The notes below the pieces were generated by a model. That model made no database searches and was not told the DNA's origin. It saw nothing but the letters and a program-made list of their open reading frames with translations. A DNA stretch of 64,000 nt from Planctomycetota bacterium (GTDB lineage Bacteria; Planctomycetota; J058), in the NCBI GenBank assembly GCA_023954375.1, contig JAMLIC010000001.1, positions 372,001 through 436,000 of the forward strand, in the 5' to 3' direction. Shown here one piece after another: positions 1 through 64,000 of the stretch; within the stretch, counting starts at the first letter, position 1; each line of letters opens with the position of its first letter. The translations under genes and the position numbers were made by a program.

Positions 1-1
1 G

Positions 2-1042
2 GCGGTCGACCTGCTCGTCGCGGGGCGGCCCGACCCGAAGCTCGACCGCGGGCTGGTGAAGCTGCTCGAGGACCGCGCGACCTTCGTCGGGCTCGCGCCC
101 GAGGAGGCGGGGGCGCGGCGGGCGGCGGTGTTCGCGGCGGCGGCCGCCGCCCGGCGCGCGGGCGCGTTCGACCGCGGCGCCGTCCTCGCGGACGTCGCCG
201 CGCGCCTGGAGACGACGGCCGCCGCCCTCGACGACGCCCTCTACGGCGACCTGCGCGAGGCCGAGGCGCTCGAGGCGCTCGAGCCGGTGACCCCCGACGA
301 GCTGGTCGAGCGCTACAACCTCTCGCTGGCCCAGGCGGTGCTCCTGCGGGCGCTCTCCTTGCGCGTGACCGTCGAGCGCGCCGACCCGCCGCGCCTGCGG
401 CAGCTCCTGCGCCACGTGAAGTTCCACGGGCTCCTGCAGGCGGCGCGGCGCGAGGGCGACGCCGTGCACCTCGAGCTCGACGGGCCGCTCTCGATCTTCT
501 CGGCGACGCCGCGCTACGGGGTGAAGATGGCCGGCTTCCTCCCGGCGCTGCTCCTGTGCGAGGCGTGGCGGCTGGAGGCGCAGGTGCAGCTCGGCCACGG
601 GCGGCACCGGCGGCGCTTCGTCCTCGACCCGTCGGCGGGGCTGCGCACGCGGGCGCGCGACGCGGGCGCGTGGCTGCCGGAGCTGGTCGAGGCGTTCGAG
701 CGGCGCTTCGCGGAGGTCGCGCCGGCGTGGGAGGTCGACCGGCAGGTGCCGCTCCTCAACCTCGGCGGCGAGGTCGTCGTGCCCGACTTCCGCTTCCGGC
801 ACCGCGCCTCGGGCTTCGAGGCCTGGCTGGAGGTGCTCGGCTACTGGCGCCGCGGCGCCGTCGACCGGCGGCTGGCGGCGCTGCGCGCCCACGGCGCGCC
901 GCGGCTGGTCCTGGCCCTCGACCCCGGCCTGAAGGTCGGCCCCGAGCAGCTGCGCGGGCTGGAGGGACCGGTGGTCACCTTCCGCGAGGTCCCCGACGCG
1001 CGGAAGGTCAGGCGCCTGCTCGAGGCCATGCACGCTTCATGA
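2..1042 (+). CDS. DUF790/Bax1-like nuclease, 5'-truncated by window edge
   Basis: The frame is open from base 2. Codons before the first possible start (GTG at 56) already read as family sequence (RGLVKLLEDRATF), so the gene begins outside the window. The motifs LYGDLREAEALEALEP and YNLSLAQAVLLRAL are the hallmark of DUF790. The C-terminal half has VVPDFRFRH followed by AWLEVLGYW, the D...E arrangement of a PD-(D/E)XK-type nuclease. In known genomes this family (archaeal Bax1) pairs with an XPB-type helicase and acts with it as a DNA unwinding and cleavage machine, so the XPB gene is expected just upstream. The stop lies inside a 16-bp perfect palindrome (1039-1054), and a terminator-like hairpin follows. 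Family assignment is fairly sure; the DNA-repair role is inferred from the family. Confidence 0.82.
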   Translation, partial: AVDLLVAGRPDPKLDRGLVKLLEDRATFVGLAPEEAGARRAAVFAAAAAARRAGAFDRGAVLADVAARLETTAAALDDALYGDLREAEALEALEPVTPDELVERYNLSLAQAVLLRALSLRVTVERADPPRLRQLLRHVKFHGLLQAARREGDAVHLELDGPLSIFSATPRYGVKMAGFLPALLLCEAWRLEAQVQLGHGRHRRRFVLDPSAGLRTRARDAGAWLPELVEAFERRFAEVAPAWEVDRQVPLLNLGGEVVVPDFRFRHRASGFEAWLEVLGYWRRGAVDRRLAALRAHGAPRLVLALDPGLKVGPEQLRGLEGPVVTFREVPDARKVRRLLEAMHAS

Positions 1043-1054
1043 GAGCGCTCTCAT
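1039..1054. repeat. 16-bp perfect palindrome over the stop codon
   Basis: The sequence atgagagcgctctcat is perfectly self-complementary and contains the TGA stop of the Bax1-like gene. It could be a protein-binding operator or the first part of the termination region. Nothing beyond the symmetry supports a function. Confidence 0.4.
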
Positions 1055-1057
1055 CTT

Positions 1058-1080
1058 GGCCTCGGGGCGACCCCGAGGCC
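1058..1080 (+). terminator. 10-bp hairpin with CGA loop after the Bax1-like gene
   Basis: The arms ggcctcgggg and ccccgaggcc (1058-1067 and 1071-1080) pair perfectly around a CGA triloop, 16 bases after the stop. No T-tract follows, so it is either a GC-rich intrinsic-type terminator or a 3'-end stabilising hairpin. The sequence ttgacc at 1083 could be a -35 box for the next gene, but no convincing -10 follows it. Confidence 0.5.
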
Positions 1081-1134
1081 CCTTGACCTGGCGCTCACGA
1101 CTCGACGATCCTCCCTCCAGGTCGGGGGGGGAGC

Positions 1135-4644
<3,510 letters not shown>

Positions 4645-4792
4645 GCTGTCCCATGCGCGGCGCCCTGAAGGGGAGGCCGGGACGGGCAGGTCCCCGGCGC
4701 CGCGGGCGCCGCGCGACCACGACCGGCACGGGGCTCGCGCCGGTCGAGGTGTGGGAGCGTCGGGCGACGGTCACGGGCCAGAGGAGGGTGCC

Positions 4793-5485
4793 GTGACGCG
4801 GGTCGTCGGAGGGGTCGGAGGGTTGGCCGCGCTGGTGGCCGTCGCGGCGTCCGCGGGCTGCGCGACGTCGCCGTACCAGGCGCAGATCGACATGGCCGAG
4901 CGCCGGCTCGACCGGGCGGAGGACGCGGGCGTGCCGGATAAGCGCCTGCAGCAGGTCGAGGACCACATGCGGATCGCGCGCCGCGCCGAGCGCCGGGCGG
5001 ACGGGCAGCGACGGCAGGCGACCGAGGACGTGGCGCAGGCCCGCGAGCGCGAGCGCGAGGCCGCCGAGCGCCTCCAGGCCCGTCGAGGCCGGCTCGAGTC
5101 CACGCTGGCGGAGCTCTCGATGAGCCGCGACGAGCTCGAGCCCGCGGAGCAGGAGTTCCAGTCCTACCGTGAGCGGCAGCTGACGGCCGCCGAGGCCCGG
5201 CAGCTCGTCGGACCCCGGCTGGCCTACCTCCGCCAGCGCGTGAGCTCGCTCGAGCAGGCGCGGCAGGCGCAGGAGCTGCAGGTCGAGATGGCCGAGCACG
5301 AGCACCGGGCGGCCCGGGCCACGGCCGAGGCGGCCCGCGCGCGGCTCGACGCCGCGGAGCAGCAGATGGCGCTCGCGGGCGCCCTCTACGACCTCGCGGC
5401 CCAGGACGCGCGCACGCTCGAGCTCGAGCGGCTCACCGGCCAGCAGGAGGAGATCCGGGCCCGGCTGCGCGAGATGCAGCCCTAG
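4793..5485 (+). CDS. Coiled-coil lipoprotein, DUF4398-like
   Basis: The frame is open from a GTG at 4751, but the GTG at 4793 is chosen: gaggagg at 4781-4787 is a good ribosome site, and the protein then starts with a lipoprotein signal peptide (MTRVVGG then hydrophobic to VAASAGC). That gives 230 residues. After the lipid-carrying Cys the chain is almost entirely Glu/Ala/Arg/Gln-rich heptads (for example QQVEDHMRIARRAERRADGQ), a long coiled coil. It resembles DUF4398 lipoproteins, which occur near peptidoglycan- and OmpA-linked proteins in diderms. It probably sits at the outer-membrane inner leaflet as a spacer or scaffold. No enzymatic motif is visible. Confidence 0.8.
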   Translation: MTRVVGGVGGLAALVAVAASAGCATSPYQAQIDMAERRLDRAEDAGVPDKRLQQVEDHMRIARRAERRADGQRRQATEDVAQAREREREAAERLQARRGRLESTLAELSMSRDELEPAEQEFQSYRERQLTAAEARQLVGPRLAYLRQRVSSLEQARQAQELQVEMAEHEHRAARATAEAARARLDAAEQQMALAGALYDLAAQDARTLELERLTGQQEEIRARLREMQP

Positions 5486-5540
5486 GGGTGTGATCGCGGC
5501 TGCGGCGGAGGATGGCGGGCGCTGCCGTTCGCCAGGGTGT

Positions 5541-5697
5541 CGCGCTTCGCGCGGCCTCCTGGCCGCTCATGCTCGGTCGGCGGCCAGGAGGCCGCGGCGT
5601 CGCCTCGCCCTCCGCCGCCTCGCCTGGGGCTCTCGCTGCGAGAGCGCGGCGAGGTGTGCTCGGAGCCAGCCCGGCCGTCTGCTGTGAAGACGGCCGG
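5541..5697. repeat. Multi-hairpin block between convergent genes
   Basis: This 3'-to-3' gap holds several hairpins. At 5542-5552, gcgc pairs with gcgc around TTC (GAA on the minus strand). At 5550-5566 and 5580-5596 there is a perfect 17-bp inverted repeat with a 13-nt spacer. Around 5631-5648 there is a gctctcgc/gcgagagc palindrome. At 5671-5680 and 5688-5697, ccggccgtct pairs with agacggccgg around a 7-nt loop. The last is well placed as a bidirectional terminator for the lipoprotein gene and the minus-strand kinase gene ending at 5707. The density of structures goes beyond what one terminator needs and resembles the element at 58061. Confidence 0.65.
5671..5697. terminator. Bidirectional hairpin terminator
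   Basis: A perfect 10-bp stem with loop gctgtga, 10 bases from the stop of the minus-strand TPR gene. It lacks a T-tract, as expected at this base composition. Termination is inferred from position and symmetry. Confidence 0.45.
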
Positions 5698-5706
5698 ACG
5701 TCAGGC

Positions 5707-7452
5707 CTACTGACGCTCCTGGAACTCGGCCAGCCCGGGGTGGTCGCCGAACCGCTGGCGGAACGCGTCCTTCATGTTCTTCGAGAGGACGATCTTCGGC
5801 TCCTTGGCCTTGCCGCGCCGCCAGTGGTCGAGCACGTCGTCGGCGGCGCTCGAGCGTCGGTGGAGGCTCACCCAGCCGTGCCACATGTCGAGCTCCCCGC
5901 GGCGGGGCTCGGCGGCCTTGGCGTCGTCGAGCCAGCGGTCGCAGCGATCGAACCAGCGCGAGCGCGGCCCGAGGAGCAGGGCGTTCTGCACGGCGACGAG
6001 GCGCGAGGTCGCGCCGCCGATCTCGAACAGCGCCTCGAGCCGCTCCATCCCGGCGTCGATCTCCGGGGTGCTCTCGCGCCCCCACCCGTGCGCCTGGATC
6101 GCCGGCTCGAGGTCGGAGTCGAGCTCGAACACCGCCGCGCGCCCGACGATCGCCCCCTCGAGCGCGAGGACCTGCCGGAACGCCGCGCGCCCCTCGGCGT
6201 GCCGCTGCTCCTGGCGGTGCGCCAGGCCGAGCACCAGCCAGGCCGAGGCGAGCTCCGGCCCGCGGCGCGTCGCCTCGGCGGCGACGGCCGCGGCGGCCTG
6301 GTAGTCCTGGCGGGCGAAGTGGGCCCACGCCGCGGCGCACTGGCCCACGGCGCTGGCGGGCTCGCGGTGGGCGAGGGCGTCCCACACCGGGACGGCCTCG
6401 TGGCCGAGGCCCTGGAACCAGAGCACCTCGCCGCGCAGGAGGTCGAGCGGCCCGGCGGGCGCGCCGAGCGCGCGAGCCTGCTCGAGCTCGGAGAGCGCCG
6501 CCTCGTAGGCGTCGCGCCCGGCGAGGAGGCGGGCCGAGAGCGAGGCCAGGCGCTCGGAGTCGCCGTCGAGCGCCCTGGCCGAGCGCAGGCGCGGCTCGAT
6601 GTGCGACAGCGACCGCCCCTCGGCCGCCGCGAGCAGGGCGTGGAGCGCCAGCCGCCGCGCGCGCGGCTCGAGCGGCTGGACCCAGCGCTGCAGCCGGGCC
6701 CGGGTGGCCGCGTCGAGGGGCACCGGCGGGCGCTCGCGCGCGACGACCGCCGGGGGGACGCCCGCCGCCTCGCGGGCCGCCGCGCGCAGCGCCCCCGGCA
6801 GGTCCTCCACGGCGAGCAGGAAGTCGTCGGGCGCGAGGTCGTGGGCCTGCCGCCAGGCGTCCTCGGCCGCCCCCCGGCGCGCCGCCTGGTCCCCCGTGTC
6901 GGCGAGCTCGTGGAGGGCGACGCCGCGGAGGACGAGCGCTTCGACGAGGTCGGGCGACCGGGTGAGGACCCGCTCCACGTCCGCCAGGGCGTGGTCGAGC
7001 CGCCGCTCCTCGAGGTTCAGCCGCGCGCGGCCGAGCAGGGCGGCGGGCTCGGGCCCGGGCTCGCCGAGGCGGACCGCCTCGTCCAGGGCCGCCCGCGCCC
7101 CGCGTCGGTCTCCGGCCGTGAGCGACGTGTAGCCGAGGATCATGTGCGAGAGGGCGTCATCGGGCCACGCCTGGACCGCGGCCCGGGCGCAGGCCAGCGC
7201 GTCGGCCGCGCGCTGGTCCAGGGCCAGCGACACGGCGCGCTCGACGAGCGCCGGCGCGTAGTCCGGCGCCGCCTCCGCCGCGCGCTCGGCCAGCTCGCGC
7301 GCGCGCCCCCGCTCCCGGGCGAGGCGGGCCGCGGCCGCCGCGGCGGTCATGCCCTGCGGCGTCGACGGCGCCGCCTCGGCCAGCAGCGCCCACGCGGCGC
7401 GCGCCTCGTCGTCGCGCCGATCCCGCTCGTGGGCGAGCGCGACGATCCGCAT
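5707..7452 (-). CDS. TPR half of a frameshifted Ser/Thr kinase
   Basis: The C-terminal part of the kinase gene that begins at 9260. Read from 7452 it gives 581 residues of tetratricopeptide-like helical pairs (for example ALVERAVSLALDQRAADAL). It ends in a motif (FRQRFGDHPGLAEF) matching the end of the neighbouring kinase-TPR protein at 9418 (FRERFGEEPALPG). Upstream of 7452 the same frame continues as real protein (RRGKHAAARALAAALLEAGG) to about 7528, where a neighbouring frame takes over. The ATG at 7452 is therefore probably not a true start. TPR arrays normally bind protein partners, so here it would be the docking part of the kinase. Either the gene is broken or the sequence has indel errors; see the kinase-half entry. 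Confidence 0.75.
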   Translation of the reverse strand: MRIVALAHERDRRDDEARAAWALLAEAAPSTPQGMTAAAAAARLARERGRARELAERAAEAAPDYAPALVERAVSLALDQRAADALACARAAVQAWPDDALSHMILGYTSLTAGDRRGARAALDEAVRLGEPGPEPAALLGRARLNLEERRLDHALADVERVLTRSPDLVEALVLRGVALHELADTGDQAARRGAAEDAWRQAHDLAPDDFLLAVEDLPGALRAAAREAAGVPPAVVARERPPVPLDAATRARLQRWVQPLEPRARRLALHALLAAAEGRSLSHIEPRLRSARALDGDSERLASLSARLLAGRDAYEAALSELEQARALGAPAGPLDLLRGEVLWFQGLGHEAVPVWDALAHREPASAVGQCAAAWAHFARQDYQAAAAVAAEATRRGPELASAWLVLGLAHRQEQRHAEGRAAFRQVLALEGAIVGRAAVFELDSDLEPAIQAHGWGRESTPEIDAGMERLEALFEIGGATSRLVAVQNALLLGPRSRWFDRCDRWLDDAKAAEPRRGELDMWHGWVSLHRRSSAADDVLDHWRRGKAKEPKIVLSKNMKDAFRQRFGDHPGLAEFQERQ

Positions 7453-9260
7453 GGCCTCCGCGCGCGCGTCCGCGCCGCCCGCCTCGAGCAGCGCCGCGGC
7501 CAGCGCCCGGGCGGCGGCGTGCTTGCCGCGGCGCGAGGAAGGCGGCCCGCTCGAGCCGGGCCGCGCCGCGCAGGACGGGGTCCTCGCCGGCCAGCGCGTC
7601 GGCCCGCTCGAGCTCGGCCAGCACGGGCTCCTCGGACGCGCCCTGTCGGGCCATGGCGCGCGCGCGCGTCAGGCTCGCCTCGACGCGGCCGGCGCGCTCG
7701 TGCGGCGCCAGCTCGGCCGCGGGGGCGTCGGCCGACGGCGGCGGCGGGTCCGCGCGGCGCGGGAGCCCGACGAGCGGCGGCGGCCGCGGCGAGCGCCAGC
7801 GCCGCGGCGCCGACGAGCGGCGCCGCCATCGCGCTGCGTGGGGCCGGCGCGGCCCCGCTCGACTCGCCGAGCGCGGGCGTGGGCGCGGCGGGCGGACCGG
7901 CCGCCTCGGCCAGCGCGTCCGCGAGGTGCCGGGCGGTCGGGTGGCGCGCCTCCGGGCGCTTGGCCATCGCCCTCAGGCAGACCGCCTCCAGCGCCTCCGG
8001 CACGTCGGGGCGGAGGGCCCGGGGCGCGGGCGGCTCCTCGCCGCGGATCTTCTGCGCCAGCTCCACCACGGTGGCCGCCTGGAACGGGCGGCGCGCCGTG
8101 AGGCACTCGAAGAGGATCACCCCGAGCGCGTAGACGTCGATCCGGTGGTCGATGTCCCGGTCGCCGCGGATCTGCTCGGGGGCCATGTAGTACGGCGTCC
8201 CGAGCACCTCGCCCGAGCGCGTGAGCGAGTCGAGGCGCGTGCGGTCGCGGGCCAGGCCGAAGTCGAGGATCTTCGGCCGCCCCGCCCCCTCCTCGAGGAT
8301 CACGTTGGCCGGCTTGAGGTCGCGGTGGATCACCGCGTGGCCGTGGGCGGCGTGGACGGTGCGCGCCAGCTGCTCGACGAGGCGCGCCGCCTCCGCCGGC
8401 GGCAAGGGGCCGCGCCGCAGGCGCTGCTCGAGCGTCTCGCCCGGGCAGTACTCCATGGCGTAGAACGGGTGACCGCCGTGGCGGCCGACGTCGAACACGC
8501 CGATCACGCCCGGGTCGCCGATCTTGCTCGCGATCAGCGCCTCGCGCTCGAAGCGGGCGGCGGCATCCGGGTCGAGGTCGCCGTGGAGCAGCACCTTCAC
8601 GGCGAAGGCCCGCTCGAGGCCGGGTCGCCGCGCGAGGTAGACGACCCCGTTGCTGCCGCGGCCGAGCTCACGCACGATCGTGTAGGGGCCGACCGCGCGC
8701 TCGGCCTCGGCGGCCGCCGGGAGCGCCGGGTGCGCGCCGCTCGGGAGCACGGGGTGCGCGCCGCTCGGGAGCACGGGGTGCGCGCCGCTCGGGAGCACGG
8801 GGTGCGCGCCGCCGGGGCGCGCCGGGGTGACGAAGCTCCCGCTGGGGCGCGCGGGGGTGACGAAGCTCCCGCTGGGGCGCGCCGGGCGGGCGAAGGACGG
8901 GGGGCCGACGGCCGTGTCGGCGAGGCCGACCATCGTGTGACCGAGGCGCGAGTCGCGGCCGACGGGGAGCACCGCCAGCGCGCCGCCGCACGAGGGGCAG
9001 CGCAGGGCCGCGAGCTGCGCGAGGGCGTCGTAGGAGCGCAGGTCGTGGCAGGGCTGGCAGACGTAGCTCGAGCGGGCCAGCTCGCGCAGCGTCTCGGCCA
9101 CGAGCGCCGGGGGCAGGAGGCGCGCCTCGAGCAGCGCCTGGGCGAGCGTGTGCCCCGGGCGGTCCGTCAGGGCCGCCTGCGCGCGCGCGAGGGCGTCGGG
9201 GCTCACCGCGCCGCGCCGGGCGATCAGCAGCGCGAAGGCGTGGTCCTGGGCGCTGGGCAA
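7347..9260 (-). CDS. Zinc-ribbon Ser/Thr protein kinase (kinase half, frameshifted)
   Basis: The start is the TTG at 9260: its ribosome site gaggag is 5 bases upstream, and the paralogue at 13029 starts the same way. Order: an N-terminal helical module (residues 1-60, AQDHAFALLIARRGAV), a zinc ribbon (Cys68, Cys71, Cys88, Cys91), a repeat linker (about 125-182), and a complete kinase domain (193-460) with Lys222, HRDLKPAN Asp314 and DFG Asp333. A transmembrane helix (APLVGAAALALAAAAA) follows. Near 7770-7795 the coherent protein moves to a second frame (RRADPPPPSADAPAAEL to RLERAAFLAPR), and near 7528 to a third, the TPR frame ending at 5707. Both shifts equal one extra base on the coding strand. 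The frame given stays open to 7347, but its last ~140 residues are noise. The kinase should be active if made. Confidence 0.8.
   Translation of the reverse strand: MPSAQDHAFALLIARRGAVSPDALARAQAALTDRPGHTLAQALLEARLLPPALVAETLRELARSSYVCQPCHDLRSYDALAQLAALRCPSCGGALAVLPVGRDSRLGHTMVGLADTAVGPPSFARPARPSGSFVTPARPSGSFVTPARPGGAHPVLPSGAHPVLPSGAHPVLPSGAHPALPAAAEAERAVGPYTIVRELGRGSNGVVYLARRPGLERAFAVKVLLHGDLDPDAAARFEREALIASKIGDPGVIGVFDVGRHGGHPFYAMEYCPGETLEQRLRRGPLPPAEAARLVEQLARTVHAAHGHAVIHRDLKPANVILEEGAGRPKILDFGLARDRTRLDSLTRSGEVLGTPYYMAPEQIRGDRDIDHRIDVYALGVILFECLTARRPFQAATVVELAQKIRGEEPPAPRALRPDVPEALEAVCLRAMAKRPEARHPTARHLADALAEAAGPPAAPTPALGESSGAAPAPRSAMAAPLVGAAALALAAAAAARRAPAPRGPAAAVGRRPRGRAGAARARRPRRGEPDARARHGPTGRVRGARAGRARAGRRAGRRGPRPARRGPARAGRLPRAAASTPPPGRWPRRCSRRAARTRARRPCGSSRSPTSGIGATTRRAPRGRCWPRRRRRRRRA
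8728..8896. repeat. In-frame tandem repeats in kinase linker (24-bp and 30-bp units)
   Basis: A 24-bp unit occurs three times plus a partial copy from 8728 to about 8813, encoding SGAHPVLP repeats. A 30-bp unit occurs twice plus a partial copy from about 8814 to 8896, encoding ARPSGSFVTP repeats. Both unit lengths are multiples of three, so copy-number change keeps the frame. The linker lies between the zinc ribbon and the kinase domain, and its Ser/Thr-Pro sites could be phosphorylated. Confidence 0.8.
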
Positions 9261-9417
9261 GGCGGCTCCTCGCCGCTCAGGATAGCGCCTCGCCGGGGGG
9301 CGGCGAACGGCGGGGCGTGGACACGCCTTCGCCGAAGACCCCAGCAGCGCCACGCCTCGGCCGCTCATGGGACGCAGATCTGCGACCTCCGCGTCGAATC
9401 AAGGGTGCAGGTCGCCG

Positions 9418-12400
9418 TCACCGCCCGGGGAGCGCCGGCTCCTCCCCGAACCGCTCCCGGAACCGCCGCGCGTCGGCCGGCGGGAGCGGCTCGCCCGGCG
9501 ACAGCTCGCGGGCCCGGGTCCAGGCGGCGACGACCTCCTCCCGCGGGCGCCCGGCGACCAGCGCGTGGCGGGCGAGCACGAGGTGCGTCCCCGGGCGCTC
9601 GGGGTCCTGGCGCCGGGCGCGGTCGAGCAGCTGGCGCGCCGCCTCGAGCGCGGGGCGGTCCGGCGCGCCGGCCAGCAGGCCCTCGGCCGCGTGGACCAGG
9701 GTGAAGGGCCGGTCGAACGCGCGGAGGGCGGGGTGGTCGGCGACCCGGGCGAGCCCGCCGCGGTCGCCGCGCGCGACCTGCAGGAGCGACAGCGCGGCCG
9801 TGCGCGAGTCGAGGGCCCCCTGGCGGGCGTAGACCGCCTCGAGCGCCTGCCCCGCCTCCTTCCACGCCCCCCGCCCCTGCAGCGCGGCGGCGCGCGTGAG
9901 GAGGCTCGGCGCGTGGCCCGGATCGACCTCGAGCGCGCGCGCGGCGGCCTCACCCGCCGCCTCGAGCTCGCCGCGGAGCAGGAGCGCCAGGGCGGCGCCG
10001 CAGCGCCCCTCGACCCCGTCCGGGTCGGCGGCGGCGAGCGCGTCGAGGCCCTCCAGCGCCTGCCCGTGCAGGCCGGCCCGCCACGCTCCCTCGGCCAGCA
10101 GGCGGTCGAGCTCGCGCGAGGAGGCGCCCGCCGCGCGCGCCTCCTCGAGCGCCGCGCGCGTGGCCCGGTCCCGACCGACGAGGAGGCGCGCCCGCTCGAG
10201 CAGCGCCGGGCCGGACCCGCCGGCGAACGCGACGGCGCGGACGAGCGGGCGCTCGACGTCGCTCCAGGGGCGCCCCTCGGCCGCGGCGACGAGCGCGGCC
10301 GCGAGGTCGTCGCGCGCGCCCGCGTCGACCGCGGCGGCGCGGGCCACGAGGGCGTCGCGCAGCGGAGGGGGGAGCGCCTCGGGGAACAGCGCGTCGCCCC
10401 GCGAGCGGCCGCCGCCGAACAGCGCCCCGAAGAGCTCCTGGGTGAAGGCCATGGCCTCCGACCACTCCGCGTCGGTGAGGGTCAGCGCGCCGGTCGGCCC
10501 GTCGCCGAGGCCGAGCACCCGGCGGAACTCCGCCTCCCGCTGGCCGAGCAGCTTGCCCAGGCGCTCGCACCGCCGCTCCCCCAGGGCGTGGGCGCGCCGC
10601 CAGTCGGCGGCGGCGGCCGCGGCGTCGCCGCGCGCGTGGTGCACCCCGCCCCGCACGACGAACCCCTCCTGGTGGTCCGGCGCGCGGCGCAGGGCCGCGG
10701 CCAGGTCGGCCTGCGCGGCGTCGAGGCGCCGCGCCGCGAGCGCCACCTGCGCGCGCAGGACGAGGGCGTCGGGGTCGGGGGGGTCAGCCGTGAGGGCCAG
10801 GGCGCGCTCGATCGCCGGCTCGGCCGAGCCGACCTTCCCCTCGCGCACCTTGAGGAGCGCGAAGAGGACGAGGAGCTCGGGGGCGTCACGGTCCACGAGG
10901 CGGGCGCGCTCGATCGGGTCGTCGGCGCCGACGAGGTCGCCGCGCTCGATCCGCACGCGCGCGAGCTCGAGGAGCGCGGGGAGGTGCTCGGGGTCGCGCT
11001 CGAGCGCGCCGCTCACGTCGACCTCGGCGCCGGGCAGGTCGCCGCGCAGGCGCTTCGCGGCCGCGGCCGCGACGAGGTCCCCGTCGGCGGACGCGTACGC
11101 GGCGCGCGCGTCCTCCGCCTGCGAGAGCTTCTCCAGCGCGAAGCCGAGCAGGCGGCGCGCCTCGCGGCCGACCGGCCCGTCGTCCTCGCGGGCGGCCTGG
11201 AGGGCGTCGCGGGCGTCCTCGTAGCGGCCCCGGCGCAGGCGGTCGCGCCCGAGGGCCAGCTCGACCTCGCGGACCAGCGGCCCGTCCTCGCCCGCGCGGG
11301 CGCGGGCGGTCGCGATCATGGCGGCCGCCTCGTGGGCGGGGAGGTCGCGCAGCCCCACGAGCAGCTCGCGCACCTCGGCGCGCCGCGCCTCGAGCTCGAT
11401 CCGCCGGCGCAGCTCGCCCTCGGGCGCCGTCGGCAGCAGCCGCGCGAGCGCGGCGCGCACCTGCGCGGGCGTCCCGGCGCGCAGCGCCTCCTCCAGCTCG
11501 CGCCGCAGCGTGCGCTGGTCCTTCTCCGGCGCGAGGACGACCGGGGGCGGGGCCGGCGGCGGCGGCGGGTCGCGCCCCACCGGCGCCAGGAGGAGCGCGG
11601 CGCCGAGGCCGCCGGCCAGGAGCAGGAGCGCGGCGGCGGCCGCGACCTGCCGCCGGGCGGGGCCGCGCTCGCCGCCCCGCGGCAGCGGCGCCCGCGGCCG
11701 CTTGCCCTCCGCCACGCGCTCGAGGTCGAGGGCCAGCTCGCGGCACGTGCCGTAGCGGGCGCGCGGGTCGCGGGCCATGGCCTTCTGGACCACGGCGTCG
11801 AGCCCGCGCGGGACGTCGGGGACGACGCCGCTCGGGCGCGGCGGCGACGCCGCCTGCGTGACCATCTCCACCAGCTCGACGAAGGTCTCCGCCCGGTAGG
11901 GTCGCTCGCGGGTCAGGCACTCGTAGAGGACCACCCCGAGCGCGTAGATGTCGATCCGGTGGTCGAGCTGCTTCTCGCCCCGGAGCTGCTCCGGCGCCAT
12001 GTAGAAGGGCGTGCCGATCACGTCGCCCGTGCGCGTCATCGACTCGAGGAGCGAGCGGTCGCGCGCCAGGCCGAAGTCGGTCACCCGGGGCCGCCCCGAG
12101 CCGTCGATGATGATGTTCGCCGGCTTGAGGTCGCGGTGGATGACCCCCGCCTCGTGCGCCACCGCCATCGTCCGCGCCAGCGCCAGCACGAGCGCCGCGG
12201 CCTCGGCGGGCGTCATCGCCCCCTTCTGCAGGCGCTCCTTGAGCGTCTCGCCGGGGCAGTACTCCATGACGAAGTAGCGGGTGTCGCCCTCCTGGCCGGC
12301 GTCGTGGACGGCGATGATCCCCGGGTCGCGCAGCTTCTGCGCCACGGCCGCCTCGAGCTGGAAGCGCTTGATCGCCTCGTCGTCCGCCAGCTCCGACGCC

Positions 12401-13029
12401 TTGAGCACCTTGAGGGCGACCGGGCGCTCGAGGCCGGGGCGCCGGGCGAGGTAGACGACGCCGTTGCTGCCGCGGCCGAGCTCGCGCTCGATCGTGTAGG
12501 CGCCCAGGCGGCGCCCCTCCGGGCCCGCGCTCCCCTGGTGCGTGTCGAAGATGCGGCCGCCGCTGGACGCTGGCGCCGCGCTGCCCCACGAGGACGACGA
12601 CGGGCGCGGCGGCGGCGCGCCGCCGTCGTCCTCGACCAGGTCCTCCGACACGTAGCGGTCGAGGTCGTCGACGTCGCTCTGGAGCCCGCGCGGCGAGGAC
12701 GGCGGCCGCTCGGCCGACGGGCGGGCGAACGACGAGCTGCCGTGGCCGCGCGGCGCGACCGCCAGCGGCCCGCCGCACGGGCAGAGGAGCCGCTCGCGCC
12801 CGGCCAGGTGCTCGAACGCGCACTCGCGCGCGCAGGCCTCGCACCGGAAGCGGGCGAGGGTCAGCTCCCGCACGAGCGCGGTCACGAGGTGCGTGGGGAC
12901 CCGCTCGCGCACGAGGAGCTGCGGCATGCGCTCGCGCGTCGGGCGGGCGAGGACCGCGCGCAGGGCGGCCGGGGTCACCAGGCCGCGCTGGCAGGCGAGG
13001 AGCGCCAGGGCCCTGTCCTGTGCGTCCAA
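9418..13029 (-). CDS. Zinc-ribbon Ser/Thr protein kinase with TPR array (intact)
   Basis: 1203 residues, paralogue of the frameshifted gene downstream. The TTG start at 13029 lies 5 bases after the stop of the FHA-kinase gene; it aligns with the neighbour's start (MDAQDRALALLACQRG against MPSAQDHAFALLIARRG), implying translational coupling. Order: N-terminal helical module, zinc ribbon (Cys63, Cys66, Cys83, Cys85), acidic/Ser linker (about 95-170), kinase domain (about 178-440) with Lys207, HRDLKPAN Asp300 and DFG Asp318, and a transmembrane helix (about 470-490). A Pro-rich stretch and about 670 residues of TPR-like repeats follow. The TPR region should lie across the membrane from the kinase, probably in the periplasm, and act as a sensor or scaffold. 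All catalytic residues are present. The substrate is unknown. Confidence 0.9.
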   Translation of the reverse strand: MDAQDRALALLACQRGLVTPAALRAVLARPTRERMPQLLVRERVPTHLVTALVRELTLARFRCEACARECAFEHLAGRERLLCPCGGPLAVAPRGHGSSSFARPSAERPPSSPRGLQSDVDDLDRYVSEDLVEDDGGAPPPRPSSSSWGSAAPASSGGRIFDTHQGSAGPEGRRLGAYTIERELGRGSNGVVYLARRPGLERPVALKVLKASELADDEAIKRFQLEAAVAQKLRDPGIIAVHDAGQEGDTRYFVMEYCPGETLKERLQKGAMTPAEAAALVLALARTMAVAHEAGVIHRDLKPANIIIDGSGRPRVTDFGLARDRSLLESMTRTGDVIGTPFYMAPEQLRGEKQLDHRIDIYALGVVLYECLTRERPYRAETFVELVEMVTQAASPPRPSGVVPDVPRGLDAVVQKAMARDPRARYGTCRELALDLERVAEGKRPRAPLPRGGERGPARRQVAAAAALLLLAGGLGAALLLAPVGRDPPPPPAPPPVVLAPEKDQRTLRRELEEALRAGTPAQVRAALARLLPTAPEGELRRRIELEARRAEVRELLVGLRDLPAHEAAAMIATARARAGEDGPLVREVELALGRDRLRRGRYEDARDALQAAREDDGPVGREARRLLGFALEKLSQAEDARAAYASADGDLVAAAAAKRLRGDLPGAEVDVSGALERDPEHLPALLELARVRIERGDLVGADDPIERARLVDRDAPELLVLFALLKVREGKVGSAEPAIERALALTADPPDPDALVLRAQVALAARRLDAAQADLAAALRRAPDHQEGFVVRGGVHHARGDAAAAAADWRRAHALGERRCERLGKLLGQREAEFRRVLGLGDGPTGALTLTDAEWSEAMAFTQELFGALFGGGRSRGDALFPEALPPPLRDALVARAAAVDAGARDDLAAALVAAAEGRPWSDVERPLVRAVAFAGGSGPALLERARLLVGRDRATRAALEEARAAGASSRELDRLLAEGAWRAGLHGQALEGLDALAAADPDGVEGRCGAALALLLRGELEAAGEAAARALEVDPGHAPSLLTRAAALQGRGAWKEAGQALEAVYARQGALDSRTAALSLLQVARGDRGGLARVADHPALRAFDRPFTLVHAAEGLLAGAPDRPALEAARQLLDRARRQDPERPGTHLVLARHALVAGRPREEVVAAWTRARELSPGEPLPPADARRFRERFGEEPALPGR

Positions 13030-13034
13030 CGCGC

Positions 13035-14741
13035 TCAGCCCCGGGCGTGGCGCTCGTCGCGCACGCGCATCGCCTCGAGGAGCACCTGCGAGATCTTCAG
13101 GTCGCACTCGCGGGGGGGCGGCTCCCCGGGCGTGAACTCGAAGTCGCCCTGAGGCAGGGTCAGGAGGCGGAACGCCGCCCGGGGCCCGCGGTCGGCGCCG
13201 ACCTCCGCCCGGACGATCCGGCCCTCGGCGATGCCGAGCGCCCCGCGGACCCCGCCGCCGGCGACGGCCAGGACGCCCGACTTGCGGTTGACCTCCAGGA
13301 GCTGCATGAACTCCATCAGCTCGGCGTCGCGGAAGGCGCCCAGGAGCCCGGTCGAGCGCGGCGGGCGGGAGTGGCGCCACGTCTGGAGCAGGTGGTCCGA
13401 CTCGTCGTCGCGGACCTTGAGCAGGAACTCGACGTTGCCCGAGTTGGCGGCGATCCCCGTCAGCTCCGTGACCAGCCCCTCGATCGCCGCGAGCACCTCG
13501 TGCGGGCTCTGGTAGCGGTCCTCCGGCCGGCGCTGGAGGAGCTTGATCACGAGCGTCACCGCGGAGAGCGGCACGCCCACGAGCAGCTCGAGCGGCGGCG
13601 CGGAGCGCTCCATCTCCTCCATGAGCTGCGCCTCGCTCCGGGCGATGAACGGCGGGCGGCCCGAGAGGCAGTGGAACAGCGTCGCCCCGAGCGCGTAGAT
13701 GTCCGCCCGGTGGTCGGCCTGGCGCGCCGTGCGCACCTGCTCGGGCGCCATGTAGCCGACCGTCCCGAGCGTCTCGCCGTCGGACGTGATCCCGAGGCTC
13801 AGCTCGTGCATGTTCTTCGCCAGCCCGAAGTCGATGAGCTTGGCGTCCCCGTCCGCGCCGACCATGATGTTCGAGGGCTTCACGTCGCGGTGGACGATCC
13901 CCTTCTCGTGGGCGTGCGCGAGGGCGCGCCCGACCTGGTAGGTGATGCGCAGGGCGTCGCGGACCGCCAGCCGCGCGCCGGCGCGCTGGATCATCTGCAG
14001 GAGCGTCTCGCCCTCGATCAGCTCCATGACGATGTAGATCAGGTCGGGGAGGCTGCGGACGTCGTAGATGGCGACGACGTTGCGGTGGCGCAGCCGCGCC
14101 TGGGCCTTGGCCTCCTGCACGAAGCGGCTGACCTTCTTCTGGCTCACGGCGCCCGACAGCGGCAGCGCCTTGATCGCGACCAGCTGGTCGAGCGACCGCT
14201 TGCGCGCCTTGTAGATCGGCACGACGCCGGAGATCGACAGCTTCTCCAGGACCTCGAAGCCCTCCTGGTAGAGCCGCTGGACCACGTCCAGCTCGACCAG
14301 CGAGAACTCGGGGGTCGACTGCTTGTCGCGGCACTGGGGGCAGATGAACCGGTCGGCGAGCTGGATGACGTCGCCGTCGGCGAAGGTCATGAGCGAGATC
14401 GCCCGGCGGCACAGGTCGCAGGTGTAGGAGCGCTCGAGGTAGTCCTCGTCGCCGTACTGCACCGAGACGCGCAGGCTCGAGTTGCCGACCTGGAGCTGAT
14501 CGCCCGGGCGCAGGAGCGCCTTCGTGACCCGCTGGCCGTTGACGTAGGTGCCGTTGGCCGAGCGCAGGTCGAGCGCCGTGACCCCCTTCTCGCCGTGCTC
14601 GATGCGGCAGTGCCGCCGGCTGACGCGCAGGTCGTCGACCGGGAGGTCCACCGTGAGCGAGCGGCCGATCACGACGCCCTCGCCGCGGGCGAGGACGAAC
14701 GTGCCGCTCACGGGGCCCTCGAGGGTCACCACCGCGCTCAT
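13035..14741 (-). CDS. FHA - zinc finger - Ser/Thr kinase - DUF4388 protein
   Basis: 568 residues, first gene of the three-kinase minus-strand block. The N-terminal FHA domain (about 1-95; IGRSLTVDLPV, then SRRHCRIEH and SANGTYVNG) has the Arg, Ser and His needed to bind phosphothreonine. A two-CxxC zinc finger follows (TCDLCRR and ICPQCRDK, about 108-140). The kinase domain (about 158-430) has AIKALPL, HRDVKPSN and IDFGLAK, all canonical. The C-terminus (about 465-560) reads as DUF4388 (LLEVNRKSGVLAV to ISQVLLEAMR), a module seen in PatA-type regulators. No transmembrane helix, so it is cytosolic. Its FHA could dock onto phosphorylated sites of the membrane kinases encoded just downstream. 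ATG start; no strong ribosome site is visible. Confidence 0.9.
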   Translation of the reverse strand: MSAVVTLEGPVSGTFVLARGEGVVIGRSLTVDLPVDDLRVSRRHCRIEHGEKGVTALDLRSANGTYVNGQRVTKALLRPGDQLQVGNSSLRVSVQYGDEDYLERSYTCDLCRRAISLMTFADGDVIQLADRFICPQCRDKQSTPEFSLVELDVVQRLYQEGFEVLEKLSISGVVPIYKARKRSLDQLVAIKALPLSGAVSQKKVSRFVQEAKAQARLRHRNVVAIYDVRSLPDLIYIVMELIEGETLLQMIQRAGARLAVRDALRITYQVGRALAHAHEKGIVHRDVKPSNIMVGADGDAKLIDFGLAKNMHELSLGITSDGETLGTVGYMAPEQVRTARQADHRADIYALGATLFHCLSGRPPFIARSEAQLMEEMERSAPPLELLVGVPLSAVTLVIKLLQRRPEDRYQSPHEVLAAIEGLVTELTGIAANSGNVEFLLKVRDDESDHLLQTWRHSRPPRSTGLLGAFRDAELMEFMQLLEVNRKSGVLAVAGGGVRGALGIAEGRIVRAEVGADRGPRAAFRLLTLPQGDFEFTPGEPPPRECDLKISQVLLEAMRVRDERHARG

Positions 14742-14813
14742 GGGGGCAGCCTAGAGGCCCGGCCGGAAATGCGCCAGGCAGGTGCCTCGGACGGGCCGGG
14801 CCGGGCCGACTCC

Positions 14814-14902
14814 GGCCGGGGGTCCCTGTGCTCGGCCGCCGATCCACCCGTAAGTCCTCGAAATGTGAGATTGCAGCGGCCGAGCACACGGATCCCCCGG
14901 CC
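14814..14902. repeat. Large imperfect inverted repeat upstream of the FHA-kinase
   Basis: The arms 14814-14839 and 14876-14902 pair over about 26 bp, with a perfect inner 13 bp (tgtgctcggccgc against gcggccgagcaca), around a 36-nt spacer of lower G+C. It fills the 224-bp gap between a lipoprotein gene ending at 14966 and the kinase start at 14741, both on the minus strand. It could terminate the first or act as a leader structure for the second. The rest of the gap holds no gene. Confidence 0.65.
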
Positions 14903-14965
14903 CTCTAGCGCGTAACCCCCTGCCACGCCAATCGTGTGGCGCGTCGGGGCGCCCGGCCCGCCGCC

Positions 14966-17941
14966 CTACCGCTGGCGACCCGTGATGAGCGCGAACAGGT
15001 AGCCCAGCCCCGACACGTCGTCGCGGATGAACGCCGCGAGCCAGCGGAGGCCCTCCTCGAGCGCCGCGCGGTCGAGGGCGCCGCCGCTCCCGCCGCCGGC
15101 GGCCGAGACCTCCTGCACGACGTCGAGGAGGACGGCGGCCGGGGGGTCGACCTCGCCCGGGGCGGGGTTCAGCGCCGCGCGCACCAGGTTGAGCGTCGTC
15201 TGCCCCTGGTCGGCCGTGAGCAGGCGCTCGATCGCCCGCAGCGTGTCGGGCACGACGGGGTGCTGCGGGTCCACGACGCGGGCCAGGAACGGGGCAATGT
15301 CCTGGAAGGGGGCCAGGCTCATGGCGCCGCGGGGCAGCGAGCAGGCGATCACCGACAGGCGCACGACCGCCCCGAAGATGTCGTGCTGCACGGCGCGGTT
15401 CGGCGTGAGGAGGTTCACGATCGAGCGCCGGATCGTCTGCTTGTGCGGCGAGGCCTCGATCGTCCGCAGGAGCTGGAGCACGACCGCCAGGTCCTTGCTG
15501 GCGAGCGCGTCCTCGAGCTGCGCCCGCGCCAGGTCCACCTCGGCCCGGCGCGTGGCGGCGTCGGCCGGGAGCGCGGCCGCGAACGCGTCGAGCGCGCGGG
15601 CGGCGAGCGGGATCGTGCTGCCGTTGCGCAGGAGCTCCACGCCGTTCACGACCTCGCGGGCGAAGACGACCTCGAACAGCCCCTCGGCCACGGCGGTCAG
15701 GTCGGCCGCGCGGCCGGCCGCGACCACGCGGCGGTCGAGCTCCTGCAGGGGGCGCAGGAGCAGGTGGGCGCGGCTGGGGACGCGCTGGCCGCGCCGGTCG
15801 TGGACGACCCGGTCGACGTCGACGAGGTCGCCGAGCGCCCGCGCGATCGTCTCCGTGGCCGGCTCGTTGGTCAGCGGGTCGCGCACCTGCCGCGCCAGCT
15901 CCAGGGCCGCCTCGAGCTCCTCGAGGGCGCCGGCGTCGAGGATCGCCGCGACGTCGCGCTCGATCCCGCGCAGGGTCCCGTCGTAGCTCCGCTGGAGCCG
16001 CACGAGCAGCCGGACGAGCAGCTCCGTCTCGCCCTGGTCCTTGAACGCCTTGGCCAGGGGGAGGAAGCCGTCGAGCGCGCCCGAGCGGGCCAGGGCGTCG
16101 AGCGCCTGGATGTCCTGGCTGGTGCCCGGGCAGAAGAGGTTCGTCAGGAAGCCCGGCAGCGAGGTGACCAGGGTCGCCAGGGTGCCGACCGTCGCCGGGC
16201 TCAGGTCGGCCATCTGGTCGATGATCCAGACCGCCATGCTCCGGCCGAAAAGCTGGCAGCCGTCGTTGCGCGCCAGGAGGTCGAGGAGCTGGTGGACGGC
16301 GCTCCGGTTGTCCTGGCCGCCGATCCACGCCGGCTGCGCGTGGTCGACCGGGGTCGAGCGGGCCTCGTCGACGTCGTTGCGGTCCCCGTCGGGGACGGTC
16401 TCGCGCACCACCTGCCGGAAGAGGAACAGCGGCGCGAGCTGCGGGCCGAAGTCGGGCGCGCGCGTGCGCAGCTCGATCAGCGTGTCGACGAGCACCAGGC
16501 CCGTCGAGCGGCCGCCGTTGCTCGGCTGCTCGAGCACGTCGTCGATGATCGGCATCAGGTCGTCGACGAGCTGGACCATGCGCGGGTCGCTCAGGCGCGC
16601 CCCCAGGCCCGTCGACCCGCGGGTCGCGCTGCGCGCGGCCTCGTGCCCGCGGGCGAGCGTCACGATGAGGCGCTCGGCGGCGGCCGGGTCGCGCTGGAGC
16701 AGGTGCTGCGAGGCGCGCAGGAGCGCGGGCAGGGCGTCGTCGGCGAGGAGCTCGAGGCCGCCCCACGCCAGGTCGGCGACCGGGTGGTCGCGCCCGTAGG
16801 TCCCGTCGGCCTGGAGCGGGCCGAGCCCCGCCTCGAGGACCCGGCAGCCGCGCTCGTCGACCTCGCGCGCCAGCAGGTCGCCGGCGAGCTTGGCCGTCAG
16901 CGCCAGGATCGTGCGCTTCGCGTCGACGTACTCGTAGAGCAGCGCGCCGCCGCCCGTGACGGCGCGCCCCTCGGCGTCGAAGCCGGGGTCGCCCGGGCGC
17001 CCGAAGACGGGGCGGTCGATCAGCTGGCCGGCGGCGTCGACGAACGCCCCCGCGGCGTCGGCGTCCGCCAGGCCGTCGCCGTCCTGGTCGACGAACGGCG
17101 CGAACGGCCGCCCGGTCGCCGGGTCGGCGGCCACGCGCGGCAGCCCGCGCGCGTCCACCCGCGCGACCCACTCGGGGTGGCCGAAGTCGAACGTCCCGCG
17201 GACCTGCGCCTCCTCGGTCATCGCGCCCAGGACCTCGCCCACCGCCTGCAGGAGCTGGCCCTGGGTGGCCGTGGGCGACGCCGTCGCGGCGCGGTTCAGG
17301 GCGTCGCGCGCGAGCGCCAGGAGGTCCGGGACGAGGGTCGGCTCGCCGTTGGGGTTGCCCTGCGCGTCGCGCCCGTCGTTCTCGTCGATCAGCCGCGCGA
17401 CCGCGGTCCACAGCGCCTCGCTGTCGGGGTAGTTCGCCACGCGCCCGAGGAGGCCGATGAGCTCGCGCGGCGGGATCGCCGCGTGCGACCCGCGCGGCTG
17501 CTGCCGGGCCAGGTCGACGAGGGCGTCGAGCGCCCGCGGGTCCTGCAGGAGCAGGTCGACGACGGCGGCGGCGTGGTCGGCGAGGGCGGGGAGCGTGCCG
17601 TCGTCGACGAGCGCGAACAGGGCGTCGGCGGTCTGCGCGACCCCCTGCACCGTGCGCACGTTGACGATGTCGTTGACGGCGCGGACGAAGTCGGCGCGCC
17701 GCCCGTCGAGCGCCGCCAGGCGCGCGTCGCGCCCGGGGCCTGCCGGCTCCCGCGTGACCTGCTCGCGCCAGAGCGCGAAGACCACCGCCCCGATGTCCTG
17801 GCTGGCCAGGACGCCGGCGACCGTGCTCGAGGCCCCGGCGCCGCTCCCGCTGATGCGGTCCTGGCAGCCCAGGCCCCAGAAGGCCTGGGACAGGGCGAGC
17901 GCGTAGCAGACCAGGGCCGGGGGGTGGCGGCGGACCCGCAT
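14966..17941 (-). CDS. Large lipoprotein, paralogue A (unknown family, DxDxDG loop)
   Basis: 991 residues. The N-terminus is a lipoprotein signal peptide ending in AFWGLGC, so the mature chain is anchored by Cys26. No known domain is recognised. The protein is mostly Leu/Ala/Asp-rich helices. It is clearly homologous along its length to the plus-strand protein at 24208. Shared landmarks include VDDGT near residue 110, NPNGE near 200, VAADPATGR followed by FVDQDGDGLADAD near 279 (an EF-hand/dockerin-like Ca2+ loop), YVDAKRT, and the final AAGG segment. A ggaggaagagg ribosome site precedes the ATG. Likely a structural or transport-associated envelope protein; the function cannot be assigned. 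It is transcribed away from the secreted-protein gene at 18154. Confidence 0.82.
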   Translation of the reverse strand: MRVRRHPPALVCYALALSQAFWGLGCQDRISGSGAGASSTVAGVLASQDIGAVVFALWREQVTREPAGPGRDARLAALDGRRADFVRAVNDIVNVRTVQGVAQTADALFALVDDGTLPALADHAAAVVDLLLQDPRALDALVDLARQQPRGSHAAIPPRELIGLLGRVANYPDSEALWTAVARLIDENDGRDAQGNPNGEPTLVPDLLALARDALNRAATASPTATQGQLLQAVGEVLGAMTEEAQVRGTFDFGHPEWVARVDARGLPRVAADPATGRPFAPFVDQDGDGLADADAAGAFVDAAGQLIDRPVFGRPGDPGFDAEGRAVTGGGALLYEYVDAKRTILALTAKLAGDLLAREVDERGCRVLEAGLGPLQADGTYGRDHPVADLAWGGLELLADDALPALLRASQHLLQRDPAAAERLIVTLARGHEAARSATRGSTGLGARLSDPRMVQLVDDLMPIIDDVLEQPSNGGRSTGLVLVDTLIELRTRAPDFGPQLAPLFLFRQVVRETVPDGDRNDVDEARSTPVDHAQPAWIGGQDNRSAVHQLLDLLARNDGCQLFGRSMAVWIIDQMADLSPATVGTLATLVTSLPGFLTNLFCPGTSQDIQALDALARSGALDGFLPLAKAFKDQGETELLVRLLVRLQRSYDGTLRGIERDVAAILDAGALEELEAALELARQVRDPLTNEPATETIARALGDLVDVDRVVHDRRGQRVPSRAHLLLRPLQELDRRVVAAGRAADLTAVAEGLFEVVFAREVVNGVELLRNGSTIPLAARALDAFAAALPADAATRRAEVDLARAQLEDALASKDLAVVLQLLRTIEASPHKQTIRRSIVNLLTPNRAVQHDIFGAVVRLSVIACSLPRGAMSLAPFQDIAPFLARVVDPQHPVVPDTLRAIERLLTADQGQTTLNLVRAALNPAPGEVDPPAAVLLDVVQEVSAAGGGSGGALDRAALEEGLRWLAAFIRDDVSGLGYLFALITGRQR

Positions 17942-18153
17942 CCTCTTCCTCCGTCGAGCCGCGGCCCGGAAACAAACGCTGCGCCACGCTCGTCTTCGCG
18001 ATGGGCATTGCTCCGCAAGGCTTTAGGGCGTTCCCCGCCACACGCCCTTTCCAGATCCGGACGGTCTTCCAGAACCGGAAGTGCGTGCGCCGCACGGGCC
18101 TGCCGGCGACGCCCTGTCGGAGCCGGCGCGGCGGCGCTACGCTGCGGGGAGAG

Positions 18154-19003
18154 ATGAGAACTTCCTTCGTGGCGTTCGGGCTCCTCTGTCTCCTCGCCGC
18201 GCCGGCGAGCGCGGACGTGGTCCACCTGACCAACGGCCGGCGGATCGAGGGGAAGGTGGTCGAGGAGCGCCGCGGCGCCGTCCACCTCGAGGTGCCGGGC
18301 GGCCGCGTCGTGCTCCCCGCCAACTCGGTGGCGCGGATCGAGCGCCGCGAGACCCCGCAGGAGGAGTACGGCGAGCGGGCGCGCGGCACCGACCTGAGCG
18401 ACCCGGCCGCGGTCGAGGCGCTCGCCGCGTGGGCGAGCGGCCGCGGCCTGAGCGACCAGGCCGAGCACCTGCGCGCGCTGGCGCAGGGCCTCCGGCTCGA
18501 GCGCCGCGTGGCCGCGATCCGCGGCAGCCGCCTGGCCATGGACTGGGTCGAGGTCTACACGTGGAGCCGCGGGCAGGGCGCGTCGCTCGAGGTGCAGCGC
18601 TGGCTCGTCGCGCAGGCCGCCGCGCTCGACCCGGACCACCCGGCCGTGCGCGCCGCGCAGCGCGCGGTCGAGCGCGAGCACGAGGCCGTCGAGGCGAGCC
18701 ACGCGCCGCAGCCGGCCCGGCCCCGGCCGAAGCGGGTCGACGGCGCCGCCGCCGCGCGCGCCAGCGCGCTCGAGGCCGAGCTCGCCCAGCGCGAGCTCGA
18801 GGAGCAGGCCCTGCGCGAGCGGGTCGAGCAGCTCGAGCAGGCGCAGCAGCTACAGCGGCGGCGCGTGCTGCGCCGCCGCGCCAACCCCGGCGCCCCGCTC
18901 GGCATGCCGCTCACCGGCCCGCCCGCGCCGCCGCCGCCCGCGCGCGAGGCGCCGCCCGCGCCGGCGCCGCGTCACGGGACGCCCTCCGCACCCCCGCCGC
19001 CCG
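18154..19003 (+). CDS. Secreted protein with planctomycete-type N-terminal module; 3' end lost
   Basis: The ATG at 18154 follows ggggagag and opens a signal peptide (MRTSFVAFGLLCLLAAPASA). The mature part starts DVVHLTNGRRIEGKVVEER, a small beta-rich module often found, from memory, in Planctomycetota secreted proteins. A helical stretch (AAWASGRGLSDQAEHLRAL), a Glu/Arg coiled coil (about 205-245) and a Pro-rich tail follow. The frame has no stop until 20454, far inside the oppositely oriented gene at 19192, and coding character ends near 19000. A TAA at 19004-19006 lies one frame away. The true stop was either lost by an indel or displaced by the hairpin-rich DNA that starts here. The end given is therefore approximate. 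Function unknown. Confidence 0.65.
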
Positions 19004-19006
19004 TAA

Positions 19007-19191
19007 GCGCCGCCTGCGCTCTTTCTCGGTGTCTGCGGCTTCGCCTGCATGGCCACGGGTGGAGCGCAGCAGCGGGCGAGGCGAGGCCGCGGAGGCCGAG
19101 GCGAGGCGGCGCGCGCGCGGGTCGTATCGATCGCCGGGATCCTACGACCGCGCGCGCCGCCTCGCCCGGCATCCGCGGCCGCAGCCGTCGC
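19007..19191. repeat. Hairpin-rich non-coding block
   Basis: The main structure has arms at 19101-19126 and 19143-19165, about 23 paired bases with a 3-base bulge, around a loop containing cgatcg. A smaller ggc-TTC-gcc hairpin (GAA loop on the minus strand) lies near 19027-19036, and ctgcgct/agcgcag arms enclose the region between. The block sits between convergent genes, one of which (18154) has lost its stop here. It may be a terminator or an inserted structural element like those at 5541 and 58061. Confidence 0.55.
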
Positions 19192-20214
19192 TCACTCGAA
19201 AGAGAGGGCGCGGATCCCCCGCCGCTTGAGCCGTCGCTCGACGCCGAGCGGCGGGCCGCCGCCCACGTGCTCGGCGAACCGGAGCGGCGTGGCGCCGCGC
19301 GGGTGGTCGGGGTCGAGGTCGAGCACGCCCAGGGCGCGCAGGGCGCCGGCGACGTCGTCGTCGTCGGGCGGGGCGCCCTGCGCCGCCTCGAGCGAGGCCC
19401 GGTCGACGAGCGTTCGGGTGCCCTCGACGGCGAGCAGGTCGGGGCCGCCGGGCCCGAAGCGCGACCACGCCGCGCGCCGCACCCCCGCGACCCGCGCCAG
19501 GTGCGGGGCGAGGTCGCGCTCGAGCGCCTCGTCCTCCGCGAGCGCCGTCGTCCAGCCGCCCGTGCGCCGCAGGAGGAGGACGCGGCGCGCCGTCGACCCG
19601 GCGCGAGACCAGGGCACGGCCCGGCGCGGCCGCAGGGCCGCCTCGAGCGCGCGGACGGCCGCGTCGGGCTCGGCGTCGAGGTGCAGGCGCGCGCCGGGGG
19701 GCGGCGCGGGGAGCGGCGCGATCACGGCCTCCACGGCCTCGCGGGTGGTCGGCGCGACCGGCGCGGCGGCGAGGAGGGCGCGCGCCGCCCGCGCCGAGCG
19801 CGCCCGCGCCAGGAGGCGGCCGACCGCGCTGGCCTCCGGGCGCGGGAGCCCCGGCGCCTCGAGCGACGCGACGAGCGCCCCGAGCGTCGCGTCGCTCCGC
19901 AGGCGGAAGGCGACGTTCAGGGCGAAGAGCGAGAGCAGCGCCGGCGCCGCCGCGGCGTCGACCTCGGGCGCGAGCGCGCGCACCACGCGCGCGTCGGCCG
20001 CCGGCGCCTCGCGGGCGGCGAGCAGGGCCACCGCCATGGCCTCGAGCGCCGCGACGCCGACGGCGCGCACGAGCTCGCCCCAGTCGGGGTCGAGGTCGAC
20101 GTCCCCGAGCGCGAGCGCGCCCGCTCGCGCCGCCTCCACCGGGCCGCGCCAGCGGTGCTTCAGGTAGCGCAGCGCCAGCTCGGCCGCGGGCTCGTCGAGG
20201 ATGGACCGGGTCAG
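19192..20214 (-). CDS. Uncharacterised helical protein coupled to the FadL-like gene
   Basis: About 340 residues, not recognised. It is Ala/Leu/Arg-rich and mostly helical, with possible repeat pairs such as LLARARSARAARALLAAAP. The C-terminus ends LKRRGIRALSFE. The frame is open further upstream to 20484, but that part is the shadow of the outer-membrane protein gene. No ATG, GTG or TTG lies near the junction. A CTG at 20214-20212 overlaps the upstream TGA as CTGA, the geometry of the usual ATGA coupling, and is the start I propose. A GTG shortly downstream (GPVEAARAG) is the alternative. No signal peptide or membrane helix is visible. Co-transcription with the outer-membrane protein is likely; function unknown. 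Confidence 0.6.
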   Translation of the reverse strand: MTRSILDEPAAELALRYLKHRWRGPVEAARAGALALGDVDLDPDWGELVRAVGVAALEAMAVALLAAREAPAADARVVRALAPEVDAAAAPALLSLFALNVAFRLRSDATLGALVASLEAPGLPRPEASAVGRLLARARSARAARALLAAAPVAPTTREAVEAVIAPLPAPPPGARLHLDAEPDAAVRALEAALRPRRAVPWSRAGSTARRVLLLRRTGGWTTALAEDEALERDLAPHLARVAGVRRAAWSRFGPGGPDLLAVEGTRTLVDRASLEAAQGAPPDDDDVAGALRALGVLDLDPDHPRGATPLRFAEHVGGGPPLGVERRLKRRGIRALSFE

Positions 20215-21797
20215 AAGTTGAACCCCATGCCGAACTGCACGAAGAGGATCGAGACCTCCTGCTTCGCGCCGCTGAGGGTGAAGTCGCCCTTGTGGGTGCC
20301 GGTCGAGATCTCGCGCGGCAGGGCGTACTCGGCGGCGACGCTGAACTCGACGAGCGGCCCCCAGTGGAAGCTGAAGCCGAAGCTCACGTGGTGCTCGTTG
20401 ATCACGGGGAGCTGCGGCAGGGTCGTCCGGCGGGGGACGGGCGAGCGGCCGTAGTTGTAGCCGGTGCGCAGGACGAGCGACCACGCGGGGACGCCCTCGA
20501 CGATGTCCTGGCCCTCGGCCACGAGCGCGCTCAGCCCGAGCGCGATGACGCTCTGGTCGCGGAACTTGAGCGGCACGCGCACCTTCACGCCCGGGCTGGT
20601 CATGATGTCGAGGTTCGGGTTGCTGCCGTTCGAGAGCCGCGCCTTGAACTCCTTGAAGCGCTCGCGCCAGCAGATGTACGTGTAGTCGAGGCCGAGCGAG
20701 AGGCGCCGGTGCGGCCGGAAGGCGAGCCCGAGGCCGAAGTGGCGCGGCTGGTCGTAGTCCTGCAGGCGCAGGTCATAGCGCGACTCGAAGCCCAGCGAGG
20801 GGTCGACGCGCGAGTCGACGATCTGCAGGAGCGACGGGTTGCCGTTGGTCAGCGAGCGCACCTCGTCCTCGCCGCTCACGGTGGCGCGCCCGAGGTAGTC
20901 GGCCGAGTAGCTGCGGTCCTGGTAGACGAACGCAGCCGTGAGCATCTCGTGCAGGTGGAACATGAACCCGATCCGCCACGAGAAGCCGTAGGTGAACGCG
21001 TCGTCGATGTCGGCCTTGGTGACGATCTGCGGGTTGTCGTTGAGGAGGACCGCCGCCGTGCGGAAGCTCTCGGCCAGCGTCGTGCGCGGCTGGGCGATCC
21101 CGCCGTCGAGCTCGAACTTGCTGTAGTGGAACTGCAGGTTCAGGCCGACCGAGAAGAAGTTCGTCACGCGGATCGCGAGCGAGGGCGTGACCGCCAACGC
21201 GAGCGTGTCGACCTCCCAGTCGAGGGGGTCGGCGAAGGCGCGCGTGCGCATCTTCTTGAGCTGGACCCGGCCGCCGGTGACCGGGAAGACGCCGAAGCCC
21301 ACGCGCAGGCGGCTGCCGAGCGGGTCGGGGTCGATGTCGAGCGGGCCGCCGTCCTCGACCACCTCGCCGGGCTTCGGCTTCAGGCCCCAGCTGCCGATGT
21401 CGAAGAGCGGCGCGATCTCCCACGACTTGAACGGGTCGAAGAAGACGCCGAACGAGAAGGCCGGGACGGCGATGAACAGGTTGTCGCGGTCCTTGAAGCG
21501 GCCGAACTCGTTCGACCAGGACGCGCGGGGGTCGGCGATCGCCCAGTACTGGTCGAGGCGGTTGCCGTAGACCCAGGCCATGCCCGCCGGGTTGTTCGCC
21601 GGGCCGATGGCGTCGTCGGCGAAGGCGTAGTCGACGCCGCCGCGGCCGGCGGCGCGCGCGCCGCTCGAGGTGAGCTTGGGGCCGTTGGTCGCCGCGGCGG
21701 GCGAGGCCCCGAGCGCGATGGCGCCCGCGACGGCGGTCACGAGGCACGCGGAGCGCGCCGGCGACGGGCCGCGCGGCCGCTTGGTCCACCACCCCAC
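20211..21797 (-). CDS. FadL/OmpP1-like outer-membrane transport protein
   Basis: 528 residues with a GTG start and a long signal peptide (hydrophobic AVAGAIALGASPAAA). The mature N-terminus (GARAAGRGGVDYAFADDAI then ANNPAG) matches the opening of FadL-family barrels. Alternating hydrophobic beta-strands with aromatic girdles follow, and the chain ends in Phe (FGMGFNF), the usual signal for Bam-mediated insertion. FadL proteins carry long-chain fatty acids or other hydrophobic compounds across the outer membrane. The acyl-CoA dehydrogenase elsewhere in the window would fit, though they are not linked. It is transcribed with the unknown protein at 19192 through a stop/start overlap. Family fairly sure; substrate unknown. 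Confidence 0.8.
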   Translation of the reverse strand: MGWWTKRPRGPSPARSACLVTAVAGAIALGASPAAATNGPKLTSSGARAAGRGGVDYAFADDAIGPANNPAGMAWVYGNRLDQYWAIADPRASWSNEFGRFKDRDNLFIAVPAFSFGVFFDPFKSWEIAPLFDIGSWGLKPKPGEVVEDGGPLDIDPDPLGSRLRVGFGVFPVTGGRVQLKKMRTRAFADPLDWEVDTLALAVTPSLAIRVTNFFSVGLNLQFHYSKFELDGGIAQPRTTLAESFRTAAVLLNDNPQIVTKADIDDAFTYGFSWRIGFMFHLHEMLTAAFVYQDRSYSADYLGRATVSGEDEVRSLTNGNPSLLQIVDSRVDPSLGFESRYDLRLQDYDQPRHFGLGLAFRPHRRLSLGLDYTYICWRERFKEFKARLSNGSNPNLDIMTSPGVKVRVPLKFRDQSVIALGLSALVAEGQDIVEGVPAWSLVLRTGYNYGRSPVPRRTTLPQLPVINEHHVSFGFSFHWGPLVEFSVAAEYALPREISTGTHKGDFTLSGAKQEVSILFVQFGMGFNF

Positions 21798-21845
21798 GGT
21801 CGGTTCCCCCTGCGGACCGGGGCTCGCGCCGCCCGGTTCGGCGGG

Positions 21846-22784
21846 TCAATCTAACGTGAAGGCCGGGCCGGACTCCACAGGTTCCCGGAGGATGGGGCGC
21901 AACGCCGCGGCGACGCGGGCGGGGTCCAGGGCGTCGAGGTCGCCGCGGACGATCGCGACGGGGCCACGCCCGCGCGGCGCCCAGCGGGCGGGGTCGGTCG
22001 GGCCGAAGACGGCGACGGTCGGCGCGCCGAGCGCCGCGGCGAGGTGCGAGGGGCCGGCGTCGTTGCCGAGGTGGCCCGCGGCGCCGCCGAGGAGCGCGAT
22101 CAGGTCGTCGATCGAGGGCGCCCGGACCACGCGGGCGCCGGCGAAGGCGGCCGCGTCCAGGCCGCGCTCGACCTCCGCCGGGCCCAGCACGACCACCTTC
22201 GCGAGGTCGTCGGGCAGGGCGGCGAGCGCGCGGGCGAACCCGTCCGGCGACCAGCACTTGGCGCGGCCCCCGCTGCCCGGGTGGCACACGACCCAGCGCC
22301 CGGCGCCGGCGAGGGCCCGACCGCGGGCGAGGTCCTCGCGGGTCGGCGCGAGGCGCGGGCGCGGGTCCACGTCCGACGAGAGCCCCGTCGCCGCCCGCAC
22401 GCGCGCGAGGAGCACGTCCGTGGCGTGGCCAGGCAGGTCCTCGCCGGCGCGCGGGGCGGCGACGACCGCGCCGCCGAGCGCCTCGACCCTCGCGGCGAGC
22501 GGGCCCGGCCCGCACAGGGCCACGATGCGCTCGAAGGGCGCCACCGCCGCCCGGGCGGCCTCGGGCAGCGGCGCCGCCGGTTCGGACCACAGGGCGAGCG
22601 CCTCGGGCGGGAACGTGCGGATGGCGCGCGCTGGCCCGCGCGGGGCGAGGAGCGGCGTGAGCCGGTCCCGCGCGGGGCCCCACACCGTCAGCGGGCCCGC
22701 GCCGCCCGCGAGGACCTCGAGCGCCGGCAAGGCGAGGATCGTGTCCCCCAGGGCCCCGTGGACGATCGCCAGCACGCCCGCCAT
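21846..22784 (-). CDS. Glycosyltransferase family 9 (heptosyltransferase-like)
   Basis: 312 residues. The N-terminus VLAIVHGALGDTILALPAL is the GT9 signature. The C-terminal nucleotide-sugar half has VVCHPGSGGRAKCW, then GNDAGPSHLAAALGAPTVAV and FGPTDPARW, all standard for ADP-heptose:LPS heptosyltransferases (WaaF/WaaC/RfaF type). It should add a sugar, probably heptose, to lipopolysaccharide core on the cytoplasmic face, which agrees with a diderm cell. The length is near the family norm. It lies alone on the minus strand, divergent from the membrane protein at 22911. The exact donor and acceptor cannot be read from sequence. Confidence 0.88.
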   Translation of the reverse strand: MAGVLAIVHGALGDTILALPALEVLAGGAGPLTVWGPARDRLTPLLAPRGPARAIRTFPPEALALWSEPAAPLPEAARAAVAPFERIVALCGPGPLAARVEALGGAVVAAPRAGEDLPGHATDVLLARVRAATGLSSDVDPRPRLAPTREDLARGRALAGAGRWVVCHPGSGGRAKCWSPDGFARALAALPDDLAKVVVLGPAEVERGLDAAAFAGARVVRAPSIDDLIALLGGAAGHLGNDAGPSHLAAALGAPTVAVFGPTDPARWAPRGRGPVAIVRGDLDALDPARVAAALRPILREPVESGPAFTLD

Positions 22785-22800
22785 GACGCGTCGCTCCGCC

Positions 22801-22830
22801 TTGCCATCCCGCGCCGCGGTGCACTATAGT
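22801..22830 (+). promoter_or_regulatory. Sigma-70-like promoter for the membrane-protein gene at 22911
   Basis: TTGCCA (22801-22806), an 18-base spacer and TATAGT (22825-22830) sit in the divergent gap, in one of the few A/T-containing stretches of the region. The spacing and both boxes are close to consensus. Confidence 0.55.
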
Positions 22831-22910
22831 TCCCGCCGCTCCGGCCGGGCCCTTCGCCCGCCGGGCCTGGACTGGCGCGCGAGGCGCCGCTTTGAGGGGG
22901 AGGCTCGGCC

Positions 22911-23480
22911 ATGGCCGCGCAGATGAGGTACGGGGACTACATCAAGGGCGGGCTCGACGTCTTCAAGGCGAACCTGGTGCCCAGCATCGTGGCCGTCGTG
23001 TGCACGATGATCCCCTTCGTGGGGCTCCTGGTGATGGTGAACTACATGGCCGGGGTCAAGGCGGCCAAGCACGACGGCAAGCCGATCCAGATCGGCGACC
23101 TGTTCAACTTCGAGAACGCGGTCGACAAGATCGTCGGCCCCTTCCTCGTCATGGTCCTGGTGCAGATCGGCGCCTCGATCTTCGTCATCCCGGGCCTGAT
23201 CATCGGCGGCCTGTTCGTGTTCGTGTCGCCGATCCTGGCCGACCGGCCGGGGACGAACTTCCTCGACGCGATGAAGGCGTCGCTGCACTTCGCCAAGGGC
23301 AACCTGGTCCCGTGCATCCTGCTGCAGCTCGTGATGGGCATCGTCATGATGGTCGGCTTCATGTGCTGCGTGGGCGCCTTCGTGACCATGCCCATCGCGC
23401 TCGCGGGCACCTTCCTCGCCTACGAGGACCACAAGTCGGCGGTCCAGGCCGCCGCCGCCGAGGGCGGCGTCCAGCTGTAG
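22911..23480 (+). CDS. Multipass membrane protein of unknown function
   Basis: 189 residues, ATG start with a gagggggagg ribosome site. About four transmembrane segments are evident: LVPSIVAVVCTMIPFVGLLV, a segment around VLVQIGASIFVIPGLIIGGL, LLQLVMGIVMMVGFM, and a last helix near GAFVTMPIALAGTFLAY. The organisation resembles DUF975-type or DPF-like small membrane proteins with a soluble loop between helices, but no family is certain. No catalytic motif. It begins a plus-strand series; the DUF2752 gene starts 9 bases after its stop, so the two are probably one operon. Confidence 0.75.
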   Translation: MAAQMRYGDYIKGGLDVFKANLVPSIVAVVCTMIPFVGLLVMVNYMAGVKAAKHDGKPIQIGDLFNFENAVDKIVGPFLVMVLVQIGASIFVIPGLIIGGLFVFVSPILADRPGTNFLDAMKASLHFAKGNLVPCILLQLVMGIVMMVGFMCCVGAFVTMPIALAGTFLAYEDHKSAVQAAAAEGGVQL

Positions 23481-23489
23481 TCGACGACG

Positions 23490-24023
23490 GTGTCGCACGA
23501 CGCGACCCACGCGACCGGCCCCGATGGGGCGGACGGGGCGCCAGGGCAGAGGCCCTGGCGCCCCGCGCTCGTACCGTCGGACCGGCGCGCGGGGCGCTAC
23601 GACCGCCTCGAGCTGCTCCTGTTCGCCGCGGTGCTGGCCCTCGCCGCGCTCACCCCGCCGCGCGACGCGCTCGGCCGCCCCAACGCACCGCTCAGGACCA
23701 CGCTCGAGGAGTCGACGGGCGGCGGCCTGTGCGTGTGGAAGCGTGTGACCGACCGGCCGTGCGCCGGCTGCGGCCTCACGCGCGGGTTCGTCCAGCTCGC
23801 GCACGGCGAGGTGGTCGCCGCGCTGCGCCTGAACCCCCTCACCCCCGCCGTGTTCGCCTGGGTCGTCTGGAGGGCGCTCGAGCTCCTCGCGTTCGTCGCG
23901 CTCGGCCGGCGCCTGGTGCACGGGATCCCGCCGCGATGGGTGTGGCGCCTCTACGGCGCGTGCGGGATTGGTTTCGTGACGCTGGCCGCGGCGCGCTGGA
24001 TCCTCGGCGTGGAAGGGCTTTGA
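23490..24023 (+). CDS. DUF2752 membrane protein
   Basis: 177 residues with a GTG start. The motif RPCAGCGLTRGFVQLAHGEV, then LNPLTPAVFAWVVW, is diagnostic of DUF2752, a small membrane family with a PCxxCGxTR motif and no established function. Two or three transmembrane helices follow. The ~40-residue N-terminal extension is Gly/Pro-rich, atypical, and contains a perfect 14-bp DNA hairpin (23534-23565), so the real start could be further downstream. It follows the membrane protein at 22911 closely and is likely co-transcribed. Confidence 0.82.
   Translation: MSHDATHATGPDGADGAPGQRPWRPALVPSDRRAGRYDRLELLLFAAVLALAALTPPRDALGRPNAPLRTTLEESTGGGLCVWKRVTDRPCAGCGLTRGFVQLAHGEVVAALRLNPLTPAVFAWVVWRALELLAFVALGRRLVHGIPPRWVWRLYGACGIGFVTLAAARWILGVEGL
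23534..23565. repeat. Perfect 14-bp hairpin inside the start of the DUF2752 gene
   Basis: The arms 23534-23547 and 23552-23565 are perfectly complementary, with loop agag. A hairpin this strong so close to the start codon could block ribosomes, or could mark extragenic DNA if translation starts later. Confidence 0.6.
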
Positions 24024-24139
24024 GCGGCTCTCCCATTTCCCGGAGAATCCGACACGCAACCGAGACCCATGCTCGGGATGGCGGGTGGAAGCCGCCCACG
24101 ACGCGGCGCGTAGCAATTGTGTAGTAACGACTTGCGGTT

Positions 24140-24162
24140 CGTCTCAGGGCTCCGTCTCAGGG
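24140..24162. promoter_or_regulatory. Direct repeat cgtctcaggg x2 upstream of lipoprotein B
   Basis: Two exact copies (24140-24149 and 24153-24162, 13-base period) lie about 45-70 bases before the ATG at 24208, in a lower-G+C leader. They could be an operator with two half sites. No matching copy was noticed upstream of paralogue A. Confidence 0.3.
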
Positions 24163-24207
24163 ACTCTCGTTTGCTGCGCGAGGCCCAACCTTGGCTGGAG
24201 ACCCTCG

Positions 24208-27135
24208 ATGACCTTCCTCAAGAAGCGTCGCGTCCAAGCGCTCGGGGCCTGGGCCCTGTGCCTCACCCAGGTCTTCTGGGTGGCGGGATGCCGGCAGCAG
24301 ACCGGCGGCGGGTCGGGGGGGAGCGGCCGGGTGGCCGCCGGCGCGAGCGCCGGCGTCAACATGGGCCAGATCCTCTACGAGGTCCTCCACCACGCCTACG
24401 AGACCAAGGGCGAGACGGCCAAGGCGCAGGCGCTCGAGGGGCGGCAGAGCGACTTCGTCAGCGCCATCAACCGGATCATCCCCAACGACGTCAGCTCGAA
24501 CCTGTTCCCGACGCTGAGCACGCTCCTGCCGATCGTCGACGACGGCACGGTCGAGCGCGCCGCGCGTGACGTCGACGCGATCATCGTCGACCTCCTCGGC
24601 GACCCGACGACCCTCGACGCCCTGGTGAAGGTGCTCGACGCGAGCAACGGCGGCGGGTCGAGCCACGGCGACCGGAGCCGCAACCAGCTGATCAGCCGGC
24701 TCCTCGCCTACCCCGAGCTCGAGACGGTCGCCCGGTCGATCTTCGAGCTCGTGCGCGACAACGACGGCGTCGACGAGCGGGGCCTGCCCAACGGCGAGAA
24801 GAACCTCCTGCGCGAGATCCAGGGGCTCCTCTCGCGGCAGCTCCTCGGCTTCCAGCCGGCGCCGGGCACGGGCAACGGCCTGGCGCAGACCCTCGAGAAG
24901 CTCTCGGAGGCGCTCCTCTCCGACCAGCCGCTGGCCGCCTTCCCCGACCTGGGCGCGCCGGCCTGGGCGGTGCGCCTCGACGTGCACGGCAACCCGAAGG
25001 TCGCGGCCGACCCGGCCACCGGCCGGCTGCCGGCGCCGTTCGTCGACCAGGACGGCGACGGCGCCGCCGACGTCGACGCGCAGGGCCGCCCGGTCGACGC
25101 GCAGGGCGCGCCGATCTCGATCCCTGCGTTCGGCAGCGCGGGCACGCGCGACAGCCACGGCCGCGCCCTGGCGCCGGGCGGCGCGCCTTACTACGTCTAT
25201 TTCGACGCGAAGCGCACGCTCGTGTCGGAGCTCCTCCTGCTCACGGGCGAGCTCCTGCAGAAGGACGCCGCGGCGGACATCGTCGCCGTGCTCGACACCT
25301 GCGCCGACCGGGTGCTGCACGACAACGGCACGGCCGACCCGACCGACGACTACGAGACCCTGTCGCCCGACACGCCGCTCCTCGACCTGACGCACGCGCA
25401 GTTCGAGCTGATCAAGCGCACCTCGATGAGCGACCTGCTGCGCGGCCTGGGCGCCGTGGTCAAGCAGGACCGGGCGCGCTTCAGCGACATGGTCGACAAC
25501 CTGGTCGTCGCCGTGAAGAAGGCCAGCGCGGCCGCGTCCGGCGTCCAGGCCCAGCCCGGCGCCAGCCAGGCGCTGCTCGACGACCTCCTGCCGCTCGTCG
25601 AGGACGCCCTGCGCCCGCGCGGCCGCTCGATCTCGGCGGTGCGCGCCCTCCTCCAGGCCTTCAACACCGAGCAGCGCCGCCTGCAGAACCTGCCGGCCGC
25701 GTTCGCGCGGATGATGAAGTACCACGACTACCGGAGCCGCACGCTCGCGGACGCCAACCGCAAGAGCATCATGCAGCGGGTCGTCGAGATGATGGAGCGG
25801 GCCAACACGTGCAACGTGCTGGCCGGCAGCCCGAGCAACATGGCCGACTTCTACCTCGCGGCCATGGCCGGCAACGCCCGGGTGCTGGGGATCAACATCA
25901 GCATCGGGACGATCAACAACCTCGTCGACATCTCGTTCATCCGCAGCATCCTCTGCTCGTCGATCCGCGACGACGACGTGCGGGCGCTCAAGGACTTCAA
26001 CGACACCGGCGCCCTCGACGCGATGAAGCCGATCTGCAAGGTGTTCGACGACCGGGGCGAGATCACGCTCCTGAAGAACATCATGCTCGGCCTGGGCCGG
26101 CACTACGAGCGGGCCATGCGGCCGACCGAGCCGACCGCCGTGGCGGTCCTGGAGTCGGGCGCGGTCGAGAAGCTGTTCCTGTGCATCGACTCGATGACGC
26201 AGGTGCGCGTGCCCGGCTCGAACGAGGTCGTGGCCGACGTGCTGGCCGACACGCTGGCGCAGGTCGTCGACAGCAGCCAGCCGATCTACGACCGGCGCAA
26301 CCGGCCGCACCGGACCCTCATCCACCTGCTGTCGAAGCCGATGGACGACCTGAAGGCCCGCTGCCAGGCGCGCGGCTCGAAGCCCCGGCTCGACGCCCTC
26401 ATGGCGGCCGCCGAGGACGTGCTCCTGCAGACCTACGTCGACGCGCGCGGGGTCGAGCGCTGGAAGTGGGGCGCGCTGAACCACTCGCTCGGCCAGCTGG
26501 TCGAGACGCTGGGGGACATGATCCCGCAGGCCGCCGGCGCCCGGGCCACCTGGGCCTACGACCAGCAGCGGAGCATGGAGCAGCTGCTCACCGGGCGTGA
26601 CGCGGTGACGGTCCTGGACGTGGCCAAGACCGTGGGCGCGTCGCCGCAGAAGGCGGCCATCAACCGGGCGATCGCCAACCTGTTCACGCCCAGCCCCACC
26701 GCGGCGCAGGACGCGTTCGGCGGCGTCGTGGCCCTCCTCGGCGACGTGCTGCAGAAGCGCCCGGGGCACGGCGGGCAGGCGGTCGACCGGCAGGCGCTCG
26801 CGACCGTCATGCACTTCTTCGGGCGGCAGCTCGACCCGGCGGTGGACCGGGCGAACGGGATCATCGAGCTGATCCGCAAGCTCCTCCTCGCGGACGACGG
26901 CATGCTCGTCCTGCGCCTGGCGCGCAACGCCTTCGACATGGGCCCCAACGGCACCGACGAGTCGGCCGTGGCGGTCCTGCAGTCGGTGTTCGAGGACATC
27001 AACGCCGCCGGCGGCCCGGGCGGCGGGCCCATGACGGTGGCCGACCTGCGGACCATGCTCGAGCAGACGCACGACTTCCTGAACGACCAGGTCGACGGCC
27101 TCCCGCGCTTCATCGCGAGGATCAAGTCGAGGTAG
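24208..27135 (+). CDS. Large lipoprotein, paralogue B (unknown family, DxDxDG loop)
   Basis: 975 residues from the ATG at 24208 (ggag 7 bases upstream); the longer open frame from 24085 is non-coding leader. The signal peptide ends at FWVAGC, followed by a Gly/Ser linker. The rest is homologous to the protein at 14966: IVDDGT, LPNGEKNLL, KVAADPATGRLPAPF and FVDQDGDGAADVD occur at nearly the same residue numbers (the last near 279 in both), as does the AAGGPGGG C-terminal segment. Compared with paralogue A it keeps the Ca2+-binding-type DxDxDG loop and the overall length, but differs through the middle. No family is recognised. Expected location is the periplasm, lipid-anchored. Thymidylate kinase follows 15 bases later. 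Confidence 0.82.
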   Translation: MTFLKKRRVQALGAWALCLTQVFWVAGCRQQTGGGSGGSGRVAAGASAGVNMGQILYEVLHHAYETKGETAKAQALEGRQSDFVSAINRIIPNDVSSNLFPTLSTLLPIVDDGTVERAARDVDAIIVDLLGDPTTLDALVKVLDASNGGGSSHGDRSRNQLISRLLAYPELETVARSIFELVRDNDGVDERGLPNGEKNLLREIQGLLSRQLLGFQPAPGTGNGLAQTLEKLSEALLSDQPLAAFPDLGAPAWAVRLDVHGNPKVAADPATGRLPAPFVDQDGDGAADVDAQGRPVDAQGAPISIPAFGSAGTRDSHGRALAPGGAPYYVYFDAKRTLVSELLLLTGELLQKDAAADIVAVLDTCADRVLHDNGTADPTDDYETLSPDTPLLDLTHAQFELIKRTSMSDLLRGLGAVVKQDRARFSDMVDNLVVAVKKASAAASGVQAQPGASQALLDDLLPLVEDALRPRGRSISAVRALLQAFNTEQRRLQNLPAAFARMMKYHDYRSRTLADANRKSIMQRVVEMMERANTCNVLAGSPSNMADFYLAAMAGNARVLGINISIGTINNLVDISFIRSILCSSIRDDDVRALKDFNDTGALDAMKPICKVFDDRGEITLLKNIMLGLGRHYERAMRPTEPTAVAVLESGAVEKLFLCIDSMTQVRVPGSNEVVADVLADTLAQVVDSSQPIYDRRNRPHRTLIHLLSKPMDDLKARCQARGSKPRLDALMAAAEDVLLQTYVDARGVERWKWGALNHSLGQLVETLGDMIPQAAGARATWAYDQQRSMEQLLTGRDAVTVLDVAKTVGASPQKAAINRAIANLFTPSPTAAQDAFGGVVALLGDVLQKRPGHGGQAVDRQALATVMHFFGRQLDPAVDRANGIIELIRKLLLADDGMLVLRLARNAFDMGPNGTDESAVAVLQSVFEDINAAGGPGGGPMTVADLRTMLEQTHDFLNDQVDGLPRFIARIKSR

Positions 27136-27150
27136 CGTAGAATCCTCCGC

Positions 27151-27771
27151 GTGCGCGGCCTGTTCGTCGTGTTCGAGGGCGTGGACGGCGCCGGCAAGTC
27201 GTCGCAGCTGGCGCGCCTGGCGGCGCGCGTCGAGGGGGCGGGCCGCGAGGTCGTCCGGCTGGTCGAGCCGACGCACGGGCCGATCGGCGGCGAGATCCGA
27301 CGACGGGCCCGCGAGGGCCCGCCGCTCTCGGCGCGCGAGGAGCTCGACCTGTTCCTGGCCGACCGGCGGCAGAACGTCGCGGGCAACGTCCTGCCGGCGC
27401 TCGCGCGCGGCGCCGTGGTCCTGCAGGACCGCTACTACTTCTCGACCGCCGCCTACCAGGCCGCGCGCCCGGAGCTGGGCCTGAGCCCCGCCGACGTGGT
27501 CGGCCTGCACGACGGGTGGGCCCCGCGGCCAGATCTGGTGCTGCTGCTCGACCTGCCGGTGGCCCGCGGCCTCGAGCGCGTCGCCCGCCGCGGCCCCGGC
27601 GACGCGTTCGAGGAGGTCGGCCGGCAGGAGGCCGTGCGCCGGACGCTGCTGGACCTGGCCGGGGGCGACGCGCGCTTCGCGGTGGTCGACGCCGGCCTGG
27701 GCGAGGAGGCCGTGGCCGAGCAGGTGTGGGCGCGCGTGGCGCCGCTGCTGGCGGCGGCCGAGGGGCCGTAG
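27151..27771 (+). CDS. tmk: Thymidylate (dTMP) kinase
   Basis: 206 residues, GTG start. Phosphorylates dTMP to dTDP with ATP, an essential step to dTTP. The P-loop is FEGVDGAGKSSQ. The DRY motif of the dTMP site is present as QDRYYFSTAAYQ, and the LVEPTHGPIG segment matches the family's E-P-G-G region. Length is normal. The substrate side differs slightly from the common DRYxxSSxAYQ form, but nothing essential is missing. A TAGAAT sequence at 27138-27143 lies only 8 bases before the start, so it could be a -10 box for a very short leader. The ABC permease gene starts 6 bases after its stop. Confidence 0.88.
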   Translation: MRGLFVVFEGVDGAGKSSQLARLAARVEGAGREVVRLVEPTHGPIGGEIRRRAREGPPLSAREELDLFLADRRQNVAGNVLPALARGAVVLQDRYYFSTAAYQAARPELGLSPADVVGLHDGWAPRPDLVLLLDLPVARGLERVARRGPGDAFEEVGRQEAVRRTLLDLAGGDARFAVVDAGLGEEAVAEQVWARVAPLLAAAEGP

Positions 27772-27777
27772 GCGGGC

Positions 27778-29658
27778 GTGGTCGCGGACGACGACGCGCG
27801 GGAGCCGCAGCGGTCGGCGGCGCCGGGAGCGGGGGCGGAGGCGGGAGCGGAGGCGGGCGCGGGAGCGGGAGCGGGAGCGGAGGCGGGAGCGGGAGCGGAG
27901 GCGGGAGCGGGAGCGGAGGCGGGAGCGGGAGCGGAGGCGGGAGCGGGAGCGGAGGCGGGAGCGGGAGCGGGAGCGGGAGCGGGAGCGGAGGCGGGAGCGG
28001 GAGCGGACTCGGCCTCGGGAGCAGCCTCGGACTCGGCCTCGGACTCGGCTTCGGACTCGGACTCGGACTCGGCCTCGGCCTCGGCCTCGGCCTCGGCCTG
28101 GCGCGGATCGTCCTGGCCCCGGTGGCTGCTCCTGGCCCTCGGCGCCGCCCTGCTCCTCGGCTGGCGCCTCGCCGAGCCGACGGCGGACCTCGCGCCGCTG
28201 GGTCGGTCCCTCCAGATCGCCCTCGTCGCCGCCGCCTTCGCCTGGGCGCTGGGCCTCGCGGGGGGCTGGCTGCACGCGCATCGCCTCCCGGGCGGCGGCG
28301 CGCTCCTCCTCCTGGCCGTGGCGCCGCTGGTCGTGCCGCCGTTCCTCGTGGCGCTCGGCTGGCTCGACCTCGTCGGCCCGGGCGGGCGCGTGCTCCGGGC
28401 GCTGGGGGTCCGGCCGCCGGGCGGGCCGTCGCTCCTGGCGCAGAGCCCGCTCTACACGCCCTGGGCCTGCGGCCTGCTCCTCGGCGCGGCGCTCCACCCG
28501 ATCCCGCTCCTGGCCGCGCGCGCGGCGCTCCGGCGCCTGGACCCCGCCTGCCTCGAGGCGGCGCGCCTGGCCCGCGGGACGCGCGGCGCGCGGCAGGTGG
28601 CGCTGGCCGTCGCCGCGCCGGCGGCGGGCGCGGGGGCGGCGCTCGTGCTGGTGCTGGCGCTGCTCGAGCGCGCCACGCCGCTCCTCGTCCTGCGCGGGAT
28701 CCCGGTGCCCGGGCAGGTGGAGGAGGTCGCCCTGCGGTTCGCCGCCGAGCGCGACCCGTGGCTGGCCGCGAGGGCCGGCGTGCCGCTCGTCGGCGCGGCG
28801 CTCGTCGCGCTGGGGGCGCTCCTCCTCGCCTGGCGCCTGCCCGGCCGGGCGGCGCGGGGCGCGCCGCTGCCGGCCGGGCGCGGCGTGCGCGTCGTCGGCC
28901 CGCTCGTCGCCCTGCTCCTGGCCGCGCCGGGGCTCCTCGTGCCGCTGGCGTCGGTCGCCCTCCAGGTCGCCGACGTGGCCCGGAGCACCGGCGCGGACGC
29001 GTGGGCCGAGCTGGCGCTGGCCTTCCGCCTGGGCGCGCCGGACGCCGCGCGCAGCGCCCTCGTCGGCGTCGGGGCCGCGGCCGTGACGGTCGGCGTCGGC
29101 GCCGCCGTCGCCTGGGGCCTCCGGCCCTCGCGCGAGCGCGCGCTCGCCGCCCTGGCCGCGGTCGCCGTGGTCGCGGCCGCCCTGACGCCGCCGCCGGTCG
29201 TCGGCGCGGCGCTCGACGCGGCGGCGCGGGCAGCCCCGGCGCTCGACCCGCTCGCCGACGGGCCGGCGATCGTCGTCGTCGCCTGCGCCCTGCGCTTCTC
29301 GGCCGTGGCGCTGGCCTTCCTCGTCGTCGCCGTGCGCCGCGTCCCGCCGGAGGAGGTCGACGCGGCGCGGCTCGCGCGTCGCTGGCCCGTGCGCGTCGTC
29401 GTCCCGCAGGTCCTGCCCGCGGCGCTGGCGGCGGCGCTCGTCGTCCACGTGCTCACGGTCACCGAGTACGGGGCCAGCGCCGTGGTCGAGCCGCCGGGCG
29501 CCTCGCTCCTGGCCGTGTTCGTGGTCAACGAGGCGCACTACGGCGCCGGCCCCGCGCTGGCGGGCCTGCTCACCCTGCTCCTCGCCGTCGCGGCGGCGCC
29601 GGTCGCGGCGGGGCTGGTGGCGCGCGCCGCGGCGCGGCGCCTGCGGAGGGCGGCGTGA
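27778..29658 (+). CDS. ABC transporter permease, Fe3+/thiamine type, with repeat-rich N-terminus
   Basis: 626 residues, GTG start 6 bases after tmk. Residues 1-~110 are low complexity: AGAGAE hexapeptide repeats, then Ser-Asp/Ser-Ala repeats. From WPRWLLLALGAALLLGW on it is a double-length permease of about 12 helices, like FbpB/ThiP. Each half has an EAA-type loop that contacts the ATPase (AARLARGTRGARQVALAVAA in the first, DAARLARRWPVRVVVPQVLP in the second). It should form the channel with the ATPase encoded next, whose GTG start overlaps its stop. No periplasmic binding-protein gene is nearby, so substrate (ferric iron, thiamine or similar) is undetermined. The N-terminal extension is unusual, and the true start could lie after the repeats. 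Confidence 0.82.
   Translation: MVADDDAREPQRSAAPGAGAEAGAEAGAGAGAGAEAGAGAEAGAGAEAGAGAEAGAGAEAGAGAGAGAGAEAGAGADSASGAASDSASDSASDSDSDSASASASASAWRGSSWPRWLLLALGAALLLGWRLAEPTADLAPLGRSLQIALVAAAFAWALGLAGGWLHAHRLPGGGALLLLAVAPLVVPPFLVALGWLDLVGPGGRVLRALGVRPPGGPSLLAQSPLYTPWACGLLLGAALHPIPLLAARAALRRLDPACLEAARLARGTRGARQVALAVAAPAAGAGAALVLVLALLERATPLLVLRGIPVPGQVEEVALRFAAERDPWLAARAGVPLVGAALVALGALLLAWRLPGRAARGAPLPAGRGVRVVGPLVALLLAAPGLLVPLASVALQVADVARSTGADAWAELALAFRLGAPDAARSALVGVGAAAVTVGVGAAVAWGLRPSRERALAALAAVAVVAAALTPPPVVGAALDAAARAAPALDPLADGPAIVVVACALRFSAVALAFLVVAVRRVPPEEVDAARLARRWPVRVVVPQVLPAALAAALVVHVLTVTEYGASAVVEPPGASLLAVFVVNEAHYGAGPALAGLLTLLLAVAAAPVAAGLVARAAARRLRRAA
27826..28100. repeat. Low-complexity tandem repeat (18-bp AGAGAE units, then 6-bp units)
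   Basis: From about 27826 the DNA is built of gcggga/gcggag hexamers, arranged as an 18-bp unit repeated about five times in a row. From 28010 it changes to ctcggc/ctcgga hexamers. All units are multiples of three, so the permease frame survives copy-number change. Strong strand asymmetry (G-rich, then C-rich) makes slippage likely. Confidence 0.85.
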
Positions 29659-30680
29659 CCCCACCCGTCGCGGAGGCCGTCGACCTCACCTGCCGGCTCG
29701 GCGGGCGCGCGGCGCTCGACGCCGTGTCGCTGGCGGTCGAGCCGCGGGGGCGCCTCGCCGTGCTCGGCCGCTCGGGCGCCGGCAAGACGACGCTCCTGCG
29801 CGCGTTCGCCGGCCTCGTCGCCCCCGCCGCCGGGCAGGTGCGCCTCGGCGGCGCGCTGGCGTCCGACGGCCCGCGCCTCCTCCTCCCGCCCGAGGCGCGC
29901 GGGGTGGGGCTCGTCTTCCAGCAGCTCGCGCTCTGGCCGCACCTGGGCGTCGAGGCCACGATCGCCTTCGCCGCGCGGGGGTCCCGCGCCGAGCGCCGCG
30001 CGCGCGCCCGCGCCCTGGCGGCGCGCGTGGGCCTGGGCGACCGGCTCGAGGCGCGGCCCGACGAGCTCTCGGGCGGCGAGCAGCAGCGGCTCGCGCTGGC
30101 GCGCGCCCTCGCCCCGGCGCCGTCGCTCCTGCTCCTCGACGAGCCCTTCGCCCACCTCGACCCGGCCCTGCGCGCGGACCTGGTCGCGCTCCTGCTCGAC
30201 CTCCAGGCCGACGCGGGCGTCGCCCTGCTCCTCGTCAGCCACCAGCGCCGTGACGTGTTCGACCTCGCCCGCCGCGCCGTGGTCCTCGACGCCGGCCGCG
30301 CCGTCGAGGCGGGCGACGTCGCCGACCTCGTCCAGCGGCCGCGGCGCGCCGAGACGGTCGCCCTCCTCGACCTGGGCGCCGTGGTCCCTGGCCGCCTCGC
30401 GCCCGGGGGCCTCGAGACGCCGCTCGGCCTGCTCGAAGCCGCGCCGGGGACGACGGCGCAGGCCGCCCTCGTCCGCCCCGAGCAGGTGCGGCTCGACGCC
30501 TCGGGCGTCGACGGCGTCGCGGGCGTCGTGCGCCGCACCGTCGTCCTCGACGGCACGCGCCTCGCCGCGCTCGTGCGCGTCGGCGACCTCGACCTCCGGG
30601 CGGTCGTCCCGGCGCCGCTGCCCGAGGGCGCGCCGGTGCGGGTGAGCGTCGAGGGCCCCTGCGCCCTGCTCGAAGGCTGA
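29655..30680 (+). CDS. ABC transporter ATPase (Fe3+/thiamine/spermidine type)
   Basis: 341 residues. The GTG at 29655 overlaps the permease stop (GTGA). Walker A is GRSGAGKTTLL, the Q-loop is LVFQQLALWPH, the signature is LSGGEQQRLALARAL, Walker B is LLLLDEPFAHLD, and the H-loop is LLVSHQRRDVF. The C-terminal ~110 residues form an OB-like regulatory domain (VRPEQVRLD to VRVSVEGPCALL) as in FbpC/PotA/MalK-type ATPases. It powers import through the permease encoded just upstream. All catalytic motifs are intact. The binding protein is absent from the window. Confidence 0.9.
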   Translation: MTPPVAEAVDLTCRLGGRAALDAVSLAVEPRGRLAVLGRSGAGKTTLLRAFAGLVAPAAGQVRLGGALASDGPRLLLPPEARGVGLVFQQLALWPHLGVEATIAFAARGSRAERRARARALAARVGLGDRLEARPDELSGGEQQRLALARALAPAPSLLLLDEPFAHLDPALRADLVALLLDLQADAGVALLLVSHQRRDVFDLARRAVVLDAGRAVEAGDVADLVQRPRRAETVALLDLGAVVPGRLAPGGLETPLGLLEAAPGTTAQAALVRPEQVRLDASGVDGVAGVVRRTVVLDGTRLAALVRVGDLDLRAVVPAPLPEGAPVRVSVEGPCALLEG

Positions 30681-30714
30681 GCGGCTCCGGAGGTGGCCTC
30701 GACACCCCTCCATC

Positions 30715-30731
30715 GGGGGCGCCGCGCCCCC
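30715..30731 (+). terminator. 7-bp GC hairpin after the ABC operon
   Basis: The arms gggggcg and cgccccc close around ccg, 34 bases after the ATPase stop. No T-tract. A weak terminator candidate. Confidence 0.3.
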
Positions 30732-30788
30732 TGCTCGCTGGTCACGCCACGACTTGCGCCTGGCGCGGCGTTGGCTGCGGCGGAGGCC

Positions 30789-31022
30789 ATGGACCCGACG
30801 CCGCCCCGCCGCCGCCTGTTCACCCTGGTCGTGCCCTACCGCGCCGACGGTCGCAGGCAGGGCCTCCGCGTCGAGGTCGAGGCCGCGCATCCGTTCGAGG
30901 CGCTCGACGCCGCCCGCCGCGGCCTCCTCGCCCTCGCGCCGCTCCTCGGCGTCGCCGAGGCGGAGACCGACGAGGACGGGCCGATGCTGCTCCTCGCGCC
31001 GCTGGACGGACGCGCGGCCTGA
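30789..31022 (+). CDS. Small hypothetical protein
   Basis: 77 residues from the ATG at 30789, with ggcggagg just upstream; the frame is open from 30693, but that part looks non-coding. The sequence (RRRLFTLVVPYRADGRRQGL, then EVEAAHPFEALDAARRGL) suggests a compact alpha/beta protein with no membrane segment or metal motif. It ends 3 bases before the stop of the convergent NrfD-like gene at 31025, so its 3' end is sandwiched. Not recognised. Codon use matches its neighbours, which supports a real gene. Confidence 0.55.
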   Translation: MDPTPPRRRLFTLVVPYRADGRRQGLRVEVEAAHPFEALDAARRGLLALAPLLGVAEAETDEDGPMLLLAPLDGRAA

Positions 31023-31024
31023 CG

Positions 31025-31948
31025 TCAGCGCGCCTGCCGCAAGGCCGCCGCCGGGTCCCTCGCCGACGCCCTGCCGGCCAGGATCCAGCCCCAGCGCAGC
31101 GCGAGGGAGCCGACGAGGAACGCGGCCGCCGCGGCCCGCGGGCGACCGAGGAGCGCGGCGCCGGCGGCGCCGGCCGAGAGCAGGCTGGCCGCGCGGTGGG
31201 CGAGGCCGCTCGCGCCCTCGCGCAGGGGCCGGTCGATCACCGGGTCGGCGCGCCGCTCCGCGTGGAGCGCGGTCGCCACCTCCGCGCCGGCCGACGCCAC
31301 CAGCAGGCGGCGCAGGGGCGGCGCGTCGAGGCCGAGGAGGAGCGGCACGGCGGCCGCGGCGCCGAGGGCCGAGGCGCCGAACTGCGCCGGGAGGGCCGCG
31401 CTGTGCCGCGCCCACACGGGCACGGCCGTGGCCCCGATCAGGACGCCCGTGTAGGTGGCGGTGACCGCGCCGAGCGGCGCGGCGAGCGCCGCCGCGGCTA
31501 CCTGCAGGCGGCGGGCGGCCGGGGCGGCCTCGACCGCGGGGACGAGCCCGGTCGCCGCGCCGCCGTAGGCCGTGAGCACCCACGAGCCGACCGACATGGG
31601 CGAGCGCGGCTTGAACACGCGCAGCATGTTGAGGAAGCGGCGCGGGCGGCCGAGGTCCCACGTGAGCAGCCCGGCGGACGCGAGCGCGCCGCCGGCCGCC
31701 GTCCACGCGGCGACGCGCGCCAGGTCGCGGCGCGCCGGCCGCGCGAGCAGCGCCCCGAGCGCCAGCGGCCCCGACATGCCGGCGACGCCGCCGACGAACA
31801 GGTAGGTCGGCACCTGCCACGTCCAGACCGGCGGCTTGACCACCGGCTGGCCCTGGTAGCCGGGCGCCGCCGGCAGGGCGCCGGTCGCCACGGGCGGGGG
31901 CGCGAGGTCGGCGCGCGGCAGCGGGGCGGGGGGGCGCGCGACCTTCAC
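31025..31948 (-). CDS. NrfD/PsrC-like membrane subunit of formate dehydrogenase
   Basis: 307 residues. The GTG at 31948 overlaps the stop of the Fe-S subunit (GTGA). About eight hydrophobic helices, starting with VPTYLFVGGVAGMSGPLALG and including the family motif WDLGRPRRFLNMLRVFKPRS, are typical of NrfD/PsrC quinone-reactive subunits. It should pass electrons from the Fe-S subunit to menaquinone or ubiquinone. NrfD proteins bind no haem, unlike the cytochrome b subunit FdnI of the E. coli enzyme, so this complex uses a different anchor. Last gene of a three-gene operon with tightly overlapping ends. Confidence 0.85.
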   Translation of the reverse strand: MKVARPPAPLPRADLAPPPVATGALPAAPGYQGQPVVKPPVWTWQVPTYLFVGGVAGMSGPLALGALLARPARRDLARVAAWTAAGGALASAGLLTWDLGRPRRFLNMLRVFKPRSPMSVGSWVLTAYGGAATGLVPAVEAAPAARRLQVAAAALAAPLGAVTATYTGVLIGATAVPVWARHSAALPAQFGASALGAAAAVPLLLGLDAPPLRRLLVASAGAEVATALHAERRADPVIDRPLREGASGLAHRAASLLSAGAAGAALLGRPRAAAAAFLVGSLALRWGWILAGRASARDPAAALRQAR

Positions 31949-32781
31949 AGGCGGAACGCCCCCAGCGTGAGGACGACGGCGGCGGCGCCGGCGAGCGCGG
32001 CCGTGGTCCAGCTCGCGCGCTGCAGGACGAGCGGCACCTCGGGTCGGGCCGGCAGCCCGTAGGCCTCCGGCGCCCCGACGAGGAGCGAGATCGCGTGGAC
32101 GCCGCCGACCGACGTGCCCCGCGGGTCGTAGACGGTCACGTCGTCGAGGCCGCGCGCGCGCAGGACCTCGGCCCGCTCGGCGGCGCGGGCGCGCAGGTCG
32201 TCGAGCGGGCCGAACTGGATCGACTCCGTGGGGCACGCCTTGGCGCACGCCGGCGTCAGGCCGTCCTTCTGCCGGTCGTAGCAGAAGGTGCACTTGTAGG
32301 CGCCGCCGGCGCCCGGCAGCGGGTCCTCGCGCCGGTCGATCACGCCGAACGGGCAGCCGACCACGCAGTAGCCGCACCCGTTGCAGACGTCGTCCTGCAC
32401 GACGACGGCCCCGGTCTCGACGCGCACGATCGCGCCGGTGGGGCAGTACTCGAGGCAGCCGGCCACCTCGCAGTGCCGGCACACGTCCGAGTGGAACAGC
32501 CACGAGAACGGCGCCTCGCCGTCCGCGCCCGTCATGGGCCCCGCGACCTGCGCGCCCAGGCGCTGGTCGCGCTCGAGGAACTGGACGTGGCGCCACGTCG
32601 CCGCCCCCAGGGCGGCGGTGTTGTCGTAGCCGCGGAAGCAGCCCGGCTCGGCGGGGACCTGGTTCCACTCCTTGCAGGCGACCTCGCAGGCCTTGCAGCC
32701 GATGCACAGGCTCACGTCGGTGAGGAAGCCCACGGTCGTGCCGGTCTCGACGTGGTCGTGCCGCGCCTGGTTGCTGCTCAC
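31945..32781 (-). CDS. Formate dehydrogenase iron-sulfur (beta) subunit
   Basis: 278 residues. The GTG at 32781 overlaps the stop of the catalytic subunit. Four ferredoxin-type Cys clusters are visible: CIGCKACEVACKEW; CRHCEVAGCLEYCPTGAI; CNGCGYCVVGCPFGVI; and CTFCYDRQ with ACAKACPTESI. This is the standard four-[4Fe-4S] electron wire of FdnH/FdhB/DmsB-type subunits. A C-terminal hydrophobic helix (TAALAGAAAVVLTLGAF) anchors it, as in FdnH. It passes electrons from the molybdenum or tungsten site of the alpha subunit to the NrfD-like subunit. No residue of the clusters is missing. Confidence 0.92.
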   Translation of the reverse strand: MSSNQARHDHVETGTTVGFLTDVSLCIGCKACEVACKEWNQVPAEPGCFRGYDNTAALGAATWRHVQFLERDQRLGAQVAGPMTGADGEAPFSWLFHSDVCRHCEVAGCLEYCPTGAIVRVETGAVVVQDDVCNGCGYCVVGCPFGVIDRREDPLPGAGGAYKCTFCYDRQKDGLTPACAKACPTESIQFGPLDDLRARAAERAEVLRARGLDDVTVYDPRGTSVGGVHAISLLVGAPEAYGLPARPEVPLVLQRASWTTAALAGAAAVVLTLGAFRL

Positions 32782-35700
32782 TCGACCTGGCCCTCCTCCG
32801 ACTGCCCGCCCGGGTGCTGCTCGCGCGCCTCGGACTCGCGCGCCGGGCGGTCGGGGTGCGGGCGCGCGGGCGGCGCGCCGAGCCCCGGCCGCAGGGCGTC
32901 GAGGGCCTCCGCCATGGAGACCCCCTCGCGCAGGCGCCCGGCGAGCACCGCGCAGCGCAGCGCCTTGGCCTCGTGGATCGTCACGTTCGGGTCGCCCAGC
33001 AGCGGGACGAGGTCGTTCGCCACGTCGCCGCGCACCGGCCCGGCGAAGCCCCAGTGGAACGGGAGCGCCACCTGGTGCACGACCTGCCCGTCGAGGTGCA
33101 GCGGCCGCATGCGCCGCGTGACGAGCGCCTTGCACTCGACGCCGCCGCGCGGCGTGGCCAGGACGACCCAGTCGCCGGTCGTCACGCCGACCTCGCCCGC
33201 CAGCTCGGGCGAGAGCTCGCAGAAGAGCTCCGGCTGCAGCTCCGACAGGTGGCCGAGGAAGCGGCTCATGCCGCCCGCCGTGTGGTGCTCCGTGAGGCGG
33301 TAGGTCGTGAGGACGTGCGGGTAGCGCGGGTCCTCCGGCGGGGCGACCTGGTTGTCGGGGCGCGGGAACCAGTAGAGCCCCGGGTTCGTCTCGCGCGGGT
33401 AGAGCCGGTTCCTGACCGGCGACTCGACCGGCTCGTAGTGCGTCGGCAGCGGCCCGTCGTCGAGCCCGGACGGCGCGAAGAGCCAGCCCAGGCCGTCGTC
33501 GTGGAGCATGAACGGCGCGTCGCCGCGGAGCGCCTCCAGCCCCTCGGCGTCGTGGCCGGGGACGTGGTCGGGGCGCTTGTCCCCGGGGAAGTCCGGCACG
33601 TCGTCGCCGGTCCAGCGGCCCGCGTCGTCGTCCCACCAGACGAGGCGCTTGCGCTCGCTCCACGGCCGCCCGTCGGGCCGGGCGCTGGCGCGGTTGTAGA
33701 GGATCCGCCGGTCGCTCGGCCACGCGAAGCCCCAGCCGTGGCCGTAGCGCCCCGCCGGCTCGCGCCGGTCGGCGCGGTTCACGCCGTCGGGCCCGAGCAC
33801 GCCCGAGTAGATCCAGCAGCCGCACGCGGTCGACCCGTCGGCCTGCAGCTCCTGGTAGGAGCTCACCTGCCCGCCGTGGTGCGGCCGCCCATCGCGCCCG
33901 GCCCCGTGCGACACGCCGTCCGGCCGCGCGGCCGGGTCCACGAACCAGCCGTTGATCTCGGCCAGGACCGCCTCGACCTCGGGCTCGCCGTGCTCGTCCT
34001 CGGGGTACCACCAGTCGAGCGCCCGCAGGGCCGCGTCGCGCGGGTCGTCGCTCCGCGCCGCCCTCGCCTGCAGCCGCAGGGCGAGCTGGTGGATGAACCA
34101 CGCCTCGCTCCGGCAGTCGCCCGGCGGCTCGACGGCGGTCCGCCGCCACTGGAGCAGCCGCTGCGTGTTGGTGAACGTCCCCGACTTCTCGGCGTGGCCG
34201 GCCGCCGGGAGGAGGAAGACCTCGGTGCCGATCTCCTCGGGGCGCAGCTCGCCCCGGGCCACCTCGGGCGAGCCGTACCAGAAGGCGGCCGTCTCGCTCT
34301 CGACGAGGTCGCGCACGACCAGCCACCGCAGCCGGCCCAGCGCCCGGCGCTCGAGCCGCGCGTTCTGGCCGCCGACGGCGGGGTTCTGGCCGAGGACGAA
34401 CAGCCCCTCGACGGCGCCTTCGGCCATCTCGACGAAGTAGGAGAAGTGCGAGTGGTCGCGCGTCACGCGCGGGAGGAGGTCGAAGCCCCACCCGACCTCC
34501 GGCCCGGCGCGGTACCAGGCGCGCAGGAGGCTCGTCATGTAGGCGCCGAGGTTCGCCCAGTGTCCGGTGCGCTTGCGGTGCCGCCCGACGTGCTCCTCGA
34601 GGGAGTCGCCCTCGGTCCGCGCCCGGGGCATGGGCATGTAGCCGGGGAGGATGTCGTACATGGTCGGCACGTCGGTCGACCCCTGGATCGACGCGTGCCC
34701 GCGCAGGGCCAGGATCCCGCCGCCTGGGCGGCCGATGTTCCCCAGGAGCAGCTGGAGCACCGACGCCGAGCGGATGAGCTGGACGCCCTTGGTGTGCTGC
34801 GTCCAGCCGACCGAGTAGCACAGCGCCGTCGTGCGCTCGGGGCCGGAGCCGTCGGTCAGCGCGTCCGCGACCTGCCCGAAGAGCTCGGGCGAGACGCCCG
34901 TGACCTCCGCCACCTCCTCGGGCGTGTAGCGCGCGTAGTGGCGCCGGAGCACCTGGAGCACGCAGCGCGGATGCTCGAGCGACAGGTCGCGGCGCGGGCG
35001 GCCCAGGTCGTCGCCCTCGTAGCGCCAGCTCGACGGGTCGTAGCGGCCCTCGTCGGGCTGCCAGCCGGAGAAGAAGCCGTCGAGCGCGTCGGGCCCCTGG
35101 TAGTCCTCCTTCAGGATGCAGGACGCGTTCGTGTAGTGGACGACGTACTCGCGGAAGAACCGCCCCGTCTCGAGGACGTGGCGGATCAGGCCGCCGAAGA
35201 GGGCGATGTCCGAGCCGGCGCGGACCGGCACCCACAGGTCGCTCAGCGCGCTCGTGCGGCTGAACCTCGGGTCGATGTGGATCACCTTCGCGCCCCGCTC
35301 GCGCGCGGCGACGACGAAGCGGAAGGCGACCGGGTGCGCCTCCGCCATGGAGGACCCGACGATCACGATGCAGTCGGCGTCACGCAGGTCCTGCTGCGCG
35401 GTCGTGGCCCCGCCGCGGCCGAAGGAGGCGCCCAGCCCGGGCACCGTGGAGCTGTGTCATATCCGCGCCTGGTTCGACACGGCGACCATGCCGAGGCCGC
35501 CCGTGAACAGCTTGCGGATCAGGTAGTTCTCCTCGTTGTCGAGGGTCGCCCCGCCCAGGTGGGCGATCGCCGTCGTGTGGTTCAGGCGCCGGCCCTCGTC
35601 GTCGCGCCGCACGAACGTGCGCGCGCGCGTCTCCCACACCCGGTCGGCGATCATGTCGAGCGCGCGGTCGAGGTCGAGGTCCTGCCAGCGGTCGCCGCCC

Positions 35701-36014
35701 GGCGGCCGGTAGCGGACGCGGGTCAGGCGCCGCTCGTGCGTGAGGAGCTGGTGCGACGCCGCCCCCTTGGGGCAGAGCGTCCCCGCGTTGATCGGGCTCC
35801 CGGGGTCGCCCTCGATCGCCAGGAGCCGGCCGTCGCGGTGGTGGACGAGCTGGCCGCAGCCGACGGCGCAGTAGGGGCAGATCGACCGCGTCACCTGGGC
35901 GCCCTTCGTGCGGGGGGCCAGCGCGCGCGTGCGCGCGCTCGCGGCCTCGAGCCCGTTGCCGTCCCTGCGCAGGCGGAGCTGCCGCAGGAGCGGCCACCGG
36001 TCGAAGAAGCCCAT
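32778..36014 (-). CDS. fdhA: Formate dehydrogenase alpha subunit, selenoprotein (in-frame UGA = Sec)
   Basis: 1078 residues if the TGA at 35457-35459 is read as selenocysteine 186. The sequence on both sides is continuous and matches the E. coli FdnG/FdoG active site (SNQARI-Sec-HSSTVPGLGASFGRG), where Sec ligates Mo or W. The start is the ATG at 36014 with an ggagg site. The N-terminal [4Fe-4S] site is Cys46, Cys49, Cys53, Cys81, followed by Lys83. The molybdopterin-guanine-dinucleotide domains end in the cofactor cap (LPFHWGFAG). It oxidises formate to CO2. Unlike FdnG there is no twin-arginine signal peptide (MGFFDRWPLLRQLRLRR has no hydrophobic core), so the site may face the cytoplasm. 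Annotation that treats the TGA as a stop splits the gene at 35457/35444. Confidence 0.93.
35427..35459 (-). promoter_or_regulatory. Sec UGA codon and candidate bacterial SECIS hairpin
   Basis: In the mRNA the UGA is followed after 11 nt by ggtgccc-gggct-gggcgcc (35445 down to 35427), a 7-bp stem (one G-U) with a 5-nt loop. Bacterial SECIS elements lie immediately 3' of the UGA and bind SelB, so position and shape fit. The loop is not identical to the E. coli fdhF loop. selA, selB and selC are not in this window. Confidence 0.65.
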
Positions 36015-36189
36015 GGCGACCTCCGTCCCCGGCCCGTGAGCAACGGCGGGCCCCGGCGCGCCGGGCAGCCCCGCGACGCCGCGCGGGGACATGGCTGCGC
36101 CGGGCGGGACGCCGGCGCCTCGCCCGGCGCCTCGACCCCGCCGGCGAGCCCCCCTGCGCGGCCGGCACGCGGCTTGAAGATGACCCTCG

Positions 36190-36220
36190 CGCGCCGGCAG
36201 CCCGCCGGCGCGTGGAGGAG
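36190..36220 (+). promoter_or_regulatory. Hairpin abutting the ribosome site of the ThDP enzyme gene
   Basis: A 9-bp stem (cgcgccggc at 36190-36198, gccggcgcg at 36204-36212) ends one base before the ggaggag ribosome site (36214-36220) of the gene at 36227. The rest of the 212-bp divergent gap (36015-36226) must hold promoters for both directions, but no clear boxes are visible. The hairpin could shield or expose the ribosome site. Confidence 0.35.
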
Positions 36221-36226
36221 CGCGTC

Positions 36227-38008
36227 ATGGCCGACACGGTGAGCGACTTCCTGATCGACCGGCTCCTCGAGTGGGGCGTGCGGCGGATCTACGGGTACCC
36301 GGGCGACGGGATCAACGGGATCATGGGGGCGCTCCAGCGCAAGCAGCGCCACATGGAGTTCATCCAGGTGCGCCACGAGGAGCTGGCCGCCTTCATGGCC
36401 TGCGGCCACGCGAAGTTCACCGACGAGGTCGGCGTGTGCCTGGCCACCTCCGGCCCCGGCGCGATCCACCTGCTGAACGGCCTCTACGACGCGAAGATGG
36501 ACCACCAGCCCGTGGTCGCGATCGTCGGCCAGCAGCCGCGCTCGGCCATGGGCGGGCACCAGCAGCAGGAGGTCGACCTCAACACGCTCTTCAAGGACGT
36601 GGCCAGCGAGTTCGTCCAGACGGTCAACGTGCCGGCGCAGCTCCCGGCGCTGATCGACCGCGCGCTCAGGATCGCCGCCGCCCAGCGGACCGTGACCTGC
36701 CTGATCGTCCCGCACGACGTGCAGGAGATGAAGGCGGTGCGCGAGACGCCGCACGAGTTCAAGTACGTCCCCGGCACCGTCGGCTACTCGCCCCCGCGCG
36801 TGCTCCCGCGCGACGTCGACCTGCGGCGGGCGGCCGACGTCCTCAACGACGGCCAGCGCGTGGCCATGCTCGTCGGCCAGGGCGCCCGGGGGGCGGCAGA
36901 GGAGGTGATCGAGGTCGCCGACCGCCTCGGCGCCGGCGTGGCCAAGGCGCTGCTGGGCAAGGACGTCATCCCCGACGACCTCCCCTTCGTGACGGGCGCG
37001 ATCGGGCTCCTGGGCACGCGGCCCTCCTACGAGCTGATGACGAGCTGCGACACGCTCCTCATGGTCGGCTCGAGCTTCCCCTACTCGCAGTTCCTGCCCC
37101 GCTGGGAGCAGGCGCGCGGCGTGCAGATCGACCTCTCCGGGAAGATGATCGGGATCCGCTTCCCCATGGAGGTCAACCTCGTCGGCGACGCCAGGGAGAC
37201 CCTCCAGGCGCTGATCCCCCTCCTCGGGCGCAAGCGCGACCGGTCGTGGCGCCGTCGGATCGAGGCCGGCGTCTCGGACTGGTGGAAGGTGACCGAGGCG
37301 CGGGCCCTGCAGCCGGCCACGCCGATCAACCCGCAGCACGTGTTCTGGGAGCTGTCGCGGCGCCTGCCGGACCGCTGCATCGTCACCTGCGACTCGGGCT
37401 CGGCGGCGAACTGGTACGCGCGGGACCTGAAGCTGCGCCGCGGCATGCGCTGCTCGCTCTCCGGGACGCTCGCGACCATGGGCTCGGGCGTGCCCTACGC
37501 GATCGCGGCGAAGTTCGCCCACCCCGACCGACCGGTGATCGCGGCCGTGGGCGACGGCGCCATGCAGATGAACGGCATGAACGAGCTCCTCACGGTGTCG
37601 AAGTACTGGCGCCGCTGGAAGGACCCCACGTTCATCGTGCTCGTGCTCCACAACAACGACCTCAACCAGGTCACGTGGGAGCAGCGCGCCATGTCGGGCG
37701 ACCCGAAGTTCGACGCCTCGCAGGTGCTGCCGGACTTCGACTACGCGGGCTACGCGGCCCTGTGCGGGCTGCGCGGGATCCGCCTGCGCGACCCGCAGGC
37801 GGTCGGGGGCGCCTGGGACGAGGCCCTGCGGGCGAAGGGCCCGATCGTGCTCGACGCCTACGTCGATCCGGAGGTGCCGCCGCTGCCGCCGCACATCAGC
37901 TTCGAGCACGCGTCCGCCATGCTCAGCTCGATGCTCAAGGGCGACCTGACGGTGGACATCGTGCAGCAGATGACGCGGCAGGTGCTGGCGGGGCGCTTCG
38001 GGCGCTGA
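36227..38008 (+). CDS. ThDP-dependent enzyme, pyruvate oxidase / pyruvate:quinone oxidoreductase type
   Basis: 593 residues from the ATG at 36227, ribosome site ggaggag 6 bases upstream (an earlier GTG at 36212 is less likely). The N-terminal ThDP-fold has YGYPGDGING and catalytic Glu51 in VRHEELAAFMACGHAKF. The pyrophosphate-binding domain has the GDGAMQMNGMNEL...HNND cofactor motif. The sequence is of the PoxB-like group (ATSGPGAIHLLNGLYDAKMD), which decarboxylates pyruvate and passes electrons to FAD and quinone, but acetolactate-synthase-like and other 2-oxoacid activities cannot be excluded. It is divergent from the formate dehydrogenase operon and begins the plus-strand oxidation cluster. 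No membrane helix is seen. Family sure, substrate uncertain. Confidence 0.87.
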   Translation: MADTVSDFLIDRLLEWGVRRIYGYPGDGINGIMGALQRKQRHMEFIQVRHEELAAFMACGHAKFTDEVGVCLATSGPGAIHLLNGLYDAKMDHQPVVAIVGQQPRSAMGGHQQQEVDLNTLFKDVASEFVQTVNVPAQLPALIDRALRIAAAQRTVTCLIVPHDVQEMKAVRETPHEFKYVPGTVGYSPPRVLPRDVDLRRAADVLNDGQRVAMLVGQGARGAAEEVIEVADRLGAGVAKALLGKDVIPDDLPFVTGAIGLLGTRPSYELMTSCDTLLMVGSSFPYSQFLPRWEQARGVQIDLSGKMIGIRFPMEVNLVGDARETLQALIPLLGRKRDRSWRRRIEAGVSDWWKVTEARALQPATPINPQHVFWELSRRLPDRCIVTCDSGSAANWYARDLKLRRGMRCSLSGTLATMGSGVPYAIAAKFAHPDRPVIAAVGDGAMQMNGMNELLTVSKYWRRWKDPTFIVLVLHNNDLNQVTWEQRAMSGDPKFDASQVLPDFDYAGYAALCGLRGIRLRDPQAVGGAWDEALRAKGPIVLDAYVDPEVPPLPPHISFEHASAMLSSMLKGDLTVDIVQQMTRQVLAGRFGR

Positions 38009-38024
38009 CGTCGCGCCAGGACCA

Positions 38025-38112
38025 ACCACGGAGGAACGGAGGACACGGAGGGAGGACGAGCGCGGGACGCCCTCCGCCGTTCTTCCTCCGTGTCCTCCGT
38101 GTCCTCCGTGGT
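38025..38112. repeat. Intergenic palindromic element of CCACGGAGG/ACACGGAGG units
   Basis: The left arm (from 38025, accacggagga then acggaggacacggaggg) and right arm (ending at 38112, cctccgtgtcctccgtggt) are complementary over about 28 bases, with one gap, around a ~25-base centre. It fills the space between two plus-strand genes. This degenerate repeat type is, to my recollection, common between genes in many unrelated bacteria; its origin is unclear. It may terminate transcription or stabilise 3' ends. Confidence 0.75.
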
Positions 38113-38139
38113 GAGTGAGTCGAAGGAGAGGGAGCTCGC

Positions 38140-39297
38140 ATGGTCTCCCGCCTCGGGGACCCCAGGATCGACGTCGTCGAGGCGTGGGCCTTCGTCGTGC
38201 CCAACGAGGCGGGTCCGCAGTCCGACGGCACCTACGAGTGGACGAGCACCACGGCGGTCGTGGTCGAGGTCGCCGCCGGCGACGCGCGGGGGCTGGGCTA
38301 CACGTACACGCACCTCGCCGCCCTGCCGCTGATCGCCGACCACCTGGCCCCCGCGCTCCTCGGGCGCGCGCCCCTGGCGCGGGGCGCGGCGTACGAGGCC
38401 ATGCTGGCCGCCTGCCGCAACCTCGGCCGGCCCGGCCTGGCGCTCATGGCGGTCTCGGCCTGCGACGCGGCGCTGTGGGACCTGGCCGGCCGGCTGCTCG
38501 GGCGGCCGCTCGCGGACCTGCTCGGCCGGGTCCGCGACGAGGTGCCGGTCTACGGGAGCGGGGGCTTCTGCTCCATGGACCCGGGCGCCCTGCGCCGGCA
38601 GCTCGTCGGCTGGGTCCAGGAGGGGATCGGGCGGGTGAAGCTCAAGATCGGCCGCGAGCCCGCCCGCGACCTGCCGCGCGTGGCCGCGGCGCGCGAGGTG
38701 GTCGGGCCGGGCGTCGGGCTCATGGTCGACGCCAACGGCGCGCTCGAGCGCAAGCGCGCCCTGGCGCTCGCGGGCGACCTGCGCGGGCTGGGCGTCGACT
38801 GGCTCGAGGAGCCGGTCCCGTCGGACGACCTCGACGGCCTGCGCCTCCTGCGCGACCGGGCGCCCCCGGGGCTCGAGGTGGCGGCGGGCGAGTACGGCTG
38901 GGACCCGGCCTACTTCCGCCGCATGCTCGCGGCGGGCGCGGTCGACGTGCTGCAGCCCGACGCCACGCGCTGCGGCGGTCCGACCGGCTTCCTGCAGGCG
39001 GTCGCGGTGGCGCGCGCGTTCGGGGTGCCCTGCTCGACGCACACCGCGCCCACGCTGCACGCCCACCTCGCGGCCGCGAGCGCGCAGGTCCGGCACCTGG
39101 AGTACTTCTCCGACCACGTGCGGGTCGAGGGCCTCCTGTTCGACGGCGCCGTCCGCGCGCGCGGCGGGCGGGTGCGGCCCGACCCGTCGCGGCCGGGGCT
39201 GGGGATCGAGCTCAGGCGCGCCGACGCGGCGCGCCTCTGCGCGGCGCACGCCAGGCGGGGGGCGCGGCGCGTCGGCGCCGGAGGGACGCGACCATGA
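38140..39297 (+). CDS. Enolase-superfamily enzyme (mandelate racemase subgroup)
   Basis: 385 residues. N-terminal capping domain, then a beta-barrel with the expected acid/base and metal residues: Lys pair in VKLKIGREP, metal ligands Asp in MVDANGAL, Glu in WLEEPVPSDD and Glu in VAAGEYGWD, then the QPDATRCGG and STHTAPTLHAH segments supplying Asp and His of the mandelate-racemase type. Such enzymes abstract an alpha proton from a carboxylate, usually to dehydrate or racemise a sugar acid. The substrate is not readable. Its stop overlaps the start of the FAD/Fe-S dehydrogenase (ATGA), so the two are co-translated and probably act on one pathway. The start follows a gagggagctcgc leader. Confidence 0.87.
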   Translation: MVSRLGDPRIDVVEAWAFVVPNEAGPQSDGTYEWTSTTAVVVEVAAGDARGLGYTYTHLAALPLIADHLAPALLGRAPLARGAAYEAMLAACRNLGRPGLALMAVSACDAALWDLAGRLLGRPLADLLGRVRDEVPVYGSGGFCSMDPGALRRQLVGWVQEGIGRVKLKIGREPARDLPRVAAAREVVGPGVGLMVDANGALERKRALALAGDLRGLGVDWLEEPVPSDDLDGLRLLRDRAPPGLEVAAGEYGWDPAYFRRMLAAGAVDVLQPDATRCGGPTGFLQAVAVARAFGVPCSTHTAPTLHAHLAAASAQVRHLEYFSDHVRVEGLLFDGAVRARGGRVRPDPSRPGLGIELRRADAARLCAAHARRGARRVGAGGTRP

Positions 39298-42200
39298 TCG
39301 ACCGCAGGCGCCGGGCGGACGGGGAGAGCTGGCGCTGGACGCGCGAGGCGCCGGGGCCCTGGGAGGGCGACGTCGAGGGGCTCGCGCGGGCCCTGCGCCG
39401 CGCCTGCCGGGGCGACGTGGGCTTCGGCCCCGAGCGGGCCATGTACGCGCACGACGGCTCGAACTACAGGCAGGTGCCGATCGGCTTCGTGCGCCCGGCC
39501 GACCGCGACGACGTCCTCGCGGCGCTGGCCGTGTGCCGCGAGCTCGGCGCCCCGGTCCTCCCGCGCGGCGACGGCACGAGCCTGGCCGGGCAGACGGTGA
39601 ACGTGGCCGTCGTCCTCGACTGCTCGCGCCACATGACGGGGCTGCTCGAGCTCGACCCCGACCGGCGCCTGGCCCGGGTGCAGCCCGGGCTGGTCCTCGA
39701 CGACCTGCGCGACGCGGCGGAGCGTCATCACCTGACCTTCGGCCCCGACCCGGCCACGCATGCGCACTGCACGCTCGGCGGGATGATCGGCAACAACGCC
39801 TGCGGGATCCACGCCCTGCAGACCGGGCGCACGGCCGACAACGTCGAGGCGCTCGAGGTCGTCACCTACGACGGCCTCGTCCTGCGCGTCGGCGCCACGC
39901 CCGAGGACGAGGTCGAGCGCTTCATCCAGCGCGGCGGCCGCGAGGGGCAGCTCTACCGGCGCCTGCGCGCGATCCGCGACGCCCACGGCGACGCGGTGCG
40001 GGCCCGCTACCCGCGGATCCCGCGGCGCGTGTCGGGGTACAACCTCGACGAGCTGCTCCCGGAGAGGGGCTTCCACGTCGCGCGCGCCCTCGTGGGCACC
40101 GAGGGCACCTGCGCGTTCGTCCTCGAGGCCACCGTGCGCCTCGCCCCGAGCCCCCGGGCGCGCGCGCTCCTGGTCGTCGGCTACGAGGACGTCTACCAGG
40201 CGGCCGACGACGTCCCCGTCGTGCTCGAGCACACCCCGTGGGCCCTCGAGGGGCTGGACCGGCGGCTCGTGCGCGCCAACCAGGCGAAGCGCCTCAACCC
40301 CGACGGCATCGCCAAGCTCCCGCCCGGCGACGGCTGGCTGCTCGTCGAGGTCGGCGACGACACCCCGCGGGCGGCGCGCCTGCGGGCGCGCGCCCTCGAG
40401 GCGCGGCTGCGCGGCCGCCACGTGAAGGGGTCCGTCGTCCTCGACGACCCGCACGACCAGGAGCTCGTGTGGGAGGTGCGCGAGTCCGGGCTCGGCGCGA
40501 CGGCGCGGATCGGCGACCAGGACTTCTGGGAGGGCTGGGAGGACTCGGCCGTCCCGCCCGAGCGCATGGGCGACTACATGCGCGACCTGCGGGCGCTCCT
40601 CGACCGCCACGGCCTCGACGGGGCCTTCTACGGCCACTTCGGGCAGGGCTGCCTGCACACCCGGATCGACTTCGGCCTGCGCACGCCCGCGGGCGTGCGC
40701 AGGTTCCGGACCTTCCTCGACGAGGCCGCCGACCTGTGCATCGGCCACGGCGGCTCGCTCTCGGGCGAGCACGGCGACGGGCAGTCGCGGGCGGAGCTCC
40801 TGCCGCGCATGTTCGGCGAGGAGCTGTGCCGCGCCTTCCAGCAGTTCAAGGCCACCTGGGACCCCGACGACCGCATGAACCCGGGCAAGGTCGTGCGCCC
40901 CTACGGCGTGCTCGCGAACCTGGCCCTCGGCCCCGACCACCGCCCGTGGGAGCCCGACACGCACTTCACCTACCCCGAGGACGGCGGGCGCTTCTCGCGC
41001 GCGGCGATGCGCTGCGTCGGCGTGGGCAAGTGCAGGAAGACCGACAGCGGGGTCATGTGCCCCTCCTACATGGTCACGCGCGAGGAGAAGCACGCCACGC
41101 GGGGTCGGGCCCGGCTGCTCCTGGAGATGCTCGAGGGCGACCCGGTGCGCGGCGGGTGGGAGAGCGAGGCCGTCCGGGAGGCCCTGGACCTGTGCCTCTC
41201 CTGCAAGGCGTGCAAGAAGGAGTGCCCGGTCGGCGTGGACATGGCCACCTACAAGGCCGAGTTCATGGCGCACCACTACCAGCGCCGGCCGCGGCCGCGC
41301 GCGGCCTACAGCATGGGGCAGGTGTGGCGCTGGTGCCGCCTGGCCGCGCAGGCCCCGGGGCTGGCGAACGCCATGGCCAGCGCGCCGGGCCTCTCGCGGG
41401 CGCTCAAGGCGGCGGCCGGGATCGCGCAGGAGCGCGAGCTGCCGCGCTTCGCCCCGAGGACCTTCCGCGACTGGTTCCTCGCCCGCCGCGGGCCGCCGCC
41501 GACCGGGCCGCGGGTGATCCTCTGGCCGGACACGTTCACGAACTACTTCCACCCGGACATCGGCCGCTCGGCGGTCGAGGTGCTCGAGGCGGCGGGCTTC
41601 TCGGTGGTGATCCCGCGCCAGGAGCTGTGCTGCGGCCGGCCGCTCTACGAGTTCGGCTTCCTCGACCAGGCGCGGCGCCAGCTCCGGGACATCCTCGACG
41701 CCCTCTCGCGCGAGATCGCGCAGGGGGTGCCGGTCGTCGGCCTCGAGCCCTCGTGCGTGGCCACCTTCCGCGACGAGCTGCCGGACCTGCTCTCGCACGA
41801 CGAGCACTCGCGCCGCCTCGCCGAGCAGACCTTCACCCTGGCCGAGCTGCTCGAGCGCCGCGGCTGGACCCCGCCGCCCCTGCCCGGGCGCGCGGGCCTC
41901 GTCCAGCCCCACTGCCACCACGCGTCGATCATGGGCTTCGACGCCGACCGGCGGCTGCTCGCGCGGCTGGGCGGCGGGCTCGACGTGCTCGACGCCGGCT
42001 GCTGCGGCATGGCGGGCGCGTTCGGGTTCGAGGCGGACAAGGTCGACGTCTCGATCGCCTGCGCCGAGCGGGCGCTCCTCCCGGCCGTCCGGGCGACCCC
42101 CGCCGACGCGCTGATCCTCGCCGACGGCTTCAGCTGCCGGACGCAGATCGTCCAGGGGACCGGCCGTCCGGCGCTGCATCTCGCCGAGGCGCTGCACCTC

Positions 42201-42302
42201 GCGCTCGCCGAGGAGGCGCGCCGCCGGCGCGAGGAGCGGCGGCTCGGCCGGGCGCTGCACGTGACGGCGCCCCCCGGGCGGGCGCCGGAGGAGGGGCGGT
42301 AG
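39294..42302 (+). CDS. FAD-linked dehydrogenase fused to Fe-S oxidoreductase (GlcD-GlcF / D-lactate dehydrogenase type)
   Basis: 1002 residues; the ATG at 39294 overlaps the previous stop. Residues about 25-560 are a VAO/PCMH-type flavoprotein (RGDGTSLAGQTVN, MIGNNACGIHALQTGRTADN, LVGTEGTCAFVLEATVRL, SGEHGDGQSR). From about 570 a two-cluster Fe-S domain follows (CVGVGKCRKTDSGVMCPSY; CLSCKACKKECPVGVDM), then two CCG domains (QELCCGRP; LDAGCCGMAGAFG). The fusion matches bacterial D-2-hydroxyacid dehydrogenases that oxidise D-lactate, glycolate or similar and pass electrons to quinone through the Fe-S half. With the enolase-type enzyme it could oxidise a hydroxy or sugar acid. It is soluble or peripherally membrane-bound. 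All motifs are complete. Confidence 0.9.
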   Translation: MIDRRRRADGESWRWTREAPGPWEGDVEGLARALRRACRGDVGFGPERAMYAHDGSNYRQVPIGFVRPADRDDVLAALAVCRELGAPVLPRGDGTSLAGQTVNVAVVLDCSRHMTGLLELDPDRRLARVQPGLVLDDLRDAAERHHLTFGPDPATHAHCTLGGMIGNNACGIHALQTGRTADNVEALEVVTYDGLVLRVGATPEDEVERFIQRGGREGQLYRRLRAIRDAHGDAVRARYPRIPRRVSGYNLDELLPERGFHVARALVGTEGTCAFVLEATVRLAPSPRARALLVVGYEDVYQAADDVPVVLEHTPWALEGLDRRLVRANQAKRLNPDGIAKLPPGDGWLLVEVGDDTPRAARLRARALEARLRGRHVKGSVVLDDPHDQELVWEVRESGLGATARIGDQDFWEGWEDSAVPPERMGDYMRDLRALLDRHGLDGAFYGHFGQGCLHTRIDFGLRTPAGVRRFRTFLDEAADLCIGHGGSLSGEHGDGQSRAELLPRMFGEELCRAFQQFKATWDPDDRMNPGKVVRPYGVLANLALGPDHRPWEPDTHFTYPEDGGRFSRAAMRCVGVGKCRKTDSGVMCPSYMVTREEKHATRGRARLLLEMLEGDPVRGGWESEAVREALDLCLSCKACKKECPVGVDMATYKAEFMAHHYQRRPRPRAAYSMGQVWRWCRLAAQAPGLANAMASAPGLSRALKAAAGIAQERELPRFAPRTFRDWFLARRGPPPTGPRVILWPDTFTNYFHPDIGRSAVEVLEAAGFSVVIPRQELCCGRPLYEFGFLDQARRQLRDILDALSREIAQGVPVVGLEPSCVATFRDELPDLLSHDEHSRRLAEQTFTLAELLERRGWTPPPLPGRAGLVQPHCHHASIMGFDADRRLLARLGGGLDVLDAGCCGMAGAFGFEADKVDVSIACAERALLPAVRATPADALILADGFSCRTQIVQGTGRPALHLAEALHLALAEEARRRREERRLGRALHVTAPPGRAPEEGR

Positions 42303-42305
42303 ATC

Positions 42306-42620
42306 ATGATGCTCTTCGACGTCCTCGTGGCGCTGATCGTGACCCTGCTGCTGGGCACGCTGCTCCTGGCGCTCGCCGCCTGGCGCCGTCCCGGCGAGGC
42401 CCCGGTGACCGTCGCCTGGGACACGGCCGCGCTCACGCTCCTGGGCATGTTCCTGCTCGTCTTCGCCCTGGGCCGCTGGCTGCGGCCGCTCGGCTTCCCG
42501 CCGGCCGGCGCGACGTGGACGCCGTTCCTGCTCGTCGCGCTGCTGGTCGTCCTGGCGCTGTTCGCGCTCGCCAGCGCCGGACCGCCCCGGCGCGGGCGCC
42601 CGGGCGTCCCTCCCGGGTGA
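42306..42620 (+). CDS. Small three-helix membrane protein
   Basis: 104 residues starting 4 bases after the dehydrogenase stop. Three transmembrane segments (FDVLVALIVTLLLGTLLLAL; TLLGMFLLVFALG; PFLLVALLVVLALFALASA) and a basic Pro/Gly tail. Two Met codons (42306 and 42309) are possible starts. Tight linkage suggests it is a membrane partner of the oxidation cluster, perhaps anchoring the fused dehydrogenase, but no family is recognised. Confidence 0.65.
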   Translation: MMLFDVLVALIVTLLLGTLLLALAAWRRPGEAPVTVAWDTAALTLLGMFLLVFALGRWLRPLGFPPAGATWTPFLLVALLVVLALFALASAGPPRRGRPGVPPG

Positions 42621-42691
42621 CCCTCGCGGAGCATTGCGACGTCTCGGTGAGCGCGGCCCCGCCGCCGCTGCGCTCGGGTACGCCTCTCCGC

Positions 42692-42721
42692 GTGACCCGG
42701 CCCACGCCGCAGCCCTAGAAT
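42692..42721 (+). promoter_or_regulatory. Candidate promoter for the kinase gene at 42764
   Basis: GTGACC (42692-42697), an 18-base spacer and TAGAAT (42716-42721), 43 bases before the ATG. The -10 box is good; the -35 is weak. Confidence 0.4.
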
Positions 42722-42763
42722 GCCCGCGCCAGGCGTCCCCGGACGTGAGGAGCGAGCCGAACC

Positions 42764-46147
<3,384 letters not shown>

Positions 46148-46461
46148 CCGCGCTCACCGCTTGATCTGCGAGCGAAGCGAGCAGATCGAGCGGTGGCGCG
46201 CATCCCCGAGCGGAGGCCGCGAAGCGGCCGGAGCGAGGGCGACAGGTGCGTCACTGCGGATCGGAGCATCGGGCCGTGTGCCCGGACGTGGCCATCAAAC
46301 AAGCGACGGCCGCTGTGACCCGCCCTGCCGACGAGGCCGCGAGCACGTCTGATCGGCGGCGAACGCCGCCCCCGTCACGAGCGAGCGCGCATGGTCTCCA
46401 TGCCGCGAATCGCGGCCGGCGGACTCCGCGCCCCGGCCCCCGCCAGCGGCCCGGGGCGCGA
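46148..46461. other. 314-bp gap between convergent genes, hairpin-rich, no gene
   Basis: After the terminator-like hairpin there is ggccgc-GAA-gcggcc (46215-46229), ggcggcg-aa-cgccgcc (46355-46370) and a ccgcg-aat-cgcgg hairpin near 46410-46424. No convincing reading frame crosses the gap. It resembles the other structured gaps of this window. Confidence 0.5.
46156..46194 (+). terminator. 14-bp hairpin after the kinase gene
   Basis: The arms accgcttgatctgc (46156-46169) and gcagatcgagcggt (46181-46194) pair with one G-U, around loop gagcgaagcga. It lies 8 bases after the stop. No T-tract. Confidence 0.5.
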
Positions 46462-47628
<1,167 letters not shown>

Positions 47629-47755
47629 GGCTCCTCCATCGCTGCTCGACGCTGCTGCGGGTGTGACCTCGACGCCCCCCACCCGCCACGCGCCGCGTCA
47701 TTCTTGGCCGGTGGGCGGGGACGGTCAAGGTCGGAGGGCGCACACCCCGCCGACG

Positions 47756-47785
47756 TTCGAGCGGCGCCGCCGGTGTGGCTATAAA
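47756..47785 (+). promoter_or_regulatory. Candidate promoter for the kinase-FHA gene
   Basis: TTCGAG (47756-47761), an 18-base spacer and TATAAA (47780-47785), 36 bases before the ATG at 47821, in the 192-bp divergent gap. The A/T-rich -10 stands out in this G+C-rich DNA. Confidence 0.45.
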
Positions 47786-47820
47786 GGGAAGGAGCGCCTG
47801 GGGAGGCGCGGGGGGGGCCG

Positions 47821-49430
47821 ATGCAGGGCCGAGCGGACGGACCGGAGCGGTATGCGCCCACGGGCGAGGTCGTGGGTCCGTTCGAGCTCCTGGGCGCGAT
47901 CGGCCAGGGCGCCATGGGCCGGGTGACCCGGGCGCGTCAGGTCAACCTGAACCGGGTCGTCGCCCTCAAGCTGCTCGACGACCGCCTCGCCCGCGACCCG
48001 GGGCAGGTGGAGCGCTTCCTGCGCGAGGCCAAGGCGGCGGCCGCCTTGCGGCACCCCAACGTGGCGGCGCTCATCGACGTCGGCAGCTGCGCCGCGACCG
48101 GGAAGCACTACATCGCCTTCGAGCTGATCGACGGCCCGTCGGTCGAGGACCTGCTGCGCGAGCACGGCCGGCTCCCCGAGGCGGAGGCCCTGTCGGTGTG
48201 CCTCGGCATGGCCGAGGCGATCACCTGCCTCGAGCAGCACAACCTCGTCCACCGCGACCTGCAGCCCTCGAACATCCTGATCGGCGACGACGGGACGCCC
48301 AAGCTGATCGACCTCGGCCTCGCCAAGCGCCTGGACGAGACCGGCTCGATCACCGTCGGCGCGTTCCTGAGCACGCCCCACTACGTGGCCCCCGAGCAGG
48401 CCATGGCGCTCGAGCAGCTCGACGCGCGGGCCGACCTCTACGCGCTGGGGATCACGCTCTTCCGCTGCGTCACCGGCGCCCTCCCCTTCGACGGCGACGA
48501 CTTCCTCTCGGTCGTCACGCGCCACGTCAACGAGGACGTCCCCGACCCCCGCACGTTCGCGCCCGACGTCTCGGAGGCCGCCGCCGCCGTGGTCGCCGGC
48601 CTGTGCGCCCGCAACCGCGAGCTGCGCTACACGGCGCGCGCGGCGGCGCTCGACATCCGCCGGGTCCTCGACGGTGAGCCGCCCCTCGGGCCCGCCGGCG
48701 CGGCCGCCGCCGCCGCGGCCGCCCCCGCCGCGCCGCCGCGCCCGGCGCGCGCGCCCGGCCCCGGGCTGCTCCGGCCCGAGCCGGAGTCCGCGCCGGCGAC
48801 CGCCGCGGACTCGGCGGTGGGCGGCGGGAGCTCGAGCGACCTCCTCGGCGGGACGCCGTTCAAGCTGGTCGTGCGCGACGGCGAGGAGGTGACCGAGCGC
48901 ACCTTCGACCAGCCGGTGGTCACGATCGGCCGCGACCCGAAGTGCGACCTGCACATCAACGACAAGACCGTGTCGCGCCGCCACGCCGAGCTCCTGCGCA
49001 ACGGCCCCACCTTCGCGATCTCCGCCCACCAGACGGCGAACGGCACCTTCCTCAACGAGCGCCCCGTCAGCGAGCTGTCGATCGTCACGCCGAGCGACGA
49101 GGTGCGCATCGCCGAGCGCTTCCGGCTGCGGCTGGTGCCGCTGCCGCGCGGCGCGGCGGCGGCGCCCGCGGGGGCCGACGCGCCGCCTCCGGCGGCGGCG
49201 GCGCCCGAGCGGCACGAGGACACGAGCGAGATCGAGCGGCCGGCGCTGGCGTCGTTGGCGCCGCAGGGCGACGGGCTCGACGACTTCGACCCCTGCAGGG
49301 TCGACCCGCCGCGAGTCGAGACCGCCGCGCCCGGCGGCGCGCCCCTGAGCGGCCTCGGCGCGCCGGGCCTCCGGCGGTCCGGGCCGCGGCGGCCCCGCCG
49401 CCCCGGCCCACGCCCGCGGCGCCTGCTTGG
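47821..49430 (+). CDS. Ser/Thr kinase-FHA protein with HRDLQ catalytic loop (main part)
   Basis: ATG start 36 bases after a TATAAA box. Kinase domain (about 17-285): GQGAMGRV, Lys50, then VHRDLQPSNILI with Asp146 but Gln148 in place of the usual Lys, and IDLGLAKR (DLG, Asp164) in place of DFG. An Ala/Pro linker and an FHA domain (about 350-445) follow, with GRDPKCDLHI (Gly370), VSRRHAELL and TANGTFLNE, all pThr-binding residues present. Past about 49350 the frame becomes Arg/Pro noise, open to 50214 antisense to uvrB. A second FHA-like domain continues in the next frame (49427-49870). One extra base in the linker explains this. Activity is plausible because Asp146 and Lys50 remain, but the Gln is unusual. 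Confidence 0.8.
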
Positions 49431-49870
49431 CCCGCCCGGCGGCGGCGCCGCCGCCTCGCCGGAAGCCCCGGGACGGAGGCCCATCGCCGCCCGACCCCGC
49501 CGGCGGCGCCGCCCCGCGCCCGCGCGTCCGGCCAGGCGCCCGCGGCGCCGCCGCCCAGCCCGCGCGGCCGGCGGCGCGCCCGGCCACCGGCACGCTCGTG
49601 TTCTCGAAGGGGCCCGACGAGCAGCGCGTGACGGTCACCACCTCGTTCAAGCTGGGCAAGGGCCCCGAGTGCGACCTGCAGCTCAAGCACCCGCACGCAC
49701 CCCGCAAGGCGGCGCTCGTCGTGCGCGGGGTCGACGGCTGCTCGCTCTACAACGTCGCCCCCTCGCCCAACACCGTCCTGGTCAACGGCAAGCCGGTCGC
49801 GGACGAGGTCCTGCTGCGCGACGGCGACCAGATCTCGGTCTACGGGACGACCCTGCGCTTCGAGGTGTGA
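49427..49870 (+). CDS. C-terminal degenerate FHA domain of the same kinase (shifted frame)
   Basis: Read from a TTG at 49427, which has no convincing ribosome site, this frame gives a Pro/Ala linker and an FHA-like fold (VTTSFKLGKGPECDLQLKHP, LYNVAPSPNTVLVNGKPV, DQISVYGTTLRFEV). The glycine-rich turn is kept, but the Ser/His pair that reads phosphothreonine is replaced (HAPRKAALV), so ligand binding is doubtful. It most likely is the C-terminus of the protein begun at 47821, separated by a one-base frame change between about 49350 and 49430. It ends 6 bases before the stop of the convergent uvrB. Confidence 0.65.
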   Translation: MARPAAAPPPRRKPRDGGPSPPDPAGGAAPRPRVRPGARGAAAQPARPAARPATGTLVFSKGPDEQRVTVTTSFKLGKGPECDLQLKHPHAPRKAALVVRGVDGCSLYNVAPSPNTVLVNGKPVADEVLLRDGDQISVYGTTLRFEV

Positions 49871-49876
49871 CGGGCG

Positions 49877-52102
<2,226 letters not shown>

Positions 52103-52249
52103 GGGGCGAGTATCGCCGGCCCGGCCGTCACGCCAAGGTAGCGGCCGCGGTGGCCCGCCCCCGCGCGCCTGGGTATAGGTGACAGCGCGTCGCAGTCGGC
52201 CAGGGGGCCTCCTCCTCGTGGGGGCGCCCGACCGGTTGCAGGGAGGGCC

Positions 52250-54043
52250 GTGACCACGACGCCCGCCGACTCCGGGAGCGCGCCCGCGCCGGACGGGCTG
52301 CCGCCTGACGGCGGCGCCGCCCCCGCGCCGCCGCGCGCGGGCGGGCCTGCGCCGGCCAGGAAGGGCCCGCCGCCCCCCGGGCCTCGCCCGTCGGGCGGCG
52401 CGCCGCCGCCTCGGCCCCGCGCAGGCTCCACGGGGAAGTTCCCCGCGGCGCCGCCGGCGCGGACGGGCGCCACCGGGAAGTTCCCCGCCGCGCCCGCGCC
52501 GCCGGCGCGGACGGGCGCCACCGGGAAGTTCCCCGCCGCGGGCCCGCCCGCGTCGCCCGCCGGGTCGCCCGAGCCGACCGCGGCCACCGAGACGCCCGAG
52601 CAGCGCACGGCGCGCCTGCGCCGGATGCGCGCCCTCGGCCTCATCTCCGCGACCGACTCGACGGTGGTCAGCCCGCCGGAGGGCGGACCCCCGCCCTCCG
52701 CCTCGCGGGTGATGCGGGTGTCCTCGCCCGCCCCTGCGCCGGCGCCGCCCCGTCCCCGGCGGGCACCTGCCGGCCCGCAGGTCCCGGGCGTGGTGCTGGA
52801 GGCGCTCCTGCAGCGGTTCGAGGACGGGAGCACGCTCCACGCGGGGCGCCAGGTCGAGCCCGAGCGGCCCGTCACGGTCCACCTCCTCCCGGCGCGGGCC
52901 CTGGGCGCGGGTCGCGCCGAGCGGATCACGCGGGCCGCGGGCCTCCTGGCCGACGTCGACCACCCTGGCGTCGTGCGGGTGTTCGCCTGCCCGCGCCTGG
53001 CGGACGGCGGCCTGGCCCTCGTCGTCGAGCGGCTCGAGGGGATGACGCTTCGCGACCTCGCCCCCGCCGGCGCCCCCCTGCCGCCCGACGCGGCCCTGGC
53101 GATCGTGCGGCAGGTCGCGGCCGGGCTGGCGGAGGCGCACCGGCGCGGCGTCGTCCACCTGGGCCTCACGCCGGAGGCCGTCGTCATGGCGCCGGGGCCG
53201 CGCCTCGCCGTGACCGGGTTCGGCGTCGCCCGCCCGCCCTCCCCGCTGGCGGCGCGGGACCCCGACCTCGCCGCGGCCCGCTACCAGGCGCCGGAGCAGG
53301 TCGACGGCGCCGCGGTGGACGCGCGGGCCGACGTCCACGCGCTCGGCGCGGTCGCCTACGAGCTCCTCACGGGGGCGCCGCCCTTCGCGGGGGGCACGGC
53401 GGCGCAGGCCCTCGCGGCCGTGGTGGGCGGGCAGGTCGCGGCGCCCCACGAGCGCGCGCCGGACGTGCCGCCCGCGGCCTCGAACACGGTCATGCGCATG
53501 CTCGCGGGCGACCCTGCCGCGCGGCCCGCGTCGCTCGACGACGTGCTCCGCGCCCTGGACGATCCGGGCGCGCCCGCGCCGCCGCCGCGCTCGCCGCCGC
53601 CCCCGCTCGAGCTCGGCGCCACGGCGCCGCTGCGGCCGTCGCGCCGCGGGCGCTCGGGCGCGCTCGCCAGGCGCTCGCCGTCGCCGCGGGGCTGGCGCTC
53701 GTCGCGGCGGGCGCCGCGCGCGACGCGTGGCCGCGCCCCCGCCGCGCCCGACCCCAGCCCTGAGGCGATGGCGGCCGAGCGTCCTGCACCGCCTCCGCGC
53801 GGACACGCCCGAGCGGAGCGCCGAGCGCGTCCAGGCGCTCGAGCGGCTCGCCGCCGAGCAGCCGGGCACGCCGGCCGCGGCCGCGGCGGCGCTCGAGCTG
53901 CGGCAGGCGGCGAAGGCCGTCGCCGACGAGCGGGCCAGCCGCCGGCGGGTGATCCTGGCCGAGGCCACGCGCCGGCGCGACCAGGGGCTGCTCGGGCCGG
54001 CGCTCGACTCGCTCGCCGAGCTGGCGGGCCTCGAGGGGGGTGA
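52250..54043 (+). CDS. Pseudokinase half of a kinase-SUMF1 protein (frameshifted)
   Basis: GTG start with a gggaggg ribosome site. Residues 1-~110 are Pro/Ala-rich with three TGKFPAA repeats. A Ser/Thr-kinase-like fold follows (about 180-440), but every catalytic signature is lost: the beta3 Lys region reads VTVHLLPAR, the HRD loop reads [13 protein letters not shown] (Gly305 where Asp is expected), and DFG reads VTGFGVAR. The APEQ region (YQAPEQVDG) and RADVHALG are kept. It is a pseudokinase, likely a binding or scaffold module. Coherent sequence ends near 53620; a transmembrane helix ([16 protein letters not shown]) then lies in a second frame (53641-53738) and the SUMF1 domain in a third (53727-54725). 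The last ~130 residues of this frame are noise. Confidence 0.75.
52430..52545. repeat. TGKFPAA linker repeat in the pseudokinase gene
   Basis: Three copies of a 42-48-bp unit encoding TGKFPAAP then ARTGA, in frame, upstream of the kinase-like domain. Confidence 0.7.
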
Positions 54044-54725
54044 CGACGACCGCGAGGCCGCCGGGCTGCGCGAGGCGCTCGCGGGCGAGCTCGCGGCGCG
54101 CGGGGTCGCCTGGGTCCCGGCCGGCAACGCGCGCCTGGGCGAGCGGACCGCGGCGCGGCCGGTGTGGGTGCGGGAGGTCTACCTCGACCTCCTCGAGGTG
54201 ACGCACGCCGGCTACGCCCGGTTCGTGGCCGCGACCGGCGCCCCGCCCCTGCCCGCGTGGGGCGGCGCCGCCCCGCCGCCCGAGCTGGGGCCGCTGCCGG
54301 TCACGGGCGTGACGGCCCGCCAGGCGGGGGCGTTCGCCGCCTGGCGCGGCGGCCGACTCCCCACGCCGGCGGAGTGGGAGAAGGCCGCGCGCGGGCCCGG
54401 CGGCGCGGCCTGGCCCTGGGGCGACGAGCCCGACCCCGCGGCGTGCAACTGGGCCGGGGCGGGCCACGGGCGCCCGCTGCCGCCCGGCAGCGTCGCCCGC
54501 GACGTGAGCGCCCACGGGCTCGCCGACCTCGCCGGCAACGTGGCCGAGCTGGCGCTCGAGCCCGGCGCCGCCGCGGCGGAGGTGCGCGGCGGGAGCTTCC
54601 TCACGCGCGCGCTGCCCTGCACGCGCGCGGCGTTCGCGCAGGAGCTCGGGCTGGACCAGGGCCACGCGGCGGTCGGCTTCCGCTGCGCCTACGACGCCCC
54701 GCCGGAACGCCGCGATGGGCGGTGA
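53727..54725 (+). CDS. SUMF1/FGE-sulfatase-like domain (C-terminal half of the pseudokinase protein)
   Basis: The frame starts in a linker; coherent sequence begins near 53770 ([19 protein letters not shown]), a helical spacer of ~110 residues. A formylglycine-generating-enzyme (SUMF1) fold follows: [52 protein letters not shown], then [38 protein letters not shown] and GFRCAYDA. Only one Cys lies in the catalytic segment, so formylglycine synthesis with the two-Cys copper site is unlikely. Kinase-linked SUMF1 domains are often binding modules. With the upstream transmembrane helix it would be extracytoplasmic. The start at 53727 is not trustworthy, because the protein is continuous with the gene at 52250 apart from two frame changes. 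Confidence 0.75.
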
Positions 54726-57700
54726 CGTGACGACCGAGCGCGGGACCCTCGGACCCACGACCTTCGTCGAGCTCCTGACCCGGGCCGCGGGGCTGACCCC
54801 CGGGGCCTTGCTGGTCGTCTCGGACGGCGCGAGCGAGCGCCGCGTGGCGCTGGGCGGCGGCGCGGTGCGCGTCACGACCCTGGGGGCGCGCGCCGGGCGC
54901 ACCCTGCTCGAGGCGCTGCTCGAGCACCCGGAGCTCACCCCGGAGCAGGGCCAGCGCCTCGAGGCGGCGGCCCAGGCCTCATGGTCGGCCGGGCTCGACC
55001 CCTTGCAGCCCGTGCTCGCGCGGCCCGACGTCAAGCGGCTCGTGGACGCCTGCGCGGCCGGGCTCGTCGTCGACGAGCTCGTCGAGACGATCCTCTGGGA
55101 GGGCGCCGAGTACGAGCTGCGCGCGGCGCCGCCGCCCGCGGGCCCGCCGGACCGCGGCGCCCTGGACCTCGCCGCCGGGGCCGAGGACGTCCTGGCGCAG
55201 GTCCGCGCCAAGGGCGAGGTGTGGGCGGCGCTGCAGGCGCGGCTCGGCGACCCGTCGCGGACGGTGATCCGCCCCGGCCGCGCCCCCGACGAGGAGGAGT
55301 CCGACCCGCTCGAGGACGTGCTGCTCGCGGTGGTGCCCGAAGGCGGGCTCACCCTGGCCGAGGCCCTGCTGAACTTCCGCCTGGCGGGGCCGGACGTGCT
55401 CGTCGGCTGCCAGACCGCCGCCCGGCTCGCCGAGGAGGGGCGGCTCGTCGTCGAGCCCGAGCCGCCGCCGCCGTCGTCCGAGCGGCGGCAGGCGCTGGCG
55501 CGCGAGGACGTCGCGCGGATCGAGCCGCTGCTCCCCGCCCTGCACCTGCCGGCGCCGGCCCTCCGGCGGCTGGCGCGCGCCCACGAGGCGCTCGGCGACG
55601 GGCCCCGGGCGGTCGACGCCTGGGCGCGGGCGGCCGACGCGCTGGCCGCGCAGCCGCCGGAGGCGCTCGAGGCGCTGCGCGAGGCGGTCCGCCTCGCGCC
55701 CGGCTGCCCCTTCGCGCGCGAGCGCCTGGCCGAGGCCCTCGCGGCGGCAGGGCAGGCGGACGAGGCCGCCCGGGAGTGGGCCGAGGCCGCCCGGCGAGGC
55801 GCGGCGCTGGGGCTGCGCGCGCGCGTGGTCGCCGCCTTGCGTCGCGCGACGGCGCTCGCGCCCCACCGCCCCGAGCTCACCGGTTGGCTGGCCGACGCCC
55901 TCGTCAGCCAGGGGCGAGGCGACGAGGCCGCCGCCGCGTGGGAGGCGCTGGCCGGGCGCCTCGAGGGCGCGGGCGCCCACGGTCAGGCCACGGCCGCGTG
56001 GCAGGCGCTCGCCCGGCTGTCCCCGGGCCACCCCGACGCCGGGGTGCGGGCCCGGCGGGCCTATGTCCGGCAGGGCTGGGCGCGCGCCGTCGGCGTCGCG
56101 GCGGCGGTGGTCGTCGTCGCCGCCGCCGCGGGCGCGTTCACGCTGCGCGCCAGCGCCGCGGCCCGGCGCGACGACGACGCGACGGTCGCGGCGGCGGTCC
56201 CGCTGGCGATGGAGGGCCGCCACGACGAGGCGCGCGCCCGCGTCGAGGCGCGGCGGGCGAGCGGCCGCGGCGACCCCGCCCGCCTCGCGCGGCTGGCCGA
56301 GGCCGTCGAGGCGGCGCGCCACGACGACGCCGCCGACCGGCTGGCGCGGGCCGCGGCGGTCGAGGGGGCCGGCAAGGTGCTCGAGGCGAGCCAGGCCTAC
56401 CGCCGGCTCGAGGAGGAGTTCCCGGGGTCGCCCGCGGCGAAGGAGGCGGCCGCGCGGCTGATCGCGCTCGACCTCGACGAGAAGCAGGCCGCGCGGGCGG
56501 CCGAGGGGGTGGCTGCCGCGGCGCGCGGCGGGCAGGTGGCGCAGGCGCTGACGCAGGCGCGCGAGCTCCTGCGCAGGCAGGGCCGGACCCAGGCCGCGAA
56601 GGCCCTGCAGCTCCCGCTGGAGGTGCGGAGCGCGCCGCCCGGCGCGGCGGTCCAGGTCAACGGTCAGCGCGCGGGGACGACCCCGTGCGTCGTTTGGCTC
56701 CCGCAGGGGCCGGTGGCGCTCGAGGTCGCCGGGCAGGGGACGCAGGTCCACCGGGCGACGATCGACGCGACGTCGCCCGAGGTCGCCTCGCCCCTGACGA
56801 TCGAGCTGCAGCGCGCGGTCCGCTGGCGCGTCGACACGCTCGGGCCGCTCCTCGACGCGCCATGGGCCAGCGACGAGGGGATCGTGATCGGCGGGACCGA
56901 CCAGCGCGTGCGCGGCGTGGCCTGGGACGGCCAGCCCCGTTGGACCGTGCGGCTGGCGCCGTTCGCCCACGCGGCGGGCCCGCCGGTGGGCGTGGGCGAC
57001 GTCGTGGTCGTCGTCGAGGCGGGGCCGACCGGCGGCCGCGCCCTGGCGCTCGAGCCCCGCACCGGCGCCCTGCGCTGGGAGCGGCCGCTCGAGGGCGAGG
57101 ACGTCCGCGCCGTCGGGCCGCTCGGCGACGGCGTGGTGACGAGCACCGCCGCCGGCCGCCTCGTCCTCCTCGGGCCCGACGGCGAGCCGCGCTGGAGGGC
57201 GGACCTGGGCGCGCCGCTGGCCCTGCCGGCCGCCGCGGGGCCGGAGCACGTCGCCGCGGTGACCGCCGACGGGCGGGCGCACCTCGTCGACGCGCGCGGC
57301 GCGGTCGCGCCGCTGCCGGCGCCTGGCCGGGTCGTCGCGCCGCCCGGCGCGACGCCGCAGGGCTGGCTCGTCGCGACCGACGCGGGCGAGCTGTGCCTGC
57401 TCGGGCGCCAGCAGCCGCAGCCGGTGTGGCGGCGGCGGCTCCCCGAGCCGCTCTCGGCCGCCGCGACGCTCGCCGACGGCCTCGTCCTCGCGCCGGCCGG
57501 CCGCCGCCTCCTCGCGCTCGACCCGGCGACCGGCGCCGTGCGCTGGGAGCGCGACCTCGGCGCCGCGCTCGGCCCGCCGGTCGCGCGGCAGGGGCGCGTC
57601 TTCGTGGCCGCGGCCGACGGCGCGCTCCACGCCCTCGGCGCGGCGCGGGGCGACGCCCTGTGGGTCGCGCGGAGCGGCGGCCCGATCCGCGGCGCCCCGG

Positions 57701-57765
57701 TCGCCCGGCGCGGGCTCGTCCTCGTCGCGGCCGAGGACGGCGCGCTGAGCGCGGTGGTCGAGTAG
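54715..57765 (+). CDS. DUF4388-TPR-TM-PEGA-PQQ propeller protein
   Basis: 1016 residues. Domains in order: DUF4388-like N-terminus (about 10-90, TFVELLTRAAGLTPGALLVV), a second such segment (about 100-140), TPR repeats (about 270-440), a transmembrane helix (AVGVAAAVVVVAAAAGAF, near 455), a helical spacer, a PEGA domain (LEVRSAPPGAAVQVNGQRAG, near 630), and a C-terminal beta-propeller of PQQ-type blades (ALDPATGAVRWERDLG, ALEPRTGALRWERPLE), about 700-1010. The layout suggests a cytoplasmic regulatory part and a periplasmic ligand-binding propeller. The ATG at 54715 overlaps the SUMF1 stop by 11 bases; the GTG at 54727 is an alternative. It is probably co-expressed with the pseudokinase-SUMF1 gene as a sensor complex. 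Confidence 0.85.
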   Translation: MGGDVTTERGTLGPTTFVELLTRAAGLTPGALLVVSDGASERRVALGGGAVRVTTLGARAGRTLLEALLEHPELTPEQGQRLEAAAQASWSAGLDPLQPVLARPDVKRLVDACAAGLVVDELVETILWEGAEYELRAAPPPAGPPDRGALDLAAGAEDVLAQVRAKGEVWAALQARLGDPSRTVIRPGRAPDEEESDPLEDVLLAVVPEGGLTLAEALLNFRLAGPDVLVGCQTAARLAEEGRLVVEPEPPPPSSERRQALAREDVARIEPLLPALHLPAPALRRLARAHEALGDGPRAVDAWARAADALAAQPPEALEALREAVRLAPGCPFARERLAEALAAAGQADEAAREWAEAARRGAALGLRARVVAALRRATALAPHRPELTGWLADALVSQGRGDEAAAAWEALAGRLEGAGAHGQATAAWQALARLSPGHPDAGVRARRAYVRQGWARAVGVAAAVVVVAAAAGAFTLRASAAARRDDDATVAAAVPLAMEGRHDEARARVEARRASGRGDPARLARLAEAVEAARHDDAADRLARAAAVEGAGKVLEASQAYRRLEEEFPGSPAAKEAAARLIALDLDEKQAARAAEGVAAAARGGQVAQALTQARELLRRQGRTQAAKALQLPLEVRSAPPGAAVQVNGQRAGTTPCVVWLPQGPVALEVAGQGTQVHRATIDATSPEVASPLTIELQRAVRWRVDTLGPLLDAPWASDEGIVIGGTDQRVRGVAWDGQPRWTVRLAPFAHAAGPPVGVGDVVVVVEAGPTGGRALALEPRTGALRWERPLEGEDVRAVGPLGDGVVTSTAAGRLVLLGPDGEPRWRADLGAPLALPAAAGPEHVAAVTADGRAHLVDARGAVAPLPAPGRVVAPPGATPQGWLVATDAGELCLLGRQQPQPVWRRRLPEPLSAAATLADGLVLAPAGRRLLALDPATGAVRWERDLGAALGPPVARQGRVFVAAADGALHALGAARGDALWVARSGGPIRGAPVARRGLVLVAAEDGALSAVVE

Positions 57766-57789
57766 CGCCCGCGCGGTAGCATCGCGGCC

Positions 57790-58761
57790 ATGGAGCGGTT
57801 CGCCGGGCTCCCGGGCCACGACCTCGTCCGCGACGGCCTGGCCGACCTCGCGCGCCGCGAGGAGACGGTCGCCGCGCTGCTCGTCTCGATCGGCGCGCCC
57901 CGCCTGCGGGGGGTCGGGATCGACGTGCCGGCGCCGCTCGCCGATCCGGAGCGGCGGCTCTACCTGCTCCTGGCGCGCGAGGACCAGGACCCGGCGCACG
58001 GCCGCTACAACGCCCTCGTGCGGCGACTGATCAGCTTCGAGCAGGCGGCCGAGTGCGCGAGCTGGAGGCCCGGCCGCAAAGGGCCTGGCGAGGCGCGAGG
58101 AGCGACGCGAACTGGGTCGTTCGCTAGCGACGAGCAACGAAGTCGCAGGAGGTTCCGAAGGAACCTCCTGCGAAACAAGGCAGGCAGCGAAGCTGCCTGC
58201 CGCAGTTCCAGGCCCTTTGCGGCCGGGCCTCTAGCCGACGCCGGGCGGGTGCGCGCGTTCCTGCGGGAGCTCGGCGCCGCGCAGGGCGAGCTGACGCGCG
58301 TCTACCTCACCGGCGGGGCGACGGCCGTGCTGGTCGGCTGGCGCGCGAGCACCGTCGACGTCGACCTCGTGTTCGCGCCCGACCGCGACGCGCTCCTGCG
58401 CGCCCTGCCGCGCCTCAAGGAGCGCCTGCAGCTCAACGTCGAGCTCGCCTCGCCCGCGCACTTCATTCCGGAGCTCCCGGGCTGGGAGGCGCGGAGCCTG
58501 TTCGTCGGCCGCGAGGGCGCGCTCGAGGTCTACCACTATGACCCCTACGCGCAGGCGCTGGCGAAGGTCGAGCGCGGCCACGCCAGGGACCACGACGACG
58601 TCCGCGAGCTCGTCGCGCGCGGCCTGGTCGACCCGGCGCGGGCGCGGGCGCTCTTCCTCCAGATCGAGCCGCAGCTCTACCGCTACCCCGCCCTCGACCC
58701 GCGGAGCTTCCGGGCGAAGGTCGAGGCGGCGTTCGGGCCGCTGGAGGCCGGGCCAGGGTGA
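57790..58761 (+). CDS. Small conserved protein + DUF6036-like nucleotidyltransferase, joined through a hairpin element
   Basis: 323 residues as one frame, but probably two genes. Residues 1-~90 (RFAGLPGHDLVRDGLADLA, RLYLLLAREDQDPAHGRYNA) look like a complete small protein. Residues ~91-150 are Arg/Ser-rich and encoded by a 175-bp inverted-repeat element (58061-58235). From about 154 (possible GTG start 58249) comes a nucleotidyltransferase-like domain: VYLTGGATAVLVGWR then VDVDLVFAP, the GG...DxD pattern of DUF6036/AbiEii-type enzymes. Such proteins are toxin or defence components; the small upstream protein would be the natural antitoxin candidate. Toxicity is an inference. The element has either fused the two genes or lies between them. 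Confidence 0.7.
   Translation: MERFAGLPGHDLVRDGLADLARREETVAALLVSIGAPRLRGVGIDVPAPLADPERRLYLLLAREDQDPAHGRYNALVRRLISFEQAAECASWRPGRKGPGEARGATRTGSFASDEQRSRRRFRRNLLRNKAGSEAACRSSRPFAAGPLADAGRVRAFLRELGAAQGELTRVYLTGGATAVLVGWRASTVDVDLVFAPDRDALLRALPRLKERLQLNVELASPAHFIPELPGWEARSLFVGREGALEVYHYDPYAQALAKVERGHARDHDDVRELVARGLVDPARARALFLQIEPQLYRYPALDPRSFRAKVEAAFGPLEAGPG
58061..58235. repeat. 175-bp nested-hairpin element with GAA triloops
   Basis: The outer arms 58065-58088 and 58208-58231 are a perfect 24-bp inverted repeat, extending to 28 bp (58061-58235) with one G-T. Inside are a 10-bp palindrome tcgctagcga (58121-58130), a 14-bp stem at 58143-58156/58160-58173 with loop GAA, and a 10-bp stem at 58179-58188/58192-58201, also with loop GAA. 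It sits exactly where the two protein domains of the surrounding frame meet. No protein is encoded, and no flanking direct duplication was recognised. Confidence 0.85.
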
Positions 58762-59459
58762 GCGACGACGGGCTGCGCGCCGTCGAGGCCCGCTGGCGGC
58801 AGACGGGCGCGCCCGAGGACGAGGCGGCCTGGCTCGTCGCCCGCGTGCGCGCGGGTGCTCTGCCGCCGGAGCGCCTGCGGCTCGCGGCGCGGCTCGGCCA
58901 CCGGGCCGCCGGGCTGGCGGTCGGCGCGGCGGCGGAGCCCCTGCCCACGTGCGAGGGAGAGATGGTGCCGTGGCTGCGGCGCGTGATCGCGCCGGTCGGC
59001 CTCGAGCCGCTCGTGCGCGTGGCCGTCGTGATGCTGCGTGCGCTCCTGGCGCGGCTGCCCGACGCGCCCTGGATCGAGGTCAACGCCCGGCCGGCGCTCG
59101 AGGCGGCCGAGGCGTGGTGCGCATGTCCGTGTCCCGACCACGCCGCGCGGGCGGCCGAGGAGGCTCGCCGGGCCCGCGTCCGGTGCGACGCGGCGGATGA
59201 CGCGAGCGCGTGGACCGGCGAACAGGGGTGGTCAAGCGACGTCGTCGAGCACGCGCACGAGGTCGTGGCCTCGATCGCGATCGACGCCGGGCTGTTCGAG
59301 GGCCCTGGCGCCCGGTACGGCTGGCCGGCCGACGCGGAGGGGCGTCTCCTCGACGCGTCCGAGTTCATGGTCGGCCTGCCCGCGAACGACCCTCCGGCCG
59401 CGCGGGAGCTCTCCGCGGCGATCGCAAAGGCCCTGATCGCCTGGGCGCTCGACCGCTGA
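58758..59459 (+). CDS. Uncharacterised protein downstream of the nucleotidyltransferase
   Basis: 233 residues; the GTG at 58758 overlaps the previous stop (GTGA). The segment LPPERLRLAARLGHRAAGLA near residue 35-55 is a motif I associate with a poorly characterised family of Planctomycetota and Myxococcota proteins. A Cys-rich stretch (AWCACPCPDHAARAAEEARR) could bind metal or mark a loop. No signal peptide, membrane helix or enzyme motif. Translational coupling to the nucleotidyltransferase gene suggests a shared role, possibly immunity or accessory to a toxin module, but this is speculative. It is followed by a decayed recombinase fragment. Confidence 0.65.
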   Translation: MSDDGLRAVEARWRQTGAPEDEAAWLVARVRAGALPPERLRLAARLGHRAAGLAVGAAAEPLPTCEGEMVPWLRRVIAPVGLEPLVRVAVVMLRALLARLPDAPWIEVNARPALEAAEAWCACPCPDHAARAAEEARRARVRCDAADDASAWTGEQGWSSDVVEHAHEVVASIAIDAGLFEGPGARYGWPADAEGRLLDASEFMVGLPANDPPAARELSAAIAKALIAWALDR

Positions 59460-59499
59460 GGGATCCGGTTCAGCCCCTCGCCGCGGGACGTCCCGGCGG

Positions 59500-59690
59500 C
59501 CGGGGCCCGCGCGCACCCGCACTTCCTGGAGCGCGGCCACGCACCTGGTCCGGGCCGGCGTCGCGCTGTGGAGGTCCAGCGGCTCCTCGGCCACGCTGAG
59601 CTGACGACCACGCAGGTCTCCGTGGTGGTCGAGCGCAAGGACCTGCGGCGAGGGGTCGAGGTGCAGGATGAGTCTACGGGGGATCCGTGA
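59500..59690 (+). pseudogene. C-terminal fragment of a tyrosine recombinase, frameshifted
   Basis: In one frame 59521-59568 reads TSWSAATHLVRAGVAL, and in the next frame 59568-59690 reads VEVQRLLGHAELTTTQVS, then VVERKDLRRGVEVQDES and a stop. Joined, these match the end of XerC/integrase proteins (HTxxxxLVxAGVxLxxVQxLLGH then TTxxY), covering the second catalytic His box. The nucleophilic Tyr position is replaced (QVSVVV where a Tyr is normal), and the rest of the gene is missing. It is a remnant of an integrase that once moved DNA here. It fills most of the 299-bp gap before glycerol kinase; the remainder shows nothing. Confidence 0.7.
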
Positions 59691-59758
59691 GCCGCCCCTC
59701 CCAGTAGTCCGGGCGCCGGTGCTTGTGGGCCCCTCGACGTCGGAGACCTGCCGCACGC

Positions 59759-61243
59759 CTACCCCCGCGCCCGCGCGACCGCCCGCTTCCAGCCGGCCAT
59801 GAGCTGCTGGCGCTCGCCCGGCGTCATCGCCGGCTCGAACGTGCGGTCGACCTCGAGCACGCGCTCGATCTCGGCGAAGGAGCCCCAGAAGCCGGAGCCC
59901 AGGCCGGCGAGGAAGGCGGCGCCCTGGGCGGTGGTCTCGACGTTCTTCGGGCGGACGACCGGCAGGCCCAGGACGTCGGCCTGGAACTGCATGAGGAAGT
60001 CGTTGCGCACCGCGCCGCCGTCGACCTTGAGCGCGTCGAGCGTGACCTTGCCCTGGAGGTCGGCCTGCAGGGCGTCGATCAGCTCGCGCGACTGGTAGGC
60101 GATGCTCTCCAGCGCCGCGCGGATCACGTGGTCGGCCGTGGCCCCGCGCGTCAGGCCGCACAGGAGGCCGCGCGCGTCCTGGTCCCAGTAGGGGGCGCCC
60201 AGGCCCACGAACGCGGGCACGAGGTAGACGCCGCCGTTGTCGGCGACGGCGCGGGCCCGGGCCTCGGTCTCGTCGGCGCTCTGGATGAGCTTCAAGCCGT
60301 CGCGCAGCCACTGGACGACCGCACCGGCGACGAACACCGAGCCCTCGAGGCAGTAGACCGGCTGGCCCTCGGCGTCGCAGGCGATCGTCGTCACGAGGCC
60401 GTGGCGCGAGCGCACCGGCTCCTGGCCGGCGTTGAGCAGGGCGAAGCAGCCCGTGCCGTAGGTGTTCTTGGCCTGCCCGGGCCGCACGCAGCCCTGGCCG
60501 AAGAGCGCGGCCTGCTGGTCGCCCGCGATCCCGGCGATCGGCACCTCGGCGCCGAAGACGCCGGCGTCGGTGAGGGCGAAGCGGCCGGCCGACGGCTTGA
60601 CCTCGGGCAGGACCGAGCGCGGGACGCCGAAGACGGCGCACAGCTCGTCGTCCCAGGCGCGCTTGTGGATGTCGTAGACCAGCGTCCGCGACGCGTTGGT
60701 CGGGTCGGTCACGTGCGCCTTGCCGCCCGTGAGCCGGTCGACGATCCACGTGTCGATCGTGCCGAAGCGCGCCCGCCCGGCCGCGGCGCCGGCCTTCGCC
60801 TCCGGGACGTGCTCGAGGAGCCACGCGATCTTCGTGGCCGAGAAGTAGGCGTCGATCACGAGCCCGGTCCTCGACGCCACGAGCTCGCTGTGCGCGCCCT
60901 TGAGCTGCTGGCAGCGCTCGGCCGTGCGCCGGCACTGCCACACGATCGCGTGGTGGTAGGGCCGCCCCGTCTCGCGGTCCCACAGGACCGTCGTCTCGCG
61001 CTGGTTGGTGATCCCGATGGCCGCGACCGACGACGGCGGGTCGCCGCCGAGGACCTCCGTGATGAGCCGGCGCGTGACCGACCAGATCTCCTCGGCGTCG
61101 TGCTCGACCCAGCCCGGCCGCGGGTAGTGCTGCGTGAACTCGCTGTAGGCCTTCCGCGCCACGTGGGCGGCGCGGTCGAACAGGAGCACCGTGACGCCGG
61201 TGGTCCCGAGGTCGACGGACAGGACGTGGCGGGCATCGGCCAT
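59759..61243 (-). CDS. glpK: Glycerol kinase
   Basis: 494 residues, full length. FGGY-family sugar kinase: SVDLGTTGVTVLLFDR phosphate loop, GITNQRETTVLWDRETGRP, IVWQCRRTA, DPTNASRTLVYDIH and GIAGDQQAALFGQGC, plus the glycerol-kinase motif LVPAFVGLGAPYWDQDARGL and the C-terminal VDGGAVRNDFLMQFQADVL. It phosphorylates glycerol to sn-glycerol 3-phosphate with ATP in the cytoplasm. No facilitator, regulator or glycerol-3-phosphate dehydrogenase is adjacent, so it is not part of a classic glp operon. The ATG lies 16 bases after the zinc-ribbon protein at 61267 would start its 3' end upstream. Assignment is sure from the diagnostic motifs. Confidence 0.96.
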   Translation of the reverse strand: MADARHVLSVDLGTTGVTVLLFDRAAHVARKAYSEFTQHYPRPGWVEHDAEEIWSVTRRLITEVLGGDPPSSVAAIGITNQRETTVLWDRETGRPYHHAIVWQCRRTAERCQQLKGAHSELVASRTGLVIDAYFSATKIAWLLEHVPEAKAGAAAGRARFGTIDTWIVDRLTGGKAHVTDPTNASRTLVYDIHKRAWDDELCAVFGVPRSVLPEVKPSAGRFALTDAGVFGAEVPIAGIAGDQQAALFGQGCVRPGQAKNTYGTGCFALLNAGQEPVRSRHGLVTTIACDAEGQPVYCLEGSVFVAGAVVQWLRDGLKLIQSADETEARARAVADNGGVYLVPAFVGLGAPYWDQDARGLLCGLTRGATADHVIRAALESIAYQSRELIDALQADLQGKVTLDALKVDGGAVRNDFLMQFQADVLGLPVVRPKNVETTAQGAAFLAGLGSGFWGSFAEIERVLEVDRTFEPAMTPGERQQLMAGWKRAVARARG

Positions 61244-61266
61244 GGTTCACACTCCGCCGGGGATTA

Positions 61267-61659
61267 TCACTTCCAGCCCTCGCCGTCGGGCGGCGGGTCG
61301 AACTCGCGCGGCGGGTCCCAGGTCGGCCCCTCGCCCGAGGGCGGCGGCTCGAACTCGCCGGGCGGCTCGAACTCGCCCGACGCGTCGGGCCCGGGCTCGA
61401 CGCGCACGTCGACGATCCGCACCTCGGCCTCCGCGGCCCGCTGCTGCCCGCACCAGGGGCAGTAGCGGAACGCGAGCACCGGCTTGCCGTCGGGCGTCTG
61501 CAGGTCGAAGCGCAGGAAGTCGGCCAGCTCCGAGTCGGGGACGCCGCACTGCGCCTCGCCGAGCACGCCCAGGATCCCGACCACGACCTTGCGGCGCATG
61601 GCGCAGCAGGTGGTCCCCGGCGTCGGGGCCGGCGTGGCGTCGCCTCGCTCGTCGCTCAT
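61267..61659 (-). CDS. Small zinc-ribbon protein with acidic Pro-rich tail
   Basis: 130 residues from the ATG at 61659. It has a Cys pair (GTTCCAMRRKVVVGILG), a middle alpha/beta segment (ADFLRFDLQTPDGKPVLAF), and RYCPWCGQQR, a zinc-ribbon knuckle. The tail repeats GEFEPP and WDPPREFDPPP. Not recognised. No transmembrane helix. It lies between a kinase-RDD gene and glycerol kinase on the same strand. The two Cys groups could bind one metal ion. The ribosome site is weak. Confidence 0.6.
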   Translation of the reverse strand: MSDERGDATPAPTPGTTCCAMRRKVVVGILGVLGEAQCGVPDSELADFLRFDLQTPDGKPVLAFRYCPWCGQQRAAEAEVRIVDVRVEPGPDASGEFEPPGEFEPPPSGEGPTWDPPREFDPPPDGEGWK

Positions 61660-61703
61660 GGAGGGGATGCTACACGCTGCGCCGCGGCGCGCGGTAGGGC
61701 GGG

Positions 61704-62924
61704 CTACACCTCGTGGACGACCTGGGTGCCCGACACGAGGTCGTGCAGGGCCCGCTTCCCCGGCGAGAGGAGCGCCGGGAGGTAGCCCAGGCCCAGCAGG
61801 CCCACCGAGACGAGGCGCAGGGCCTGGCGCTGGAAGCGCTGCGCGGCGTCGGTCGGCCCGCCCTCGGCGCCGACCAGGCGCAGGCGGCACAGGCGGCGCC
61901 CCGGCGTGCGGCCGAAGACCGTGGTCGCGACGACGTCGGCGAGCACGAACGCGAGGACGAGGAGCACGAGCGCCCGCGGCGAGCGCAGGGCGGCGCCGAG
62001 CGCGACGAAGGGGAGGGCGTCGAGCGCGGCCGCCACGCCCCGCCACCACACCCCGGCGGGGATCTCGGTCGAGCGCGCCGCCCCGACCGCGACGGGGTCG
62101 GGCGGCGGCGGCGCGGGGTCCGCGAGGAGCGGCGCGAGGTCGTCCAGCAGGTGCTCGGCGCTCGGGCAGCGCGAGGCCTGGCGGGCGCACAGGTGGCGGT
62201 AGAGGCGGTCGAGGCGCCCGTCGAGGCCGGGGACGACGTCGGACGGCACCTCGGCCCCGCCGGGCGCCTCCCCGGTGAGCATCTCGAAGAGCACGACCCC
62301 GAGCGCCCACAGGTCGGCGCGCCCGTCGACCTCGCCCTCGGGGTCGCGCTGCTCGGGCGCCATGTAGCGGAGCGTGCCCACGAGCGCGTGGCCGGCCGCC
62401 GAGCGCAGGCTGCCGCTCTCGAGGAGCGCGCGCGCGTCGGCCGCCGACACGAGGCCCAGCCCCAGGTCGGCCACGTAGGCCCGGCCGGCCCCGTCGACGA
62501 GGATGTTCTCCGGCTTGAGGTCGCGGTGCACGACGCCGGCCGCGTGCGCGTCGCGCAGGCCCTCGGCCACGTCGCGCGTGATCCGCGCCGCCTCGCGCGG
62601 GTCGAGCGGCCCCGCCGCCAGCACCTCCCGCAAGGACCGCCCCTCGACCAGGTCCATGACCAGGTAGGGCGGGTCGTGCTCCGGGTCGAGGCCCTGCACG
62701 GCGACGACGTGGCGGCCCGAGACGCGCTGCAGGAGCGCCCCCTCGGCGTGCAGGCGCGCCGCCCACGCGGGGTCGTGCGGGACCTTCACGGCGGCCGCGC
62801 GGTCGGTCAGGGCGTTGTGCCGCGCGCGCCACACCTGCGCGTACGCCCCGCGGCCGAGGGGCGCCTCGAGGACCCACTCGCCGAGGCGCTGGCCCGGGGC
62901 GAGGGCGGGGGAGGAGTCGGTCAA
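61704..62924 (-). CDS. Ser/Thr protein kinase with C-terminal RDD membrane domain
   Basis: 406 residues, TTG start at 62924. The kinase domain (about 10-270) has GRGAYAQVWRA, Lys in AAVKVPHD, VHRDLKPENILV, and DLG in VADLGLGLV in place of DFG. MAPEQRDPEGEVDGRADLWA is canonical. A Pro-rich linker leads to an RDD domain (about 290-400): WWRGVAAALDALPFVALGA, the GRTPGRRLCRLRLVG loop, and a last helix followed by KRALHDLVSGTQVV, the RDD end motif. RDD domains are small membrane modules, possibly transport-linked. The kinase would be tethered to the inner face of the membrane. The DLG variant also occurs in the kinase at 47821. Confidence 0.88.
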   Translation of the reverse strand: MTDSSPALAPGQRLGEWVLEAPLGRGAYAQVWRARHNALTDRAAAVKVPHDPAWAARLHAEGALLQRVSGRHVVAVQGLDPEHDPPYLVMDLVEGRSLREVLAAGPLDPREAARITRDVAEGLRDAHAAGVVHRDLKPENILVDGAGRAYVADLGLGLVSAADARALLESGSLRSAAGHALVGTLRYMAPEQRDPEGEVDGRADLWALGVVLFEMLTGEAPGGAEVPSDVVPGLDGRLDRLYRHLCARQASRCPSAEHLLDDLAPLLADPAPPPPDPVAVGAARSTEIPAGVWWRGVAAALDALPFVALGAALRSPRALVLLVLAFVLADVVATTVFGRTPGRRLCRLRLVGAEGGPTDAAQRFQRQALRLVSVGLLGLGYLPALLSPGKRALHDLVSGTQVVHEV

Positions 62925-62955
62925 GGGAGCACCACGCCGGGCCTGGGACGCAGAC

Positions 62956-63861
62956 CTACAGCAACCGCCGGCCGATGTAGTCCATCGCGTCGTAGTTGTA
63001 GTAGCCCATGAGCCCGGCCGTCACCAGCAGGCCGAAGAGGCTCGCGCCCGTCGTCCCGAGCGCCAGGACCACCACCCAGAAGAGCAGCAGGTCGGCGGCG
63101 GTGAACCCGGCCAGCAGCAGGCCGTTCATCTCGTTCCTCCGCAGCTTCGCCACGCGCCGGACGACGCCGATCGCGGCCCAGGGCAGGCCCGCCGCCAGGA
63201 CGAAGAAGAGGAGGAAGCGGCCGATCAGCGACTGCTGCGAGATCCGGTAGGAGACGTAGCGCGGGTCGAGGGCGCTCTCCACCCCCTCCGAGACCTTCGG
63301 CCCGTCGGCGACGACCTTCTTCTCCTTCAGGCTGTAGAGCTGCCCCTTGAGGGCGATCCGCGCCCCGAGGCCGTCCTTGTCGGGGCCCTCGGTGAACTCG
63401 GTCACGTCGACGAACAGGATCCCGTCGATGTTGACGTTCGCCGTCTCCAGGTGGGCGACGGCCTTGATCGCGCGCTCCAGGTCGTTCGGCGCCTGGCCCG
63501 GCGCCAGGCCGGTCTTCTTGAGGAACTCGCCGGGCAACGACCCGCCGAGCTGGCGGTAGACCTCGTCCCACGTCGTCAGGCGGTACTTCGCCGTCGCCTC
63601 GACGGCGTGCGTGAGCATCTCCTGGAACTGCTGCTCCTCGTCGCGCGGGCCGCGCCCGGCGACCAGGAACAGCGCCGTGTTCACGTCGCGCGAGCGCGGC
63701 AGCTCGCGGGCGAACTCCTGGGTCGCCTGGCGGGCGATCCCGTGCATGAGCGGGGTCATCGTGCGCCGCTTCTCGCGCGTCGCGAAGTACGCGACGAGCC
63801 CGATCAGGGCCGCCACGACCGCCACGGACACGACGATCTTCCAGAGCTTGTCGAAGATCAT
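62956..63861 (-). CDS. Membrane protein of unknown function
   Basis: 301 residues, ATG start. One N-terminal helix (IVVSVAVVAALIGLVAYFA), then a soluble domain of about 160 residues (SRDVNTALFLVAGRGPRDEE, LTTWDEVYRQLGGSLPGEFL, VNIDGILFVDVTEF). Three C-terminal helices follow (FLLFFVLAAGLPWAAIGVV and two in TAADLLLFWVVVLALGTTGA to GLMGYY). The soluble part should be periplasmic. No family is recognised. It lies between the kinase-RDD gene (31 bases downstream) and the partial gene at 63911 on the same strand, so these form an operon. Confidence 0.75.
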   Translation of the reverse strand: MIFDKLWKIVVSVAVVAALIGLVAYFATREKRRTMTPLMHGIARQATQEFARELPRSRDVNTALFLVAGRGPRDEEQQFQEMLTHAVEATAKYRLTTWDEVYRQLGGSLPGEFLKKTGLAPGQAPNDLERAIKAVAHLETANVNIDGILFVDVTEFTEGPDKDGLGARIALKGQLYSLKEKKVVADGPKVSEGVESALDPRYVSYRISQQSLIGRFLLFFVLAAGLPWAAIGVVRRVAKLRRNEMNGLLLAGFTAADLLLFWVVVLALGTTGASLFGLLVTAGLMGYYNYDAMDYIGRRLL

Positions 63862-63910
63862 CCTCAGCCTCGCGGGCGCGGCCCGCAGTACCCCCGGTGC
63901 TCCCTCGGAC

Positions 63911-64000
63911 TCACGCCGTCGCCGGCATCATCTTGGACACGAACAGGTCCTGGACCTTGTCGGCGACCCGGATCGTCAGCCGCGGCTCGGTCTGGTGGTG
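63911..64000 (-). CDS. C-terminus of a gene continuing beyond the window
   Basis: The last 29 codons and TGA stop of a minus-strand gene (EPRLTIRVADKVQDLFVSKM to PATA). Codon composition matches the other genes. Too little to assign a family. It ends 49 bases before the start of the membrane-protein gene at 63861, so it is probably the upstream member of that operon. Confidence 0.55.
   Translation of the reverse strand, partial: HHQTEPRLTIRVADKVQDLFVSKMMPATA

Follow-up and report, generated by a model that had tools for sequence, protein, structure and literature searches.

A probable MITE-like palindromic repeat in a Planctomycetota genome, with a putatively structured core common to repeats of about ten bacterial phyla

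The window analyzed here is a stretch of 64,000 nucleotides from a Planctomycetota genome (10.1 Mb in 115 contigs, completeness 90, contamination 6), toward the end of which a single open reading frame, 57790-58761, passes without a stop through a palindromic element. An N-terminal domain lies before this element and a nucleotidyltransferase domain after it (PF19502, E 1.1e-6, residues 156-288 of the ORF), as the first-pass annotation had placed them, and a Pfam search of five neighboring ORFs returned no mobile-element gene. The features of the locus are as follows.

57790..58761, + strand: 323-aa ORF with an N-terminal domain of unknown function, a linker encoded by the element and a DUF6036 nucleotidyltransferase domain
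58053..58055, + strand: GTG that was probably the original start codon of the DUF6036 gene, severed from it by the insertion, judging from relative L054
58062..58065, no strand: left target copy CTGG, presumably CTAG beforehand, with the TAG stop probably changed to TGG
58066..58230, + strand: repeat unit, AGGCCC...GGGCCT, 165 bp, from the sequence and comparison of copies
58066..58088, no strand: left arm (terminal inverted repeat), from arm complementarity and copies
58208..58230, no strand: right arm (terminal inverted repeat), from arm complementarity and copies
58084..58152, + strand: match of covariance model R1 to the core, 53.0 bits, from a model search
58092..58139, + strand: core GGCGCGAGGAG-hairpin-CGACGAGCAACG, in which stacked G.A pairs are predicted, from core comparison and covariation
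58143..58173, + strand: 14-bp hairpin with GAA loop, a subfamily decoration, from a stem search
58179..58201, + strand: 10-bp hairpin with GAA loop, a subfamily decoration, from a stem search
58231..58234, no strand: right target copy CTAG, from the sequence

The nested inverted repeat with GAA-loop hairpins reported by the first-pass annotation is indeed present. Its outer arms (58061-58088 and 58208-58235) are 96% complementary over 28 nt, with one mismatch and 24 consecutive perfect base pairs, and between them lie two perfect inner stems of 14 bp (58143-58156/58160-58173) and 10 bp (58179-58188/58192-58201), each interrupted by a 3-nt gap that reads GAA. Folded as DNA, 58040-58260 reaches -95.7 kcal/mol, compared with -56.5 +/- 3.6 for 200 shuffles (z = -11, with no shuffle as good); as RNA, the palindrome is again far beyond shuffled sequence (z = -12.6), and the complementary strand likewise folds far better than its own shuffles. 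Strong folding of both strands is a property of any palindrome. While the palindrome stands where it had been placed, its extent shrinks to 58066-58230 once the target copies are set aside by comparison with other copies, leaving a unit with 23-bp arms that are identical in inverted order. This unit is short and carries no transposase, as is typical of MITEs. The GAA triloops noted by the first-pass annotation occur in all three full copies that this genome contains but are not the widely conserved part: the portion that recurs in other phyla is the G.A-rich core (58092-58139), and the GAA hairpins are local decoration.

Comparison with relatives indicates what the locus may have looked like before the insertion. 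Homologues of the window ORF were compared at 11 loci, and the linker is found at none. At five of these (L053, L054, L055, L056, L060) the two parts adjoin or overlap, each in its own frame, at two (L057, L058) they occur in reversed order, and the other four, including that of the nearest relative, G001, have a single part. There, the first part is 89% identical and is followed by unrelated sequence, so that this genome offers no clean empty site. At L054, the upstream frame ends GCG AGT TAG while the downstream gene reads ATG CGC GAG TTA GCC (GAC GC), and the window fits GTG CGC GAG C-TAG-CC, CTAG being where the element sits. In net terms 169 nt have been gained; TGG stands in place of the left TAG, and the ORF continues past it. 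The earlier statement that the element stays in frame thus holds insofar as the ORF is open throughout, but this is a secondary effect of the 169-nt net gain and the TAG that reads TGG; the statement that it encodes nothing has to be given up, since the ORF reading yields a predicted linker of about 56 residues. Among 14 aligned protein homologues, taken from 120 matches listed of 1395 found, 12 have both domains without the 56-residue linker, one (P0002) consists of the second domain only, and one (P0023) carries another insertion at the junction. This last insertion, seen in the protein, is unrelated, spans about 50 residues and falls exactly where the window element sits. A linker conserved among relatives, which would have spoken against a mobile repeat, is therefore not seen at these loci or in these two-domain homologues.

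A search of the genome returned two further full copies, at C36:22001-22170 (96% identity) and C40:61711-61880 (94% identity), for a total of three, and the remaining seven matches were self-matches of arms or hairpins plus two short pieces. The suggestion of a dispersed, REP- or MITE-like repeat is borne out by these copies, which also dispose of the objection that the palindrome might be the only one in the genome. A fourth, diverged core, at C29:49399, has like ends, and the sister genome of the same genus (G001) has at least five core matches, one of them with window-type ends; the C29 locus (L256) and one in the sister genome (L259) represent a second core subfamily, with ends AGGCCCGGCCGGAGA as in the window element. 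The target copies are never a perfect pair, reading CTGG/CTAG in the window, CCAG/CTAG at C36 and CTAG/CGCG at C40, with one side always CTAG. Between copies the arms change together, with GCAAAG on both arms in the window and GGAGAG on both at C40. The C36 copy has one hairpin loop altered from GAA and is apparently intergenic, judged by the ORF list only. A very short hairpin element similar to the type at L188 and L191 adjoins it at CTAG; this second kind of element, with ends TAGTGGTCYGTCAGG, occurs in this genome at L188, at L191 and in the flank of L002. Another locus (L006, C27:115471) has GAGGCCC...GGGCCTC ends with the first core half only and looks decayed.

The C40 copy is found in a dnaB gene with two intein splicing regions (L185:2340-7013), in frame within the first intein, whose C-terminal splice motif is still present. 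The element residues are absent in all 11 aligned dnaB homologues, which were taken from 120 matches listed of 1980 found and of which the nearest has 79% identity over the searched region. Open frames through the element in both the window ORF and dnaB, and the unrelated stretch of about 50 residues that P0023 has at this junction, could be read as signs that the insertion was kept for the protein, as a useful linker between two domains. We consider this highly improbable, as 12 of the 14 aligned homologues do without the linker and the third copy apparently sits in a gap between genes (again by the ORF list only). Dispersed copies and empty sites, as expected of a MITE, are both found here, in the form of three full copies and of window-gene, protein and dnaB homologues without the element.

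Positions 58092-58139 also match other repeats in the family, and the conserved part proves to be a core of the form GCGASGAG-hairpin-CGASGAGC, predicted to stack G.A pairs. When one genome per species was scanned with a degenerate core pattern, at least 119 stretches were found, and the carriers, by record name, include Acidobacteria, Proteobacteria, Elusimicrobia, Actinobacteria, Gemmatimonadota, Myxococcales, Bacteroidetes orders, Verrucomicrobia, Planctomycetota and Omnitrophota. In all, the core is common to hundreds of repeats from about 10 bacterial phyla, a figure that reflects our own grouping of record names. Because the search pattern required the invariant letters, their invariance is no evidence of conservation; the evidence lies in the swapping of the S-S pair between them. 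In 92 distinct cores this pair is G/C in 68, C/G in 21 and unpaired in 3, such that 89 pair even though S was free in the pattern. Beside it, GA faces GA in what are predicted to be sheared G.A pairs, arranged as GC-GA-S-GA-G / C-GA-S-GA-GC. In an alignment of 81 cores, 84.9% of cells are paired, compared with 59.3% in shuffled and 26.6-39.2% in slid controls, and covariation is 0.601 versus 0.174 in controls; the number of pairs changed on both sides, 17, was reached by 416 of 500 shuffles and so is not in excess of them. This alignment omits 11 of the 92 cores, including two of the three with unpaired S positions, and therefore slightly flatters the S-S pair, for which the count over all 92 (68/21/3) is the proper measure.

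In the two stems G.T outnumbers A.C by 100 to 28 (our own sum), as would be expected if the folding strand is the one with the G.A letters. A point against the proposed fold is that P1 of the alignment also contains many G.A cells (78, again our sum). A set of full-length elements, 18 of 21 being used in the alignment, folds into a single rod in which a second loop is conserved, with double changes in 30 of 45 pairs, G.T over A.C at 76 to 15, and one G.T pair kept in all 18. The core could accordingly be a structured RNA, in which the transcribed G.A strand folds and acts as an mRNA stability element, a protein landing site or a small RNA, and transposition only spreads it. The G.T excess, the G.T pair kept in 18/18 elements and the preference of RNA folding energy for the G.A strand in 70 of 81 cores all agree with such a role, which we regard as a serious possibility though probably not the answer: DNA parameters prefer the identical strand in the same 70 cores, the orientation of 60 elements relative to flanking genes shows no clear bias with a crude gene caller (20 with both neighbors on the core strand, 12 with both opposite, 15 divergent and 13 convergent), and Rfam 15 gave no match to any core above threshold, its tRNA and Acido-Lenti-1 matches lying elsewhere in the loci. 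On the form that folds, then, the G.T excess and the fully kept G.T pair lean to RNA while the unbiased orientation leans to DNA. Two of the Acido-Lenti-1 matches stand in inverted order inside another palindromic stretch (L130:3769-3946); we considered whether this RNA was part of the adjacent L130 element and rejected it as a separate repeat.

A core without any function, whose complementarity is kept by template switching or gene conversion between the arms and whose wide spread reflects age and transfer, would also have arms that vary in step, as they do in the three copies. Core elements form tandem arrays in one Longimicrobiales chromosome (G059, for example at 3738533-3739287) with periods of 171 and 249 bp, which would suit this explanation too. 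Nevertheless, it seems unlikely, since under such repair the G.A internal loops would tend to become fully paired, yet S-S swaps are seen between loops that stay G.A, across about 10 phyla and with differing ends. The covariation instead supports a core that may have been kept as structure while the surrounding ends differ between families.

The spread of the core was assessed with covariance model R1, which finds it in 20 of 58 relatives (the genome of the window included) and in 31 of 31 genomes chosen as pattern carriers, with at least 1 to at least 91 matches each. These per-genome counts are lower bounds, as 85 candidates per genome were scored in relatives and 150 in carriers; they amount to at least 20, 37 and 34 cores in G002, G004 and G033, respectively. 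Among the matches listed, ends vary by family and mostly stand beside TA, including CTAG-TGTCC, TTA-GGGCC, TAA-GAGCC, CTA-GCCCGCAT and others, suggesting that the core is kept while the mobilizing ends change. An outer arm was found for 75 of the 92 cores, although some of these are chance arms far from the core. Filtering by score, length, edge and TA left 43 elements with clear ends, 24 of which adjoin the stop codon of an ORF (crudely, any open frame of 60 codons or more on either strand), compared with 317 of 1610 YTAR sites alone; as two ends give about 36% by chance (our own arithmetic), the excess is moderate. Eleven further elements lie inside genes called by the crude gene caller. No clear bias relative to replication was seen in G059 (permutation test 15/200; noisy GC skew of 20 samples). 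In Candidatus Thiodiazotropha endolucinida (G058; L218-L247), there are 60 exact copies of a 17-mer end, TTAGGGCCTGTTAACAC, many of them lone ends beside genes. Searched at full length against phage and plasmid collections, the element gave no match, and the core pattern occurs among viral sequences in two stretches of one viral contig.

Searches of carriers for PF01609, PF13358 and PF13701 returned no transposase with the ends of the window element and one partial end match, which concerns a different core family. MITEs are recognized by ends that they share with an autonomous element; no such element is seen for the window terminal inverted repeat in this incomplete genome, and the missing partner lowers the case for MITE membership without excluding it. 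The core is present at 0 of 40 transposase loci. The partial match is an IS1380-family IS in G014 (L283:895-2636), with TA-flanked ends GCCCGCATTTCTCA like those of the L130 (Lysobacterales) core element; its ends are unlike those of the window element, the IS lacks the core, and the IS1380 locus of L130's own genome has no such ends. An IS630-type locus (L309, G005) was rejected as a partner, as it has only GTGGTCC in common with the ends of local elements. PF01609 searches of G002, G004 and G033, all incomplete, gave no match, and in Candidatus Thiodiazotropha, where 30 loci were scanned for the core, inspection by eye of the largest ORFs at 13 recognized no transposase.

A short repeat, GTCATTGCGAGGAGCGNNAGCGACGAAGCAATC, occurs in 8 plasmid records and, in degenerate form, in 14 viral stretches. 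Its predicted fold has the same GA-S-GA / GA-S-GA arrangement, but it is only about 34 nt long, without long end repeats, and R1 does not detect it (best E 0.13), so that this predicted likeness does not establish common ancestry. Y1 (RAYT/IS200-like) transposases bind strand-specific hairpins with mismatches. The strand-specific, mismatched hairpin of the core resembles the substrates of such enzymes, and the short repeat is an example of the same predicted arrangement, as would be expected if the element were REP-type and moved as single-stranded DNA by a hairpin-recognizing Y1 transposase. We judge this quite improbable, given that the CTAG, TTA and TAA target copies, together with the length of the terminal inverted repeats, speak for a mechanism of the DDE type.

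Several known systems are similar in part. Bacterial MITEs are short and non-coding, have terminal inverted repeats and target copies, occur in many copies that are mostly intergenic, and are moved in trans (PMC10969869); they are usually defined by ends shared with one parent IS, whereas the window element has an interior core that is common across phyla and ends. Rickettsia palindromic elements (RPE) are likewise palindromes in frame inside protein genes, known from Rickettsia (PMC3767692), whereas here there are two in-frame cases in one genome together with cross-phylum relatives, and the likeness is that of in-frame insertion. GTAG/CGTC REPs resemble the element as small palindromes of many phyla that lie near gene ends and sometimes inside genes, and for the CGTC type no transposase is known (PMC3733652). 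CGTC REPs are defined there by a CGTC tag, an 8-9 bp stem starting AT, a 4-5 nt loop and a CCA tail, and we rejected this assignment for our element, which has neither the tag with an AT-starting stem of 8-9 bp nor the tail, in a unit of 165 bp with long end repeats. The element has some MITE features (short length, end repeats, copies) and shares in-frame insertion with RPE, with imperfect target copies and no autonomous partner seen. A literature search over titles and abstract openings found no description of the core, although this is weak evidence of absence, as few subscription papers were covered.

We favor, with a probability of about 0.6, a non-autonomous MITE-like palindromic repeat that was likely inserted at CTAG by a transposase encoded elsewhere and that has a conserved core predicted to function in folded, single-stranded form. 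A DDE transposase with TA or CTAG as its target would recognize the terminal inverted repeats in trans. Insertion at a gene's stop codon may cost the host little, a step to which the stop-codon excess lends partial support: CTAG contains TAG, and an insertion there would leave a stop at both ends. In the window, the apparent change of the left TAG to TGG and the net gain of 169 nt would have fused two overlapping frames into the predicted 323-residue ORF. One core strand would then fold into a helix with stacked G.A pairs, GC-GA-S-GA-G / C-GA-S-GA-GC, and this fold might serve as a signal to a host factor or at the time of replication, helping the element to persist whichever transposase moves it. 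A bolder version, conceivable but doubtful, is that the double tandem-G.A hairpin is itself the mobile module, captured by many unrelated transposon ends in at least 10 phyla and reaching dozens of copies per genome, because its fold would recruit some host factor that bacteria have in common; in that case, short REP-like GCGAGGAG...CGACGA repeats would represent this module free of transposon ends.

In conclusion, the usual account of MITEs invokes their ends and a parent transposase, whereas the part conserved here across phyla, and across differing ends, is the middle, where covariation points to selection on structure. The genome of the window also provides two clear instances in which a palindrome has come to form part of a predicted protein, one of them in an intein of the replicative helicase. 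The family may thus offer a testable case of an interior fold that helps selfish DNA to persist, along with a covariance model for finding such elements.
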